Shown: positions 1 through 54,040 of the stretch, piece after piece
Position numbering within the stretch: position 1 is the stretch's first letter
How the letters are laid out: every line of letters starts with the position of its first letter
Source of the DNA: a virus
Virus record (IMG/VR): IMGVR_UViG_3300032263_000001
Span: 1-54,040 of that record
DNA length: 54,040 bases
Strand: one strand, 5' to 3'
Notes under the pieces: model-generated
Told to the model about the DNA's origin: nothing
Database searches by the model: none
What the model saw: only the letters and a program-made list of their open reading frames with translations
Position numbers and translations under genes: made by a program

Positions 1-127
1 TGCTCTAAATAGGTCGATGACTGGTTGGAATATCTTCTCTTTAACCCAATTAAACAAGCCTCGAATTATTCCATCTTCCCCAAATAGAGGTTCGAAAATA
101 TTCTCATCAATCCATCTAAAGGCCGCC
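1..127. repeat. Terminal direct repeat (copy 1): assembly overlap marking a circular map
   Basis: Bases 1-127 are identical to 53914-54040. The tape-measure reading frame is continuous across the join. An exact 127-base overlap is what assemblers leave on circular contigs when the k-mer is 127. I read it as proof of circularity or circular permutation, not as a biological terminal repeat. Collapsed, the genome is 53,913 bp. Confidence 0.9.
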
Positions 128-3100
128 GACATCGCTTCGGTAACCTTGCCGAATACCTCTTTAACCCCCGCTCCAAATCCCGGAAAGAACCCGTCAAGTA
201 TTGCAGGAATCAACTCAATAACTCCTTGAACTAAAGCAAGAGCTATTTCAGGAGTTGCCTTTATGAGTTCCGAGGTTATGATAGGAATGGCTTCGATAAC
301 AGCTTGGATGATTGCTGGAAGATTGTCGATGATTGCATCAATTATTTGAGGAGTTGCTTCGACTATCGCATCAATGATTGCGGGTAACCTATCTACGAAA
401 GTGGAGATGATAGCTGGAACTTGTTCTAGAAAAGCTGCGACTATTTCAGGTATAGCAAGGATAAGTTCGGGAACAATTTGAAGGAACCCATCTAGGATGA
501 CAGGTATCTGAGATGCGATTGCTCTAAAGAGTCCAGGAACTTCGGGAATGATTGCTTTGAAAGCGTCAACAAATCCTTGAGTCAAAACTGGTATGATTCG
601 AGGTATTTCACTTGTGATAGTTTTGATAATTTTGGGGAGGTTCTTGGTTAGAGCTTTGAAGAGTTTGGGAAGGTTTTTGATGATTGTTTCTACCAACCTT
701 GGGGCTGATTCAGCGAACCTTTCTGCAACAACGTCAAGGTTTCTCACTGCGAGTTCGACTTGGGAGACAAAGCTTTGAGATATCTTATTGTCGAGTTCCG
801 CATACTGGTCATAGATTACACCAACGCTTTTTTCGTTCTCCTTTAGAAGTTCTTTTCTCGCTTTGATTTCTTCAGTAAGTTGTTTGTCTTGCGTTTCAAA
901 AGATTTCACCTTTTGGGAGAGCAGGAGTTCTTCTTTTTCTAGTGCTAGCTTTTGTTCAGCGATTCCTTTTCTAGCTGTCTCGTCTTTCTTGTCTATCTGT
1001 TTTCCTTCGATAGAGAGAATCTTCTTTCTTTCAGCGATGGAGTCTTTGAGTCCTGTGATTTCTTCGCTGGCTACTTTTTTCCTTTCTTCAAGAGAGGCAA
1101 GCTCCGAAGAAATCTTTTCGTTTTCTTTTGAAAGAACCTCTTCCCTAGCGTCAAGCTGTTTTTGATATGCTTTCTCTTCATCAGCGTTGATGCTGTTTAA
1201 AGCATCCCCGAAGTTCAAGAGGGACTCATTTAGACTTGTGGGAAGATTGGTAACTGCGTTGACTGCTTCAGTTGCAGCATCGATGAGGGAGCCTCCCGCA
1301 ATCTTCATCCCTTCTTGGAAAAAGACTATGGAGTTTTGAACCGCTTCATTAAGTATCTCCGCTCCTTTGGCGAATGCTTGAGTTACTGCCTGCAATAACC
1401 CGCTACCTATTTCACCCAACTCGATATCCGGTAAAACTCCTGCCAGTCCTTCGGCAATACCTCCTACCAAATCTTTCCCTAGGTTGAGCCCAAACTCTCC
1501 AAGTTTAAATATGCCTTGAAGTTGTTGAGGTACTAAGGAAAGAGTTGATTCAAAAATACCTGCAAAACTATCTCTTATCGATTCAAGATTTTGTTTGGTT
1601 TTCGAGAGGTTCGCTTCGATAGCATCCTGGATTCTATTCTCTTCCTCTATTTCCTTTTGAACTCTCTCCTTAACAACTCTTATCTTTTCTTCATTAGCTT
1701 TCTTAACAGCGTCAAGTCTAATTTCTTCATCAATAGCGGCTTCATCTCTAGCAAATTGAGCTAATTCGTCTAGGGCTTTTACTTGTGCAGCGAAAGCATC
1801 CTTGACAGCCTTTTGCCTTGCCGCATCCTCCTGTTGAATCGCTTTGATTCTTGCATCGGCCGCAAGCTTGGCAAGCCTTAACTCTGCCTCTTCAGCTTTT
1901 CCTATTGACTTGAGTCTTGCGGCTTCGGCAACTGCGATAGCAACTTTTTGCCTTCCCTCTATTTGGGCAATCCCGTTTAGTTCGGTATCAGTATCGATTA
2001 GCCGATAGGCACCCGTAAGATTCTCTCCAACTGCAAGGCTATCCTTCAAAGTACCTTGGAGTTTCTTCAAACTCTCTTGATACTTCTTAGCTTCCTCCGA
2101 AGCTTTTGAAAGTTTCTGACTGGTTTCGACAGTTGTTTTGTTGGCCTCTTTTTCAGACTTGTTTAAGTCTTTAATGGCTTTCTCAGCGTCAATAGTTTCC
2201 TTTCGCATGGCTTCGGTAGATTGTTTGACGCTGTTTTGAGATTCGAATAGAAACTTTTGCTCATCAGATGTTTTACCAACCGACTTAATCAGGTTTTGAT
2301 AGGAGTCCTTGAGAGACTTATTTCTTGCCTCGGACTCTTTTGTCACTCCTACGTTTTTCAGAGTTTCAGCCGAATCTTCTTTGACGGCTTTGACTTTTTC
2401 ATGAAGAGCATCTTTAAAGCCTATGATAGTATCTTTAGCTTTCAGGATTGCCTTTTCTAGGTCTTTATCGAAAACACCGGCAACCGCAGCAATACCGTTC
2501 GTTAGGCTCTCAAAAGCCGGAAGTATTGCACTGGCAATAGTTAGAGCTATATCGAGGATAGTCGCATTGTAAAGCTTGATTGATGCAACCCCTAGGTTGA
2601 AAACTTGCTCAAGTCCAGAGAAAGCATCAATGAGGAAGTTCACTGCGGGAGCCAAGACGGTTAGCAAATCTTTAGCTACATCCAAGGCAAAGGCTGAGAC
2701 TATTTCAAAATTGTTATAGGTATAGATTGTCGCTGCTGCTAAGGCTCCTAAGGCTGCTGCTGCCAAACCTATTGGGCCAAGAGCTGCGGTTAGAGCGACT
2801 TTCACTTTTATCAAAGCTGCAACCAATCCCCCCGAAGCTAAAGCTGCTGCTGCTTTTATTGCGATAAGGCCTTGGTAGGCTCCTACAGCTATCCCAATAC
2901 CTGCAACCACGGCAGCGATAGCATCCGCATTTTCTGAGAGAGCCGAAACCAAATCTTTTACCGTTCCTGCAAACTCCACTAAAGTGAGCCCTGCGGTGGT
3001 TGCAAAGGAAACGATTTGTTCTTTATTCTCTTGGAATAATCGGGTAAGTTCCTCACCTACAGTGATAGCAATTTCTAGGAGTCCGTTGAAAGCAGGTTTT

Positions 3101-4158
3101 AGGGAGTCCCCTATTTCAGCTCCCAACGCTGCGAAAACTCCCCCAAGTCTCCCTATTTTGAATTCAGTTGTTTCCGCAATTTTGTTAAACGCCTCTTCGG
3201 TAACCGCTCCAGCGTCAAGAGCTGCGGTCCTCATTGCTTCCAGAGTTGAATTGAACTTCTTTCCGATAACGTCGGAAGTTGTTGCAACAACAAAAGAGCC
3301 CGCCTCTACTGAACCAAAAAGGGCTCCAATAGCGGAGGCACTTCCATCAGTAGTTCCCTTAATCTTTTGGAGGGTTCCTATGAGTCCATCAGTTTTTAGG
3401 GAAGCTTCGACCGAAGAGATCCCCGCTTTCCGTAACGCTTTTTCTAGGTCAGCCGTGGGTTTTGAAAGGTTGGCGAAAACTGCCTTTAGTTGATTCATCG
3501 CTACCGAAGTTTTCACCCCTGCGGTGGTTACCGCTGAAACGGATGAAAGAACCTCTTGAAACCCAACCCCCAATTGGGCGGCATTCGGTGCAACGTCGCC
3601 GATGGAACTGGCGAGCTCTCCAATTGTGGTTTTACCTGCCTTCATTGCTATGAAAAGGCTATCTGAAATAGTGGTTGCGGATTCAACTCCCAACCCATAA
3701 GCATTCATGATATTGGTAAGTCCGTCAACGGAAGTCGCCACATCGGTAACTCCACCAACTGCCAACTTGTTCGCTGCTGTCAACAAATCTTGAGCATTCG
3801 AAGCACCTACAGCACCCGACGAAATGGCTTGATAGTATGCTTTCGAAGTTTCAACGGCATCCGCTCCAAACTGCCTTTGAAAATTTAAAACTTCCTCGGT
3901 GAGTTGTGCTTGACTTTCAGCGGTTGAATCATAAAGAGTCGAAACCTCAGCTAGAGCACTCTCAAGCTCAACCGAAGCTCCAATGGTTCCCGAGTAAGCA
4001 CTCCCTAGCAAGTCCAATGCTCGGGAGGCCAATTCAACCGCTGCCAAAAGTCCAGTCATGCTAGTAGATAACCCAATCGTGGAATCATTCAAAGCATCAG
4101 CATTCGCTTGAGCTTGACGGGTTATCAGGTTGATATCTATATCCAATGATTGAGCCAT
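1..4158 (-). CDS. Tail tape measure protein (N-terminal 1386 residues; continues at 53913)
   Basis: This is the scaffold that sets tail length and is ejected at infection. The frame is open from the ATG at 4158 to base 1 and continues in the same frame at 53913 after the circular join, giving about 1643 residues. At roughly 0.15 nm per residue this predicts a tail near 245 nm. A phage tail tape-measure (PhageMin_Tail type) domain lies at about residues 68-260. A strongly hydrophobic Ala/Gly-rich stretch, probably membrane-inserting, lies at about 410-490. Long coiled coils follow at about 570-860 and 990-1125. Proline-spaced amphipathic repeats lie at about 1150-1325. The 22-residue Trp repeats begin near 1345. 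A gap of 56 bases separates it from the chaperone frame upstream. Confidence 0.95.
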   Translation of the reverse strand, partial: MAQSLDIDINLITRQAQANADALNDSTIGLSTSMTGLLAAVELASRALDLLGSAYSGTIGASVELESALAEVSTLYDSTAESQAQLTEEVLNFQRQFGADAVETSKAYYQAISSGAVGASNAQDLLTAANKLAVGGVTDVATSVDGLTNIMNAYGLGVESATTISDSLFIAMKAGKTTIGELASSIGDVAPNAAQLGVGFQEVLSSVSAVTTAGVKTSVAMNQLKAVFANLSKPTADLEKALRKAGISSVEASLKTDGLIGTLQKIKGTTDGSASAIGALFGSVEAGSFVVATTSDVIGKKFNSTLEAMRTAALDAGAVTEEAFNKIAETTEFKIGRLGGVFAALGAEIGDSLKPAFNGLLEIAITVGEELTRLFQENKEQIVSFATTAGLTLVEFAGTVKDLVSALSENADAIAAVVAGIGIAVGAYQGLIAIKAAAALASGGLVAALIKVKVALTAALGPIGLAAAALGALAAATIYTYNNFEIVSAFALDVAKDLLTVLAPAVNFLIDAFSGLEQVFNLGVASIKLYNATILDIALTIASAILPAFESLTNGIAAVAGVFDKDLEKAILKAKDTIIGFKDALHEKVKAVKEDSAETLKNVGVTKESEARNKSLKDSYQNLIKSVGKTSDEQKFLFESQNSVKQSTEAMRKETIDAEKAIKDLNKSEKEANKTTVETSQKLSKASEEAKKYQESLKKLQGTLKDSLAVGENLTGAYRLIDTDTELNGIAQIEGRQKVAIAVAEAARLKSIGKAEEAELRLAKLAADARIKAIQQEDAARQKAVKDAFAAQVKALDELAQFARDEAAIDEEIRLDAVKKANEEKIRVVKERVQKEIEEENRIQDAIEANLSKTKQNLESIRDSFAGIFESTLSLVPQQLQGIFKLGEFGLNLGKDLVGGIAEGLAGVLPDIELGEIGSGLLQAVTQAFAKGAEILNEAVQNSIVFFQEGMKIAGGSLIDAATEAVNAVTNLPTSLNESLLNFGDALNSINADEEKAYQKQLDAREEVLSKENEKISSELASLEERKKVASEEITGLKDSIAERKKILSIEGKQIDKKDETARKGIAEQKLALEKEELLLSQKVKSFETQDKQLTEEIKARKELLKENEKSVGVIYDQYAELDNKISQSFVSQVELAVRNLDVVAERFAESAPRLVETIIKNLPKLFKALTKNLPKIIKTITSEIPRIIPVLTQGFVDAFKAIIPEVPGLFRAIASQIPVILDGFLQIVPELILAIPEIVAAFLEQVPAIISTFVDRLPAIIDAIVEATPQIIDAIIDNLPAIIQAVIEAIPIITSELIKATPEIALALVQGVIELIPAILDGFFPGFGAGVKEVFGKVTEAMSAAFRWIDENIFEPLFGEDGIIRGLFNWVKEKIFQPVIDLFRA

Positions 4159-4214
4159 CTTAATTTCTCCTCAATAACTCTTTGCTTTCCCTTACAGTCT
4201 AAAGGAATTGAAGC

Positions 4215-4661
4215 TTATTTTCTATTCCTAGCTTTCCTTGCTTGTTTCTCTTCCTCTTTTCTTTTGTACTCATCAACAAAACCGTCTATCATTTCAATGT
4301 GTTTCATCAAAACGGCTGGCTGTTCAAGATATCCTCCTTTAAAAGGGAGAATCCCTCTCTTTAAGTTTTTCCAAATTCTCATGTAGTCAAAAAACAAATA
4401 GTGTAAACGTTGACACTCACAAGTGTAATATTCGAATATTTCACTTTCTCCCAAAGGTTTATCATGAATTACTCTGCATCTATTTCTTATCTTTTCTAGT
4501 TCTCTATGGTTATCTTTGGAGTATCTTTTCTCAAGTTTCTTTAGTTTTTCTTCACAAGTTTCTTGTTTAACAATGTAATAGTAGAAAGTTGGTTCCAACG
4601 TAGCAACGGTATAGAGGTCACCCCTAAGAAGCCACATAGCGATTTCAAATAGAGCAAGCAT
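4215..4661 (-). CDS. Tail assembly chaperone, T-like frame (reached by -1 frameshift)
   Basis: This is the second frame of a lambda G/GT-type chaperone pair. It is open without stops upstream of the ATG at 4661 back to the slippery site at 4733, so it is probably made only as the C-terminal part of a fusion of about 308 residues. Its content (aromatic, Cys-containing, then a highly charged Lys/Glu-rich tail) and its place directly before the tape measure fit chaperones that coat the tape measure during tail assembly. An independent start at 4661 has no good ribosome-binding site. Confidence 0.82.
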   Translation of the reverse strand: MLALFEIAMWLLRGDLYTVATLEPTFYYYIVKQETCEEKLKKLEKRYSKDNHRELEKIRNRCRVIHDKPLGESEIFEYYTCECQRLHYLFFDYMRIWKNLKRGILPFKGGYLEQPAVLMKHIEMIDGFVDEYKRKEEEKQARKARNRK

Positions 4662-4717
4662 TAAAGGTGAGTCAAATTCAGGGCAATGGGTAGGAGTTTC
4701 AAGGCTGGTTTGTTGTG

Positions 4718-5140
4718 CTATCCGCAGACAATTTTTTTTACTATGACTCCTGGAATAGGTTCCCCAGTCGAAGGGTTTTTAACTGGCTCTCCTACCACTG
4801 GAACACTTTGAAATACCCCGCCTATTGTTAAACACATAGGGATAATGTTTGCTGGAACTAAGAGAGCATTTATACTTTTGTCCGTAATTTCCCCATTAAC
4901 AAATTCGAGCTTAAACTCACTTCCATCGATTCTTTTTAGCCCTTTTACATCACAAAGTATACTTTTTAACAAGTCTTTAACGATACCGAGCACTTTTACA
5001 GTGTCTTCTTTTGCTTCGCCTAGCCGAGCCTCGTAACTAGCTGCTATTGTTACATTTGGTGGTTTAAAAGTATATTCAATGCCATTAATATCAACGGTTA
5101 CACGGTCTTCCTGAGACAAAATTAAGTTGTTCATTTCCAT
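4718..5140 (-). CDS. Tail assembly chaperone, G-like frame
   Basis: A 140-residue protein between the tail tube and the tape measure, where lambda G-type chaperones sit. The N-terminal half looks like the usual tail chaperone fold (short beta strands, then helices). The start at 5140 follows a GGAGG. Four codons before the stop it runs through a GTA AAA AAA slippery sequence that would shift a fraction of ribosomes by -1 into the 4215-4661 frame. Two hairpins lie just upstream of its ribosome-binding site. Confidence 0.85.
   Translation of the reverse strand: MEMNNLILSQEDRVTVDINGIEYTFKPPNVTIAASYEARLGEAKEDTVKVLGIVKDLLKSILCDVKGLKRIDGSEFKLEFVNGEITDKSINALLVPANIIPMCLTIGGVFQSVPVVGEPVKNPSTGEPIPGVIVKKIVCG
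4733..4739 (-). other. Programmed -1 ribosomal frameshift site (A AAA AAA)
   Basis: Read on the minus strand, the end of the G-like frame is GTA AAA AAA ATT GTC TGC GGA TAG. A AAA AAA is a canonical slippery heptamer in the correct phase. A -1 slip reads AAT TGT CTG CGG ATA and continues without a stop into the T-like frame. This is the G/GT arrangement known from lambda and many siphoviruses. Confidence 0.85.
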
Positions 5141-5164
5141 CCTCCAATCAAAATTAAGAACCTC

Positions 5165-5214
5165 CCTGCTATTTTAGCAGGAAGGTGAATCACAAACAAG
5201 GTTCTGTTTGTGGA
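5165..5214 (-). other. Two intercistronic stem-loops between tail tube and chaperone genes
   Basis: Two perfect short inverted repeats follow the tail-tube stop. CACAAAC pairs with GTTTGTG (5193-5214), and CCTGCTA pairs with TAGCAGG (5165-5181). Neither is followed by a U-run, so they look more like processing or mRNA-stability elements than terminators. They may help keep the abundant tail-tube message high relative to the chaperones. Confidence 0.6.
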
Positions 5215-5222
5215 GGATTCGT

Positions 5223-6410
5223 TTAACTAAACGAAATATAGATATCACTGGGGTAAGTGCCTGAGGAATCTTCTCCCGATTGGAACTCGAGAGAATATTG
5301 CATAACCCCGTCAGCATCTTGCTCGGGAAGAGCAGTAATAATGGATTTCGGAATGAAGATTCCAAAAGCCTCTTTCTTCTCTCCTGTCGTACCTGTAGGG
5401 TTCCAAGCTCTAAGGAAAATGGGAAACTCGGTATTTCCATCAAACTTATCGAAAAGGTCAACCGAAGTTGTATCCAAATAAGGTGTCATGCTTCCCGATA
5501 CGGCTCTCTCAGTAGCACGTTGAGCGATAACCCCATTAGCGTTACACGTTGCAGTAACTCGACCATTCGTGTTGTCGATAGTTAGAGACAAACTATTTAC
5601 TGGTAGTTGAGCTCCATCAACATAAACACAAGCCTCCAATATTACAGGAGGTTCAGCGTTAGAGAAGGAAGGTGTCAGCCCACTAGAGGCTAGAGTTTGA
5701 GTGAAAGTCAAACCAGTAAGAGAGAAGTTGAAAGAAGCAAGCTGGCCCGTTTCGAAAGTATCCAAACTCATCGAGGACACTTTACATCCAGCTGATTGTT
5801 TCTTGATTGCATCTTCCCAATAGGAAGTGAAAGTCAAGCTAGAGTGTCCTGTGTTGGCACCGTAATAAGTTGTCACCTTCTCAATAACAACACTTGCCGA
5901 AAAGGCTGAACCTCCCGCAATAAGAAGAGTAATGTTTGCCGCTCCGACGGTATCATCAACTGCCGTAACTGGGGAAGTATGATAAGCTCCTGCCTCCAAA
6001 ATCAAGACGATATCACCTACCTCAAAGTCGGCAATATCTGCATCCTCAATTTGAAGCTCAGAAGCGGTATTTCCCGTTGCTTTTGTGGTGACTTGAGATG
6101 TAATTTGTCTCTTTCCTCCCAAGAGACTTTTCATCAACAAATCATAATCGGGAGCCTCACCGGCTGTACCATTCGCTGCTGCCTCTACTGCTGCGGTACA
6201 GGAACTTGTTTTAATACCAGTCCGAGGAATTTGCCTAGCGATACCGCTTCTCAAAAGGGAACGTTCAACCGTTTCCTTGTCGGGGTTCATTTCGAACCCA
6301 TCCGCTAAAATTCCTACTGCCTGACTCCCTAGAGTTGGGTCAACTGCTGTCCCTTCAGTTACTTCCTCAGTAACATACAAAACTGCTGATTTCCGTGAAA
6401 CGTAAGCCAT
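5223..6410 (-). CDS. Major tail tube protein
   Basis: A 395-residue protein starting MAYVSRKSAVLYV, just upstream of the chaperone pair. The opening (a strand, then an acidic Thr-rich loop and a GIARQIPRTG-like segment) resembles the lambda-type tail-tube family. The protein is rich in Ser, Thr and Gly and poor in Cys, as expected of a beta-rich structural subunit. At nearly 400 residues it is longer than minimal tube proteins, so the C-terminal part may form an exposed extra domain. The start follows AGAGGTGATAAT. Confidence 0.8.
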   Translation of the reverse strand: MAYVSRKSAVLYVTEEVTEGTAVDPTLGSQAVGILADGFEMNPDKETVERSLLRSGIARQIPRTGIKTSSCTAAVEAAANGTAGEAPDYDLLMKSLLGGKRQITSQVTTKATGNTASELQIEDADIADFEVGDIVLILEAGAYHTSPVTAVDDTVGAANITLLIAGGSAFSASVVIEKVTTYYGANTGHSSLTFTSYWEDAIKKQSAGCKVSSMSLDTFETGQLASFNFSLTGLTFTQTLASSGLTPSFSNAEPPVILEACVYVDGAQLPVNSLSLTIDNTNGRVTATCNANGVIAQRATERAVSGSMTPYLDTTSVDLFDKFDGNTEFPIFLRAWNPTGTTGEKKEAFGIFIPKSIITALPEQDADGVMQYSLEFQSGEDSSGTYPSDIYISFS

Positions 6411-6414
6411 ATTA

Positions 6415-6723
6415 TCACCTCTTTTTCTTAAAATTTAAAACTTTACTGTCTTTACCTTCCAAAACTTTCGAATCTTCTTTAAACTCGAAAAGTCTATAGG
6501 AAACAACCTCTTCACACAAAACTCCCGCTCTAACATCTTCCACATCTTCCTCTTCAGGTATGAAAGGCTCTCTAGAGTTACTGTTCAAAGGAAAGAATCT
6601 TTTCTCTCCCAGAGTTTGAGTAATTTCGGATTCAACCTCTTCAATAGTATCCCCTTCAAAAAAAGAGGAATAAGCTATCGAATGCTCATAATCAACAAAA
6701 AGATTAACCATAAATAGTTTCAT
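6415..6723 (-). CDS. Small acidic protein of the head-tail joining region, unknown
   Basis: 102 residues; the ATG at 6723 is chosen because AGGAGT lies six bases upstream, whereas the longer reading from 6741 has no site and overlaps the previous gene more. The protein is acidic in the middle and ends in a basic KKKR tail. It lies between the putative tail terminator and the tail tube, so it is probably a neck or tail-completion protein. I recognise no domain. Confidence 0.7.
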   Translation of the reverse strand: MKLFMVNLFVDYEHSIAYSSFFEGDTIEEVESEITQTLGEKRFFPLNSNSREPFIPEEEDVEDVRAGVLCEEVVSYRLFEFKEDSKVLEGKDSKVLNFKKKR

Positions 6724-6731
6724 ACTCACTC

Positions 6732-7181
6732 CTAAAACCACCTGATTCGATACTGAACAATGAAAGAAGCTTGAACCACAATAACTTTGTGATCTTCAAT
6801 CAAAACAGCGTTCTCGATAGTGAACGGTTGGACGTTGGTCACATAGACCGGTGCTCCCGCTTTTTCCACCATGAAATCGGTTTCAATTTCTTCCATCTTC
6901 CCGGATAGAGTTATAACCTTTTCTCTTATTTCATCGTCGGTAATGCTTGCAGAGATATAGCTTTCGCAAAGAAGGAGTTCGAACCCTTGTCCTCTTGTGA
7001 CTGCTTTGGTCTCTCCTGCTAGAGGGGTTGCCCCAACCGGTATTGAGCCATATCTCAAGGAAGCACCGTCAAAGCGGTTCTTTTCTATCCTGTACACGTG
7101 AGTCAATTTCTCGTATTCAGGTTCTAAGAGTGTTGCAAGTCTTGAATCAATACCGGTTTGAATGCCTTCAATGATACTCAT
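6732..7181 (-). CDS. Putative tail terminator / tail completion protein
   Basis: 149 residues, starting in the ATGA that ends the connector gene. Length, position between connector and tail tube, and alternating strands with one helix (N-terminal MSIIEGIQTGIDSRL) fit the lambda gpU-like tail terminator group, which caps the tube and joins it to the head. No motif is decisive, so this call rests mainly on gene order. Confidence 0.55.
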   Translation of the reverse strand: MSIIEGIQTGIDSRLATLLEPEYEKLTHVYRIEKNRFDGASLRYGSIPVGATPLAGETKAVTRGQGFELLLCESYISASITDDEIREKVITLSGKMEEIETDFMVEKAGAPVYVTNVQPFTIENAVLIEDHKVIVVQASFIVQYRIRWF

Positions 7182-8002
7182 CGATAAAGCCTCCCTACCC
7201 CTACCTCTTGCATCCCTTTCGATTTGTCTCCCTCTCCCGAAGCATCAAAAGAAAGATAAGCTAGAGATATTTGCTTTTCATACTCTCTCAAATAGAAAGC
7301 TGCTTTGACTGCCCAATTGTCTTCAGGATTGTCTGAAACTCCTAGGAGAATCTTGTGGAGAGCAAGATATCTCGCAGCTAGGCGAACTTCTTGGATGTCG
7401 AGGATATCAATTGCGGTTACCCTTACCCACTTCTCCCAATTCCTAGATAGCTTTCTCAACCCCCTATTTCTAAAGGTTTGAACAATATAGTCTCTAACTG
7501 AGGTGTGAATATGTGTGTAATCGGGTTCTCCTAATTTGAAATCGCTTCTAGAGACAGGTGGGTACTCTTTTTGAAGCTCATCATCGTCACAAAACAAAGC
7601 ATTTATGGCTACAATACTCATAGCCGTTGTCGCTCCAGTGACTGAAATTCTTAACCAGTATCTCTCTATTCCTTCGTGTTCAGACTCTTCAAATTCATCC
7701 TCTTCGACACTCCATTGAACAAATCCCGAGCGACTGAAACCTAGGGTATCATCGTTTCTCGATTCGGAACCTATGGCGTTCCAAGAGGAACCGTCATACA
7801 CTTCCAAAACAATATCACTAGGATTTGTGTTGAAAGCAGTAGCATAAAAATAAAAAGAGTAGAACCTCGCTTGATATCCAAGATAGAGGTAATCCCCGAT
7901 GTAAAGAGTAATTGTTTCACTATCTCGACTAAAGTCACTGAGTTTTTGTGTGTAGTCCATAGTGCCTTTGAAAATGTTGAATCGGCTTAAGATATCTTTC
8001 AT
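7178..8002 (-). CDS. Head-tail connector-like protein
   Basis: 274 residues following the major capsid gene. The N-terminal 140 residues look like a beta-sandwich with several aromatic strands. The C-terminal part is helical (VRDYIVQTFRNRG, then AARYLALHKILLG) and resembles head-tail adaptor proteins of siphoviruses. The combination is unusual for an adaptor, and the N-terminal domain could be an exposed decoration. The start at 8002 follows GGGGAG. Confidence 0.55.
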   Translation of the reverse strand: MKDILSRFNIFKGTMDYTQKLSDFSRDSETITLYIGDYLYLGYQARFYSFYFYATAFNTNPSDIVLEVYDGSSWNAIGSESRNDDTLGFSRSGFVQWSVEEDEFEESEHEGIERYWLRISVTGATTAMSIVAINALFCDDDELQKEYPPVSRSDFKLGEPDYTHIHTSVRDYIVQTFRNRGLRKLSRNWEKWVRVTAIDILDIQEVRLAARYLALHKILLGVSDNPEDNWAVKAAFYLREYEKQISLAYLSFDASGEGDKSKGMQEVGVGRLYR

Positions 8003-8078
8003 TGTCTCCCCATTCTAAAAATGGGTGAGAGAGCTTAAAGCCCAACCACCCACACAAAACTCAGTAGCTTGCTATTCC

Positions 8079-8927
8079 CTATGCGTTAGCAAGCTTGACT
8101 CCCCGGATTCCACTATCAAGAGTTTTCAACCCGTAGAAAGTTTGGAGAAGGAACTCATGTTTGTCACCCTTAAGGTTTCGATCTCTCTCCCAAGTTACCT
8201 GTTGTTGCCTAGCAAAAACAGCGTGAGAGCGGTGATAAGCAAGGGAAGTATTCTCAGTTACGTTTGTCGTTACCAGTACGGTAAACCCGAAAATACGGCC
8301 GATTTCCCCGTTCATAAGCACAGTATTTGAGCCGTACTTATCAGCATGGAGGAATTGATCAAGACCTAGCAAATCAGTTTCGTTATTGGGGTGGATTGCA
8401 AGAAACCGCTCCATAGGAGGAAGCTTTGCAATATTCAAAAGTCTCCGACACTCAAGGATATCCGATAGAGCAAGAACCGAAGCACTATCATATTCGATAG
8501 CGTGGTCAGGATTCGAAGTGGAGACGTTTGCCAAAGCTGTGTAAACATCTGCCTCAAGCTTTTGAACAAGAGCATCGGCCGCTCTCTGGAAGATGTAAGG
8601 TTCTTGAGTAATCACCGAATCGAGGTCGGCTTTAGTTTCCATTTCCACATAAACACCTTCTTGGTCGTCAAGAACAAGAGTGTCTTCAGTAATAGAGTAT
8701 TTTTGAGCTGTATAATCGGAACCACTCGACTTTGACTCGGCTTCAAGCCCGCCAACTTTGAGATACTTTACTTGAGTATCCCCTTTCTTTACTTCAGAAG
8801 ATCTATCCATAATAGTGGGAATCAACACAGCCGTTTCAGTCAAATAGGATTGTACCATTTGAGAGATTAGCGTGTTAGCTGCTTCCGAGGTAACCGTAGG
8901 GGTAATAACTCCAGGATCTAGTGCCAT
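8079..8927 (-). CDS. Major capsid protein (HK97 fold)
   Basis: 282 residues beginning MALDPGVITPT. It has the features of short HK97-fold coat proteins of the P22 coat / N4 gp56 type: an N-terminal helix, a long E-loop-like stretch with LVLDDQEGVYVEMETKAD, a spine helix (AADALVQKLEADVYTAL) and a P-domain with FLAIHPNNETDLL and RIFGFTVLVT. It directly follows the scaffold gene. GGAGG lies upstream of the start. Confidence 0.88.
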   Translation of the reverse strand: MALDPGVITPTVTSEAANTLISQMVQSYLTETAVLIPTIMDRSSEVKKGDTQVKYLKVGGLEAESKSSGSDYTAQKYSITEDTLVLDDQEGVYVEMETKADLDSVITQEPYIFQRAADALVQKLEADVYTALANVSTSNPDHAIEYDSASVLALSDILECRRLLNIAKLPPMERFLAIHPNNETDLLGLDQFLHADKYGSNTVLMNGEIGRIFGFTVLVTTNVTENTSLAYHRSHAVFARQQQVTWERDRNLKGDKHEFLLQTFYGLKTLDSGIRGVKLANA

Positions 8928-8938
8928 TTTTGGCCTCC

Positions 8939-9559
8939 TTATTTAAAAACTTTGTTGTTCTTGGAATATTCAAACAACTCATTAAAGTTCATGCTTGAAA
9001 TATCCTTTTGGGGTGTATTTCTAGGAGCTGTTTGTGGGGGAGCTTCAGAGCCTTTAGGAACTTTCAAAAGTTCCGGGTACTCTCTTTTGAAACTTGCTGC
9101 ATAGTCCTTGAGGCTAGCCGTTTCAATAGTCCCATCAGTCATGAGAATTTTAGAAAGGTCCACAAGGTTTTGATATTTGTCTTGTTTGAGTCCTCCAATC
9201 TCTTTAAGGAAGGCACCCATCTTTTTAGACTCAAGAAAAGCTGCTTTTTCAGCTTCCTGCATATCCTTAACCTTTTTGAACTCCTTCTCTTTTTCCTCAT
9301 AGAGTTCTTTCCAGCGTTGTTGTTCTTTCAACTTCGCTTCAGCTTCCTTTTTGTTAGCCTCTTCCATTTCCCGCAACTTAGCATCAGCTTTTTTCTTCTC
9401 ATCCAAAAGCTCCCGATACTTTTTATAAGCAATCGTCTCTTCTTTTGGTTCGGAGTTTTCCCCTTCTTTAGGATTTGCGGGATTGTTTGCCTCTTCAGAA
9501 CCAATAACCTCAGATTTTGGCTCATTGCCCTCAGGGCTTGAAGGATTTTTTTCTGTCAT
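8939..9559 (-). CDS. Capsid scaffolding protein
   Basis: 206 residues, very rich in Glu and Lys. It has a disordered acidic N-terminus, a long coiled coil at about residues 50-125 and a C-terminal basic patch, the usual build of a phage scaffold. It sits immediately upstream of the major capsid gene. I chose the ATG at 9559, with GGAG six bases upstream, over the in-frame ATG at 9607, which lacks a site and lies between promoter elements. Confidence 0.82.
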   Translation of the reverse strand: MTEKNPSSPEGNEPKSEVIGSEEANNPANPKEGENSEPKEETIAYKKYRELLDEKKKADAKLREMEEANKKEAEAKLKEQQRWKELYEEKEKEFKKVKDMQEAEKAAFLESKKMGAFLKEIGGLKQDKYQNLVDLSKILMTDGTIETASLKDYAASFKREYPELLKVPKGSEAPPQTAPRNTPQKDISSMNFNELFEYSKNNKVFK

Positions 9560-9602
9560 GCTACTCTCCATCGAGCTAACGTTTAAACTACACCATGAGA
9601 AT

Positions 9603-9632
9603 AGCATACACCATTTCTTTTAAATTATGCAA
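9603..9632 (-). promoter_or_regulatory. Putative promoter for scaffold and capsid genes
   Basis: On the minus strand, TTGCAT is followed after 18 bases by TATGCT. The element lies in the short AT-rich gap between the morphogenesis genes and the scaffold. A dedicated promoter here would raise capsid and scaffold mRNA. Confidence 0.45.
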
Positions 9633-9667
9633 TAGTGTCTTATTTACGTAATAACTTAATTATTTAA

Positions 9668-10156
9668 TTACAAATTCCTGATTACGTTGTCTCTAGCTTC
9701 TTGAAGGATTCTAACCGCTTCTCTCACTTCGGTACGGGTAGCAAAAAAGAATTTTCTTTTTTCTCTATTGGGTGCTCCATCGTGGGCATATCCCGCTTTT
9801 CTATTCTCGTCTTCGGATTTGAAAAGGATGGTTACCCCTCCCCTTTCAGCTTCATATCCGATATCGTCAAGCATCTTCCCAGTGAAGGTAAGATTGGAGA
9901 GTCGGGGTCTCGTAGCACTGTGGAGCCTACCCTCGTTAGCTGCTTTTGTTCGGAGTAATATTGTAAGAGGTCTTAGAGTTGCAAGCCTTTTTCGAGTCCC
10001 ATTGTTTCTATCGGTGCCGTATCCCGAGCGTGTTCGATTCTTAATATTTTCGGCTAGGCTCCTCCCAACTTTCTCCATCAAACTCTTGTCACTTAACCTG
10101 TCAAGGATTCTCCAGGGAAGGTCAAACGCTCTTCGAAGGTCTCGTATGCTACTCAT
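9668..10156 (-). CDS. Phage virion morphogenesis / HK97 gp10-like protein (copy 2)
   Basis: 162 residues, basic, with NRTRSGYGTDRNN followed by a FTGKMLDDIGYE motif. This pattern is seen in Mu gpG and HK97 gp10-like tail-completion proteins. It overlaps the related upstream gene by 8 bases. GGGAGAG precedes the ATG at 10156. The shared RTRSG block suggests an old tandem duplication with 10149-10673. Confidence 0.65.
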   Translation of the reverse strand: MSSIRDLRRAFDLPWRILDRLSDKSLMEKVGRSLAENIKNRTRSGYGTDRNNGTRKRLATLRPLTILLRTKAANEGRLHSATRPRLSNLTFTGKMLDDIGYEAERGGVTILFKSEDENRKAGYAHDGAPNREKRKFFFATRTEVREAVRILQEARDNVIRNL

Positions 10157-10673
10157 TTGCCTCTCCCACTTCCTCAATTTCAACCCGTGCTGTTTCCGGT
10201 TCGGGAGATCTTGAAATCAAAAGCTCTTCGACTTTTTCAGCGTCAAACTTTTGTTGCAGTGTCTCGTATTTTTTAAAAAGTTTTTCCTCTTCCTGAGGAG
10301 TCAGGCCAAACCACTTCCTCCTGACTCCTATTTCTCCTGATTCATGGCCGTACCCTTTAGCTGCTTCCTCTTCCTCGGAAAACCCGATAATCACAAACTC
10401 TCCCGCTGTCGAGTTTATTTTCAAGGACTCTTGCATATCCCCCCAAAGTCGAAGGGTCACCTTATTTGGGTCCTTTCCTCTCAGTTGAAAGATTTCAGAG
10501 GATTTGTAAGCCTGGGAATAGCCTTGAAACCCGTTTCCCTCTCTATCAATTCCGCTCCTCGTCCTCTCTATTATCGTTTTGATTATCTCCCTCCCCAGCA
10601 TTCCCGAAAGAATTGGAGTTAGGTTCTTGGGTTTCTTGAAACGGAATTTCATCAGGTTTTGGTACTCGCCCAT
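10149..10673 (-). CDS. Phage virion morphogenesis / HK97 gp10-like protein (copy 1)
   Basis: 174 residues with IIERTRSGIDREGNGF, YSQAYKSS and LRLWGDMQESLKI, the hallmark series of the phage virion morphogenesis (HK97 gp10-like) group. It starts inside the portal gene: the ATG at 10673 has GGAGG eight bases upstream, giving a 128-base overlap in a different frame. Its N-terminus already resembles the family, so the overlap appears real. Confidence 0.7.
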   Translation of the reverse strand: MGEYQNLMKFRFKKPKNLTPILSGMLGREIIKTIIERTRSGIDREGNGFQGYSQAYKSSEIFQLRGKDPNKVTLRLWGDMQESLKINSTAGEFVIIGFSEEEEAAKGYGHESGEIGVRRKWFGLTPQEEEKLFKKYETLQQKFDAEKVEELLISRSPEPETARVEIEEVGEANE

Positions 10674-12036
10674 TAGTTGATTCCTCCTTTTCCCTCTCTT
10701 TCATTATTTCAGAGTACAGGTTTTCTGCTACTTCCTTCGTTTCCAAATTGTGAAGGTCTTGGAGAGTCCTAACTTTTGAAGAAAACCCCTTATCGTAAAG
10801 CTCCAAAATCCTCTCTTGCCTCTCTTTGGGAATCTCAGGCATTTCATTGGAGGGGGTGAATGAAACGGTTACCTCTCCGAAAGAATAAGCTCGGCGGTGA
10901 ATCGGTGCCATATTTTCTACAAGATGAAAAAGCTCTTCCTCTCCTTCCGCTAGGATATCCCTTTGAGTTGCCACGTCGTCGGTTACGTCACTCTCATCAA
11001 TCATTTTGGCGATACCGCTTAATGATTGAGTTGACATTGCTCCCCCTTGAAAAGTCGGGCTTTTCAGGTTTTTCGTTTCAAGCCACAAAGCGTACTGGGT
11101 TGTCAGGTTCTTTAGAACCTCATCAACCGCTAGGGAAGGCTTCAATTCACCGATTTGTACCTTATCTATATCCGAGCCGGTAGAGTTGAAATTCCAGATA
11201 GCGTTAGGGCTCAATTCCATGTTTTTAGCTTCCAGGTTTACGGTGTACATAATCGAGAAAGCTTTATATTTCAAGGCAAAGTTGGAGTCGGTTAGAAGCA
11301 GGGGAAGCAGGGTCACCATTTCAAAGTCATCCTGATTTGACCTTGGCATGAGTTCCGTAGTGTCTCTCTTGAGGTAGACAAACGGGAGGACTCCGTAAGG
11401 GTTTTCTTGGATTTCCCCAATTTGGCCTTTTTTGATTTCAACAAAGAAGTCCATAGAATAGATGTATATTGTCGAGTTTTGAAGGAATACTCTAGCATTT
11501 ACCTCGTTATTCATCGACACCTGTTGCTCTGGGTTTTCCTCGAAAGGTGCCTCGACAAATTTGATGAAATGGGTAGGCTCGTCCGGGTTCAAAGGGTCAT
11601 CAGAGTAAACCAAAAAGGTGTGGGAGGGCAGGACCCGGACAAAGGGATCCTTGCTCAAGTCCTCTGGGAAAACGGGTTCGAGGGCACAACACTTACCAAG
11701 GTTCAGCATCTTGTTTGTGAGGTTTTGAGTTTTCCTAAGTTTGAAATCTTTGACCGCTGCCTCAATATCCTGTTGCCCGTCAGCGGAATAGGTTATTTCT
11801 ACTCCCGAATAAACTTTTGAGAGCTTATTGATTATTTTCGGCAAGAGGTTGATGGTTGATAGTCGGCTAACCGCTTCCTCTTTAGAAGCCTTTCCTTTGA
11901 AGTTTTGCCTAATCCTTGTTTTGAGGTAGGGAGTCAGGTTTTGATTGAAGATATCATAGAGCTTGTAAGCATAGTCTAGGTATTCAATCTTGGATTCCAC
12001 ATATCTCAAAATAGTTTGTATTTCGGTATTGTCCAT
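10546..12036 (-). CDS. Portal protein
   Basis: 496 residues, the dodecameric DNA gate at the capsid vertex. Gene order (terminase, portal, morphogenesis, scaffold, capsid), length and features such as NPYGVLPFVYLKRD and the downstream helical stem segment (SGIAKMIDESDVTDDVATQRDIL) fit the SPP1 gp6-like portal group. The last 45 residues are low-complexity, Asn/Glu-rich and overlap the next gene. The start is preceded by AAGGAGG. Confidence 0.85.
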   Translation of the reverse strand: MDNTEIQTILRYVESKIEYLDYAYKLYDIFNQNLTPYLKTRIRQNFKGKASKEEAVSRLSTINLLPKIINKLSKVYSGVEITYSADGQQDIEAAVKDFKLRKTQNLTNKMLNLGKCCALEPVFPEDLSKDPFVRVLPSHTFLVYSDDPLNPDEPTHFIKFVEAPFEENPEQQVSMNNEVNARVFLQNSTIYIYSMDFFVEIKKGQIGEIQENPYGVLPFVYLKRDTTELMPRSNQDDFEMVTLLPLLLTDSNFALKYKAFSIMYTVNLEAKNMELSPNAIWNFNSTGSDIDKVQIGELKPSLAVDEVLKNLTTQYALWLETKNLKSPTFQGGAMSTQSLSGIAKMIDESDVTDDVATQRDILAEGEEELFHLVENMAPIHRRAYSFGEVTVSFTPSNEMPEIPKERQERILELYDKGFSSKVRTLQDLHNLETKEVAENLYSEIMKEREKEESTNGRVPKPDEIPFQETQEPNSNSFGNAGEGDNQNDNREDEERN

Positions 12037-12046
12037 TGATTCCTCC

Positions 12047-13243
12047 TTATAGGTAACGAGGTTGTTCTTTCATATGGTTTATGAACCTCTTGATAGGTTC
12101 ATAGTACCAGAGAACATAACCCAAAGCATCTGAGATATGGCCTAGGTCAGTATCTGCCCCGTCGTCGCAAAACCTTTCAAGGTCTCTAGTGAGTTTCTTG
12201 CACCTGGAGTGAATCCTTATTTTCCCTTGCTCCAGGAGCCTATTTACGTTGTTGAAACGGTCTTTCCTATGAGGGTTGGAAACTCTTGCCACGTTGAAAT
12301 ATTCTTTCAAGATTTGGTGGTCACTCATAACAGCACTCGTTTTCATGGCTCTCCCGGTAGCATCGGGAATGATTAAAAGGTCTCTCCCGTAGTTTTTCAT
12401 TATGTGCTCCCGCATTTTGTAAGTGTTGCTTCTCTTCAAAAAAACTTCATCCCAGACCCAAAAGACTCCATTCCCATCTAAGTAACCGACAACCGCAGTC
12501 ATCGGGTTAACATTAAAGTCCATACCTACCCATGTAAGCCTTTCAGCGTTGAACCCTTTTTCTACAACATGTTTTTCTTTATTGAACATAAAATAGGTTT
12601 TTGTTGAGCCGATACTTAAGAACTCTCCTTCAATCTCTTGAGCCCTTGTTTCCGAATCATAGCTTGATTCCAGCATTTTCAGATAGGCTTTTGGGAGGTG
12701 TTTGTTTGCATAGGAACTTGTTCGATGAAGTACCCGAGAGCCTTCATTCTCCTCAATCATATATCGAAAAAACCAATTCAACCCGTTTGGAGTTGTCGCT
12801 CCCCGCATTCGGAGGCTACCGTTTTTATCCCTTAGTCGGCCTAAGAAAGTTTTGAAGTTCCTTTCATCCCAATAGGCCAGCTCTTCGCAATAGAGAGAAG
12901 CAATTTCCACCGACCTCATCTTGTCGGCTCCCTCTTGGCTCCTCATCAAAAGCTCAGTACTCCCATCGACAATAAATTTCTTGTGCTGCTTTTTGAAGTC
13001 AAAAGGGATTCTCATTTCCTCAAAAAAAGCCTCGAATCCGGGGATGGAAGTATCTTCAAGCTGACGATAGGAGAGAGCTGCAAAGCAGTGCTTCCCTAGA
13101 GGATAAGGTATTACTTCATTTAAAATTTGGGAGAGCTGGAGAATAAAACTCTTCCCTCCTCCAAGACCAGAGCATAAAACGGCTTGCAATGCCTTTTCTT
13201 GAAAAAACGTCATTTGGTCAAGGTTCAGAATGTAATCGCTCAT
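12047..13243 (-). CDS. Terminase large subunit
   Basis: This 398-residue packaging motor and nuclease is rather compact. Its ATPase domain has a Walker A GLGGGKS at residues 26-32 and a Walker B with catalytic acid in SLYCEELAYW at about 117, with ATTPNG as the coupling motif. The RNase H-like nuclease domain shows GMDFNVNPMTAVV (about 241), IPDATG and the C-terminal HISDALGYVLW acidic residue. The ATG overlaps the stop of the small subunit (ATGA). Confidence 0.93.
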   Translation of the reverse strand: MSDYILNLDQMTFFQEKALQAVLCSGLGGGKSFILQLSQILNEVIPYPLGKHCFAALSYRQLEDTSIPGFEAFFEEMRIPFDFKKQHKKFIVDGSTELLMRSQEGADKMRSVEIASLYCEELAYWDERNFKTFLGRLRDKNGSLRMRGATTPNGLNWFFRYMIEENEGSRVLHRTSSYANKHLPKAYLKMLESSYDSETRAQEIEGEFLSIGSTKTYFMFNKEKHVVEKGFNAERLTWVGMDFNVNPMTAVVGYLDGNGVFWVWDEVFLKRSNTYKMREHIMKNYGRDLLIIPDATGRAMKTSAVMSDHQILKEYFNVARVSNPHRKDRFNNVNRLLEQGKIRIHSRCKKLTRDLERFCDDGADTDLGHISDALGYVLWYYEPIKRFINHMKEQPRYL

Positions 13244-13776
13244 TTTTTACCACTCTTTTCTGAGGTAACGTTTATCACGATAGATTGTTTGGTTTTCTCT
13301 TCTTCAGGGTTTTCCTTTTGCCCTAGGATTTGTTTCCCAAGCCAAATAAGCATGGATACGTTTCCCTTGGTAGCTGCTTCCCACTGAGACCTCCTTAGAG
13401 AAACTTTTCCTTGCCCCTTACCAATGTTGAAACATTCTTTATACTCTGGGATTCCATGCAAGATAGCTTCGGGAACATCGAAGAAACTTGCTATTTCAGC
13501 ATGGGTACATCCTAGGCTTGCCAGTTTTTTCACCTTGTCTAGGTCAACTCTTGACTCCCATGTTCCCGGTTTTGGGTCGAACCTATAAGGTAAAATCTCT
13601 GGATGCTCTGGAGGGGGTTCATAACCGTGTTCTTTTTTGAACTCCTTGGCTTTTCGTTTCCTATCGTTTTCCTTTTTCTTAGCATCCCGTATCTTCTTTT
13701 GTCTCTCTAAAACAGCTTCATCTTGTTCTTGTTTGGCAACTTCAAATTTTTCAGCTAAGGTTTTTTTCCGTTTCAT
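13240..13776 (-). CDS. Terminase small subunit
   Basis: 178 residues. After a highly charged N-terminal third comes a helix-turn-helix (VKKLASLGCTHAEIASFFDVPEAIL) typical of phage small terminases. The segment LRRSQWEAATKGNVSMLIWLGKQILGQ that follows is characteristic of that family and serves oligomerisation. Directly coupled to the large subunit by an ATGA overlap. It recognises the packaging site, which I could not locate. Confidence 0.82.
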   Translation of the reverse strand: MKRKKTLAEKFEVAKQEQDEAVLERQKKIRDAKKKENDRKRKAKEFKKEHGYEPPPEHPEILPYRFDPKPGTWESRVDLDKVKKLASLGCTHAEIASFFDVPEAILHGIPEYKECFNIGKGQGKVSLRRSQWEAATKGNVSMLIWLGKQILGQKENPEEEKTKQSIVINVTSEKSGKK

Positions 13777-15107
13777 AAATACCTCACAAATTCATATTCC
13801 TCTCTATTAAAGGTATCATCAATTAGTATTTCAATCAGCCCACCTTTTTCCATGTTTTTTTCCATGATGTTTTTATCGACTTCGGTAGCATTCATTTGAT
13901 AGACAAAGCAGTCTTTATCTTGGTTGAGTCTCAAAATCCTACCAATAGCTTGGTTGTTTGTTGCCGGGTTCCAAGCCAAATCATTGAAAACGAGTCTATT
14001 GGCTTTTGTAAGAGTAAGGCCGACTCCTAAAGCTTTGATAGTTCCTACAAGGTACTTTCCTCCCCCTCCCGATTGGAATCTTTCAGCGATTTCAAACCTC
14101 GAAGTCGCCTCCATTTCCCCGGTGATGCAAGGGGCATTCAAAGCTTCAGCGATGTTTCTCGCTGCAAGAACATGGTCGGTGAGAATCAATACAAAGTCGT
14201 CTGGAGCCTCCTCGATAAGGTTCTTGGAAAACTCTACCGTTCCTTTTACTTTCAAATTTGCATAGAAAGCCTTCATCGTCATATAACTCGGGTTCAAATC
14301 ATCCTCTAGGTCGGCATACTTGGAATAGTTAGACCAAGCATCCTTGAACTCCTTTTCTTTTTTAGCGGGAACTTTACAAGCTAGGTCAACCTCTCGAGTT
14401 TTCAAAACCGGGAGCCTCCCTATATCTTTCAGAGTATGACGCATAGAGGCTTTTTTGAGTTCCCGTTTCAACTCCTTCTCATTTTTCAAGCCTTCGAATT
14501 TGATAACTTGTCTCCCAGCTATTCTATCAATCCTCTTGAAAGTAAAGTGTTCGCAAAACTTCCAATAGCTTTCATACTTATCAAGAAAGTTATCCTTATT
14601 TATCAAGGCTAATAGAGAAAAAAGGTCAGGAACTTTATTCATCAAAGGCGTACCAGTCATACCTACCAAATATTTAAGTTTTGGGGCCTTATCGGTATAG
14701 TAATGGGCGGCTTGAGTTATCCCCGCTTTTGGGTTCACTATCTTGTGAGCCTCATCGAAAACGACACAAGAAACCTCCTTGAAAAACTCCGGGCACTTTT
14801 TCATCCTTTCGTAACTCATGATAGCAACGCTTTTGGAGCCCCTTCTAAAGGAGTCCGCCGAGGTGTTTTTGTCTACAATAAGAGTCCCTAATCTAGGAAA
14901 AAACTTCCTTGCTTCGGATTCAAGGTTTTTGGTTAAGAAGGCAGGACAGATGAAAAGGGATTTCTCCCCCTTTAAAGATAGTTCATAGGCAAGCTTCAAG
15001 ATAGGTAGGGTCTTCCCGGTTCCCATTTCAGATAAAATGAGACACCTTTTATTTTCTTTAATGAAGGTTAGGGTCTCCTCTTGGTGAGGGAGTAGCGAGA
15101 AATCCAT
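13773..15107 (-). CDS. SNF2-type SF2 DNA helicase/translocase
   Basis: 444 residues with a full SF2 set: Walker A SEMGTGKT (about residues 26-33), DEAH at about 117, motif III GMTGTPLMN, motif V GLTLTKANR and motif VI QAIGRILR. The SNF2-like layout without extra domains is common in phages and is linked to recombination or replication restart. It sits between an HU-like gene and the terminase, with TAATG and ATGA overlaps on both sides, so it may act just before packaging. Confidence 0.88.
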   Translation of the reverse strand: MDFSLLPHQEETLTFIKENKRCLILSEMGTGKTLPILKLAYELSLKGEKSLFICPAFLTKNLESEARKFFPRLGTLIVDKNTSADSFRRGSKSVAIMSYERMKKCPEFFKEVSCVVFDEAHKIVNPKAGITQAAHYYTDKAPKLKYLVGMTGTPLMNKVPDLFSLLALINKDNFLDKYESYWKFCEHFTFKRIDRIAGRQVIKFEGLKNEKELKRELKKASMRHTLKDIGRLPVLKTREVDLACKVPAKKEKEFKDAWSNYSKYADLEDDLNPSYMTMKAFYANLKVKGTVEFSKNLIEEAPDDFVLILTDHVLAARNIAEALNAPCITGEMEATSRFEIAERFQSGGGGKYLVGTIKALGVGLTLTKANRLVFNDLAWNPATNNQAIGRILRLNQDKDCFVYQMNATEVDKNIMEKNMEKGGLIEILIDDTFNREEYEFVRYL

Positions 15108-15613
15108 TACGTTCTCTTTTTCTTGAAAGGGTTTTCTGAGGTGGAAGAGGTTTTGGGTTTTTTAGGAGTCTTCGGTTTTTTTGCCTCCGTAGGGGGAATC
15201 GATTCCTTTGTCTCAGGGAAAGTTTGCTTCACTCTCTCAGCTTTCTCTTTCTTCTTTTTGAGATGCTTCCTAATCCTTGCCTCCGTTTCCCTTTTGTATT
15301 CTTCATAGTCTCCGTTAAGCTTCGCTTTAAGGATGAAGCTTTGAGTGTAAACACACTTCCTATGAAGAGGAACTTTAACCATATTTTCTGGTTTACTGGG
15401 GTTCCTTTTTAGAAAATCTTTATACTCCTTTGGCTCAAACTTCCCGATTCCTTGAAGTTCGACCGACTCTCCGGCAAGGAGGCATTTTTCAATTACAGTA
15501 AGGAAGTCGGTTATCAACTCCCCGCAACCTTTGGGGTCAATTCCTGTCACTCCTGAAAGGAGTTTGGCCAAATCTCTCTTAGTTCTTTTAACTTTCAGGT
15601 CCTTAGTTTTCAT
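15107..15613 (-). CDS. HU/IHF-like DNA-binding protein with a long basic tail
   Basis: 168 residues. Residues 8-90 match the HU/IHF fold, including VELQGIGKFEPKEY, the arm-like stretch with RNPSKPENMVKV and FILKAKLN. An unusual 80-residue Lys/Pro-rich tail follows. Two adjacent ATGs exist (15616, 15613); the second has the better spacing from GGAGG. The protein probably bends or compacts phage DNA. A terminator lies directly upstream of its ribosome-binding site. Confidence 0.78.
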   Translation of the reverse strand: MKTKDLKVKRTKRDLAKLLSGVTGIDPKGCGELITDFLTVIEKCLLAGESVELQGIGKFEPKEYKDFLKRNPSKPENMVKVPLHRKCVYTQSFILKAKLNGDYEEYKRETEARIRKHLKKKKEKAERVKQTFPETKESIPPTEAKKPKTPKKPKTSSTSENPFKKKRT

Positions 15614-15626
15614 CATATTCCTCCAC

Positions 15627-15659
15627 AAAAAAAAGGACTAACCCGTGAGGCTAGCCCTT
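15627..15659 (-). terminator. Intrinsic terminator upstream of the HU-like gene
   Basis: On the minus strand an 11-bp stem with two G-U pairs (AAGGGCTAGCC with GGTTAGTCCTT) is followed by eight T. The GGAGG of the HU-like gene begins two bases after the T-run, so read-through level would set expression of the downstream genes. Confidence 0.8.
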
Positions 15660-15689
15660 ATCATCGAAATTAGGTTTTCCGCTGGTTTT

Positions 15690-16427
15690 TTAGCTTCCCT
15701 CTTTCGCCTTATTATACTCTTCGGTAATCAAGATTTCAACTTTTTCATTTAGAGTACCATCTATGAAGAATACAGTTTCCTCATCTAGCATCCTATTCTT
15801 AGCTGCTTGTGCTGCCTTTGAAATATATGGCTTTTTTAGTTCACTTTTACTGCCGCAAAGCTTTTCAAATATTTTAGCACACTCTTTCTTCATTCGAGGG
15901 TCACCAGCAACATACCTTTCCCCCTCAATCGGTTTCTCTTTTGAACCTATTTCGGGTTCCTTCTCTTCCTTTTTCTTTCTTGGCTTCCTTTCTTTTTTTG
16001 GCTTTTCTTCTTTAGTGGGTATTGGTTTTGATGGTTCGGGGTCAGTAATCACCTCTTCCTCTTCCTCGCTATCCGCAGGTCGGTTTTCACTTCCAACCTC
16101 TTCAGCTCCAGTTGGGCTTCCCTGTGTGGGTTTATCTTTTCGGGGTGCTTCCAAGTCCTCCAAATCCAATAAGCTGCTATCTTTTTTCTCAAACAATGCG
16201 ATATATTCCCTATAAACGCTCTCTACAGCTTTATCAATGAACTCCTCCATCGCTTCGGGGGTTACGGGACTCCTATTTTCCTTGTCTGTTTTTGGTAGAG
16301 GGAAGCAACAAACTTTTTCGATAGAATAGTTCGAAGTTTTTTCTTTCCCTTCAATTTTTACTGGGATGAAAATAAGCCCAAATTGCCAATCTTTATCTAT
16401 GTTTCCAACTGTAATATTTTTAATCAT
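15690..16427 (-). CDS. Unknown protein with charged linker
   Basis: 245 residues, no recognised family. An N-terminal folded part (about residues 1-85, with WQFGLIFIPVKI) is joined by a long Glu/Lys/Pro low-complexity linker (about 90-165) to a C-terminal helical part (KKECAKIFEKLCGSKSELKKPY). It lies in the operon of the SSB-like and Cas4-like genes. This suggests a role in DNA replication or recombination, but nothing in the sequence proves it. Confidence 0.75.
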   Translation of the reverse strand: MIKNITVGNIDKDWQFGLIFIPVKIEGKEKTSNYSIEKVCCFPLPKTDKENRSPVTPEAMEEFIDKAVESVYREYIALFEKKDSSLLDLEDLEAPRKDKPTQGSPTGAEEVGSENRPADSEEEEEVITDPEPSKPIPTKEEKPKKERKPRKKKEEKEPEIGSKEKPIEGERYVAGDPRMKKECAKIFEKLCGSKSELKKPYISKAAQAAKNRMLDEETVFFIDGTLNEKVEILITEEYNKAKEGS

Positions 16428-16438
16428 TTTTCTTACTC

Positions 16439-17449
16439 CTAAAACAAATCTTCAAGGTTAAAATCATCCTCATCGGTTTTTGGTGCCGAAACTACTTCAT
16501 GCTCGGGAAGAGGAGTCAGTACCGGCTTAACCGTGTCGAGGGTTACTATTTCCAGCTCTTTTTCAGACTCAGTATAAGTTTTCCCATAGCAACGGCTCCA
16601 ATATGGGCAGGGTCTCATATAAGAGTAGCAGGAGGCTCCCCCGAAAACTCTAGGAGGCTCAAGAGTCTTGTCGTTTCGGTAGATGTTCAAAGTTTCGATA
16701 CTTCGAATATGTTCCGACTTAATCTTTTTTGGATCAAGGCCTTCTTTTGGTATCACCGCTTCGACTATTTTCGGTTTTGTCCTCTTAGCGTAAGCCTCTC
16801 TAGTCTCTCCCGCTTTGACCACAGCCGTTGTTTTAAAAACCACTGTGTAGCGGACTCCCATGAATCGCTCATGAGCAAGCCCTAGCTCTTTTTCGATGAG
16901 TTCCAAAACTTCGGGATGAGCATAAACGTTGCACTGCCTATCTCTTGATAGTCGAACGTACTCCTTTTCTGAAATCCTGCCGGAAGTTTTGAGGTCTCGA
17001 ATCCACCAGAAACCGTTTTCGTCGACACAAATTTGGTCGATATATCCAAGAAGCCAAGGAAGATCAATTTTGAACTCACAGCAAACCGTTTTGAGTTTTT
17101 GTTTCTTAGAAAAAGCATAAAGGCTTTGGATTGCTGCAAACATAGCGAAAACCAGTTGATTGTCCTTCATCTCTTGAAGAGCAATCTTCCCGCTCTCCAT
17201 TTTTCTCATGAATCCTTGCTCTAGCAAGTGAGCTTCAAATATCTTTTCAGTGTAATTTTTCCCATTCCAATCAGTATCTTCCATGACGCCGTGAACAACT
17301 TTCCCCCACCGAAAAGCAGTAGTGTCGTCCGAAGCATCCTCATCGATAGGAAGCCTATAAATTTTTTCCGCAGCATAGCGAAAAGGGCAAGTGAGATACG
17401 TACTCTCCGCTGAATAACTCAGTTGAAAAACTTCGTTTCCTAAACTCAT
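16439..17449 (-). CDS. Cas4/RecB-like PD-(D/E)XK nuclease with probable Fe-S cluster
   Basis: 336 residues. Nuclease motifs: GKVVHGVMED (motif with His), LLGYIDQI (Asp), IRDLKTS (D-x-K) and a following QCNVYA helix (Q motif). One Cys at about residue 21 (TCPFRYAAEK) and three near the C-terminus (SCYSYMRPCPYWSRC) match the four-cysteine Fe-S arrangement of Cas4 and AddB nucleases. No CRISPR array is present; such phage enzymes act in recombination and end processing. It ends in DFNLEDLF, a tail shared with the helicase. Confidence 0.85.
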   Translation of the reverse strand: MSLGNEVFQLSYSAESTYLTCPFRYAAEKIYRLPIDEDASDDTTAFRWGKVVHGVMEDTDWNGKNYTEKIFEAHLLEQGFMRKMESGKIALQEMKDNQLVFAMFAAIQSLYAFSKKQKLKTVCCEFKIDLPWLLGYIDQICVDENGFWWIRDLKTSGRISEKEYVRLSRDRQCNVYAHPEVLELIEKELGLAHERFMGVRYTVVFKTTAVVKAGETREAYAKRTKPKIVEAVIPKEGLDPKKIKSEHIRSIETLNIYRNDKTLEPPRVFGGASCYSYMRPCPYWSRCYGKTYTESEKELEIVTLDTVKPVLTPLPEHEVVSAPKTDEDDFNLEDLF

Positions 17450-17460
17450 ATCCGACCTCC

Positions 17461-17874
17461 TTACATATCTACATCATCATAATCGTCATCATCATAATCG
17501 TCGTCGTCGTCATGGTCTCCATAAGAAGTGTCTTGTGATGGAGGTGTCACCTTGCTCATACCTGGTTTTCGATCTTTTTCTTCATCTCGATAAACCTCAA
17601 ACTGGTGGGCACTGAAACCGTTTTTGAGTGTTTCTTTTCCCTGATAAACAATCTGGATGTAGGCTCCTTTTTCAATACCATCGAGAATATATTTTAGTTG
17701 GCCTGAGAGTGGAACTCCTTGAAGTTTTCCATTTCGGTTCTCAATAACGAGAGTATAGTTATCATACCTCGCTGAGTGCTTTTTCTCTTTAATCCACCCC
17801 TCAATATGTTGCCCTTTTTGGAACTCAGCCCATTTTAGATATTTGATGTTACTGTTAATTTTTTGTAGTGCCAT
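17461..17874 (-). CDS. Putative single-stranded DNA-binding protein
   Basis: 137 residues. A short beta-rich domain of OB-fold appearance (GWIKEKKHSARYDNYTLVI, then YILDGIEKGAYIQIVYQGKE) is followed by a tail made almost only of Asp and Tyr. An acidic C-terminal tail is the hallmark of phage and bacterial SSBs. The ATG at 17874 follows GGAG by seven bases. It heads an operon with the Cas4-like nuclease and has its own promoter upstream. Confidence 0.7.
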   Translation of the reverse strand: MALQKINSNIKYLKWAEFQKGQHIEGWIKEKKHSARYDNYTLVIENRNGKLQGVPLSGQLKYILDGIEKGAYIQIVYQGKETLKNGFSAHQFEVYRDEEKDRKPGMSKVTPPSQDTSYGDHDDDDDYDDDDYDDVDM

Positions 17875-18027
17875 GATATAGCTCCTAAAATTAAAAAAGG
17901 TTGTAAATTTGTAGAGCAATAGCAAGAAAGGATACGATATGCGATGTTTTGAACGCTTTTTGTCCTAGTGTCTTTTTCCTTAAAAATTTAAGGGCTTGAC
18001 TGATTGACTGATTGTTCTACATCCATA

Positions 18028-18056
18028 AAAATACATTTGGATGAGACTCTTGTCAA
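18028..18056 (-). promoter_or_regulatory. Promoter for the SSB-like/Cas4-like operon
   Basis: Minus strand: TTGACA, 17 bases, TATTTT. It lies in the 227-base gap before the SSB-like gene and leaves a leader of about 145 bases. The leader contains two direct copies of the 8-mer written TTGACTGA on the plus strand (about 17996-18012). Confidence 0.7.
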
Positions 18057-18101
18057 CCACCACTGCGTAATTTTTTGAGAATTTAGGCAAAAAAAAAGAA
18101 C

Positions 18102-18452
18102 CTACCAGACTCCCTCATTGTTTTTTCTAACAAATTCGTAGGCTTCTAAAGCCCTCGTTTGAGGCCAAGAACGGCAATAAAACATATCGGCTCCATACTC
18201 CTTTACGATCTCATCAAAAGGAGCTTCAGAAAGAAGCCAAATTTCTAGTGTAAGTGAAAACCAAGAATAAATTTTTTTACCCTTGGTTTTCGAAAGTCTG
18301 GCAGCAAGAAAAAGTTCATAGGCTCTGTCTTCATCTTGAAAAGAGCCTAGGAAAGCTAATTTTTTTGAATTGAGACCGCCTATCAAGTCGATTTGTTGGT
18401 GGGAAGAAAACCAAACGGCTTGAGTTCTTTTATCGAAAAAAACATACCACAT
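18102..18452 (-). CDS. Unknown small protein
   Basis: 116 residues starting MWYVFFDKR; the ATG at 18452 is supported by GGAGG eight bases upstream. Rich in aromatic residues, with no membrane segment, motif or family I recognise. It lies directly behind a terminator, so it is probably expressed at a reduced level compared with the genes before it. Confidence 0.7.
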   Translation of the reverse strand: MWYVFFDKRTQAVWFSSHQQIDLIGGLNSKKLAFLGSFQDEDRAYELFLAARLSKTKGKKIYSWFSLTLEIWLLSEAPFDEIVKEYGADMFYCRSWPQTRALEAYEFVRKNNEGVW

Positions 18453-18470
18453 ATCAGTCACCTCCAAACA

Positions 18471-18511
18471 AAAAAAAAGAGTTAGAGAAGTTACTTTTTA
18501 GCTTCTCTAAC
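18471..18511 (-). terminator. Intrinsic terminator after the winged-helix gene
   Basis: Minus strand: a 10-bp stem GTTAGAGAAG with CTTCTCTAAC, then T-rich sequence with eight consecutive T. Its 5' arm overlaps the end of the winged-helix gene, and the next gene's GGAGG follows within about ten bases. Confidence 0.88.
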
Positions 18512-18850
18512 TGCACTTCTTAGCCCTTTTGATGCTCGATACTTAGCGTTACGGCCTTCCTTTTTTACTTCAGCTAGTTCATTTTTCACGAAATGGTGCA
18601 AGATTGTTCTCAAATGGCCCTCAGCCACATCTTCAAGATGTGGCTTTAGGTCGGATACTGAAAGGTACTTTCGACTTTCAGTAAGCTGCCTAGCCACTTG
18701 TCCCCATTTCGTTTCAAGCCCCCTAGCGAAAGTCGGTTTGATTTCCGAGGTAGAGGAAGTCACTTTTTCCTCTATCTCTTTTGATTGAACCACCTCAGCC
18801 TTGGGGGTGCTAGGGGCTTTCTTAATTACTCGTTTTGATGTCACTCTCAT
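18491..18850 (-). CDS. Winged-helix DNA-binding protein
   Basis: 119 residues; the ATG at 18850 follows GGAGG by eight bases. A basic and Ser/Thr-rich N-terminal half precedes a winged-helix-like domain (YLSVSDLKPHLEDVAEGHLRT, then the wing KKEGRNAKYRAS). Likely a transcription regulator of the middle genes. It is followed at once by a strong terminator. Confidence 0.7.
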   Translation of the reverse strand: MRVTSKRVIKKAPSTPKAEVVQSKEIEEKVTSSTSEIKPTFARGLETKWGQVARQLTESRKYLSVSDLKPHLEDVAEGHLRTILHHFVKNELAEVKKEGRNAKYRASKGLRSAVREAKK

Positions 18851-18998
18851 TTTCGTATCCTCCACAGCGAGAGGGTGAATTCCCTCTATATTACTTTTCG
18901 TCAGGATACTGGAAAACTCAAGCATAACTTTGCGGTATCTCACAGTAAAGTTAACAACTGTTTGAATTCAAAAGATTAAATTTTCAATATAAGGGAGA

Positions 18999-19337
18999 TT
19001 AATGGAGGTTTTTAGTAATTTCAAGGTAATCGATTAGGGCATTCATAACCTTCGAGTTTTTTCCGAACCTTGCGAAAAAATCCGCAAAAAACTCGGCATG
19101 TTTCGAAGGCACTTTTACAGAAGTCCAGGTGCTTTTTTCTTTTTGAGGAGCTTCTTTTATCCCTTCAATCATTTCGAAAGATTCTTTTTCTGATAGTCTC
19201 CCGAGATTGATGCACGGGATTTTTAGGGAAGAGGCTAGAAGAACCAACTTCCCTCCCTCTTCCCGTATGATTGTTTCTCGAAATTCGGGAACCTCCTCAG
19301 GAATAGAGAGCTTTCTAAGGGGTACTTTTTTTCTCAT
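18999..19337 (-). CDS. Unknown small protein
   Basis: 112 residues beginning MRKKVPLRKLSIPEE. It overlaps the MazG-like gene by 23 bases in another frame. A helical C-terminal third (HAEFFADFFARFGKNSKVMNALIDYL) is amphipathic. I recognise no family. It is the last gene of the radical SAM operon. Confidence 0.65.
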   Translation of the reverse strand: MRKKVPLRKLSIPEEVPEFRETIIREEGGKLVLLASSLKIPCINLGRLSEKESFEMIEGIKEAPQKEKSTWTSVKVPSKHAEFFADFFARFGKNSKVMNALIDYLEITKNLH

Positions 19338-19851
19338 CTCTCCCTCTTGTTTTCCTGCGGTTGTTTTCTATCCCCATAGCTAGTATTTGAGTTGGAGTGA
19401 TTTCCTCTCCCATGAGATAGTAATACTCCCGGCAAAAGAAATAGAAAATGGCCGATACTGTGCTTGCCACCTCCTCGGATATCTTTAAAAAGGAGGTTTC
19501 ACACTTCTCAAGCATTCCCTTCCTTACATTCTGCAAGAGCAGACCCACGTGGAATTGGTTCCATTCGTCGTCTTTTGGGAAGGCTTCCTGCAGAATCTCA
19601 TCCGATAGGAATTTGCTTGAAAAAGAAGAGAGACCCATCTCTTCGGAGGCTCCGACGACTAGACTTAGGTAAAAACAAATATCTCCCAACTCGGAGAGCT
19701 TTTCATCTAGCTTGACTTCGGTAGTCATGCCGTACTCCGCTGCTTCGGAATAAACTCCCAGGACTCCACAAAGAAGTCTCTCTCTAACCGGGTTTTCTTC
19801 AAATCTATGCTTTACGTTTTCGAGGTAATAGTCTCTTATCTTCTCTAGCAT
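19315..19851 (-). CDS. MazG-like NTP pyrophosphohydrolase
   Basis: 178 residues, all-helical. The acidic pair motifs of the MazG/all-alpha NTP-PPase group are visible as GVYSEAAEYGM and KLSELGDICFYLSLV. Such enzymes hydrolyse nucleoside triphosphates to monophosphates; in phages they may tune nucleotide pools or the host ppGpp signal. Its start lies within the end of the radical SAM gene, after GGGAGAG. Confidence 0.75.
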   Translation of the reverse strand: MLEKIRDYYLENVKHRFEENPVRERLLCGVLGVYSEAAEYGMTTEVKLDEKLSELGDICFYLSLVVGASEEMGLSSFSSKFLSDEILQEAFPKDDEWNQFHVGLLLQNVRKGMLEKCETSFLKISEEVASTVSAIFYFFCREYYYLMGEEITPTQILAMGIENNRRKTRGRDEKKSTP

Positions 19852-20684
19852 TGTCTCTCCCTCAAATCAAAAGAGCTTTCATAGAGTTTCATATCGCTCA
19901 AATCAAGGAAACCACTGAAAGCTTCAGGTTCATAGAGAGACACTTTGAAAGGATGTTCCCCTTTCACTAGGTATTGATGAAAGTTTGCACCGAAAGCCAG
20001 TTTCGAGCAATCCATTGGAGCCCGCCCCAAGAGATACTCCCAGTCAATCCTTTTCTCTTTTGCCCTTCCTTGACTCCCATAGGGGAGTAGAACAAAATGG
20101 TCAACAACGTCCTTAAAGATTTTGTAGCACTCCAAGAAATACTCAATAGAATCTTTATCCGAGATAATAAGATGCAGGTTCAACTTCATTCCTCTTGAAG
20201 CAAAAGATTGAACAGCCATCCTCCATTCAGCGTTCAAATGAGGATGACAGGAAACGGCTACCCCTCCACAATACTCTATCGTAGCATTGATGATATCTTT
20301 GCAGACAAGTCTTCCATTTGTAGTGTAGTTTGGTTGAATCCCAAGTGACTGGAAGGTAGCCAAGAGGTCAAGAAATTCTGGGTGGGTTGTTGGCTCCCCT
20401 CCTCCAATTGCTACTTGAAAAGGTCTTTGGTTCGGCTCCATGGCTCCAAAATATTGTTCTATTTTTTCACAAATGTTGTCAAAGTGAGGTTTCTTATCTG
20501 TCGAATCCATGTAGCAATAGGGGCACTCTCCCGTGCAGTAATCCGTAATCTTCACATCGTAAAATTCAGGGAATTTTACTTTTTCTATAGGTTTCGAACT
20601 ATCTAGAGCGATTCTTACTGTTCTCCCTGTTTGAGGGAAGAAAAACGCTTTATAGTTACTTTCTTGTTCAATTCTTACTTTCAT
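19845..20684 (-). CDS. Radical SAM enzyme, substrate unknown
   Basis: 279 residues. The Fe-S motif CTGECPYC (Cys 50, 54, 57) and a GGGEPT SAM-binding loop are intact, and a partial TIM barrel follows. There is no obvious SPASM cysteine array, although two cysteines lie near the end (APMDCSKL and the final RERQC). Its ATG overlaps the stop of the last of three paralogous small proteins (ATGA), so enzyme and small proteins are made from one message. Peptide modification is one possibility; nucleotide or tRNA modification are alternatives. Confidence 0.85.
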   Translation of the reverse strand: MKVRIEQESNYKAFFFPQTGRTVRIALDSSKPIEKVKFPEFYDVKITDYCTGECPYCYMDSTDKKPHFDNICEKIEQYFGAMEPNQRPFQVAIGGGEPTTHPEFLDLLATFQSLGIQPNYTTNGRLVCKDIINATIEYCGGVAVSCHPHLNAEWRMAVQSFASRGMKLNLHLIISDKDSIEYFLECYKIFKDVVDHFVLLPYGSQGRAKEKRIDWEYLLGRAPMDCSKLAFGANFHQYLVKGEHPFKVSLYEPEAFSGFLDLSDMKLYESSFDLRERQC

Positions 20685-20848
20685 TCGTACATCTCCTCAG
20701 TCCTAATAGACTTCAAAAGGTCTTCGACTTTTCTACTATCTCCCAGCCCTTTGAGTATTTCTTGAATCAGTTCTTTTGTGTAGATGACACTAGAACTATT
20801 CGTTATAACGTCAACTAAACTGTGTATTTTTAAAGAAAACTTATCCAT
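20681..20848 (-). CDS. ITNSS-motif small protein C (shortest paralogue)
   Basis: 55 residues. It keeps the N-terminal block KIHSLVDVITNSSSVIYT and the helix KELIQEILKGLG of its two upstream paralogues, but lacks the ten-residue YQ...EPA insert and most of the acidic C-terminal domain. The ATG overlaps the stop of protein B in ATGGATAA, and its stop overlaps the radical SAM start. It could be a decaying copy or a trimmed functional version. Confidence 0.8.
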   Translation of the reverse strand: MDKFSLKIHSLVDVITNSSSVIYTKELIQEILKGLGDSRKVEDLLKSIRTEEMYE

Positions 20849-21170
20849 TGTATTCCGCCTCATGTGTGGGAGAGTTTAAAAACGCTACCAGCCTCCTAGC
20901 AATCGGTTGAAACCTTTCTTCTTTAGCTTCAATAATGAGGCTTGTTTCATTTCCGCAACAACTCCACTCTGGAGAAGAGTCCTCCACCTCAAAGTCAATT
21001 TCGAATAGTTGGTCTACCTCTCTATCTTCTCCAAAAGCTTTAAGGATTTCTTGAATCAGTTCTTTAGCTGGTTCAACACTCGAAGCTTGATATGAGTAGA
21101 TAACCGTTGAGCTATTCGTTATTATCTCAACCACACTATGAATTTTTAGCTTAAATTTCACATTATCCAT
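20841..21170 (-). CDS. ITNSS-motif small protein B
   Basis: 109 residues. The N-terminal block KIHSVVEIITNSSTVIYSYQ is almost identical to the other two copies. Next come a helix (EPAKELIQEILKAFG), a short acidic section with WSCCGNE, and EAKEERFQPIARRLVAFLNS. I chose the ATG at 21170, which overlaps the stop of protein A as ATGGATAA, the same junction as between B and C. An upstream ATG at 21182 is also possible. Confidence 0.82.
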   Translation of the reverse strand: MDNVKFKLKIHSVVEIITNSSTVIYSYQASSVEPAKELIQEILKAFGEDREVDQLFEIDFEVEDSSPEWSCCGNETSLIIEAKEERFQPIARRLVAFLNSPTHEAEYNG

Positions 21171-21513
21171 AGCTTGCATCACTCGAAACGGAGTTTAAAA
21201 ATTCATCCATTTTTTCAGCCAACGCTTCGAAACGCTCCTCTTTCGCTGTTATTGTTAAATTCTCATCTCTCTGGCACTCATCAACATCTTCGCAATCTTC
21301 ACAAGAACACTCGCAATCTTCCATATCCTCCCTCTCAATTTTAAATTCAAAAGCATCGTCAACGTCAACGTTTTCTCCCATAAGTTTCAAAACTTCTTTA
21401 ATCAGTTCTTTAGCTGGTTCTAGGCTTCCACCCTGATAAGTGTAGATAACCGTTGAGCTATTTGTTATCACTTCCACAATGCTATGAATAGCAATTTTAA
21501 AACTTTTCATCAA
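21163..21513 (-). CDS. ITNSS-motif small protein A
   Basis: 116 residues, first of a tandem family of three. It has the conserved opening IHSIVEVITNSSTVIYTYQ, the helix EPAKELIKEVLKLMG, an acidic cysteine-rich centre (CECSCEDCEDVDEC) and the closing AKEERFEALAEKMDEFLNS. The family name is not known to me. Similar TNSS-type openings occur in hypothetical proteins of other phages and bacteria, from memory only. The operon continues into a radical SAM enzyme. Confidence 0.85.
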   Translation of the reverse strand: MMKSFKIAIHSIVEVITNSSTVIYTYQGGSLEPAKELIKEVLKLMGENVDVDDAFEFKIEREDMEDCECSCEDCEDVDECQRDENLTITAKEERFEALAEKMDEFLNSVSSDASYG

Positions 21514-21573
21514 AGTTCTCCTTATTTTTCTAGTAATAGTTTGAAAAACTATTTGTTATTTTCTTCCTTATTT

Positions 21574-21602
21574 AAAGTAACGCAGTCCTCACGTTGTGTC
21601 AA
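21574..21602 (-). promoter_or_regulatory. Putative promoter for the ITNSS / radical SAM operon
   Basis: Minus strand: TTGACA, 17 bases, TACTTT, directly after the DNA polymerase stop. The helicase promoter at 25576-25604 has the same -35, spacing and TACTTT. A hairpin (AATAGTTT with AAACTATT, about 21534-21552) lies in the leader. Confidence 0.55.
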
Positions 21603-21605
21603 CCC

Positions 21606-23768
21606 TCAGAAAAAGTTTTCTGGGTTGCCTTCCATATACCCTTTGAACTTCTCCACTTCGGAAACTGCTCGAGGGTCTATGTAGCGTTTTTGAAGCTTGC
21701 AAGGTAGGGAGATTTTTCTCACGGGTTCGCTTCTCGTAAAAAAGGAAAGTTCTTCTTTTCCCTCTTCAAGGCCGTCACCCCAAACGTCGGCTTCCAGGCG
21801 AACGTCGGCAACACTTCCCATCACTCTCCGGAAACCTTCAATCATTGCTTCTCCCAAAGCAAGAGCTGAACTCCTCCATACCTCTTTCCTGCAAATGATA
21901 TAGAGAGCGTCATGGAGCGTGTAGATGACTCTCAAGGTTTTCTTTAGTACTGCTATTCTGTGAGCCTCCCTCATAATAACCCCTCCCCTCCCTTGAATAG
22001 GGGTGTTTTGAACGCTCTTAGCGTTGTCGTTGTCTCCAAACATAGTCCAACCGTCAGGGAGGAACAAAACTTTTTCCTCTTCATACTCTCTCAGTATGTC
22101 CCATTTATACTTCGTGTAGTCTGAATAAGTATCCTCAAAAAGCTCGATAAGGGTTTCAGCTTCACTCTCCGACACCTCTTCTTTAGCGGCAGCGGAAAGT
22201 TTGGCAGCTAGAGCGAAGGGTCCAGCCCCAAACTGCACCATCAAAGTTGTTGCTTTCAGTTTCTCCCGAATAAGCCCGTGGGTTTTTTTGGTAGCAGTTG
22301 GGGGTACGACTCCCGCTTTCTTCCCGAAAGAAAGATAAACATCTCCTTCCCGGTAAGAAGAGATCATCTCTTCATCTTCCGAGGCTAAGGCAGCTATCAA
22401 GTACTCTTCGGAACCATAATCGATCCCGATACAAACATAGCCTTCGGGAGGTTGAATCAAGTACCTCATCCAAGCCGCTTTGAGGGGAATGAAACCAGTT
22501 GCAGCGGGTTGACTCCTCGAGCTCTGGGAACCATAGTGATGGAAGTAAGGCCTTACTTTTCCATCAGACCCCACGTAGTCGAAAAAGTTCTTTTTCCCCT
22601 TTTTAGCCGGGAGGAACCCATTAAGAGATTTTTTCACTCTTAGAAATCTTAAAAGTTGCTCTAAATAATCCGAAGAAAAATCGTGCCTAGGGTCCCCACA
22701 AGCGGAGGAGATTATCTCTTCTTTAAGACTCGGTTTCTTGCTCTTCTTAGAAATCGGCCAATTCTTGAATCGGGGATCCTTCTTACCTTCTATCTCCTTC
22801 TCAATTAGCTCCTGGAAAGCTTTCTGTTTGAAATTCCCATCTAGCCTTTTCGGTTCCAAACGAACCCAAACGTTCCCGTTTTGGACCTTCTTTTTCTGCT
22901 TTTTCTCGGAAAAGTCGAACATTTGGAACCCTATTTGATGTTCCGTTTTTTGGTTGATATCTCTCTTAAGTTCCCTAAGAATGTTATCGACTGAAGCAGC
23001 GAAGTTTCGAGTTTGTTCGATGTTTACCGGGTACCCCTCATGAACCATCTTAGCTACCAGCATCGAATACTCTCCCCTTTTGATAGCCTGCTTGAGGTAC
23101 TTCTTTTTGGGGAAAGGTAGGTGGGATTTTTTCATAGCCTGAAATATTCCAATAAAAAGGCTTTCCAAGCGGGCAATATCCGATTCGCAGTATTCCACTA
23201 TTTCAGGCAAATCCTCTTCAGTAAACTTCTCCGATATGATGAGGTCTCTAACTCGATTCTTTCTTTCAGTGTCAATCAGCTTCCCTAGAATTTTATAGCA
23301 AGCTGCTGCAAGGGAAACTTGAGCTTTGTTAGACTCCCGCTTGACAGCATCTTCCTCGTCCTCGTTTTTTCTCTCCCACTTTGGAGGAGGTTTATAGGTA
23401 AACTTTTTCTCTCCATTTATGAGCTGCTTCCCATATTCGTAAGCGTCGTTTCGATTAAGGAGCATGGAATACTCAACCAAGGTATCTACCCATTGAAATT
23501 TAAGAGGATCGATTCCTAGAGAGAGAAGAGCCCTCCCCTCAGCTTCAGCGGCGTGGGCAATAAATATGGCTCCCATTTCTCTCAAATCTTCTAGTGTGTT
23601 TTTGAAGTCTCCTAAGGTCCCCCACTTCCCGAAAGAGTTCTTTTCGAAAACAAAAGATCTTATCGTTTCCTTATATCCGATGTTATATCTTAGAGAGAAG
23701 CAAACAACTCTCATTTTTGGCTCTGAAATCCGGGTGAATTCCGAGTCAATAGAAACGAAAAAACTCAT
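21606..23768 (-). CDS. Family A DNA polymerase with 3'-5' exonuclease domain
   Basis: 720 residues, the replicative polymerase. The exonuclease shows DSEF (residues 8-11), FIAHAAEAEG and YCESDIARLES. The polymerase domain has motif A IGIDYGSEEYL (about 447), motif B KATTLMVQFGAGPFAL (about 508) and motif C TLHDALYI (about 617). The two catalytic Asp are kept, but motif C reads HDA where most family A enzymes have HDE. It ends in NPENFF. The start overlaps the helicase stop (TAATG). Confidence 0.92.
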   Translation of the reverse strand: MSFFVSIDSEFTRISEPKMRVVCFSLRYNIGYKETIRSFVFEKNSFGKWGTLGDFKNTLEDLREMGAIFIAHAAEAEGRALLSLGIDPLKFQWVDTLVEYSMLLNRNDAYEYGKQLINGEKKFTYKPPPKWERKNEDEEDAVKRESNKAQVSLAAACYKILGKLIDTERKNRVRDLIISEKFTEEDLPEIVEYCESDIARLESLFIGIFQAMKKSHLPFPKKKYLKQAIKRGEYSMLVAKMVHEGYPVNIEQTRNFAASVDNILRELKRDINQKTEHQIGFQMFDFSEKKQKKKVQNGNVWVRLEPKRLDGNFKQKAFQELIEKEIEGKKDPRFKNWPISKKSKKPSLKEEIISSACGDPRHDFSSDYLEQLLRFLRVKKSLNGFLPAKKGKKNFFDYVGSDGKVRPYFHHYGSQSSRSQPAATGFIPLKAAWMRYLIQPPEGYVCIGIDYGSEEYLIAALASEDEEMISSYREGDVYLSFGKKAGVVPPTATKKTHGLIREKLKATTLMVQFGAGPFALAAKLSAAAKEEVSESEAETLIELFEDTYSDYTKYKWDILREYEEEKVLFLPDGWTMFGDNDNAKSVQNTPIQGRGGVIMREAHRIAVLKKTLRVIYTLHDALYIICRKEVWRSSALALGEAMIEGFRRVMGSVADVRLEADVWGDGLEEGKEELSFFTRSEPVRKISLPCKLQKRYIDPRAVSEVEKFKGYMEGNPENFF

Positions 23769-25546
23769 TAGAAAAAATCCTCCACTGAGAAGTCCTGCTC
23801 TTGGTTCTCTTCCGAAAGTTCAACCGGAGAAGTATCGGGAAGCACCCCCTCCTCTTGGGTTGCCATTCGTACCCCTTTTGCCTCATTTCCATCAAAAGAA
23901 CATCCCTCCAAGGAGCCTAAATAGGTTCCGATGTATTCAACGTGAGTTTGGTCTCTAATTCCTAACTCTTTTGCGAGGAATTTAGCGAACAACTTGTATA
24001 GGTCATATCTGCGAATACTCCCCTTTTCATCAAAAGTAAGCTTGGCATTTGTAAACCTCTCAGCTGCTTCAGCTGCGAGGTGTTTACACTTCTCTCTCTT
24101 CTCTTTTTTCATCTTGAAAGGAACGGGTACCGTAGTAAGACTAATCGGCTCCTCTCCCTCTTTTCTGTTATCCTCCATCCTCTTCTTTCGTTTTTTGTAG
24201 GCATAGTAAGCTTTTCCTAGGAGGTGATATCTCTCCTTAAAAAGTTGCTCTTCGAAATCGTTATCTGCAAAAAGTTCCTCATCTTTAGCGGGTTTTTTCG
24301 GGAGGCTTTCGATATTGAAGAGGAGAAGTCTGGAGTCAAAAGCTTTCGAGTTAACATCGATTCGGGGGTACCGGTTTGAAGCGACTAAAACCATAGCATT
24401 GGTTTTAGCTACGAAAGAATCTTGATTCTTTTTCTCCATGTCAAGATAGTCTCCCCCGGTAAGTTGAAAAAGGAGGCTATCAGAAAGAAGCGTCGATTTC
24501 TTAGTATCTCCAAGAGTTACAAGTCTTTTTCTTAGAAACTTCGAAGCTGTAAACTGATTGGCTCGAACTTCGCTTAGTGCGGCAGTTACTTCCTCTCCCA
24601 TAATTCTTTGAAGAACGTTAAGGATAGTGCTTTTCCCATCATTTCCCTCTCCTCGAATCCAAGCCATTTGCCTGCATTTCTCTCCAGAAAAGAGAAGCCA
24701 AATCCAAATCAAAAACTCTTGGGGATAGTCAAGCCGTTTCAAGATTTGGTTCCAAGCTTTTGGCTCAGATCTTCTCAGTGAAAGCATTTGAGGGTGGGAG
24801 AAACATCGCAAAGCTCTTCCGTACCCCTCTTTTTCTTGACGATTGCTCCAAACTACCTCTTGAAGAGGGAGCCTAGAGCTTTCGCTAGGGCTTTCAAAAA
24901 AATCCTCTACTTCCTGAGCTAGCCATCTTGAAAGAGCTTTTGGTTTAGCTCCCTCCGCTTCACAGTTTTCCCTATATTCGAAATAGAGCTCCTCTACTCT
25001 CTCTTGAAATTTGGGGACACTCATTAAAATACGTCGAAGGTTGGTCAGTTTTTTAGGATCGGATACTCTCCCAAAAGAGAGATATTTGTAGTCCTCTTCT
25101 GGAAGAGAAGCTAGACCTTTGCTTCTGGAGGGTAGTACCTTATCTATTGTCGTTAAATCCCTCAAAAAGATTTCAAACTCTTTACCCGCAGCATCAACCG
25201 AAACAAAAAGAAATTGCTCCATCAGATCTCTTACATTCCTGCGAGTTTCCGAATTCTTTTTCCTAGCTTCCATTCTATCTTGAGCCGACAACTCCGCTGC
25301 TTTCTCTCTCAAAAGGTTTAGGCAGTTGTCAAAATGAGCGTCGGTCATTCTCCTAACTTCTCGTAAAGACTTTAAAATTTTTTGGTCTTCAAAAGCTCTA
25401 TCTATCAAATCTCCAGATAAAAGTTTTTCTTTTACTTGCTTGCTCGTTTTCATACCTCTACCCCCTGAAAAAGTTATCTTTTCTTTTGTAACCAAAATCT
25501 CACTATCGTTTTGTATAAGAATTTCAACGGCTTCAATGCCTTCCAT
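23768..25546 (-). CDS. SF3 (D5/P4-type) replicative helicase
   Basis: 592 residues. The C-terminal half carries Walker A GEGNDGKST (about residues 298-306), Walker B-like RLVTLGDTKK, LTGGDYLDMEKKNQ and the sensor stretch MVLVASNRYPRID, as in phage/plasmid D5-type helicases. The N-terminal half is helical and lacks any primase motif I can see, so priming must come from the host or an unrecognised gene. It ends in DFSVEDFF. The ATG at 25546 follows GGAGG by six bases. Confidence 0.9.
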   Translation of the reverse strand: MEGIEAVEILIQNDSEILVTKEKITFSGGRGMKTSKQVKEKLLSGDLIDRAFEDQKILKSLREVRRMTDAHFDNCLNLLREKAAELSAQDRMEARKKNSETRRNVRDLMEQFLFVSVDAAGKEFEIFLRDLTTIDKVLPSRSKGLASLPEEDYKYLSFGRVSDPKKLTNLRRILMSVPKFQERVEELYFEYRENCEAEGAKPKALSRWLAQEVEDFFESPSESSRLPLQEVVWSNRQEKEGYGRALRCFSHPQMLSLRRSEPKAWNQILKRLDYPQEFLIWIWLLFSGEKCRQMAWIRGEGNDGKSTILNVLQRIMGEEVTAALSEVRANQFTASKFLRKRLVTLGDTKKSTLLSDSLLFQLTGGDYLDMEKKNQDSFVAKTNAMVLVASNRYPRIDVNSKAFDSRLLLFNIESLPKKPAKDEELFADNDFEEQLFKERYHLLGKAYYAYKKRKKRMEDNRKEGEEPISLTTVPVPFKMKKEKREKCKHLAAEAAERFTNAKLTFDEKGSIRRYDLYKLFAKFLAKELGIRDQTHVEYIGTYLGSLEGCSFDGNEAKGVRMATQEEGVLPDTSPVELSEENQEQDFSVEDFF

Positions 25547-25575
25547 AAATTCCTCCAGGTTTTAATTCTACCATG

Positions 25576-25604
25576 AAAGTACAGGAAGTTTTTGCGAGTG
25601 TCAA
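25576..25604 (-). promoter_or_regulatory. Promoter for the helicase-polymerase operon
   Basis: Minus strand: TTGACA, 17 bases, TACTTT, about 30 bases before the helicase start. The -35 overlaps a short inverted repeat (AGTGTC / GACACT, 25598-25617), a possible operator. Confidence 0.65.
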
Positions 25605-26278
25605 CGGATTAGACACTAAAAAAAATATTTCTTAAATTAACACTGTGTTAAAGTTTGGAAACCTCTCACAAGTAACTCCAGAATAGGTTATTGTTTTTTA
25701 ACACTTAAAAATACTATACAGGTTTATTAAACAGCCATACCTTTAACTGTTTGAGGTATCAATTTCTTGGATAGAAGAAAAAAAGTTTTTATAGGTGTCA
25801 AGTTTTTGACTAAAAATCGAGGTAGTTTTTCATTGTCAAACTGACGTGTTAAAATTGGTAAAATACAAATACCTAGTAATATCATTGTAAACTGAAAAAA
25901 GCCATACTTGTGTACAAAAAAGTTGTACTCTTTTCAAAAGTGGGATTGAGCACTTGATAGCAGAGAGGAGGTTCTTTAAAGGTATTCCAGGGTTCCGCCT
26001 TTTTGAACAAAGAGGTTAAAAGTGTAACATTTTTGAGCAAAACTACTTAAAAAAGGCTCAAACTGGCTACTCATCCAGGAGGGTTTTTGCGGTTTGCCCT
26101 AAAATGTTACAAACAAGGTATAAGATTTTTTCATAACGTAGAATTCGTTGAAATCGTTAAGTCATTCTAGGGTCTCAAAATTGACTCTTAGGGTTGAAAA
26201 CTTTTTCTGACTAAAAATAGTGAGACGTTTCAAGGCTTTAGTACTAAAAACTCTCTTTTTGGAGGTTAAAGGGGAAAA

Positions 26279-26287
26279 TGTGGATAA
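26279..26287 (-). other. DnaA box (TTATCCACA)
   Basis: The plus strand reads TGTGGATAA, the exact complement of the consensus DnaA box. It is flanked by AT-rich DNA suited to unwinding. A single perfect 9-mer can occur by chance, but its position inside the only large non-coding region makes a role in initiation likely. Confidence 0.6.
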
Positions 26288-26471
26288 CTTTTAAATGCCT
26301 CCAGTAATATTATTGAACTTTTTTTTAACATTAAAAAGTTTTAGGGTAAAACTACTGGTTACAAAGTTTTTATTCTAGTGTAACAAATTTAGGGTTTTAG
26401 CTCAAAAAAGTAACCGTTCGAAAAATTGCCGTGTTTTTTCTTATTTATATATAAGTAAAAAAAAGTAAGAC

Positions 26472-26493
26472 AAAAAAGGGGGTGTCAACCCCC
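26472..26493 (-). terminator. Intrinsic terminator for leftward transcripts crossing ruvC
   Basis: Minus strand: GGGGGT, four-base loop, ACCCCC, then six T. It would stop the leftward operon ending at 27273 after it has run antisense through the RuvC-like gene, and keep it out of the origin. Confidence 0.8.
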
Positions 26494-26623
26494 TTAATAA
26501 TAACTTAAAAACCTATATAGTTATGCTGAAAATCGGCCAAGTTACCGTTTTAACTAAAGAAAAAGGCAAAATTTGTGACTGTTTTTGGGGTCAAACCTTA
26601 CAACCCCTTGAAATCGTTCAAAC

Positions 26624-26652
26624 TTGACAGCGGGGCAAAAAATCGGCATAGT
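26624..26652 (+). promoter_or_regulatory. Promoter for the RuvC-like gene
   Basis: TTGACA, 17 bases, CATAGT, about 80 bases before the RuvC start. The leader contains a purine-rich GA repeat (26672-26689). Confidence 0.6.
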
Positions 26653-26733
26653 CAGAGGAGAAATTTGATGAGTTGAGAGAGAGAGAGTGAAGAGGACCGA
26701 AGAGGTTCTTTTTTTTTGCTTTGGAGCTCACCT

Positions 26734-27276
26734 ATGATCTATATCGGAATCGATGCCGGCCGGAAAGGTGGAGCCGTCGCTATTTCCAGCGACCAAGAAA
26801 TTTTATCAAGCTACGTTTTCCAGTTTATCTCTCTAGAGAGCCTGGAGGTCCTCGACAGCCTTTCTTTTTGTGAATGGCTTAGCCAGTTTACCGGGGAAGT
26901 AACAATTGCGATAGAGAGCATTCTAAGCGTTCCGCAGGGTAATCGAGCTATGAGTATCTTCAATCAAGGGAGAAACTGGGAAGGGGTTATCCAAGCAGTA
27001 CTTCGCTTGTTCCCTAAAGAGAAGATTTCGCTGATTCCCTCTACCAGTTGGCAAAGACAGCCGGGAGTGAAGCTCAAAGGAAAGATGAAGTATCGGGAAG
27101 AGCTGATAAGACTTGGGAAGGGAGAACAGCTGACCTCTCTTGGGAGACGGGTTCCCCATGAAGGCTTAGTTGATGCCTTCTTCATAGCGAGATTTTTAGT
27201 GACTGGAGGGGAAGTCAAGAAAAAAGCCCCTTCGACTTCGAAGGAGCGGAAGTATAAAAAGCTTAGATATCTCTAG
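26734..27276 (+). CDS. RuvC-like Holliday junction resolvase
   Basis: 180 residues. RNase H-fold motifs are clear: IGIDAGRKGGAVA (first Asp), VTIAIESI (Glu) and GLVDAFFIARFL (final Asp). Such phage enzymes resolve branched DNA before packaging. I chose the ATG at 26734, seven bases after GGAG, rather than the upstream in-frame TTG. Its TAG stop and the TAG stop of the convergent gene share the bases CTAG. Confidence 0.85.
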   Translation: MIYIGIDAGRKGGAVAISSDQEILSSYVFQFISLESLEVLDSLSFCEWLSQFTGEVTIAIESILSVPQGNRAMSIFNQGRNWEGVIQAVLRLFPKEKISLIPSTSWQRQPGVKLKGKMKYREELIRLGKGEQLTSLGRRVPHEGLVDAFFIARFLVTGGEVKKKAPSTSKERKYKKLRYL

Positions 27277-27605
27277 TCACCCATAAACTCCTTTTGGGCT
27301 TTAAGAAGTCTGGATCTTTCTTCGGAGCGACGAGTTTCGAAGCTTCGGTATTGCTCGTCAGGAGCTAAAACGAGATAGAGACTATATCGACGGCAAGCCG
27401 GGCAAGGCTCTCCAGGTTCGTCATTTCGATAGAAATCAGATACTGGTTGAAAGCAGTACTCTCCGCAAGACTCGCAAAAGCAAAGTCTTTCTAGCCTCTC
27501 AGTTTTGGAGTTCTTAGCTTTAAAATCGGCAGCTCCAATCATAGCGAAAACCGCTTCGGAACCGTCTTTTAAAATTACCTTGTAGATCTTCTTTTTCTCA
27601 CTCAT
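27273..27605 (-). CDS. Small zinc-binding protein, unknown
   Basis: 110 residues with cysteine pairs CFCESCGEYC and CPAC, probably a treble-clef or zinc-ribbon site. The ends are charged. It is the last gene of the leftward early operon, three bases overlapping the stop of the RuvC-like gene. GGAGG precedes the start. Confidence 0.75.
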   Translation of the reverse strand: MSEKKKIYKVILKDGSEAVFAMIGAADFKAKNSKTERLERLCFCESCGEYCFQPVSDFYRNDEPGEPCPACRRYSLYLVLAPDEQYRSFETRRSEERSRLLKAQKEFMGD

Positions 27606-27606
27606 C

Positions 27607-28134
27607 TTACACCTCCTTAGGTTTTGCCTCTTCGAGTAATATCTCGATGCACTTTTTTGATATCTCCGGGGTCAACTCAGTTGCACCGGGGAACCCGATT
27701 TCTTCTAAAGAAAGATCCCTCCATATCACTGAAAAAGGGGGGATGCCTTTGCATCCTTTTTCAGTGTGGCATTTAATGCCGTTCATATAGAGTTTTGCAA
27801 CTCTATCCATTCCATAAACTTCTATGAGGGCTGAAAATACCTCATAGTACACCTTTTTCCTTTCATCAGGAGTTAGGTCCTCCATAAAGATGTTGTAATT
27901 GATCCCGAGGCCTAAGAAAACGATTCCCGGCCTATGGGGATTTGAAGGAGAGCTTTCAGCTCCAGTCTGATAATCCATCGCGTCAGGCGTTAGTAAAATC
28001 TTCAAATGCATACCGATAGAACTATCTTCCCAATACTCACCTGTAAAAATTTCTCCTACCCCTCCTCGATAGAGCTCAATAAGTCTCGAATCCTCGAGGA
28101 TTGTTGTTTCGCATTTCAAAAGTTTTTGAGGCAT
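27607..28134 (-). CDS. Unknown protein
   Basis: 175 residues, no family recognised. It has a beta-rich first half (EIFTGEYWEDSSIGMHLKILL) and a central helix (PDERKKVYYEVFSALIEVYG). Soluble. A strong AAAGGAGGT precedes the start, and the stop is one base before the next gene's start region, so the operon is tight. Confidence 0.72.
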   Translation of the reverse strand: MPQKLLKCETTILEDSRLIELYRGGVGEIFTGEYWEDSSIGMHLKILLTPDAMDYQTGAESSPSNPHRPGIVFLGLGINYNIFMEDLTPDERKKVYYEVFSALIEVYGMDRVAKLYMNGIKCHTEKGCKGIPPFSVIWRDLSLEEIGFPGATELTPEISKKCIEILLEEAKPKEV

Positions 28135-28146
28135 AGTACCTCCTTT

Positions 28147-28440
28147 CTATATGATTTTATAGTGTTTTCTGGTTCTTACATTCTTATGATGAAGAACCGT
28201 TTGCATTTGTTCGAGGAGTTCATCAGTGAACTTCTCTTCGCCTTTCTCCCCAAACTCTTTAATGTAGCCCTCCAAATCGTTTATCAAATATAAGCAATCT
28301 TTCGGATTACCCCCATGTAACCATTTTTCATATTTCCTACCCTCTCTGGTCGAAGGTACTGTCTCCCCTGAAAAGAAAAAACTATTCGTTGCAAGGGTGT
28401 CTTTCACCCAAGCAACAAGCATCTTTTGTCTGAAATTCAT
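28147..28440 (-). CDS. Unknown small protein
   Basis: 97 residues starting MNFRQKMLVAWVKD, with GGAG just upstream of the ATG at 28440; the longer frame to 28530 lacks a site and overlaps its neighbour. Helical, with a basic end (RTRKHYKII). No known domain. Confidence 0.68.
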   Translation of the reverse strand: MNFRQKMLVAWVKDTLATNSFFFSGETVPSTREGRKYEKWLHGGNPKDCLYLINDLEGYIKEFGEKGEEKFTDELLEQMQTVLHHKNVRTRKHYKII

Positions 28441-28478
28441 AGAACTCCTTTCTAAAATATTAAGTTTTTTGAATTTAA

Positions 28479-29048
28479 TTACTGCCAACCTTCTGGTTTT
28501 TCTATAGTAATCTTTCCCTCCTCTCCCCATTTTTCGGCTAAGTCTCTGTCAAGATACTCAATAAAATCTTCGACTTGAGCTTTTACCGAGTTCAAAGAGC
28601 CTGAAAAAATCATATCTGAAGGCAGGTCACACAACTCATTTTCATAGAAATCGATTTCAGCGATGTAAACCCCCTGAGTTACTTCCAAAAAGTTTATTTC
28701 AGCTACTGTATTCTCATCAAGTACAACTTCCCAACTTCCTTTTGCTAGTTTTGAGCAGACTTCCCACACTAAAATTCTAGCCTCTTGAATCTTTTCACTT
28801 AAGAAGGGAGAAATACATTTCCTATCTTTAAGAGTTTTTAGGAATTCCTCTACTATCGTTTCTTTTCGTTTTTTGAAAAGACTTACTCGACTTGGAAAGT
28901 CGAGACTAAGATCAAGAAATAAACTTCTCATATGAGTCTCCAGAAGTTTTTGAAAGTCTGCTTTTTGGGTTTCAGTCAACCGAAAAAGCAGACTTTTCTC
29001 AGCTTCAGTAACTTCAATAGAATTTGTAAAATCTCTAACTCTTTTCAT
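28479..29048 (-). CDS. Unknown protein, helical and acidic
   Basis: 189 residues. The first 120 residues are predicted helices, the rest beta-rich (TVAEINFLEVTQGVYIAEIDFYE). No family recognised. AAAGGAGGT lies before the start at 29048. An inverted pair CACTTCC / GGAAGTG lies in the region upstream (about 29083 and 29137) and could be an operator. Confidence 0.72.
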   Translation of the reverse strand: MKRVRDFTNSIEVTEAEKSLLFRLTETQKADFQKLLETHMRSLFLDLSLDFPSRVSLFKKRKETIVEEFLKTLKDRKCISPFLSEKIQEARILVWEVCSKLAKGSWEVVLDENTVAEINFLEVTQGVYIAEIDFYENELCDLPSDMIFSGSLNSVKAQVEDFIEYLDRDLAEKWGEEGKITIEKPEGWQ

Positions 29049-29123
29049 AATGACCTCCTTTGTTGTCCCTTACTATACTTTTCGTCACTTCCAGAAAAAA
29101 CTTGAGCCCTTTATGAGACAAAT

Positions 29124-29207
29124 TTGAAGTTTATTTGGAAGTGAGATACACTTAAGAAACTTAGCAGTTAGGCTTCAAAAGAATTAATGCTTTTGAGGCT
29201 TTTTTTT
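29124..29207 (+). ncRNA. Candidate promoter-terminator unit (about 50-nt RNA)
   Basis: TTGAAG, 17 bases, TACACT (29124-29152) is followed by a strong intrinsic terminator: 10-bp stem GCTTCAAAAG with CTTTTGAGGC (29172-29199), then eight T. The implied RNA starts near 29159. The promoter match is only moderate; the terminator alone could serve read-through from the RuvC-like gene. Confidence 0.45.
29171..29207 (+). terminator. Rightward intrinsic terminator
   Basis: A 10-bp stem with an eight-base loop and a run of eight T on the plus strand. It lies between two leftward genes, so it can only act on rightward transcripts: either read-through from the RuvC-like gene or a short local RNA. Confidence 0.88.
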
Positions 29208-29214
29208 ATCTCTT

Positions 29215-29727
29215 CTAAAGAATCCCGCCGTCCACACCTTTCCCTCGGCCTGCTATGTGGAATCTTACTTGCATATCAAAAATATTATGGAGGTCTCTTA
29301 AAAGAAGATAACTTTCGAGGTCTTCCCGATAGGTATAACCCTTTTTATGGAGCTTTGAAGCTTTCTCACTATTTTCGAGATAAGAGGAAAGCTCTCTAAG
29401 CTCGTCTCTACTCAAATCCAGATCGTTCAAAACTGAAGCGGCCTGGATAATCTTCTTTACAGTATCAATTTGGAGCCAAGCGAGAGTAGTGTTGTCCAAC
29501 CAGAGACCTACCCAACTATATAGAAGAGCAAAGGATATGAATACTCCATAAAGAGGGCTCCAAAAGAAGCCTGAAACCAAGGAGAGAGCGATGTACATCA
29601 AATAAGCATACCAGGGTACAAAGCAAAAATATCTTGAAGCTTTTTGAACTCTACTTAAATGTTTATCTCCCACTAAGCACTTAAAATAGCAATCGAAAAT
29701 GTTCAATTTGAAAAGCTTTTCAAGCAT
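29215..29727 (-). CDS. Membrane protein with two transmembrane segments
   Basis: 170 residues. Two hydrophobic stretches, WYAYLMYIALSLVSGFFW and PLYGVFISFALLYSWVGLWL (about residues 38-80), form a hairpin. A soluble helical C-terminal half follows. It is an early inner-membrane protein, possibly acting in exclusion or host takeover, but there is no direct evidence. The start overlaps the previous stop in TAATG. Confidence 0.75.
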   Translation of the reverse strand: MLEKLFKLNIFDCYFKCLVGDKHLSRVQKASRYFCFVPWYAYLMYIALSLVSGFFWSPLYGVFISFALLYSWVGLWLDNTTLAWLQIDTVKKIIQAASVLNDLDLSRDELRELSSYLENSEKASKLHKKGYTYREDLESYLLLRDLHNIFDMQVRFHIAGRGKGVDGGIL

Positions 29728-30122
29728 TACCCCACTCCTATTCTTTGCAGGAGGAGAGAAATCGTCTCCTCCCTATGCTCTTTCATGAATTCCTCTGCCA
29801 ATTTTGAGAGTTTTGTAGGTTTACCGTCGCAAGCTTCGGCTCCGGTGTAGGGTTGGAAGGCTCTAGCTATCTCTTCTTTTTTGATGTTCCTAGCTTTCAT
29901 TAAGAGAGCGATGAAATCAGCGAAAGCTTCAAAAATTGATAGCTTGTCTTCCCCCTCCTTTTCATCCTCCTCTTGAGGTATTTCGAGAGTCCAACCGAAG
30001 GGTTCCTCTCGGAGTCGAAGTTTTTTGTACCTCACGTCAAAATCTAGATCGACTTCGTAAACTTCCTTTCCTACGGGTATTTTTTTGGGTACGAAATCTT
30101 CTAAAAACTCTTCTAAGTGCAT
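29727..30122 (-). CDS. Unknown small acidic protein
   Basis: 131 residues starting MHLEEFLEDFVPKK. The start at 30122 has GGAG seven bases upstream and lies just after a terminator. Strongly charged, with a helical C-terminal half (KLSKLAEEFMKEHREETISLLLQRIG). Loosely reminiscent of small phage chaperone-like proteins, but I cannot assign a function. Confidence 0.7.
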   Translation of the reverse strand: MHLEEFLEDFVPKKIPVGKEVYEVDLDFDVRYKKLRLREEPFGWTLEIPQEEDEKEGEDKLSIFEAFADFIALLMKARNIKKEEIARAFQPYTGAEACDGKPTKLSKLAEEFMKEHREETISLLLQRIGVG

Positions 30123-30135
30123 AGGGTTTCTCCAT

Positions 30136-30168
30136 AAAAAAAAAATCCTCAGAGGTCTCACTGAGGAT
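30136..30168 (-). terminator. Intrinsic terminator after the repressor gene
   Basis: Minus strand: 8-bp stem ATCCTCAG with CTGAGGAT and a run of ten T. It isolates the repressor message from the genes downstream. The next ribosome-binding site follows within about five bases. Confidence 0.88.
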
Positions 30169-30198
30169 GGATTAAAATAGGTTCTCATAGTGTTACAG

Positions 30199-30549
30199 CT
30201 AAGAGATTTTTAGTTTTACTCCCTCAGCCAGTTGCTTTTTGAGATTGTAAAGAGGTAACCGTTTCCCAGTCTTCCCCTCAATTTCTTGAGAAATCATTGC
30301 TAGAAAAGAAGTACTGAATTCAACTTTAGGGTGACCTCCGCCCCAAGAAAGAAAAGCTCGGTTTTCCGTCTTCCCTCTCTTTTCAAAAAGGCTATCAATC
30401 TTAGCACAAGTTCTTGGCGATATTTTGGTACCCTTGAGCCATTGATATATGGCTCCATGGGTTACTCCCAAAAGCTTGGCTAAGTCGGCTACGCTCATAC
30501 CTTGGCAAAGGTAGCGAAGCTTTACTAAAGTTGTCTCCTGCATTTCCAT
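30199..30549 (-). CDS. XRE-family helix-turn-helix repressor
   Basis: 116 residues. An HTH_XRE domain occupies residues 10-55 (SVADLAKLLGVTHGAIYQWLKG). The C-terminal part is probably for dimerisation. It is divergent from the early block, has its own promoter with a dyad at the start of transcription, and is followed by a terminator. It likely represses both promoters of the control region. No integrase accompanies it, so it need not mean classic lysogeny. Confidence 0.82.
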   Translation of the reverse strand: MEMQETTLVKLRYLCQGMSVADLAKLLGVTHGAIYQWLKGTKISPRTCAKIDSLFEKRGKTENRAFLSWGGGHPKVEFSTSFLAMISQEIEGKTGKRLPLYNLKKQLAEGVKLKIS

Positions 30550-30569
30550 GCTTACCTCCTACAATCTAC

Positions 30570-30582
30570 TACTACGATAGTA
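30570..30582. promoter_or_regulatory. Operator candidate O1 (TACTACGATAGTA)
   Basis: A 13-bp dyad with arms TACTA and TAGTA at the start of the repressor transcript. It matches O2 at 11 of 13 positions. Confidence 0.65.
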
Positions 30583-30611
30583 CTTATACCCCAGAAAACG
30601 GAGCAGGTCAA
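30583..30611 (-). promoter_or_regulatory. Leftward promoter of the repressor
   Basis: Minus strand: TTGACC, 17 bases, TATAAG. The dyad at 30570-30582 lies immediately downstream, over the expected transcription start, as in an autoregulated repressor. Confidence 0.75.
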
Positions 30612-30751
30612 GATTTACTATAAAGTTTCTACGTAGCTAGGTGTTTTCACTAGAGAAGTTACTATAAAAAATGTAAAAATTTCTTCTTTTTAGTAAGGGA
30701 AAGAGACAACCTTTTGAATTCCCTTAGGAATAAAAAATTTGAGTAAAAAAC

Positions 30752-30780
30752 TTGACTTTAAAAAAATGTACTACTATTGT
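30752..30780 (+). promoter_or_regulatory. Rightward early promoter
   Basis: TTGACT, 17 bases, TATTGT, 33 bases before the first early gene. The second operator candidate covers its -10. It probably drives the whole 30813-39262 block. Confidence 0.75.
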
Positions 30781-30781
30781 A
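30769..30781. promoter_or_regulatory. Operator candidate O2 (TACTACTATTGTA)
   Basis: Near-identical to O1 and overlapping the early -10, so binding would block the early promoter. A 10-mer, TTACTATAAA, also occurs twice between the sites (30615 and 30659) and may extend the control region. Confidence 0.65.
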
Positions 30782-30812
30782 AATTTGTCAGTAATCATAG
30801 AGAGAAAAAAAA

Positions 30813-31031
30813 ATGAGGTGTCCGATTTGTAGGGAAGTCTCTGAAATTTCGATAGTTTCCCCCTTTTGTGAAAGATGTTTCCTTAAAGCACTCCTGGAAG
30901 TGAGTCAAGGAGATGAAACTATTAGAGATTTCATAGAAAATGTGAAAATGGTTTTACTCGAAGAGGTAGCAGACCCGGAAGAGGAAAACCCTTTTTCGAA
31001 GAGTGGGAGGATGATAAGATGGAGAACTTGA
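30813..31031 (+). CDS. Small zinc-ribbon protein
   Basis: 72 residues with CPIC and CERC about 16 residues apart, a likely zinc site, followed by an acidic helical part. First gene of the early block. Its ribosome-binding site (GAGAG before an A-run) is weaker than its neighbours'. Function unknown. Confidence 0.7.
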   Translation: MRCPICREVSEISIVSPFCERCFLKALLEVSQGDETIRDFIENVKMVLLEEVADPEEENPFSKSGRMIRWRT

Positions 31032-31399
31032 AAAGGAGTAAAACGAAACACTATATAAAAGCCTTTCTCCAGCAACTTATTGATGAGGGAGTAGAAAAAG
31101 TCTCCCCAAAGGAACTTTTTGAGAACTTTTTTATAGATACTGGTATAGGTTCTCATAAAACGGTCGAAGCTAGGAAGAAAGCCCAAGAGCTAGTCGGGAA
31201 CTATCTCCACTCTAAAAATGGACTTTCTTACAAGTGCCTTAGAATAATAGAAAAACATCGAATCCGTTCCTACAAGTTCGAGTTCCTTTGTCCGGTTTGC
31301 GAGAAAGAGACTTTTGAGCTTTATGGGAATGACCTGAGAAATCGTGAAAATGCCTACGTATGTAAGAAGTGTAGGCCAAAAAGAAGGAGTTCATTATGA
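31019..31399 (+). CDS. Zinc-ribbon protein, paralogue of 32786-33304
   Basis: 126 residues. The helical N-terminal half contains YIKAFLQQLIDEG and VSPKELFENFF. The C-terminal zinc ribbon has CPVC and CKKC. The layout resembles the protein at 32786 (CPVC, then CVSC), so the two are probably paralogues. It overlaps the previous gene by 13 bases, with GGGAGG inside that gene. Confidence 0.72.
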   Translation: MENLKRSKTKHYIKAFLQQLIDEGVEKVSPKELFENFFIDTGIGSHKTVEARKKAQELVGNYLHSKNGLSYKCLRIIEKHRIRSYKFEFLCPVCEKETFELYGNDLRNRENAYVCKKCRPKRRSSL

Positions 31400-31821
31400 G
31401 CGAAGAAAATAAAGAAGGCATTTGTTGTGAGTGCGGGGTAAACTTCCGAGAAAAGGATATTTCAGGAATTTCAGGTACCGCTGACTCCGGCAAAGAGGTT
31501 TTAAAGTTTAGCACTTGTGCTGAGTGTTTGGGTACCTCTTGCTTTGCCTACATGGAAAAAGAATCTGAGATTCCCAGTCCTCTTCCTGAGGGATTGAGGA
31601 ATATTTTAGAAAAACTGGTTTTTTTATTAGGAACGGAGGCAGCTATACGAGCCGAAATGAATAAGGAAGGAAGGGTTAACTTCGATAGAAATAGGGTCCT
31701 ACTAGGTGGAGGCATTCATGAAATTTATACGGCTTCTAGAGACTGGGTTTTTTCTGAAATGAAAAAATTCGCTGAAACTGAAAAAGCTTCTAGTGAAGCA
31801 AAAAATCAACCGATACAATAG
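31396..31821 (+). CDS. Zinc-binding protein, unknown
   Basis: 141 residues. CCEC and CAECLGTSC give a probable N-terminal zinc site; the rest is helical. ATGA overlap with the previous gene and AGGAG upstream. No known family. Confidence 0.7.
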   Translation: MSEENKEGICCECGVNFREKDISGISGTADSGKEVLKFSTCAECLGTSCFAYMEKESEIPSPLPEGLRNILEKLVFLLGTEAAIRAEMNKEGRVNFDRNRVLLGGGIHEIYTASRDWVFSEMKKFAETEKASSEAKNQPIQ

Positions 31822-31831
31822 GAGAAATTGT

Positions 31832-32782
31832 ATGTTTTTAGTCATTTACCATGCCAATTGTAACGACGGGAGCCTTGCGGCTTATCTAGCATGTAAACAT
31901 TTTGAAATAGATGGAATTTACCCGATGGCTTACGGGGAAGCTCTTCCAAGAGTTTTCTTAGAGCTAGACGAAAAAGATGAAGTGTTGATTGTCGATTTCT
32001 CTTTGACCTCCGAAGAGTATGAAAGACTTCTTTCCACAGGAGCTAAGGTTAGAACGGTTGATCACCATGAGCCGAAATTCGAAGCTTTACGATGTATGAA
32101 AGAGTATCCAAATCATACTCTCGTTTTGAATGCTGACTTGTCCGGATGCGAGATTGTTCGAAACCTTTTCCCTCCCAAAAAAGAAGATATATCTTTCCCA
32201 AAAGATACTCTTGACGCTTTTGTGGAAATGGTTGGGGAGAGAGATAGAGGACTGCTATGGAGGAAAGATACTCCGGTGCAGATCAAAGAGAATATGGAAA
32301 AATATAATGCCTTTCTTTCTACTTTTGGAGGGATTCGGGAAAGGGTTCACAGCCGTTACCCGAATCTCATCGATTTGCAAGTTCAAAAGGATAGACTAAT
32401 AGAGGGGTGGGAGGATATTTTTGATTACTCCCAGTACCACGTAAAAGGTATTGGAGCAAGAGTTATTGCTTTAAATAGAGCAAGAATTAAGGATTTGATG
32501 GGGAAGGTTTTAGAGCTGGAGAAGTATTGCGTGGTCTTTTCTTCAGAGTATCAACTCTTTAGTGACCTTGGCAATGAAGTAGCCGCAAAGTTTAAAAAGC
32601 CTTGCATCATCCTCTATCAAAAAGGGTTCTTCTCTTGGGGTGCCTCGGTTCGCTCGAATGAAGATTGTGAGATTTCCGCTCTTGAAATTTGCGAAATGTT
32701 CGGAGGTGGAGGGCATAAATTTGCGGGAGGAATTTCTAATTTAGATAAGTCTCAAATAGAGTTTTTATCTCAAAAGGAGTAA
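31832..32782 (+). CDS. DHH/DHHA1-family phosphoesterase
   Basis: 316 residues. Motif I is HANCNDGSLAAYLA, motif II LIVDFSL, motif III TVDHHEPKF, and the C-terminal DHHA1 loop is GGGGHKFAGG. DHH enzymes of this type cut short RNAs (nano-RNases), pAp or cyclic dinucleotides. In a phage early operon it could recycle RNA or degrade host signalling nucleotides. I chose the ATG at 31832, eight bases after GGAG, over an in-frame ATG at 31793 inside the previous gene. Confidence 0.85.
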   Translation: MFLVIYHANCNDGSLAAYLACKHFEIDGIYPMAYGEALPRVFLELDEKDEVLIVDFSLTSEEYERLLSTGAKVRTVDHHEPKFEALRCMKEYPNHTLVLNADLSGCEIVRNLFPPKKEDISFPKDTLDAFVEMVGERDRGLLWRKDTPVQIKENMEKYNAFLSTFGGIRERVHSRYPNLIDLQVQKDRLIEGWEDIFDYSQYHVKGIGARVIALNRARIKDLMGKVLELEKYCVVFSSEYQLFSDLGNEVAAKFKKPCIILYQKGFFSWGASVRSNEDCEISALEICEMFGGGGHKFAGGISNLDKSQIEFLSQKE

Positions 32783-32785
32783 ACT

Positions 32786-33304
32786 ATGGCGGGGAACTAC
32801 AAGCAAAAAGTGACAGAGTACTTGAAAGAAAGAATCGGGAAAAAGATTGATCCTCAGGCTATGCTTGAAGAGCTTTTTGGAGAGACTTCGAAGCCTTTGA
32901 AAAGGACCTTTGATCCGATTCTGGAAGAAGCTAAAGAAAGGGAGGGGGAGTATATCGAATGCGGGGAAAGTAAAACTCTTGTGCTTTGCATCAAATACCT
33001 CGGCTCTCCCAATCGTAGGGGGAGGCTCTATCTATGGGAGTGCCCGGTTTGCGGGAGCGGGAGATTTGAAGGTTTTTTCTCCGACGTAAAGAGGGCTTCC
33101 AAGAGACTTGCTTGTGTTTCTTGCATCCAAAAAGAGCTTAAGAAGAAACAAGGACAAATGCAAAAAATTAAGAAGGCTAAGGGGCGGATGACCTCAGCGG
33201 GAACCCTCCTAGAGATAAAAGATAAGGGTCCAGGTTGGAAAAAGTATTCCGAAGAGGAAGAGAAAAGAATCATGGAAGAGTTAAAGAGGAGGCAAAATGT
33301 GTAA
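32786..33304 (+). CDS. Zinc-ribbon protein, basic C-terminus
   Basis: 172 residues. Helical start (YKQKVTEYLKERIGKK), central zinc ribbon (CPVC and CVSC) and a Lys-rich C-terminal tail. Its build parallels 31019-31399. A nucleic-acid-binding role is plausible from the charge. AAGGAG precedes the start. Confidence 0.72.
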   Translation: MAGNYKQKVTEYLKERIGKKIDPQAMLEELFGETSKPLKRTFDPILEEAKEREGEYIECGESKTLVLCIKYLGSPNRRGRLYLWECPVCGSGRFEGFFSDVKRASKRLACVSCIQKELKKKQGQMQKIKKAKGRMTSAGTLLEIKDKGPGWKKYSEEEEKRIMEELKRRQNV

Positions 33305-33437
33305 GTGTCTAGTCTACAGTCTTGTAGGGGTTTCAGTGATTACCGCTGTAGCGATATCCATTTGTTGTCTTAGTGAGATATACAAAAATTGGAAAGAAAA
33401 GAAAAAGGTGAATTTGGAGAAAAAAGATGACTTATGA
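33297..33437 (+). CDS. Small single-pass membrane protein
   Basis: 46 residues: MCKC, one membrane segment (about residues 6-25, VYSLVGVSVITAVAISICCL) and a Lys-rich tail, probably cytoplasmic. GGAGG lies five bases before the ATG. It overlaps the stop of the previous gene and the start of the next. Function unknown. Confidence 0.72.
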   Translation: MCKCLVYSLVGVSVITAVAISICCLSEIYKNWKEKKKVNLEKKDDL

Positions 33438-33861
33438 AGATCTTCTAGCAAAGCTTCCGAGATACTGGAAGGATGTTTTTAAAAAAGATGGGGTGCTTAA
33501 AGAAGGGGTGGACCTAATTTTGGAAGGGTACAAGTGCCGTATTTGGCGGAATCCACATGCCGGCAACCTTTGCGGGTACGTTTTTCTTCCCGACTCGAGT
33601 AGCCTCTATGAGGCTAGATATACCGACGATGACTTTCCTCTTTTCTGCGTGCACGGAGGAATTAATTTTTCAAGCTGGTTAGACGGACAGTGGGCCATCG
33701 GTTTCGATTGTGCTCATGCGTGGGATATGGTTCCAGCGAGAGATTTGCATCCAGAATTTGAAGCATTTTTTGGGGGAGAAACTGTCTATCGAGATAGGGA
33801 ATACGTTCAAAAAGAGCTAGAGAATCTTTGCAAACAACTGAAAGAGTGGGAATGTAAGTGA
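33427..33861 (+). CDS. Conserved phage protein of unknown function
   Basis: 144 residues. LCGYVFLPDSS, FCVHGGINFSSW, GFDCAHAWD and YRDREYVQKELENL form a pattern I recall from uncharacterised proteins of many unrelated phages. The His/Cys/Asp residues in VHGG and GFDCAH look like a possible metal or catalytic site, but no activity is known to me. Confidence 0.75.
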   Translation: MTYEDLLAKLPRYWKDVFKKDGVLKEGVDLILEGYKCRIWRNPHAGNLCGYVFLPDSSSLYEARYTDDDFPLFCVHGGINFSSWLDGQWAIGFDCAHAWDMVPARDLHPEFEAFFGGETVYRDREYVQKELENLCKQLKEWECK

Positions 33862-34613
33862 AAAAGAGTAAAGAGGAACAAGAGAAGATTGAGAAGGATA
33901 TATTGAGGGAGTTTGGAACCCTAGATATCAATCAAGTTTTGATAGCTGGAGCTAGAAAAGATTCCTCTTCGATTGTCTCTCAGGAAGTAGCCAAGCTCCT
34001 GGAGGAGAGACAAAAAAGAGGAATGGAAACCTACGGGAAGCCTTTGTCTGTTTTCAACGGCCAGGATGCTCTTCAGGATCTGATAGAGGAGCTTGCGGAC
34101 GGCTACGCCTATGCTCTTCAGATAGCCCTTGAGGAGGGTTCGCCAACCCCTACTTCCCGTAGGTCGGAAACGGTGGAGATGTTAGAGATGGTGAAGAGTA
34201 CTCTATTTTGGGTGATGGCTAGAAAGGTTGAAAGAGAGAAAAGGAGAAAAGTTAAAATGCCGATTGATTTGAGATATAGAGAAGGCACCTTAAGAATATT
34301 TCATAGCTGGGAGTCCGTTCATTCGGAGAGGAAAGAGACTCCAATCCAGATAGATGTGTACAGTTCCCGTAATGACTTTCCCAGTATTGGAAGGGATATC
34401 TTGAGGAAGTGCCTAATAGCGGATTTCGATAGGAACGAAACGATAGTGATTAAGAATCCAAATTATCCAGAGGGGAATAAAATAACTATCAAAAAGGCGA
34501 AAAGAGTTGACACTTTTTTCGTTAATTACAACTTTTGTGAAATTGCTTGTCCTCAACTATATGATATAGTTGAGAAGTATAACGAAAGACAATTACTTTT
34601 GAAAGGAGAATAG
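33858..34613 (+). CDS. MazG-like protein with C-terminal extension
   Basis: 251 residues, GTG start overlapping the previous stop. Residues 45-95 (RQKRGMETYGKPLSV, LIEELADGYAYALQ) match phage MazG-like all-alpha nucleotide pyrophosphohydrolases. An unrelated C-terminal domain of about 140 residues (beta-rich, KITIKKAKRVDTFFV) is not recognised, so this may be a fusion. This is the second MazG-like protein of the window. Confidence 0.65.
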   Translation: MKKSKEEQEKIEKDILREFGTLDINQVLIAGARKDSSSIVSQEVAKLLEERQKRGMETYGKPLSVFNGQDALQDLIEELADGYAYALQIALEEGSPTPTSRRSETVEMLEMVKSTLFWVMARKVEREKRRKVKMPIDLRYREGTLRIFHSWESVHSERKETPIQIDVYSSRNDFPSIGRDILRKCLIADFDRNETIVIKNPNYPEGNKITIKKAKRVDTFFVNYNFCEIACPQLYDIVEKYNERQLLLKGE

Positions 34614-34615
34614 TA

Positions 34616-34708
34616 ATGACTATGAGTGAAACGGAAAAATATGAAAGAGATATGGCATTAGTGGGAGCATTTGAAGGAGTTCAAGCAAGTTTATTGCCGA
34701 GTTGTTGA
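34616..34708 (+). CDS. Very small ORF (30 residues)
   Basis: The ATG at 34616 has a good GAAAGGAG upstream and encodes MTMSETEKYERDMALVGAFEG and a few more residues. The stop is early, and the next frame (-1) opens just before it. It may be a genuine micro-protein or the first part of the following gene, broken by a frameshift. Confidence 0.5.
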   Translation: MTMSETEKYERDMALVGAFEGVQASLLPSC

Positions 34709-34974
34709 AAACAGTTGCTCAAAGAGCTTCCGACACTCCTAAGGAGGAATTTGAAAAAGTAGCCGAAAGAGTAGAAAAAGTTTTCGAGAAATTTCGGGGT
34801 TCGTACGCTGTTTTGGAAAACGGTTCCGCTTGCGAGTTTGTTTGTGCTTTTGCTTATGGAGATCAAAAAGCTATTGGTTTGAACTTCGGGAGGGGATTCT
34901 CTTTTCCAGTGCCGGAGCTTCCATGGGAAAAGGGGTATCCATGGGAGACGAATTTAGGAGTCGGAGAGAGATAG
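34702..34974 (+). CDS. Small helical protein, start uncertain
   Basis: 90 residues from a TTG at 34702. The frame is open back to 34675 and could instead be entered by a -1 shift from 34616-34708. The N-terminal half is a Glu/Lys-rich helix (SDTPKEEFEKVAERVEKVFEKF), the rest beta-rich with AFAYGDQKAIGL. No ribosome-binding site fits the TTG, which favours a frameshifted or coupled start. Confidence 0.5.
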   Translation: MLKTVAQRASDTPKEEFEKVAERVEKVFEKFRGSYAVLENGSACEFVCAFAYGDQKAIGLNFGRGFSFPVPELPWEKGYPWETNLGVGER

Positions 34975-35039
34975 TGAAGATTGTCGGAAAGGATGGAAAA
35001 GAATTGTATAAGAAGTACTCTTTGGAGGATCTATTTTGA
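34941..35039 (+). CDS. Micro-protein ending in SLEDLF
   Basis: 32 residues: MGDEFRSRREIVKIVGKDGKE and a tail KYSLEDLF. AAAGGGG lies six bases upstream of the ATG. The last eight residues resemble the ends of the Cas4-like nuclease (DFNLEDLF) and the SF3 helicase (DFSVEDFF). It could be a free docking peptide that competes for a shared partner. Confidence 0.6.
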   Translation: MGDEFRSRREIVKIVGKDGKELYKKYSLEDLF

Positions 35040-35137
35040 AAAAGCTAATGCTTTTAGTTTCGGTTTTGGTTTCTTGTCAAGAGGAAACACCGAGAATTGT
35101 AGAAACAAGAACCAAAAAAAGAGAGGGTATAAGGTGA
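35036..35137 (+). CDS. Very small lipoprotein
   Basis: 33 residues from a TTG with GGAGG seven bases upstream. After KK and a short hydrophobic core (LMLLVSVLVSC) comes a lipobox (LVSC), leaving a mature peptide of about 20 residues after Cys14. The TTG overlaps the previous stop. Tiny lipoproteins in phages include outer-membrane spanin subunits and superinfection-exclusion proteins; its early location favours the latter. Confidence 0.6.
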   Translation: MKKLMLLVSVLVSCQEETPRIVETRTKKREGIR

Positions 35138-35153
35138 ACGGGAGGAAAAAGAG

Positions 35154-35606
35154 ATGAGTGAAAAAGAGAAGTGGAAGAAAATTCTAACCGCCCTTTTTGA
35201 GAATTGCAATAGCGAGAAATGCGGCCGGTTTTGCCCGGGAAGAGAGGATTGCTTTGAACTTTTCGGAGAAAACCTACCACCTACTAAGGGAATAATTGAG
35301 GAGGTAGTGGAAAAAAAATTTGAGCCCATTGAAATGGAATTCATAAACTATACAGGGGAGTGGCCAAACCTTTGCAGGGGCATCCTGACGATAAGTGTAG
35401 GAGGAGAGATTTTCAATCTTAGCCAGATTTTAATTTCAGGCGGGGATTGTTCTTTCTCTTCAGATTATAGCAGTTCGGACGTATCTAGCGGTGGTTGGGA
35501 GATTTATGAGTCTAACCTTCCTGAAAAGCTTAGAGGGTTCCACAAGCAGATAGTGGAGCTCGTTAACGATAACATTGAAAAAGGTTGTTGCGGAGGATGC
35601 TTGTAA
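35154..35606 (+). CDS. Cysteine-rich unknown protein
   Basis: 150 residues. CNSEKCGRFCPGREDC near the N-terminus and GCCGGC at the C-terminus could together bind metal. The middle has a Ser-rich loop (FSSDYSSSDVSSGG). Soluble. GGGAGG precedes the ATG. Confidence 0.7.
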   Translation: MSEKEKWKKILTALFENCNSEKCGRFCPGREDCFELFGENLPPTKGIIEEVVEKKFEPIEMEFINYTGEWPNLCRGILTISVGGEIFNLSQILISGGDCSFSSDYSSSDVSSGGWEIYESNLPEKLRGFHKQIVELVNDNIEKGCCGGCL

Positions 35607-36046
35607 TGGATGTTAACGTGGCTCTAGCGGGGGTTGGGCTTGTAGGAGCGGGGTTTTTTGTCTTAGCTCTCCTGGTAGAAAGAAAATCAGAACTCGAAAA
35701 GGTAAAAGAGATAGAAGCTAGAGTAGCTAAAGAAAGGGAGGAAAAGGAGATGAAAGATAGAGCTGAAAGACTAAAGAAGATGAGGAATAAAACTCCAAAC
35801 CTCTTTGGTAATGACTCCCAAGTGTACAGTACCTCCATGATAACAAAACGGACTCCTCCCAGTCGAAGAGTAATGCGGTCTCCCTCTCCCTCGAGTAATA
35901 GGCGATCTAGATCTTCCTCTTCACAGAGTGGGATTGAATTAGGGTATGGTACAAGTCATCTTTTTTCGAGTTGCGATGACTACGGCTCTAGCTCTTCATG
36001 CTCCGATAGTAGTTCTTCGGATTGTGGTTCAAGTTGTTGCGATTAG
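35606..36046 (+). CDS. Membrane-anchored protein with Ser/Cys-rich tail
   Basis: 146 residues. One N-terminal membrane segment (VALAGVGLVGAGFFVLALLV), a charged coiled coil (residues 25-65), an Arg/Ser/Pro stretch and a final region made mostly of Ser, Cys and Asp. The start at 35606 overlaps the previous stop (TAATG) with GGAGG nine bases upstream. Function unknown; the tail is compositionally extreme. Confidence 0.72.
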   Translation: MDVNVALAGVGLVGAGFFVLALLVERKSELEKVKEIEARVAKEREEKEMKDRAERLKKMRNKTPNLFGNDSQVYSTSMITKRTPPSRRVMRSPSPSSNRRSRSSSSQSGIELGYGTSHLFSSCDDYGSSSSCSDSSSSDCGSSCCD

Positions 36047-36060
36047 AAGGAGAAGTGTGA

Positions 36061-36261
36061 ATGAAGATTTCAGAAAAAGAGGCTAAACACTTCTTAGAAA
36101 GCCTCAAAGGTATTGAGGTGAGAGGGATGTTAGAAGGGGATTGTAATAGCTTCTTGGAGCGGGAGAATACGCCCGAAGCGGAATGTTTTGAGATATTAGA
36201 GACGCTAGTGAAGAAAAGGGGAAAGAGTGAAAAGAATTGCAGTGAGGTCCATAAAGGATAA
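36061..36261 (+). CDS. Unknown small protein
   Basis: 66 residues, helical, acidic, two central cysteines. AAGGAGAA precedes the ATG and the end overlaps the next gene by 35 bases. No family recognised. Confidence 0.65.
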   Translation: MKISEKEAKHFLESLKGIEVRGMLEGDCNSFLERENTPEAECFEILETLVKKRGKSEKNCSEVHKG

Positions 36262-36490
36262 AGAAGAAAAGCTTCGAGTGGAAGCCCTTTGTTTGGCTGT
36301 CCCTTATTGCCTTGAAAGTGGGTTCTCCTTGCCAAAAAATCCAGAGGGTGCCCACCTCGAAGAGTTGGTACGTACTCTAGACAATCTCAATAGAGTGCCC
36401 GAACTAACTAAGAAAATAAACCAAATGGCTGAGGAATACAAAAAGCTACTCGTGGAAGCCATCGAGGAGGTTAAAAATGAGAAAACATGA
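36227..36490 (+). CDS. Unknown helical protein (GTG start)
   Basis: 87 residues from a GTG after AAGGGG. The C-terminal half is a long helix (LTKKINQMAEEYKKLLVEAIEEV). It overlaps both neighbours. No family recognised. Confidence 0.65.
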   Translation: MKRIAVRSIKDKEEKLRVEALCLAVPYCLESGFSLPKNPEGAHLEELVRTLDNLNRVPELTKKINQMAEEYKKLLVEAIEEVKNEKT

Positions 36491-37250
36491 AGCTATTGGA
36501 GAGTTAAGAGCAAGTGGGGAAAGCGGTATAATTTTTCGGTACGATACTGAAGGAAATGGAGTATCCTTCTTTTTTAAGAAAGAGTATTTCAATCTTGGTT
36601 TTAGTGATGTCAGGAGAGTCGGAGAGAAGTACTCTGCGAGAGATAACAACGCTGTTTTTGCTATGGATTGGGAAAATGAAGGTTGGGGTTGGGAGAATTG
36701 CTCCACTAACGAATACGCAAAGAATAGGCCTCCTTGGGATAGGAATCTTGAAGAGTGGTGGGAGAATCAAGTTGAAAGAATTATTGAAGTAGAGGGAAAT
36801 TGCACCAGACTTTGCATGATGCAGGGAGTTAAGGGAGTTACTTGCCCGTTCCATGCTTCAAATAGCGGGTACCGGAGGCAGTGCCAAGATTTGATAAAGG
36901 AAGAGGATTTTTGGAGGCTCAGTACTGGCGACAGTCACCTAGCACCAAACATACGAGCGGGTCTTGCGAAAGCATATAAAAAGGGAGAAATAAAGTTTAT
37001 CGATGGAAAGCTTTGCAGTAGCGGACCAAGGTTTGAGGATTTTGTAGAACCTGGAGACGTAATTATTCCCGAAGGGGAGGAACCGCAAACGGCTCTAGTG
37101 ATAGAGAAGAGAGGTACTTGCTTCTATTATGGAGGTATGAATTTTGTAGATTTTACGCAACCTTCCTATGAAGGGATGAGTTTTAAAATTGTTGCAACTC
37201 GAGATAGTCGAGAGATTCCAGAAAACTTGAAGTACAGGGAGAATAAATGA
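36477..37250 (+). CDS. Unknown protein with central Cys/His motif
   Basis: 257 residues. A middle section contains NCTRLCMMQGVKGVTC and CPFHASNSGYRRQC, possibly a metal site. The N-terminal part is beta-rich (GIIFRYDTEGNGVSFFF) and the C-terminal part has a barrel-like strand series (VEPGDVIIPEGEEPQTALVI). GGAGG precedes the start. No known family. Confidence 0.72.
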   Translation: MRKHEAIGELRASGESGIIFRYDTEGNGVSFFFKKEYFNLGFSDVRRVGEKYSARDNNAVFAMDWENEGWGWENCSTNEYAKNRPPWDRNLEEWWENQVERIIEVEGNCTRLCMMQGVKGVTCPFHASNSGYRRQCQDLIKEEDFWRLSTGDSHLAPNIRAGLAKAYKKGEIKFIDGKLCSSGPRFEDFVEPGDVIIPEGEEPQTALVIEKRGTCFYYGGMNFVDFTQPSYEGMSFKIVATRDSREIPENLKYRENK

Positions 37251-37468
37251 GTTCTTGGATAAAAATTACTACTAAAGAGAGTCGGGAGTTTTGGGTACCT
37301 GTTGAGACTTCCCTAGAGGAGACAAACCAAAAAATTAAGGAGCTTTTGCGTGAAACAAATGAGGAAGGCTTAATCAATAATTTCCTATTTTTCGGATCTA
37401 AAACATTCGCTAGGGAAAGCATATCAGTTATTGAGGTGTTTAATAGGAAAGGAGATAAGCATGAGTGA
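37247..37468 (+). CDS. Unknown small protein
   Basis: 73 residues, ATGA overlap with the previous gene. Strand-helix-strand build (WIKITTKESREFWVPV, then a helix, then SISVIEVFNRKG). No family recognised. Confidence 0.68.
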   Translation: MSSWIKITTKESREFWVPVETSLEETNQKIKELLRETNEEGLINNFLFFGSKTFARESISVIEVFNRKGDKHE

Positions 37469-37688
37469 TGCTAAGAAATGCGATACTTGTGGAATATTTT
37501 ATGAGGATTCCGGAGAAAAATACATTAAATATGCAGGTAAGGAGATAAAGACTTGTGTTTGTTTTAATGCTCCAAGAGAAGGTGGAGGCGTGACTTTACT
37601 GGACGTTTGTCCTAGTTGTACTAGAAACTTTATTAATATTTGGGTTGATTCAAAAGTGGAAGAAAGAGATGAAAATAGTAAACATTAA
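37461..37688 (+). CDS. Small zinc-ribbon protein
   Basis: 75 residues; the ATG at 37461 has GGAG six bases upstream. CDTC near the start and CPSC about 38 residues later give a zinc-ribbon, with CVCF between. Function unknown. Confidence 0.7.
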   Translation: MSDAKKCDTCGIFYEDSGEKYIKYAGKEIKTCVCFNAPREGGGVTLLDVCPSCTRNFINIWVDSKVEERDENSKH

Positions 37689-37980
37689 CGAAAAAAGAGG
37701 GTTCAAATCTAAGGAACTCGTTTTCAAGAAACTGGAAAAAGATCAAACTTGCCACTACTGCGGAAAGGCTGATTGCTTTGGTTGGGCTTCCCAAAAGGAG
37801 CAAATTTTTACTTGTGCTAGATGTTTCGGATTCATCTTTACAGCGATGGGTCAGGAGGGGCATATACCTAAGAGTGCAACTTTTTGCGGGATAGTGAACA
37901 AGATTGCGAATATCCCCGACGACCAAAGGCAAGCCCTTTTTGTTCGAGACTTGAGAGAGGCGATAGGAGGGTTGCTATGA
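37669..37980 (+). CDS. Small zinc-ribbon protein
   Basis: 103 residues from the ATG at 37669. CHYC and CARC about 24 residues apart form a zinc-ribbon; a helical tail follows (DDQRQALFVRDLREAIGG). It overlaps the previous gene by 20 bases. Confidence 0.68.
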   Translation: MKIVNINEKRGFKSKELVFKKLEKDQTCHYCGKADCFGWASQKEQIFTCARCFGFIFTAMGQEGHIPKSATFCGIVNKIANIPDDQRQALFVRDLREAIGGLL

Positions 37981-38159
37981 CGGTAATAGATATCTACTTC
38001 AATAGCGGGAGATTTTTGAAAGGGGTGACCACCCCTAGGGACCCGGTAAAAATGGCCGAGGAGGTTTCCAGCCATGAAACACTTCTTGTAGAGCATCAAG
38101 GTGGCAAGACTTTGATTTGGCTAGTAAATGTTGATTATATAGAATTTAAGGAGAAGTAA
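37977..38159 (+). CDS. Unknown small protein
   Basis: 60 residues from the ATG overlapping the previous stop (ATGA). Beta-rich: VIDIYFNSGRFLKGV, LLVEHQGGKTLIWLVNVDYIEF. This looks like a small beta-sheet protein that may present residues to a partner. No family recognised. Confidence 0.65.
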   Translation: MTVIDIYFNSGRFLKGVTTPRDPVKMAEEVSSHETLLVEHQGGKTLIWLVNVDYIEFKEK

Positions 38160-38160
38160 A

Positions 38161-38787
38161 ATGACGATTAGTGAAGATATAAAAAAAGCAGTTTTCGAAA
38201 GACTTAGAAAAGGGGAAAAACCTTCCGAGCTTTCTAAAAAGTTTGGAATCAAACTGACCACCGTTTACTCATGGAGGCACAAAGTGAGAGCTGAGAAACC
38301 GGGTAAGCGGAAAGTCAAAAAAGGTATTCCCTCCCTCCCTAAAAAAGAAAAAGTAGAGGAGAAGCTTGAGCCAGTTTTTCACTATTTTTGGGATAGGTCG
38401 GCCCCTTGGAATATTTTCCAAGGTTCTCTTATCGAAGTAAAGGAGAATTTTGTTAGGGGAGTGATCAAGACAATTGACCCGGCTTATGCAGAGAGGAGGT
38501 ACAAAAGCTATATATTTACCTGTTGCTCTAAAGAAGAGCCCGAGTTGAGTGTTAGAGAGATCGACTTTTTTGAGGCGATAGACGTGATCCATAAAAAAGG
38601 GATAGTTCTTTTGATGAAAAAAGGAGAACCCTACCAGGCTCTTTTCGAAAAAGGAGAACCCTACCAGGCTCTTTTCGAAAAAGTAAGTCCCAAAGAGTTC
38701 CAAACAGTAGGTTTTAAATTCCTAGATAGTAATGGAGAGCCTCACGACACTTTCTATACTTATGACGGAGAGATTGATGAGTCTTAG
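38161..38787 (+). CDS. Protein with N-terminal helix-turn-helix and a fresh 10-codon duplication
   Basis: 208 residues. Residues 5-45 form a transposase/resolvase-type helix-turn-helix (IKKAVFERLRKGEKPSELSK, then FGIKLTTVYSWRHKV). A Lys-rich linker and an unknown C-terminal domain follow. That domain contains a perfect tandem repeat of KGEPYQALFE. Probably a DNA-binding early regulator. AAGGAG precedes the ATG. Confidence 0.75.
   Translation: MTISEDIKKAVFERLRKGEKPSELSKKFGIKLTTVYSWRHKVRAEKPGKRKVKKGIPSLPKKEKVEEKLEPVFHYFWDRSAPWNIFQGSLIEVKENFVRGVIKTIDPAYAERRYKSYIFTCCSKEEPELSVREIDFFEAIDVIHKKGIVLLMKKGEPYQALFEKGEPYQALFEKVSPKEFQTVGFKFLDSNGEPHDTFYTYDGEIDES
38621..38680 (+). repeat. Perfect 2 x 30-bp tandem repeat inside a gene
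   Basis: Two identical 30-base units starting AAGGAGAACC, in frame, duplicating ten codons. The lack of any difference indicates a recent slippage event, or a collapse/expansion error in assembly. Confidence 0.93.
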
Positions 38788-39262
38788 AGAGATTTTTCAA
38801 GATGAAAAATTTATGGAGGAGAGTACCCGAATGGGTCGGCATTTTGTAGTTTTTCAGTGCCCGACTTCTGAAGGAGTTCCTTGTGCTGTCCTTGCAAGAG
38901 TCCGAAGGAAAAAGAACCGCTGGTATATTGATCTAGGAGAGAAGCATTTTCTGAATAACTCTAAAGGGTTTTACGTTTTGGGGGATATGTTTTTTACGGA
39001 TCATGGCTCAAAAGAAAAGCCGGAAGTGTCATCCTTTCTTTTTAGCATTGGAGAGTCCGATGAAGATGCTAAAGAGAAAGAAAAAAATATAGGGAGTCTT
39101 TTTCGAAACTCCCTAATCCTGCCTAAAGAAAGCTCTAGGCAAAAGCAGCTGTTTGCTTATCACCTCGAAAGGTATCATAATCTTTTTTTAGATAAAGAAA
39201 AGAAAGAATGGAGTGAAAAAAAGAAGATGAAGTATCTCAGGAGCTTGGTGAGACGGCCTTGA
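38777..39262 (+). CDS. Unknown early protein
   Basis: 161 residues; the ATG at 38777 has GGAG six bases upstream and overlaps the previous stop. Beta-rich first half (HFVVFQCPTSEGVPCAVLARV, NRWYIDLGEK), very basic helical C-terminus. Last gene of the early block. Its end overlaps the convergent lipoprotein gene by 26 bases. Confidence 0.7.
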   Translation: MSLREIFQDEKFMEESTRMGRHFVVFQCPTSEGVPCAVLARVRRKKNRWYIDLGEKHFLNNSKGFYVLGDMFFTDHGSKEKPEVSSFLFSIGESDEDAKEKEKNIGSLFRNSLILPKESSRQKQLFAYHLERYHNLFLDKEKKEWSEKKKMKYLRSLVRRP

Positions 39263-39827
39263 AATGGTATTTTGCTTCAAGTGTCGAGTCAATCCCATTT
39301 GAGAAGATATCATAGGTTAAGGCTTTCATGAAAAAGCCATTTTCGCTTTTTTCGAAGTAATTGTATTGGGATAGTGGAGAGTTGTTTTCACTCTCCATTT
39401 TTTCGTTTGTTGATATCTTTTCTTGAAACTCGGTTCGACTTCCAGAAACAACTCTTCCGATGAAGCTACCTTTCTCATCTTGGGTGTAGGTCTTTACCCA
39501 AGATTCGAAACTGAAAACTAAGCGAGTGTCTTCACTAGCGATTTCTGAGAAACATTCCCCACTGTACTCAATTTCTTTCTTTGATACAGTAACTTCGCAA
39601 CCGATAGAGAACCCGCCTGAGAGATTCCTATCTATCGATTCCTGACCTCTTGAAAGAGTTTCTTTTAAGCTGAAAAACTCGAGTTCGTAAACTCCGTTTT
39701 CTGGGAAAAAAGCGGGTTTTGTCTCTGGAGTGGGGGAACTTTCCCCATCTTCCGAGAACATATCCCCGCTATCCGAATCCCCACAAGATACGAGAAACCC
39801 TAGGGCTATTAAAACTGCCTTTTTCAT
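39237..39827 (-). CDS. Lipoprotein
   Basis: 196 residues. Signal peptide MKKAVLIALGFLVSC with lipobox LVSC (Cys15), then an acidic Ser/Gly linker typical of exported lipoproteins and a beta-rich mature domain of about 150 residues with two cysteines (GCEVTV, GECF). Phage lipoproteins often block superinfection. It is the last leftward gene and has a good AGGAGG. The function is inferred only from its type. Confidence 0.8.
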   Translation of the reverse strand: MKKAVLIALGFLVSCGDSDSGDMFSEDGESSPTPETKPAFFPENGVYELEFFSLKETLSRGQESIDRNLSGGFSIGCEVTVSKKEIEYSGECFSEIASEDTRLVFSFESWVKTYTQDEKGSFIGRVVSGSRTEFQEKISTNEKMESENNSPLSQYNYFEKSENGFFMKALTYDIFSNGIDSTLEAKYHFKAVSPSS

Positions 39828-39892
39828 ACCTCGCCTCCTATCTTAGTTTTCGTATTTTTATCGGAAAACTTTAGAGAAAACGGAGTGACGAC

Positions 39893-39983
39893 TTGCAATC
39901 TTTTAAAAATTAAGGTATTGTAAAAGTAGAGACCGAATAAATGAAGTTGACTCAACGCTTTCCCAAAGGAGAGCGTTTTTTTT
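39893..39983 (+). ncRNA. Candidate small RNA: promoter plus terminator
   Basis: TTGCAA, 17 bases, TATTGT (39893-39921; same -10 and spacing as the early promoter) is followed by a 9-bp intrinsic terminator with eight T (39955-39983). The predicted RNA of about 55 nt starts near 39928, lies between two leftward genes and is antisense to the 3' end of the folE message. An ATG at 39941 in it has no ribosome-binding site. Confidence 0.55.
39954..39983 (+). terminator. Rightward intrinsic terminator
   Basis: ACGCTTTCC, four-base loop, GGAGAGCGT, then eight T on the plus strand. It stops either read-through from the early block (after crossing the lipoprotein gene antisense) or the small RNA above. 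Confidence 0.9.
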
Positions 39984-40485
39984 ATCTCTCGAAGACAGTA
40001 TGCAGAGTTGCTCCGGGTTTCATTGCTCCTCTTAAAGTCATGCAGGTGTGTTGAGCTTCAATTTCTATTCGAACGTTAAGAGGTTTTAAGTGCTCTATGA
40101 TAGCCTGCCCAATCTCCAATCCAAGCCTTTCTTGAAGCTGGAGCCTTTTTGAGAAGCAGTCAACCAACCGAGCGAGTTTACTGATTCCTACTAAGTCATC
40201 AAACGGAGTGTAGGTAATGGATACCTCGCCAAAAAAAGGCATTAGGTGGTGCTCACAAATGGAAACAAATGAAATGTTTCTTAGGGTGATAGGTCTTTCT
40301 AGGTCGAATCTCTTCAGCTCTTCATTGAAAGTCCGGGAGAGGATTTCTTTAGGATCCATATTGTATCCCGAAAGAAGTTCCGACCAAGCTCGGTGAACTC
40401 GTTTTGGAGTATCTTTCAAACCTTCTCTGTCGGGATCTTGGCCAATGCTTGATAGGAAACTTCTAATCCCTTCTTGCAATTCCAT
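39982..40485 (-). CDS. folE: GTP cyclohydrolase I
   Basis: 167 residues. It converts GTP to dihydroneopterin triphosphate, the first step of 7-deazaguanine synthesis. The zinc residues are visible in SICEHHLMPFFG and QHTCMTLRGA, and DREGLKDTPKRV is the usual N-terminal motif. Somewhat shorter than bacterial FolE at the N-terminus. Last gene of the modification operon, one base after queE. Confidence 0.95.
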   Translation of the reverse strand: MELQEGIRSFLSSIGQDPDREGLKDTPKRVHRAWSELLSGYNMDPKEILSRTFNEELKRFDLERPITLRNISFVSICEHHLMPFFGEVSITYTPFDDLVGISKLARLVDCFSKRLQLQERLGLEIGQAIIEHLKPLNVRIEIEAQHTCMTLRGAMKPGATLHTVFER

Positions 40486-40486
40486 T

Positions 40487-41167
40487 CTAAACTCCTCTCT
40501 TATTTCCCCATAGGCGAATTTGAAGCCTATCGGAGTACCTTAGTTTTGGATTCAATGCTAACCAGTTCATGCATTTCTTTGCATTGTGGTTCAATTCAGC
40601 GGGAGTTTTCCCTACTGGCATTAAGAAAAAACTGCAAGTATCTACGGGGAAAGTACTCATCAAATCCGTTAACTCTCTATAATTGGTACTCGTAGAAACT
40701 GGCATTTTGATTTGATACTCTTGCCCAATTTCAGGCAAACACAAATCGCTTAGCCCGACACACTTGCCCGACTCCTTAAACCTCATACCTACCTTTGGAG
40801 AGATGCTATAGAGGAGGTCTTTTTTTGGTAGGGGGAAAGTTCCGTTTGTTTCGATAGTGATTGAAAACCCTTTGTAAGAAAGTTTCTCAGCTAGCTGGAG
40901 AACCGGCTCTCTATTCCAAGGTGCCATAGGCTCCCCTCCCGTTATCACCACTTCGGTAGCTTTCGGGATTCGTATCCTTCGAATCAACTCGTCTAGGCTA
41001 TAGGGGTTGTTTTCTTTTCGAGATATAGCATATTCGGTATCACAAGAACTTTCACCCCAGTGACAAGAGAGATTGCACCCGGAAACTCTAACGAAAGTAG
41101 AGAGCATCCCCGCTTTAATTCCCTCTCCTTGAATTGAGGTGAAAAGGGGTTCGGCTAAACAAATCAT
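40487..41167 (-). CDS. queE: 7-carboxy-7-deazaguanine synthase (radical SAM)
   Basis: 226 residues from the ATG at 41167, overlapping the queD stop (TGATG). FTSIQGEGIKAG and VVITGGEPMAPW are typical QueE motifs. The Fe-S cysteines read CNLSC HWGESSC, that is C-x3-C-x6-C, with four extra residues before the last Cys compared with the common C-x3-C-x2-C. It makes 7-carboxy-7-deazaguanine for QueC. Confidence 0.92.
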   Translation of the reverse strand: MICLAEPLFTSIQGEGIKAGMLSTFVRVSGCNLSCHWGESSCDTEYAISRKENNPYSLDELIRRIRIPKATEVVITGGEPMAPWNREPVLQLAEKLSYKGFSITIETNGTFPLPKKDLLYSISPKVGMRFKESGKCVGLSDLCLPEIGQEYQIKMPVSTSTNYRELTDLMSTFPVDTCSFFLMPVGKTPAELNHNAKKCMNWLALNPKLRYSDRLQIRLWGNKRGV

Positions 41168-41589
41168 CAAACATACTCCAACTTGCAAGAGTTTTTCGGG
41201 GTCTCCCAAAGAGTCAGGGAGGCGATTTTGATTCCTTCTGGAAGTACTTTGTCAAAGTCTTCAGCCATAAGATGTACTAAGTTCTCTGCGGTAGTCTCCA
41301 TGGGAACTTCAAGATATGCTGTTTTCATTTTGATAGCGATAGACTTTAGGTCAATATCATTCATATAAAATAACAACTTGTGGTCGTATTTGGAGAGAAC
41401 ATATTCTACGTGTTCCTTGAGCTGACCAAAATCCACAATCATATCGCTAGCTGTTTGCGGGTCCTCATAAACCTCGATGATCCCCTTCCAGGTGTGACCG
41501 TGAAGATTGGCACAAGCTCCCTCGTGAAAAGTGAGCCGGTGAGCCGCATCAAAGGTAAACTCTCTCGAAACTGTCAGTTTCGTTTTCAT
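41167..41589 (-). CDS. queD: 6-carboxytetrahydropterin synthase
   Basis: 140 residues. Zinc-binding His in FDAAHRL and NLHGH; catalytic Cys in GACANLHGH; DHKLL and LWETPKN complete the family signature. It converts dihydroneopterin triphosphate to carboxytetrahydropterin. ATGA overlap with queC. Confidence 0.95.
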   Translation of the reverse strand: MKTKLTVSREFTFDAAHRLTFHEGACANLHGHTWKGIIEVYEDPQTASDMIVDFGQLKEHVEYVLSKYDHKLLFYMNDIDLKSIAIKMKTAYLEVPMETTAENLVHLMAEDFDKVLPEGIKIASLTLWETPKNSCKLEYV

Positions 41590-42260
41590 ACTTCCTCCTC
41601 CTCGTATTCGGTAGGGTCAAATCCTTCAAGAGCTTCTTTTCTTTCGACACAAGTTCCACACTTCCCACAGTGCTTTTCTCGGCCATTATAGCAACTCCAG
41701 GTCTCTTCAAAGGGTACTCTCAAAGCTCCTCCGAGCTGGGCAATCTCTCTTTTGGAGCGACTGGCAAAAGGAGCTTCGAGAGTAATCCAATTGTTTGTAC
41801 CTCGGGAGATAGCTTGACTCATAGCGGAAACAAATTCTTTCCGACAATCAGGATAGATTGCATGATCTCCTGCATGGCCTCCATAGAGAAGTATCCCTTC
41901 TTTAAGGAGTCCAGCGGCAATAGAAAGCATGATCCCATTTCGGAAAGGGACGACAGTTTTTTCCATTGACTTCTCTTCATAGTGACCTTCGGGAATATCC
42001 TTTTGAGAGGCTAACAAGCCCGACTTCATTCCCCAAGAGGAGAAGTCTAGAGGAATGATTCGATGTTCGAGTTTGACCTCTGGAAAGGCTTCCTGAGCTA
42101 AAGAGAAAATAGTCTTAGCCTTGGAGAGTTCTTTTTCAGCGTGAGCTGAACCATAGTCAAATGAGAGAAGCAAGATATCTTTAACGTTGTCAATGTAAAC
42201 TGTTTTCCAAAGTAACACAGTGGAGTCCATTCCTCCCGAGAGGAGAATACATCTTCTCAT
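41586..42260 (-). CDS. queC: 7-cyano-7-deazaguanine (preQ0) synthase
   Basis: 224 residues from the ATG at 42260, overlapping the dpdA stop. The PP-loop LLSGGMDS (residues 6-13) and the C-terminal zinc knuckle CYNGREKHCGKCGTC are intact. No fused amidotransferase (gat) domain is present, so the product should be preQ0 rather than an archaeosine precursor. FDYGSAH replaces the usual FDYGQ. Confidence 0.93.
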   Translation of the reverse strand: MRRCILLSGGMDSTVLLWKTVYIDNVKDILLLSFDYGSAHAEKELSKAKTIFSLAQEAFPEVKLEHRIIPLDFSSWGMKSGLLASQKDIPEGHYEEKSMEKTVVPFRNGIMLSIAAGLLKEGILLYGGHAGDHAIYPDCRKEFVSAMSQAISRGTNNWITLEAPFASRSKREIAQLGGALRVPFEETWSCYNGREKHCGKCGTCVERKEALEGFDPTEYEEEEV

Positions 42261-43150
42261 ATTTTGTATCCTTTCTGTTTTAACCATCGATAGGCTTTTA
42301 AAACGTGGTAAAGTTGAGTAGATTGACAAGCAAAATAACAGCGGGTTGAGTACTTTTTCTCAAGCAAGTCATAGAACAGGATGTAAGAGAAAGTTGTTAG
42401 CATTTGGACAACCCCGTTCGACCCTCCAGAAGCCAAGTCTGCTAGGTTTCTATCTAAAGACTTTTCATATCCTCCGTTGTTTCCCCATATGACTTTTCTA
42501 TTTAGTGAGTTCAGTCTCAACCCAAATAACTTAAAAATTCGGTTGTTAAGCTTGGTTCGATTTTTTAGATACTCTTGATAGGAATAGGTTTTAACGTTCC
42601 CCGATTCCTCAAGGATTCGTAAACCTCCGAAAAGGTGAGTTCCCATCCAAGAGGAAGCATCAGCGCTATAGAGGATTCCCCCTTTATCCATCAAGCCTTT
42701 TCGAACATATCCGAGACCATGAAACTTCTTTTCTGGATAGAGTTTCAAGAGATGTTTAACATAGTCATCAACAAAGTGTTTTGCAATCCCACCTATCGCA
42801 AGATAGTCACACAGGCTAACCGATTTCTCGATAGTTTCTAGACTTGAGCCATTAGTAATAACTCCTATGAGCCTTTCCCCATAGAGTTTCTTCATCGTTT
42901 CAAGATTCTTTAAGGTTTGTTTCTCATCTCCGATAACATCTAGGTGAACAAAGTTGAAATCATCGTTTATCTTGAGAAGTTTGTCCAAGAAAAGACAATA
43001 CTCCTTTAGTTCGATAGGCTTCCCAGTAGAGTAAGCCGTAAAGGCTCCACTATCCAAAATGAGGTTTACCTCTTCCCCGTATTCAGAAAAGAACTTTTTA
43101 AAGAAATCGATATCCCTGGAATAGACATAGCTGACAAGGATATTTATCAT
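42257..43150 (-). CDS. dpdA: DpdA-like DNA 7-deazaguanine transglycosylase
   Basis: 297 residues. The TGT-like motifs LDSGAFTAYSTG (candidate catalytic Asp33), LAIGGIAKH, FHGLGYV and YSADASSWMG match phage DpdA proteins, which exchange guanine in DNA for preQ0 or a derivative. A cysteine pair near the C-terminus (CYFACQS) with a following His may be the zinc site. Head-to-tail ATGA overlaps with the ParB-like gene and queC show coordinated synthesis. Confidence 0.85.
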   Translation of the reverse strand: MINILVSYVYSRDIDFFKKFFSEYGEEVNLILDSGAFTAYSTGKPIELKEYCLFLDKLLKINDDFNFVHLDVIGDEKQTLKNLETMKKLYGERLIGVITNGSSLETIEKSVSLCDYLAIGGIAKHFVDDYVKHLLKLYPEKKFHGLGYVRKGLMDKGGILYSADASSWMGTHLFGGLRILEESGNVKTYSYQEYLKNRTKLNNRIFKLFGLRLNSLNRKVIWGNNGGYEKSLDRNLADLASGGSNGVVQMLTTFSYILFYDLLEKKYSTRCYFACQSTQLYHVLKAYRWLKQKGYKI

Positions 43151-43719
43151 TTTAAAGTTACCTCAGGATATCCTTCTAAGAAAGCTTGAAGGCTTTCTAA
43201 GATTTCAGGCTTACTCCCGAAAGGAACCATGAGAAGGATTTTTTCATTGGGCGGGTCTTTATCCTCGCCCTCCTCTTTTGGTTCCGGGTCTTTTGGTTCC
43301 TCATCGAAAACGCGGTCAATATCCATAACCAGAGTGTCTAGTCTTAACTCTTCAAAGGGAGCCTCCCCTAGGTCAAGTTTGATTCCTTCTAGCAAGTTTT
43401 GAAGGTCTCCCGTAAACTCCCCTTCAATAGCTGGGTTGTTTAGGGAAACATTCATTTGTTTCTCTTTATCTAGGGAAACGTCAACCGTAATAACCGGGAC
43501 TTTCTCGTATCCGAGTTCAGTTAAAGCCCTGAAACGCTGGTGACCTGCAACCAAATTCCCGGTTTGTTTGTTCACCACTAAAGGCTGGACAATACTATTT
43601 TGTCTCAAGCTTTCTTTAAGACCTTCAAAAGCTTTCTCCGAAATACGACGGGGATTGTAGGCAGCGGGGTTTATTTTAGAGATAGACACCCAAGTCATTT
43701 TCTCTTGATATTTTTTCAT
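43147..43719 (-). CDS. ParB-like nuclease-domain protein
   Basis: 190 residues; the ATG at 43719 follows GGAG by seven bases. The ParB N-terminal fold is clear: ISKINPAAYNPRRI, SIVQPLVVN, LVAGHQRFRALTELG. There is no HTH DNA-recognition domain and no ParA gene, so plasmid-type partition is unlikely. It heads the deazaguanine operon and may guide or assist DNA modification. The C-terminal part is acidic. Confidence 0.8.
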   Translation of the reverse strand: MKKYQEKMTWVSISKINPAAYNPRRISEKAFEGLKESLRQNSIVQPLVVNKQTGNLVAGHQRFRALTELGYEKVPVITVDVSLDKEKQMNVSLNNPAIEGEFTGDLQNLLEGIKLDLGEAPFEELRLDTLVMDIDRVFDEEPKDPEPKEEGEDKDPPNEKILLMVPFGSKPEILESLQAFLEGYPEVTLK

Positions 43720-43787
43720 TGAAAAACTCCTTATTCTTGTCTCTAAAGCATACACGAATAAAGAGGGGATTTCAAATAAGGGTTCCG

Positions 43788-44105
43788 CTATTCTGAAGCA
43801 GCGTCTTTAAAAGATTTGGTAAACTCGTCAATAGCAATAGTTCCTAGTCCAAAAAGCTCTTTAACAGCTCCTTGAATTCCATCTTTTGCAAGCTCGTCTT
43901 TAGCTTCCTTAGGGAGGTTTTGAATCCCCTCGATAGCTTTGGCAAGCTTGGCTTGAAAGTCTCGATCAAGGAAGAGATGTTTAGCGATAGCAATACCATC
44001 TCCAACAACTTGAACCCCGTCAGTTGCTCGATAGGCTAAGAACCCGGTTAGGTCTGCTAGGGCGATAACAACTTCCTTAATTTCTTTACACTCATGATTG
44101 TCCAT
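43788..44105 (-). CDS. Small conserved phage protein near lysis genes
   Basis: 105 residues, helical. The layout (EIKEVVIALADLTGFL, DGIAIAKHL, FQAKLAKAIEGIQNLP) resembles uncharacterised proteins often found beside phage lysis genes. AGGAG precedes the start. No activity known. Confidence 0.72.
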   Translation of the reverse strand: MDNHECKEIKEVVIALADLTGFLAYRATDGVQVVGDGIAIAKHLFLDRDFQAKLAKAIEGIQNLPKEAKDELAKDGIQGAVKELFGLGTIAIDEFTKSFKDAASE

Positions 44106-44256
44106 GTTTTTTCTCCTACAAAATGGGAACCCTTGGGCTCCCGGTGAGTTTGCAATGTAGCGTTGTTAGAAAGGGCTTGATAGCGGGTTGACTGAGGCTA
44201 TAACAGACACGAAAAAGACGGAATCTTTTTGGTTATGTGACACAAACTCTAACCCC

Positions 44257-44286
44257 ATTCTATCCTCATCCTTCCTAAAAAATCAA
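44257..44286 (-). promoter_or_regulatory. Putative promoter before the 43788-44105 gene
   Basis: Minus strand: TTGATT, 18 bases, TAGAAT, at the end of the Acb2-like gene. It could drive the deazaguanine operon downstream. A GGGAGCCC/GGGTTCCC hairpin (about 44126-44143) lies in its leader. Confidence 0.45.
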
Positions 44287-44651
44287 GCCTTATTGAAGCC
44301 TTCGACTCCTCGGTTCTCTCTATCTTCCTTTCTCTTTTGGAGGGAGGCTAGAGCTTTATTGAGATTGCCAATAGCTTCAAGGTTATAGGAACTTGGAAAG
44401 TTTTCATTTAGTTTTTCAATGATATGTTTGGCAGCATGGATAAGGGTGTCTACTTGGCACCCGTTAACCCCGTTTTCTTTTACTGGACCGTTTTGAATTT
44501 TGAAAGAAATAGTATTGAGTCTTTCGGTAATATTGATAGGGTATTCGTCTCGAGTTTTATCAAATTCCTCCCAAGGCATATTGTCGGGCTTTTTTCTTAC
44601 TATCTTGAACCCGCCTATAGTTTCCAATTCTTTTAAAGTCTCCAATGCCAT
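44283..44651 (-). CDS. Acb2-like cyclic-nucleotide sponge (anti-CBASS/Thoeris)
   Basis: 122 residues from the ATG at 44651 (AAGGAG upstream). The C-terminal half, LIHAAKHIIEKLNENFPSS, EAIGNLNKALASLQKRK and RENRGVEGFNKA, follows the pattern of the Acb2/Tad1-hook family of phage proteins, whose hallmark is a helical pair ending in RGVEG. Acb2 hexamers bind cyclic di- and trinucleotides and so silence CBASS signalling. The N-terminal 65 residues are extra. I rely on motif memory, so an alignment is needed. Confidence 0.6.
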   Translation of the reverse strand: MALETLKELETIGGFKIVRKKPDNMPWEEFDKTRDEYPINITERLNTISFKIQNGPVKENGVNGCQVDTLIHAAKHIIEKLNENFPSSYNLEAIGNLNKALASLQKRKEDRENRGVEGFNKA

Positions 44652-44664
44652 ACTTTTCTCCTTA

Positions 44665-45771
44665 TTACCACCGGGCTTTATAGCCACGGGTATCAACGTG
44701 AGTAAAACTAGAGTAGGTTCCTACTCCATCAAAACCGATTCTTTCAGCTTCCTCGGCAACCTGCCTAGGAGTCATGCCCGAAACCACGATATCAAAAGCA
44801 TCCCCAACTTTGTGACGGCTATTCGATACTCCCCCTACCTCTTCATTGTGAGGAGGGCAGCGATAGCCCGAAGTCACATAAATAGGTTTCCCTATTGCGT
44901 CTCTAAGCTCTTGGAGCTTTGAAATAGCTTTCCTAGAAATTCTTACCGACCTACATCTGGAACACTTGCATTGAACTTCTTTAAGGTGGAAGCTTTGAGT
45001 TAACTGGATATTCGAGTCCTTCCCCAACTCAAAGAACTCTTGATCAGGTTCCAGGGCTTCGAGAAGGCTGTAATAGTGAGCCTTTACCAAGTTCCAACAC
45101 TCGACGGTTACGCCTCTTTTGGGTTCAAGGTTGTTGTTCCCCTGGAAATCAGTAACAGCGTATTGGGTAGCTTCCCCGTAAATTCCATCGATAACAAGCA
45201 AAGGCTTCCCCCACGAGAGGAGCCAAGCGTTAATCATCTTTTGAAAGAGTTTTACTTTTGGGGAAAAGTCTCCGAAAGCGATTTCAAAATGAGCCGGGTT
45301 GTTATCCAAAGAGATTCCCGCAAGGAAAAGCTGTCTTTCTTCCGCTCTCCTTCTTACCAAGCCTTCGAGAACCCTACCCCCTCCGTAGATCCACTTATTG
45401 AATTCGTCGGCTGCCTCTTTAAAGTCCTTCTCTTTAATCCTCTTGAAGAGAGTCGAGGATTGAAAGGCTCCCAGACCGCAGTTATAGCAAAAAGAGACTA
45501 CTGCATCAAAAGATAGTTGAGGAAGAGAGACAAGGGAGTTTAACCTAACTGCGACTTTAGAGACTTCCCAATTCAAAAGCTCCTCAGCTCTCTCCCGTGA
45601 AATGATATCTCCCTCTTTAACTGGGGAACTGTCTTCGTAGTGAGTCGAACCGAACCCGATAGTCCAAACCTTTGCCGGACACTGATAGGCTTTAGCGTTT
45701 CCACTGGGAAGTTCCTTGTGGTACCCCTCCCAACGTTTGATGATTTCTATAGCTTTCCTAGAATGTAGCAT
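44665..45771 (-). CDS. Three-domain endolysin (GH24 lysozyme, PG-binding, M15 peptidase)
   Basis: 368 residues. Residues 1-150: phage lysozyme (GH24) with catalytic Glu in KRWEGYHKE (Glu15) and the AYQCPAKVWTIGFGS loop. Residues 160-235: peptidoglycan-binding-type domain (LVIDGIYGEATQYAVTDFQ). Residues 255-368: M15 metallopeptidase with SRHKVGDAFDI and THVDTRG as zinc residues and SGYRCPPHN. It should cut both glycan and peptide bonds. There is no signal peptide, so a holin is needed. The start lies directly after a terminator whose stem holds the ribosome-binding site. Confidence 0.9.
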   Translation of the reverse strand: MLHSRKAIEIIKRWEGYHKELPSGNAKAYQCPAKVWTIGFGSTHYEDSSPVKEGDIISRERAEELLNWEVSKVAVRLNSLVSLPQLSFDAVVSFCYNCGLGAFQSSTLFKRIKEKDFKEAADEFNKWIYGGGRVLEGLVRRRAEERQLFLAGISLDNNPAHFEIAFGDFSPKVKLFQKMINAWLLSWGKPLLVIDGIYGEATQYAVTDFQGNNNLEPKRGVTVECWNLVKAHYYSLLEALEPDQEFFELGKDSNIQLTQSFHLKEVQCKCSRCRSVRISRKAISKLQELRDAIGKPIYVTSGYRCPPHNEEVGGVSNSRHKVGDAFDIVVSGMTPRQVAEEAERIGFDGVGTYSSFTHVDTRGYKARW

Positions 45772-45809
45772 AAAAAAATCCTTTCTTAGAATGTTTCTTA
45801 AGAAAGGAT
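45772..45809 (-). terminator. Terminator whose stem contains the endolysin ribosome-binding site
   Basis: Minus strand: 11-bp perfect stem ATCCTTTCTTA with TAAGAAAGGAT, then seven T that run into the endolysin ATG. The AAAGGA in the 3' arm is the only ribosome-binding site, seven bases from the ATG. When folded, the hairpin would both end transcription and hide the site. Confidence 0.85.
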
Positions 45810-45833
45810 AGCATAAAACAGCGTATATGAATA

Positions 45834-45931
45834 GAACCCCTAGGTGGAGTCTCCTCTACCTAGAGGTTCATTCATTGTTTTCTAAACTGACGTAAACAAT
45901 AGAGCACACTGAAACCCCAGTTAGAAAACAA
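45834..45931 (-). promoter_or_regulatory. Structured leader of the endolysin message
   Basis: Between the tRNA and the terminator lie two further inverted repeats. GAACCCCTAGGTGGAG pairs with its 3' arm over 16 positions with one mismatch (45834-45869). TTGTTTTCTAAACTG pairs with CAGTTAGAAAACAA with one bulge (45875-45889 with 45918-45931). With the terminator hairpin this makes a leader of about 170 bases with three stems and no gene. Confidence 0.7.
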
Positions 45932-45982
45932 ATCTACTCACTCATCCTATTTCTAAGACACATGCGTAGTACGTGGAAAAAA

Positions 45983-46055
45983 AGCTAGCCCAGAGATTTG
46001 AACTCTGCCTCTCTTGATTACAAGTCAAGTGCCTTACCGATTTGGCTAGACTAGC
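45983..46055 (-). tRNA. tRNA-Thr (anticodon UGU)
   Basis: A 73-base cloverleaf: acceptor GCTAGTC with GGCTAGC (one G-U pair), short D stem GCC/GGC, anticodon stem CTTGA/TCAAG around loop CTTGTAA (UGU, reads ACA), variable loop of five and T stem CAGAG/CTCTG with TTCAAAT. Discriminator U; CCA is not encoded. It lies between the lysis genes and is the first product of a strong promoter. Confidence 0.92.
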
Positions 46056-46093
46056 GAGGCACCACAAAGTTTTAGTTTGCAGTGGTATTTATG

Positions 46094-46122
46094 TTTATAT
46101 CGTAACCCTAAAATAGTGTCAA
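46094..46122 (-). promoter_or_regulatory. Strong promoter for tRNA-Thr and endolysin leader
   Basis: Minus strand: perfect TTGACA, 17 bases, TATAAA, about 40 bases before the tRNA. The best promoter match in the window. Confidence 0.85.
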
Positions 46123-46138
46123 GCTCTGGAGCTACTTT

Positions 46139-46486
46139 TTAGTCGCAACACTTTTTCACTTTTTCTTGGAGGTTGAGGAAGTTTACTTGGAGAGTAGAAA
46201 TATCGATCTTTAGTTTTTGAAGATAAAGACCGTGGTCGTAGAAACCCTTATCTAGGGAGTCTTTAACTTTCTCTAGAGCTTTAGTGTTTTGCTGAACTTT
46301 GATTTGATTACTATTGAACTTTTCTCCAAGGACAGCTACCTCTTGAGAAAGTTTACCTAGGTTAGCGTTCATTTCATGGAGTCCGTCAATCAGGCGAACT
46401 CCGAAAGTTCCCAGTCCTCCAGCAACTACCGGAAAAAGGATTGAAGCCAAAATCAACTTAATTCTGTTTTCTGTTACTCCAGTCAT
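46139..46486 (-). CDS. Membrane protein of the lysis cassette (holin or inner-membrane spanin type)
   Basis: 115 residues. One membrane segment at about residues 9-30 (IKLILASILFPVVAGGLGTFGV) is followed by a long coiled coil and a terminal KKCCD. Adjacent to the endolysin transcription unit. A single N-terminal segment with a coiled coil fits either a small holin or an Rz-type spanin; no partner lipoprotein lies beside it, so I lean to holin. Confidence 0.6.
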   Translation of the reverse strand: MTGVTENRIKLILASILFPVVAGGLGTFGVRLIDGLHEMNANLGKLSQEVAVLGEKFNSNQIKVQQNTKALEKVKDSLDKGFYDHGLYLQKLKIDISTLQVNFLNLQEKVKKCCD

Positions 46487-46498
46487 ATCGCTTTCTCC

Positions 46499-46930
46499 TT
46501 AAGTTCTCGGCATGAGGAAAACACATAAAACCGGGTTTTGAAGTGTCGAACCCGAAACAATCTTAGCCGCAAGTTCCACATCCTCCCGTAGTGATATAGA
46601 GGGAGAATACTGTATTGAGCCCTCATACTGCCCCGCTGGGATTGTTATTGTCGCTCCTGCGATTAGACTGTAAGTGGTGATAGCAGTCCTATCGTACAGC
46701 TGGATTACTGTATCAGTCGTGACGGTTCCTTGAGCGGCAGCCCTCATCTTTACTATGCGGTTCCTTCCGAAAATAGGGAATGCTGTTAAAGAGGAATCAA
46801 CGTTTCCTATTCTAAGCCATTTGTTAATCCCTACATTTCCATTCTCGGTAAAGAGAAACGGAGGAGTAACCCCAGGAGAGGTTTGTGAGTACCAAGGGGG
46901 AGCCATCAACTCTATCAAACTATCAGCCAT
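46499..46930 (-). CDS. Small virion structural protein, likely tail-associated
   Basis: 143 residues from the ATG at 46930, seven bases after GGAGG and overlapping the previous stop (TGATG). Beta-rich (TDTVIQLYDRTAITTYSLIAG, ATITIPAGQYEGSI), looking like a receptor-binding or decoration domain. Part of a run of similar small beta-rich proteins. Confidence 0.6.
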   Translation of the reverse strand: MADSLIELMAPPWYSQTSPGVTPPFLFTENGNVGINKWLRIGNVDSSLTAFPIFGRNRIVKMRAAAQGTVTTDTVIQLYDRTAITTYSLIAGATITIPAGQYEGSIQYSPSISLREDVELAAKIVSGSTLQNPVLCVFLMPRT

Positions 46931-47328
46931 CACCACACCTCCGAAATTCTAAGAGTTGTTGTTACTCCCGTATCACAAATTGCATAAACATCTACCGAGT
47001 CGGACACCTTTAGAAACATCCCCGTACCACCCCCACAAAGGTACAAACCGTTTGAAGAGGTAACCCCCGAGTTACCGATAAAGCAACACTCCTCTCCGAT
47101 ATTTTGAAGAAACAAACCTCTTCTATCGGTTTGATTAGAAACTCCCACCGATAACCTTTGAGCGGTTGTTGTTATCGTCTTTTCTGCGGTACTTATTCCT
47201 TCTGTTATGAGTTCCGTTGACTCAACACACAAGCGGTTTTTACTTGCGAGGTCAACGGTCTCCACAGCCCTAGCCTCATCTTGCCCAGTGAGTCGGGTTA
47301 CTGTAGAACGGATCAAATCATCTGCCAT
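46930..47328 (-). CDS. Small virion structural protein
   Basis: 132 residues. The ATG at 47328 (six bases after GGAG) is preferred to the adjacent one at 47331. Beta-rich C-terminal half with RRGLFLQNIGEECCFIGNSG and LYLCGGGTGMFLKVSD, like beta-sandwich domains of phage surface proteins. A terminator lies directly upstream. Confidence 0.6.
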   Translation of the reverse strand: MADDLIRSTVTRLTGQDEARAVETVDLASKNRLCVESTELITEGISTAEKTITTTAQRLSVGVSNQTDRRGLFLQNIGEECCFIGNSGVTSSNGLYLCGGGTGMFLKVSDSVDVYAICDTGVTTTLRISEVW

Positions 47329-47341
47329 CATTTTCTCCTTT

Positions 47342-47375
47342 AAAAAACTCCCGCAAAGTTAGACTTTACAGGAGT
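47342..47375 (-). terminator. Intrinsic terminator between structural genes
   Basis: Minus strand: 12-bp stem ACTCCTGTAAAG with CTTTGCGGGAGT (two G-U pairs), six T, then the next gene's AAAGGAG within two bases. Confidence 0.8.
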
Positions 47376-47413
47376 GCCAAATTTGGGGGAAAGGCTTGAG
47401 CCAGTAGGTTAAC

Positions 47414-48028
47414 TTATACCTCAATTCCTTGAAGAGTCGAGTAAACGTCACTCGCTTGGTTATCCAAGTTTGTGATTTGAACTCGAATCGCTTCCGTCCC
47501 ATCTCCTGTATCAGTAACACAAGGAATAGGAATAGGAAGGTTCATCGCTGGTTGTTGGAAATAGGTCCCCAGTACGGTGAAAGTTGCACCGTCCCAAGTT
47601 CCAATCTCAACTTGTGTTTTGGCTTCACCTCCTACAAGGAGGTACGTACCAGTGAAAACTTTACCATTTGTGATAACATAGTCGTGAGTTGTTGCCGTAT
47701 CCGAAGCCAAAGCAGTTGTGCTCTGATAATCACAAACAGCAGTACCACCGGAGGTAGTTTTCACGTTCAAAGAACCGTCAGAGTTTACGGATAGAGTGTT
47801 TGTGCCATCTCCGATTCCCACGATATCCGTAGTAGGAGCAAGGTCTCGAATATCGAGATCGGTTGCGGTTACTACAAGAGAGGCATTAGTGATTTCCGCC
47901 TCTACTTGAGCTTGGCCGTCACCATTAACAGCCATAATTTGAGTTGTTGTTGTAGGGTCACAAATAGTTGCAACCACTTCCCCATTTCGGTTGGTTTGTA
48001 CTCCAACTGATCCGTCAAAGTTTGCCAT
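47414..48028 (-). CDS. Virion structural protein, beta-rich
   Basis: 204 residues. Repeated Thr/Asp-rich strands (LSVNSDGSLNVKTTSGG, VTATDLDIRDLAPTTD) like phage tail and surface proteins. GGAGG precedes the start. No family name recalled. Confidence 0.65.
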   Translation of the reverse strand: MANFDGSVGVQTNRNGEVVATICDPTTTTQIMAVNGDGQAQVEAEITNASLVVTATDLDIRDLAPTTDIVGIGDGTNTLSVNSDGSLNVKTTSGGTAVCDYQSTTALASDTATTHDYVITNGKVFTGTYLLVGGEAKTQVEIGTWDGATFTVLGTYFQQPAMNLPIPIPCVTDTGDGTEAIRVQITNLDNQASDVYSTLQGIEV

Positions 48029-48030
48029 TG

Positions 48031-48234
48031 TTAGCCTCCTTCTTTATCTAAATTCTCAAGCTCTAACTCTTTCCCCATTTTTTGGTCTTCCAGATCTTGA
48101 ATCCTGAGAAGACAATCCCCTGCCTTTTTCTCAGCTTCCATTTTCAGTTTCTTTTGCTCGAATACTCCAGCACTCAAACCTGCAATATCTTTTTGAAGCA
48201 AAAGCTTTTTTATTTCTCTTTCATGATTATTCAT
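48031..48234 (-). CDS. Small coiled-coil protein
   Basis: 67 residues from the ATG at 48234 (ATGA overlap with the previous gene). A single amphipathic helix (KKLKMEAEKKAGDCLLRIQDLEDQKMG). Probably a structural or assembly adaptor. Confidence 0.65.
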   Translation of the reverse strand: MNNHEREIKKLLLQKDIAGLSAGVFEQKKLKMEAEKKAGDCLLRIQDLEDQKMGKELELENLDKEGG

Positions 48235-48707
48235 GATGTAATCTCCCGATAGTAGATATAGCATTCAAAATCCGCTGACTCCTCAGTAACTGACTCGTTT
48301 TTTACTGCCACTTTTAACTCGTCTCCAATAACAAGTTTGAAGGGTTGAGAGAAAATAGGTGACCGTTCGAAATAGGAAGAACGGAGTCTCCCAAAAACGG
48401 AACCATTAACCTCAATCCTAAACTCGGCATAATCATTTGAGTTGAACCCAATAGAAACTACTTCGATATTTTGAGTCATTGTCTCATCAACCAAAGTACT
48501 TTCTAAAGGGTGAGCCAAGCCAATTGCTACACCGGTTAAAACTTGAGCTTGAATTGCGGATCTAGTGAAAGGTAGAGAGCCGTCAGGGTTCAAAGTTACA
48601 GCTAAGATTTTGTTTGTTAGAGGTTCATATCCAAGGAGAAGTCTACCTCGAATCTCGTTATAGATTTCTCGGTGTTTAGATACCACCTCTCGAAATGTTG
48701 TAAGCAT
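48231..48707 (-). CDS. Virion structural protein
   Basis: 158 residues from the ATG at 48707 (GGAGGGG upstream; the GTG six bases earlier is too close to the site). Helical start, then beta-sandwich (AEFRIEVNGSVFGRL, FKLVIGDELKVAVKNES). Likely part of a tail or surface complex. Confidence 0.6.
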   Translation of the reverse strand: MLTTFREVVSKHREIYNEIRGRLLLGYEPLTNKILAVTLNPDGSLPFTRSAIQAQVLTGVAIGLAHPLESTLVDETMTQNIEVVSIGFNSNDYAEFRIEVNGSVFGRLRSSYFERSPIFSQPFKLVIGDELKVAVKNESVTEESADFECYIYYREITS

Positions 48708-48733
48708 CGACACCCCTCCTCAAGTTTCCTCCA

Positions 48734-49072
48734 TTACTGGAAAAGAGAGATAGAAGCGTCAACTGTCCCACCTGTCACATTATTTTTTGTTACTCTCAAG
48801 CGAACATAATTAAAGAAACAATCGGCTGAGGTGAAAGGGTCTACATCGGAGGCAGTTGTTATAGAGACAGCCGGGGTAAAGATGCCCCATTTGACTCCAT
48901 CGTTACTGACTTCCAGGGTATATTCAGCGTCAAGAGTTCCCGTTAAGTTGCTCCAACCAATAATGACTCCAATTTTATAAAGCCCTTTAGTTGCGAAAGC
49001 GGTAGAAACAATGTCAGAAGAAAGGGTGGAACTAGCTAGCAAAACTTCGTTAATATTCATAATCTTATTCAT
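48734..49072 (-). CDS. Small structural protein, paralogue of 49109-49483
   Basis: 112 residues. The pattern YTLEVSNDGVKWGIF, YVRLRVTKN and VTGGTVDASI is shared with the neighbouring gene (LEGSVDGTSWFR, YLRLYIDG, ITGGTVTAKI). Both are single beta-sandwich domains, possibly surface decorations or fibre domains. Confidence 0.65.
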   Translation of the reverse strand: MNKIMNINEVLLASSTLSSDIVSTAFATKGLYKIGVIIGWSNLTGTLDAEYTLEVSNDGVKWGIFTPAVSITTASDVDPFTSADCFFNYVRLRVTKNNVTGGTVDASISLFQ

Positions 49073-49108
49073 GAAGTTCTCCTTAGGAGGGTAATAACCC
49101 TCCAGTAG

Positions 49109-49483
49109 TTAGCTTGCTAGTTTTCCCCAAATTTTAGCTGTAACAGTTCCACCGGTGATAGCAGTTCCATCGATATAAAGTCTTAGGTAAGGGTAGAACA
49201 AATCTTTTGCTCCAAAACCTAGCTCATAATCGGTAGACAAATCGGAACTTGATACAGTGTCAACGGTTGCATTAGTTCGAAACCAAGAGGTACCATCAAC
49301 CGAACCTTCAAGGTAGATATCTGCGGAGGGGGTACCCCCTGAAGTAACCGAGTCGAAAATGATAGAACATCCCACCTTCTCAATATTCTCGGCTTTGATA
49401 GAGGAAGTAGCTTTATCCATTCCGCCAGATAAGTCATAGTCTGTTAGAACGGTATAGAGTTTCCCGGAGTTAATGCTTGCCAT
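49109..49483 (-). CDS. Small structural protein, paralogue of 48734-49072
   Basis: 124 residues, beta-sandwich, see the neighbouring paralogue. A 7-bp hairpin (GGAGGGT with ACCCTCC) lies after its stop, and a full terminator lies upstream. Confidence 0.65.
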   Translation of the reverse strand: MASINSGKLYTVLTDYDLSGGMDKATSSIKAENIEKVGCSIIFDSVTSGGTPSADIYLEGSVDGTSWFRTNATVDTVSSSDLSTDYELGFGAKDLFYPYLRLYIDGTAITGGTVTAKIWGKLAS

Positions 49484-49512
49484 AGTTAATCCTCCCCATG
49501 GTCTTAGTTATT

Positions 49513-49548
49513 AAAAAAGGTTCCTCTTGAATTCTAGCACAAGAGGAA
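49513..49548 (-). terminator. Intrinsic terminator between tail genes
   Basis: Minus strand: TTCCTCTTG with CAAGAGGAA, then CC and six T. It separates the fibre-assembly genes from the run of small structural genes. Confidence 0.85.
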
Positions 49549-49576
49549 TCTTAGACACAATACACGACTTTTGTCG

Positions 49577-50248
49577 TTATTGAAGGCCGATTTCAGTTTT
49601 AAGTGTTTCCCACAAAGTAACTAAGTCCTCATGAGTAGTGCAATCCTCAACCGCCTGAATTTGAGCATCTCTAGCTTCAGACAAATTGTAATAGTCCAAA
49701 GAGAAATCAACTCGGGTATCTGCAAAGTCCTCTTGAGGCATCTCGTAAACATCCCCGGATGAAAGAATGAACTCAAATGAGGTCGCTCCAAAAGAAAACG
49801 CTTTTTCGGCATTAACTGATTGCATGATGAAGCTTTCTAGTGTGATATTTCCAGCGGTAGCAAGCATCTTTTCTGTATTCCGGTTTATCTCTGTTTTCAA
49901 GGGATAGTATTTCGCAATGACGTTTGCTTTTGCTTCTACCAAGGGTAGTTCTCTTTGAGCCCATCTTCTCCGTACCTCTTGAGCGGGTTCGCTCAAGAGG
50001 TACCCACCGTCAACATAATAATAGATTTCTAGGTCATTCGTAGGTTGAGGAACTTCATTTACCGGGTAAACGATTGAGCCGTTTCCTAGGTCATGAACTC
50101 CTGTAAATTCTGGAATATTGTCTCTGATTGAGACGATATCATCGTTTAATTGGTTTCTTTTTTCGACGAGAGACAGCATCATGGAAGTTCTCGCTTCCGC
50201 CATGAACTCGGTTAAAATCTCCCCGTCTTGCGTTAAAACGTAACTCAT
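49577..50248 (-). CDS. Tail-fibre-associated protein, unknown
   Basis: 223 residues. Middle region with EIYYYVDGGYLLSEPAQEVRRRWAQRELP. The C-terminal helix (EARDAQIQAVEDCTTHEDLV) resembles ends of DUF4376-like fibre-assembly proteins. AGGAGG precedes the start. Position after the fibre suggests assembly or a second fibre part. Confidence 0.6.
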   Translation of the reverse strand: MSYVLTQDGEILTEFMAEARTSMMLSLVEKRNQLNDDIVSIRDNIPEFTGVHDLGNGSIVYPVNEVPQPTNDLEIYYYVDGGYLLSEPAQEVRRRWAQRELPLVEAKANVIAKYYPLKTEINRNTEKMLATAGNITLESFIMQSVNAEKAFSFGATSFEFILSSGDVYEMPQEDFADTRVDFSLDYYNLSEARDAQIQAVEDCTTHEDLVTLWETLKTEIGLQ

Positions 50249-50259
50249 CTTGAACCTCC

Positions 50260-50808
50260 TTAAATGGTTTCATCAAACTCTTTTTCGAACAACTCTTTTT
50301 TCTTATTTGTTATCAGCTCCAAGATATCCCTCATCTCTTGATTTGACAATGTTATCCATTCATTGTTTTCACATTTCCAAACTATTCCTGTCTTTCCAAG
50401 GAAAATGTAGTTAGAAAGAATTGTCATGGTTTTGTCGTCGGCCTTTATGGTTTTTCCTTTGAAAGAAATGATAGCTTCCACTTCGGCTTTTTTTCTTTTT
50501 GATTCAGCCTGCAGTATTTTTTTCAGCTGAATTTCTTCAAGAGTCAAATCTCTAACGACAAACTCGATTATGACGGAATCCTCTGAAATTACTTCCTTAT
50601 CCCTCGAAAGCGTTTGAGTAGCTTCATCATAGGAAGGTTTTTGGGATTCTATTACTGGAAGTATTTTTAGTGTCTCATAAGTAAAAGGCGGGATAACTTG
50701 AATAGATGCAAGTTGTGTTTTAAAATCTTGCCAAACTTTTCCAACGAAAACACTACTATCCCTACAATACTCAATAACCTCACCATTTTTAATTATTGCA
50801 TACTTCAT
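50260..50808 (-). CDS. Tail fibre assembly (DUF4376-like) protein
   Basis: 182 residues. MKYAIIKNGEVIEYCRD and the later TLEEIQLKKILQAESKRKKAEVEAI are typical of DUF4376-like fibre-assembly proteins that follow fibre genes. The ATG lies just behind the fibre stop, with AAGGTG inside the fibre end. Confidence 0.65.
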   Translation of the reverse strand: MKYAIIKNGEVIEYCRDSSVFVGKVWQDFKTQLASIQVIPPFTYETLKILPVIESQKPSYDEATQTLSRDKEVISEDSVIIEFVVRDLTLEEIQLKKILQAESKRKKAEVEAIISFKGKTIKADDKTMTILSNYIFLGKTGIVWKCENNEWITLSNQEMRDILELITNKKKELFEKEFDETI

Positions 50809-50811
50809 AGT

Positions 50812-52215
50812 TTACACCTTATTAATAGTATAACGAAACTCAACTAGACCGCCTGCACCTGCACCGGACGATCCGGAAGCCCCTCCATCAAAGAAACTCC
50901 CAGAGCCACCACCTCCGTAACTGCCTCCAGTTACTCCTGTAAATCCAAAAACACTCGTTCTAGGTCCCAGAAACATATAGGCACCGCTTCCTCTTGCGGA
51001 GTCGCCACCTTTTAGTGTAGTTTGTGTCGCGCTAGTTGTTGATGCTGATGAATCTCCTACACCAGACCCACCTTTTTGAACAAAGCCTCCAATGCCTCCT
51101 CCACCTAAAGAAGTCGTGTTTGTATACCTTGTGTTTGGAGATATGGCTGAGTATATCCCTGCACCTCCACCATAAGCGGTTATACTAAACACCCCTGAGA
51201 GAGAGCAGGTTGAGTCGCCACCACTATTTCCATTTTGATTACTGGTTCCAGAAACAGCCGCGCCGCCAGATCCAACCGAGTATGTTATTTCATCCCCAGG
51301 GGAAACTCTGACAGATAGAGTTACCGTTCCACCCCCGCCCCCGCCAGTTACATAATACTGATTACTCCTGTCACCTAGAGCACCACTAGCTCCTGCCCCG
51401 ACTGAAGTGATATCGATCTGATAAACTTCAGCAGGAACTGTCCAAGTTCCGGAGCCTGAAGTGAAAGACGTGACCCCTGTCGTTGCTGTGTTGGCAGTGG
51501 TAGGAACAGACGTTTGTCCTAGAATATGCCAGGTTGTTCCGTTGCAGACAAGAACAACAAAAGAATATTGGTCGCTCAAATCGAACGTGGTAGCTCCGTC
51601 GATTGTTTCCGAACCGTTTCCATCAATAGTCCAAGTGTGGGAAGCTTCCATCTTTTTGAACATCAAGGTTAACCCGGTTGAGTTGGCAACCGCCGGGAGA
51701 GTTGTTGTTGCGTCGCCCGATAAACTCCCCGTGTAATATAGAGTGTTTTTTGATGGAGCTACCGAACCGGTTCCGGTTACCGAAGCGATGTTTTCAAGAT
51801 ATCCGGAAGCGATCCCCCAGTCACTGTTTGAAAACGAAGGTTCCGAAGCCGTCACGTCAGCGAGATTTGTTAAGAGGAGCCAAGTCGCTCCATTGTGATA
51901 AACCGAAGCGGGAACGTTCAAAGCTCCGGTCAGGGCACTCCAATTTCCTGCGAAGTTTGCTGCGGCTAGTGCGGCATCTTCAGCATTTTCCGCTGCGGTT
52001 TGTGCTGTCTCCGCAGCGGTTTGAGCCGCTTCCGCTCCTGTTTCATATCCCGCCATTGTGGTTTCAAACGTATCTCCGTAGGAACCGAAAGCGTTTAACT
52101 CCGTTCGAAAGGTAGGGAGGTTCCCCAAAAAGCTATTTGCGTTCGATGAAAAAGTCGCAGGGTCTTGGGTCCTGGAGGGGACCGTACCGAGCGATGATAT
52201 AGTAGGCCAAGCCAT
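50812..52215 (-). CDS. Tail fibre with glycine-rich adhesin tip
   Basis: 467 residues. The N-terminal helical part has an AAQTAAETAQTAAENAEDAA repeat (trimeric stalk), the middle has beta-rich fibre domains, and the last 180 residues are extremely Gly-rich (YVTGGGGGGTVTL, LGGGGIGGFVQKGGSG, GGSYGGGGSGSFF). Such Gly-rich tips form polyglycine-helix sandwiches in T4-like gp38 adhesins and determine host range. I expect this to be the main receptor-binding protein. Confidence 0.82.
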   Translation of the reverse strand: MAWPTISSLGTVPSRTQDPATFSSNANSFLGNLPTFRTELNAFGSYGDTFETTMAGYETGAEAAQTAAETAQTAAENAEDAALAAANFAGNWSALTGALNVPASVYHNGATWLLLTNLADVTASEPSFSNSDWGIASGYLENIASVTGTGSVAPSKNTLYYTGSLSGDATTTLPAVANSTGLTLMFKKMEASHTWTIDGNGSETIDGATTFDLSDQYSFVVLVCNGTTWHILGQTSVPTTANTATTGVTSFTSGSGTWTVPAEVYQIDITSVGAGASGALGDRSNQYYVTGGGGGGTVTLSVRVSPGDEITYSVGSGGAAVSGTSNQNGNSGGDSTCSLSGVFSITAYGGGAGIYSAISPNTRYTNTTSLGGGGIGGFVQKGGSGVGDSSASTTSATQTTLKGGDSARGSGAYMFLGPRTSVFGFTGVTGGSYGGGGSGSFFDGGASGSSGAGAGGLVEFRYTINKV

Positions 52216-52258
52216 TCTTTTCTCCTTTTAAAAGGTTTCTTTTCTAAGCATACTTCTT

Positions 52259-53140
52259 TTATTCCAATCCCTCAACTGAGAGTGAACATGTAGCAAGAGG
52301 AGGATTGTCATAAAGAAGTCTGAAGTCTTTAAAGAATCCGTAAACAATTGTAGAGGACAAATCTTCATCTCCAATATAAACCGTAGGTACGTCTCTAAAC
52401 CCTGATAAAGTTCTTTGAACGTAAGCCATGGACTCCCTTTCTAGGGAGACCACATAGTCAGAGCGTTTCACAAATGCTTTGGAGTCAACCGAATAGTTAC
52501 CATTAGCGTCTTCAGTTTTCCTAGAGAAAGTGATGATTCCTGTGTTGACCGGATAAACAGTATCTCCAAGATTGATGCTTTGCCCTGCTACTATTTCCCC
52601 AACTTCCGCAGTATCTCCAGTGTTATCTATCACAATATCTATATCAACTCCTGTACCGAAATAAGCGGGGAGGTCGGTGAAGGCTACGTCTTGTCGGTTG
52701 CTAAAGGGAGAGAAAAACCAAGAGTACCAATCAGCCTCTAAATCTCCTTCGGCAAGGGATAGGGTTGAATTGTAAACCTCTCCATCTACCGAATCGGTGA
52801 CTTTCACTTGAACCGTATCAGCATTCAACCCGAAAAAGGAGATACCATTTATTAGCGTTGTCGGGTTTGAAATAGTCATTTCGATAGTGTTTGAATTTGT
52901 GGTTTTGGTTCCTATGATTTCATCGCTCCACCTCCACTTATTAGCATAGCCTTGACTCTCCCAATCGGTGCTAGTTCCAGGTTCGGCAGTTGTCGAGGCG
53001 ACAACACACTTCCAAATCTCTTTTTCATGGGTGACCAAATCGTTTAAGTTGTACGTACCAGCGGACCAATCAGAGTCGGTGTTTGATACGTTGGTTGTTA
53101 AGTCCCCCTCAGGTACTACGTATTTACTAATTACTTTCAT
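52259..53140 (-). CDS. Distal tail / baseplate-hub protein
   Basis: 293 residues, directly after the tape measure (TAATG). It begins with a carbohydrate-binding-like segment (YNLNDLVTHEKEIWKCV, STDWES, CBM5/12-like). Beta-rich domains with a WYSWFFSPFSNRQDVAF motif follow. Position suggests a distal tail protein or hub that carries the fibre. I see no cell-wall-hydrolase motif. Confidence 0.6.
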   Translation of the reverse strand: MKVISKYVVPEGDLTTNVSNTDSDWSAGTYNLNDLVTHEKEIWKCVVASTTAEPGTSTDWESQGYANKWRWSDEIIGTKTTNSNTIEMTISNPTTLINGISFFGLNADTVQVKVTDSVDGEVYNSTLSLAEGDLEADWYSWFFSPFSNRQDVAFTDLPAYFGTGVDIDIVIDNTGDTAEVGEIVAGQSINLGDTVYPVNTGIITFSRKTEDANGNYSVDSKAFVKRSDYVVSLERESMAYVQRTLSGFRDVPTVYIGDEDLSSTIVYGFFKDFRLLYDNPPLATCSLSVEGLE

Positions 53141-54040
53141 TATTCAGTCCTCGTACTGGGTAATCCGTTATAATCCCATTCTAGCAATCTTTTTTCGATA
53201 GCGTTAGAGTTAACATTCATGTTTATCATCATTTGGGTTAGGTCACTCCTCATTTGTTTGAGTTCAGTTATCAAAGCCGAGCTGCTTCCCGAAGAAGGGG
53301 AAGCGACCGAATAGGTCGGATTAGGAATGCCTATCATCCCTCCTTGGTTGAACATTGGAGCGGGAACTCCTAATTGTCTCCCAGCGAAACCGATTATTCC
53401 TTTCATCCCTTCTGCAACCGCTGAACGGGGGATAACCATTTCTCCGGGAGAAAGTAGGGAAGGAACCGTATCGTTTTTCCTATGGTCTCCCGCCATTTTG
53501 GCAATACCTGGTATGATACCTCCTTCAGCCCAATTCCAAGGTCGAATAATTTTTCCTACGGTAGAGTTCTCATTTGTTGGGTCCAGCTCACTAATGAAAC
53601 TTCCCGCTCCTTCTCCGATACTTTTTACGGAGTCAACTATATCTCGGATTGTGTCGGCAACTGCCTGCAAGGCCTTCTGAAAGGGGTCGAATATGTTCTC
53701 TTTAACCCAGTTGAAAGCTCTTCGGACAATACCATCTTCCCCAAAAAGAGGGTCAAATATCTTCTCTTTAATCCACTTGAAAGCTCCTCTAACAACTCCA
53801 TCTTCCCCGAAAAGAGGGTTGATAATGTTATCTTCTATCCATTTGAAAGCTCCTCGAACTATTCCATCTTCCCCGAAAAGGAAGTTGAACCCCTCTTCAA
53901 TCCAAGTAAAGGTTGCTCTAAATAGGTCGATGACTGGTTGGAATATCTTCTCTTTAACCCAATTAAACAAGCCTCGAATTATTCCATCTTCCCCAAATAG
54001 AGGTTCGAAAATATTCTCATCAATCCATCTAAAGGCCGCC
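53140..54040 (-). CDS. Tail tape measure protein (C-terminal part; joins base 1)
   Basis: This is the C-terminal continuation of the tape measure, about 258 residues beyond base 1; bases 53914-54040 duplicate 1-127. It begins with 22-residue repeats of the form AFxWIxExIFxPLFGEDGIVRG. A Gly/Pro-rich segment and a final region with a short coiled coil follow. The stop overlaps the next start in a TAATG, so the 293-residue tail protein downstream is translationally coupled. The internal ATG at 53970 is not a credible start, because the frame continues upstream through the window edge into the long N-terminal part. Confidence 0.93.
   Translation of the reverse strand, partial: AAFRWIDENIFEPLFGEDGIIRGLFNWVKEKIFQPVIDLFRATFTWIEEGFNFLFGEDGIVRGAFKWIEDNIINPLFGEDGVVRGAFKWIKEKIFDPLFGEDGIVRRAFNWVKENIFDPFQKALQAVADTIRDIVDSVKSIGEGAGSFISELDPTNENSTVGKIIRPWNWAEGGIIPGIAKMAGDHRKNDTVPSLLSPGEMVIPRSAVAEGMKGIIGFAGRQLGVPAPMFNQGGMIGIPNPTYSVASPSSGSSSALITELKQMRSDLTQMMINMNVNSNAIEKRLLEWDYNGLPSTRTE
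53690..53913 (-). repeat. 66-bp coding repeats in the tape measure (about six units, running into 1-125)
   Basis: Units of 22 codons encode variants of AFKWIKEKIFDP followed by LFGEDGIVRG. Counting through the circular join there are about six units, the second lacking the GEDG half. The protein repeats are well conserved while the bases have drifted, so they are old and under selection rather than a recent slippage. They cover about residues 1345-1463 of the tape measure. Confidence 0.85.
53914..54040. repeat. Terminal direct repeat (copy 2)
   Basis: Exact second copy of bases 1-127. It should be trimmed before any coordinate-based analysis. It lies inside the 22-residue repeat region of the tape measure, so repeat number near the join deserves checking. 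Confidence 0.9.

Follow-up and report, generated by a model that had tools for sequence, protein, structure and literature searches.

A radical SAM enzyme and its TNSS-motif partner proteins as a portable phage cassette proposed to modify proteins

We describe a two-part phage module in which a radical SAM enzyme (rSAM) is encoded together with proteins that carry, near their start, a strongly conserved Thr-Asn-Ser-Ser-(Ser/Thr) motif (TNSS). We propose, with a probability of roughly 55%, that this is a portable phage cassette for the radical modification of proteins, the rSAM taking and altering the TNSS motif itself. The copy studied here lies in a 54,040-base viral contig, called the window below. 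The partnership, operon organization, two-way fusions, cassette exchange, matching of motif types to enzyme clades, and motif conservation are documented here by sequence comparison. For the fuller picture, an undescribed and widespread phage system in which one auxiliary-cluster-free rSAM places the same radical modification on the TNSS motif of tandem, diversifying effectors, we put the odds at about even.

Genomic setting and organization of the cassette

Pfam and PHROG scans of the window show genes for structure and lysis (terminase, major head, tail, endolysin) and for replication and recombination (DNA polymerase A, primase-helicase, SNF2-type helicase, HU-like protein, exonuclease, Holliday-junction resolvase). 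The cassette comprises TNSS proteins A, B and C followed by the rSAM, and is bordered by the polymerase gene and a 178-aa ORF (Table 1). The latter has only a very weak MazG-like match (phrog_16522, E 0.18) and is not common to relatives of the cassette. Scans of the flanking window genes turned up no transporter or peptidase. Elsewhere on the minus strand, a preQ0 DNA-modification cluster (39982-43755), which also encodes a ParB-like protein, suggests that the phage DNA carries 7-deazaguanine.

Table 1. Coordinates of the cassette, its neighbors and the preQ0 cluster in the window.
Feature	Position	Strand	Description
Polymerase gene	23768..21606	-	cassette A/B/C/rSAM sits between polymerase and 178-aa ORF
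AAGGAG ribosome-binding site of A	21518..21523	-	read from sequence
TNSS protein A	21163..21510	-	115 aa; ATG start; motif VITNSSTVIY; acidic Cys-rich loop (5 Cys)
Motif ITNSSTVIY in A	21442..21468	-	proposed target site
A stop/B start	21163..21170	-	ATGGATAA overlap
TNSS protein B	20841..21170	-	109 aa; motif IITNSSTVIY
Motif ITNSSTVIY in B	21096..21122	-	proposed target site; within pLDDT <50 segment
B stop/C start	20841..20848	-	ATGGATAA overlap
TNSS protein C	20681..20848	-	55 aa; VITNSSSVIY; short form retaining motif and first helix
Motif ITNSSSVIY in C	20780..20806	-	proposed target site
C stop/rSAM start	20681..20684	-	ATGA overlap
rSAM	19845..20684	-	279 aa; CxxxCxxC and GGGEP; no further conserved Cys
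CxxxCxxC motif of rSAM	20514..20537	-	cluster-binding; C50, C54, C57
178-aa ORF	19315-19851	-	overlaps rSAM 3' end by 7 nt
FolE (GTP cyclohydrolase I)	39982..40485	-	preQ0 cluster
Second radical SAM gene, QueE-like	40487..41209	-	between FolE and QueD/QueC
QueD	41167..41589	-	preQ0 cluster
QueC	41586..42329	-	preQ0 cluster
DpdA-like transglycosylase (phrog_887)	42257..43150	-	preQ0 cluster

As the original prediction had stated, A, B and C are adjacent paralogues with a common N-terminus, IHSxVxxITNSS(S/T)VIY; their two junctions are identical, and the third small gene overlaps the rSAM start. A and B are 51% identical (1e-36) and B and C 55% (1e-17), with direct repeats of 164, 62 and 56 nt spanning the blocks common to the three genes. 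Since nonsynonymous change lags behind synonymous change both between A and B (dN 0.28 vs dS 0.98) and in the motif block of B and C (dN 0.18 vs dS 2.7), all three proteins, including the short C, are under protein-level selection. Gene A stands as predicted with its start moved, position 21513 being a TTG one codon upstream of the ATG. A promoter had been placed ahead of the set; no sigma-70-like promoter was found on the minus strand upstream of A, and the five promoter-like sites of the region do not exceed the number in shuffled sequence (mean 3.8, sd 2.2).

The small proteins had further been described as carrying a variable cysteine core. The cysteine counts are correct (five in A, CC in B, none in C), but the loop is confined to A and B and absent from relatives, among which no cysteine is conserved. 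On the same grounds, the Cys-rich middle was rejected as a sactipeptide core. The window TNSS proteins are acidic and have no family match in Pfam, PHROG and NCBIfam scans; the Pfam candidates PurS, HMA and UfSP2 (E 0.03-0.22) remained below cut-off.

Conservation of the TNSS motif

The motif occurs in two forms, (R)xGVFETNSSSTHS and HSxVDVITNSS(S/T)xI(Y/F). In 274 different proteins it lies nearly always 10-11 residues past the start Met, and its residue frequencies are R 93% (position -6), V 82%, F 95%, E 94%, T 98%, N 100%, S 99%, S 100%, S 94%, T 75% and H 94%. When 67 diverse TNSS members are aligned, N, S and S are the sole invariant residues. At each of the three serine positions about half of the codons are TCN and about half AGY, with all combinations present and 184 spellings in total; serines kept across such switches of codon family mean that the constraint acts on the protein. 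Such conservation could also reflect a docking site, the chemistry being elsewhere.

Co-occurrence of motif genes and enzyme

To measure linkage from the motif side, viral contigs were searched with a DNA pattern for VFETNSSSTH, which returned at least 120 stretches, 116 of which passed a filter for an in-frame ORF with the motif at its N-terminus. Among the matches listed, an rSAM lay within the surrounding stretch at 85 of the 116 loci, on the same strand in all 85 and downstream in 78 (median gap 7 nt), and at the loci lacking a nearby rSAM the stretch mostly ended near the motif gene. For 26 records of these latter loci, searching beyond the motif stretch revealed an rSAM elsewhere on the contig in 17; the nine others comprise six fragments of 7-38 kb and three contigs of 122, 139 and 597 kb, and a second profile, applied to five of these nine, again gave no rSAM. 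For the motif type of the window, the enzyme was near the motif at 12 of 14 loci, and elsewhere on the contig at the remaining two (L259, L264). On the L264 contig (G028:C1 37532-40233), which carries at least five tandem ITNSSSE genes, the rSAM match falls into two pieces about 2 kb apart, for which an intron, an intein or a frameshift are candidates. The internal control consisted of 16 DNA-pattern matches that lacked a credible motif ORF in frame; none had an rSAM (Fisher p ~1e-8).

Linkage is also apparent from the enzyme side. With DNA patterns drawn from the rSAM alone, a same-strand TNSS ORF was found at 71 of 78 loci (60 by a strict rule, 11 by a looser one). Of the seven without one, three stop at the rSAM or shortly ahead of it, one extends 0.8 kb upstream, and two (L024, L045) belong to contigs that gave TNSSS loci elsewhere, leaving L221 as the sole unexplained case. 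The enzyme family is present in only 24-34 of 50,697 annotated phage records, and because it is this rare the co-occurrence is not background. Nearly all homologues of the small proteins have an rSAM, and the claim that the two make up one functional system is strongly supported by linkage, fusions and portability and applies widely.

The motif pattern was found only 42 times in ~85,000 genomes of bacteria and archaea, mostly on gut MAG contigs, with an rSAM at 26 of 40 such loci. On this distribution, the TNSS/rSAM pair looks like a phage system. Two of the loci lie in isolate genomes, Acetivibrio ethanolgignens (L169) and Eubacterium plexicaudatum ASF492 (L170); both are probably prophage, and they offer cultivable sources of the system. 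Single-protein searches of viral contigs gave no match for the window rSAM and, for protein A, a chance match (L002) without the motif; a related-locus search with gp146 of Salmonella phage Arash gave no match.

Named phages, fusions and mobility

Distant tblastn matches of the window rSAM lead to several named phages. In Salmonella phage Arash, a single chain, gp146 (L003 4527-5957), joins a TNSSSSHS domain to the rSAM and is annotated as a methyltransferase. Microcystis phage Ma-LMM01 encodes a VFETNSSSTHS protein (gp130) two genes ahead of its rSAM (gp128), while in Thermus phage phiYS40 an MTNSSSAS protein (YS40_162) overlaps the rSAM (YS40_161). In Lak-B1 and Lak-A2 of Prevotella, four or five FETNSSSTH/VH genes stand in tandem behind the rSAM, and in Vibrio phage D479 a VSNSSSSS protein is encoded ~1.4 kb ahead of the rSAM. 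Enterobacter phage phi5, whose SPASM rSAM has no TNSS protein, and Mycobacterium prophi68-1 were set aside as non-members.

Fusions occur in both orientations: an N-terminal TNSSS segment is joined to the rSAM in Arash gp146 and at nine viral loci (six distinct proteins), and the motif is fused to the C-terminus at L099/L120. The largest array seen, at L123, holds about ten tandem FETNSSS-type genes and two rSAM matches in 11.6 kb. At another TNSSS locus (L041 3165-4799), an apparent intein, part of which resembles a homing endonuclease, interrupts the rSAM.

Eleven relatives of the window type have matching TNSS genes and an rSAM 46-55% identical to that of the window, whereas 14 flanking window genes have no match in the DNA surrounding these same eleven cassettes. 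With the cassette matched and its flanks unmatched, enzyme and motif genes travel jointly between different phages. Furthermore, motif types follow the enzyme phylogeny: on a 53-row rSAM tree, a quick tree on which long branches are flagged, the FETNSSSTH, ATNSSSSH (fused) and xITNSS(S/T) types need 3 changes, against 17.6 when shuffled, and the window type makes up one fully supported clade of 12 rows (100*), which includes the window rSAM and in which every row has ITNSS-type neighbors.

The radical SAM enzyme

The window rSAM belongs to the radical SAM superfamily (PF04055; 41.7 bits vs a cut-off of 29.5). The CxxxCxxC cysteines are present in all 104 relatives, among which no other cysteine column reaches 20%. 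Pfam SPASM does not match the window rSAM, although it does match the outgroup enzyme of Enterobacter phage phi5, and the auxiliary-cluster ligands of SPASM/twitch peptide maturases are missing from the C-terminal domain. Because only the three CxxxCxxC cysteines are kept, the enzyme is not an ordinary SPASM RiPP maturase. Its C-terminal block, YMGDDGxxTxYIDxVxxxFAxxS, lines up with the SPASM region, which bears cysteines, of the Vibrio phage D479 outgroup and, from this alignment, appears to be a cluster-less counterpart of it.

SuiB, SkfB, CteB and PqqE come first or close to first in profile and Foldseek searches; viperin and MoaA rank lower. Consistent with the original prediction, the window rSAM was not placed in a known tRNA or cofactor pathway: no NCBIfam equivalog reached its cut-off, and the phage has a separate QueE-like gene. 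Two specific identities were rejected. QueE is matched at only 2.9e-4 (phrog_2076), and the phage has its own radical SAM of this kind in the preQ0 cluster; viperin (NF038283), the best NCBIfam match by E-value (7.5e-10), scores 38.4 bits vs a cut-off of 180. The PHROG phrog_16999 (Fe-S oxidoreductase) matches both the window rSAM (5.8e-12) and Arash gp146 (5e-29).

Variable bodies and predicted structures

Behind the motif, TNSS proteins diverge into up to 32 sequence clusters, some of them fragments, with partners mostly of 55-300 aa and no residue outside the motif common to all clusters. Two clusters are large, one of ~172 aa with GxFGW...GYIDH...GNDN, the other acidic, of ~114 aa, with a C-terminal VAFGxYGYDG. 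The bodies have no convincing Pfam match and a single PHROG of unknown function, phrog_28997, which corresponds to the TNSSS type of Microcystis phages and matches 28 of 67 diverse TNSSS proteins; the window proteins do not match it despite the common motif. Several families (L007, L260-L274, that of the window) end in short conserved tails such as GYDG, FHLG and YKGN, with SYG and YNG at the C-termini of window A and B. These tails are possibly a second recognition element.

An AlphaFold2 model of protein B (21 rows, mean pLDDT 71) predicts a strand (6-10), a helix (33-45), two strands (56-63 and 75-82) and a second helix (85-99), mostly at good confidence, while the conserved segment 13-26 remains below 50. 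Likewise, in the model of a natural fusion (L251; mean pLDDT 78.7, pTM 0.81) the motif-bearing residues 1-14 lie below 50 and the body is folded. The low motif values come from thin alignments of 21 and 22 rows. A segment that is predicted to be flexible and yet is the most conserved has the look of a linear peptide motif to which another protein binds, as the models suggest without proving it. Foldseek found nothing significant for protein B in the PDB (best E 0.48); its best BFVD hits are two uncharacterized phage proteins (E 2.5e-3 and 1.2e-2).

Proposed mechanism and competing explanations

In the reading that we favor, a stand-alone rSAM with a single [4Fe-4S] cluster motif would be made together with one to about ten TNSS proteins, and the flexible motif of each would enter its active site as a peptide. 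Cleavage of SAM would yield a 5'-deoxyadenosyl radical that abstracts hydrogen from the T-N-S-S-(S/T) core, leading to alteration of one residue of N-S-S-(S/T). The variable bodies would be effector parts, which the change may activate, stabilize or tether during infection. Given that auxiliary-cluster cysteines and a conserved H-donor cysteine are both absent, general rSAM chemistry would make a SPASM-type oxidation or a Cys-dependent epimerization less likely than redox-neutral rearrangement, cleavage or cross-linking within the motif. By analogy, the nearest folds SuiB, SkfB and CteB, being peptide-modifying rSAMs, would count for modification of the motif, whereas viperin and MoaA, also among the nearest folds, act on nucleotides and would count against it.

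What the invariant block does is the main point on which explanations part. In a RiPP-like arrangement, the TNSS block would serve as a leader or docking sequence, and modification would fall on residues of the variable body or the C-terminus. A conserved N-terminal block followed by variable sequence is indeed a RiPP layout, RiPP maturases (SuiB, SkfB, CteB) are the nearest folds, and some families have conserved C-terminal tails (VAFGxYGYDG, FHLG, YKGN). However, the body clusters have no residue in common outside the motif, cysteines are not conserved, both the B body and that of the fusion are predicted to be folded behind a flexible motif, and no RRE match was found. We consider this explanation possible but the less probable one, at about one chance in four in our judgment. 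The RiPP-specific part of the original prediction is not supported, with a Cys loop limited to A and B, no conserved cysteine in relatives, partners that are mostly folded and of 55-300 aa instead of leader-core peptides, no SPASM cysteines and no RRE found. More probably than acting as a classical leader, the invariant N-terminal block would itself be the site that is modified.

Alternatively, TNSS proteins could act as adaptors or as regulatory subunits delivering the rSAM to other targets, be they host proteins, nucleotides, RNA or DNA, with the motif as an unaltered subunit interface. Several distinct partners per enzyme and natural fusions would fit such a role, as would the superfamily-level likeness to viperin (NCBIfam, 38 bits; Foldseek), but that score is far from the model's own cut-off. 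Moreover, three adjacent hydroxyl residues kept at 94-100% would be unusual for a mere interface, and an adaptor role would have to accommodate some ten adaptors with unrelated bodies for one enzyme, as at L123. We regard it as unlikely. Finally, that the genes encode DNA mimics or inhibitors merely located beside an rSAM gene, an alternative raised earlier for which the acidic, family-less window proteins speak, is contradicted by linkage, fusions and portability across unrelated phages and is highly improbable.

Relation to known systems

The cassette resembles RiPP or sulfatase-maturase logic in its layout, an analogy that holds for some features only. Like rSAM RiPP maturases (SuiB, SkfB, CteB, PqqE), which are the best PDB matches of the window rSAM by profile and fold, it combines a radical SAM core with an enzyme gene beside genes for small proteins with conserved N-termini. 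Unlike these systems, it has no auxiliary-cluster cysteines, no PqqD/RRE match by Pfam in the rSAM, partners or neighbors, and no common core, and most of its partners are folded proteins (55-300 aa), frequently encoded in tandem and with bodies unrelated to one another. Anaerobic sulfatase-maturating enzymes, rSAMs that alter a Ser or Cys within a short conserved motif carried by folded partners, would be the closest functional analogy, but they rely on SPASM auxiliary clusters, and the cysteines for these are missing here. Viperin combines the best NCBIfam E-value with a place among the Foldseek neighbors, but the cassette's partners are proteins and there is no sign of a nucleotide substrate. 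The two PHROGs that match cassette parts, phrog_16999 and phrog_28997, have no functional description. Searches of the open-access literature, which leaves most subscription journals and preprints outside, found nothing on TNSSS/ETNSSS motifs with an rSAM, and nothing on a TNSS system in work on radical SAM enzymes of phages and huge phages or on viral RiPPs.

Significance for phage biology

Lak megaphages of gut Prevotella, phages of Microcystis, one Thermus phage and one Salmonella phage carry this two-part module, as do more than 100 uncultured viral contigs; the TNSS proteins are currently annotated as hypothetical and the enzyme as an Fe-S oxidoreductase or even a methyltransferase. Should modification indeed fall on the motif, the cassette would represent a radical protein modification that is new, has a defined recognition sequence and comes with ready natural substrates. 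It would also be a shared layer of phage-host interaction, testable in the cultivated phages Arash, Ma-LMM01 and phiYS40.
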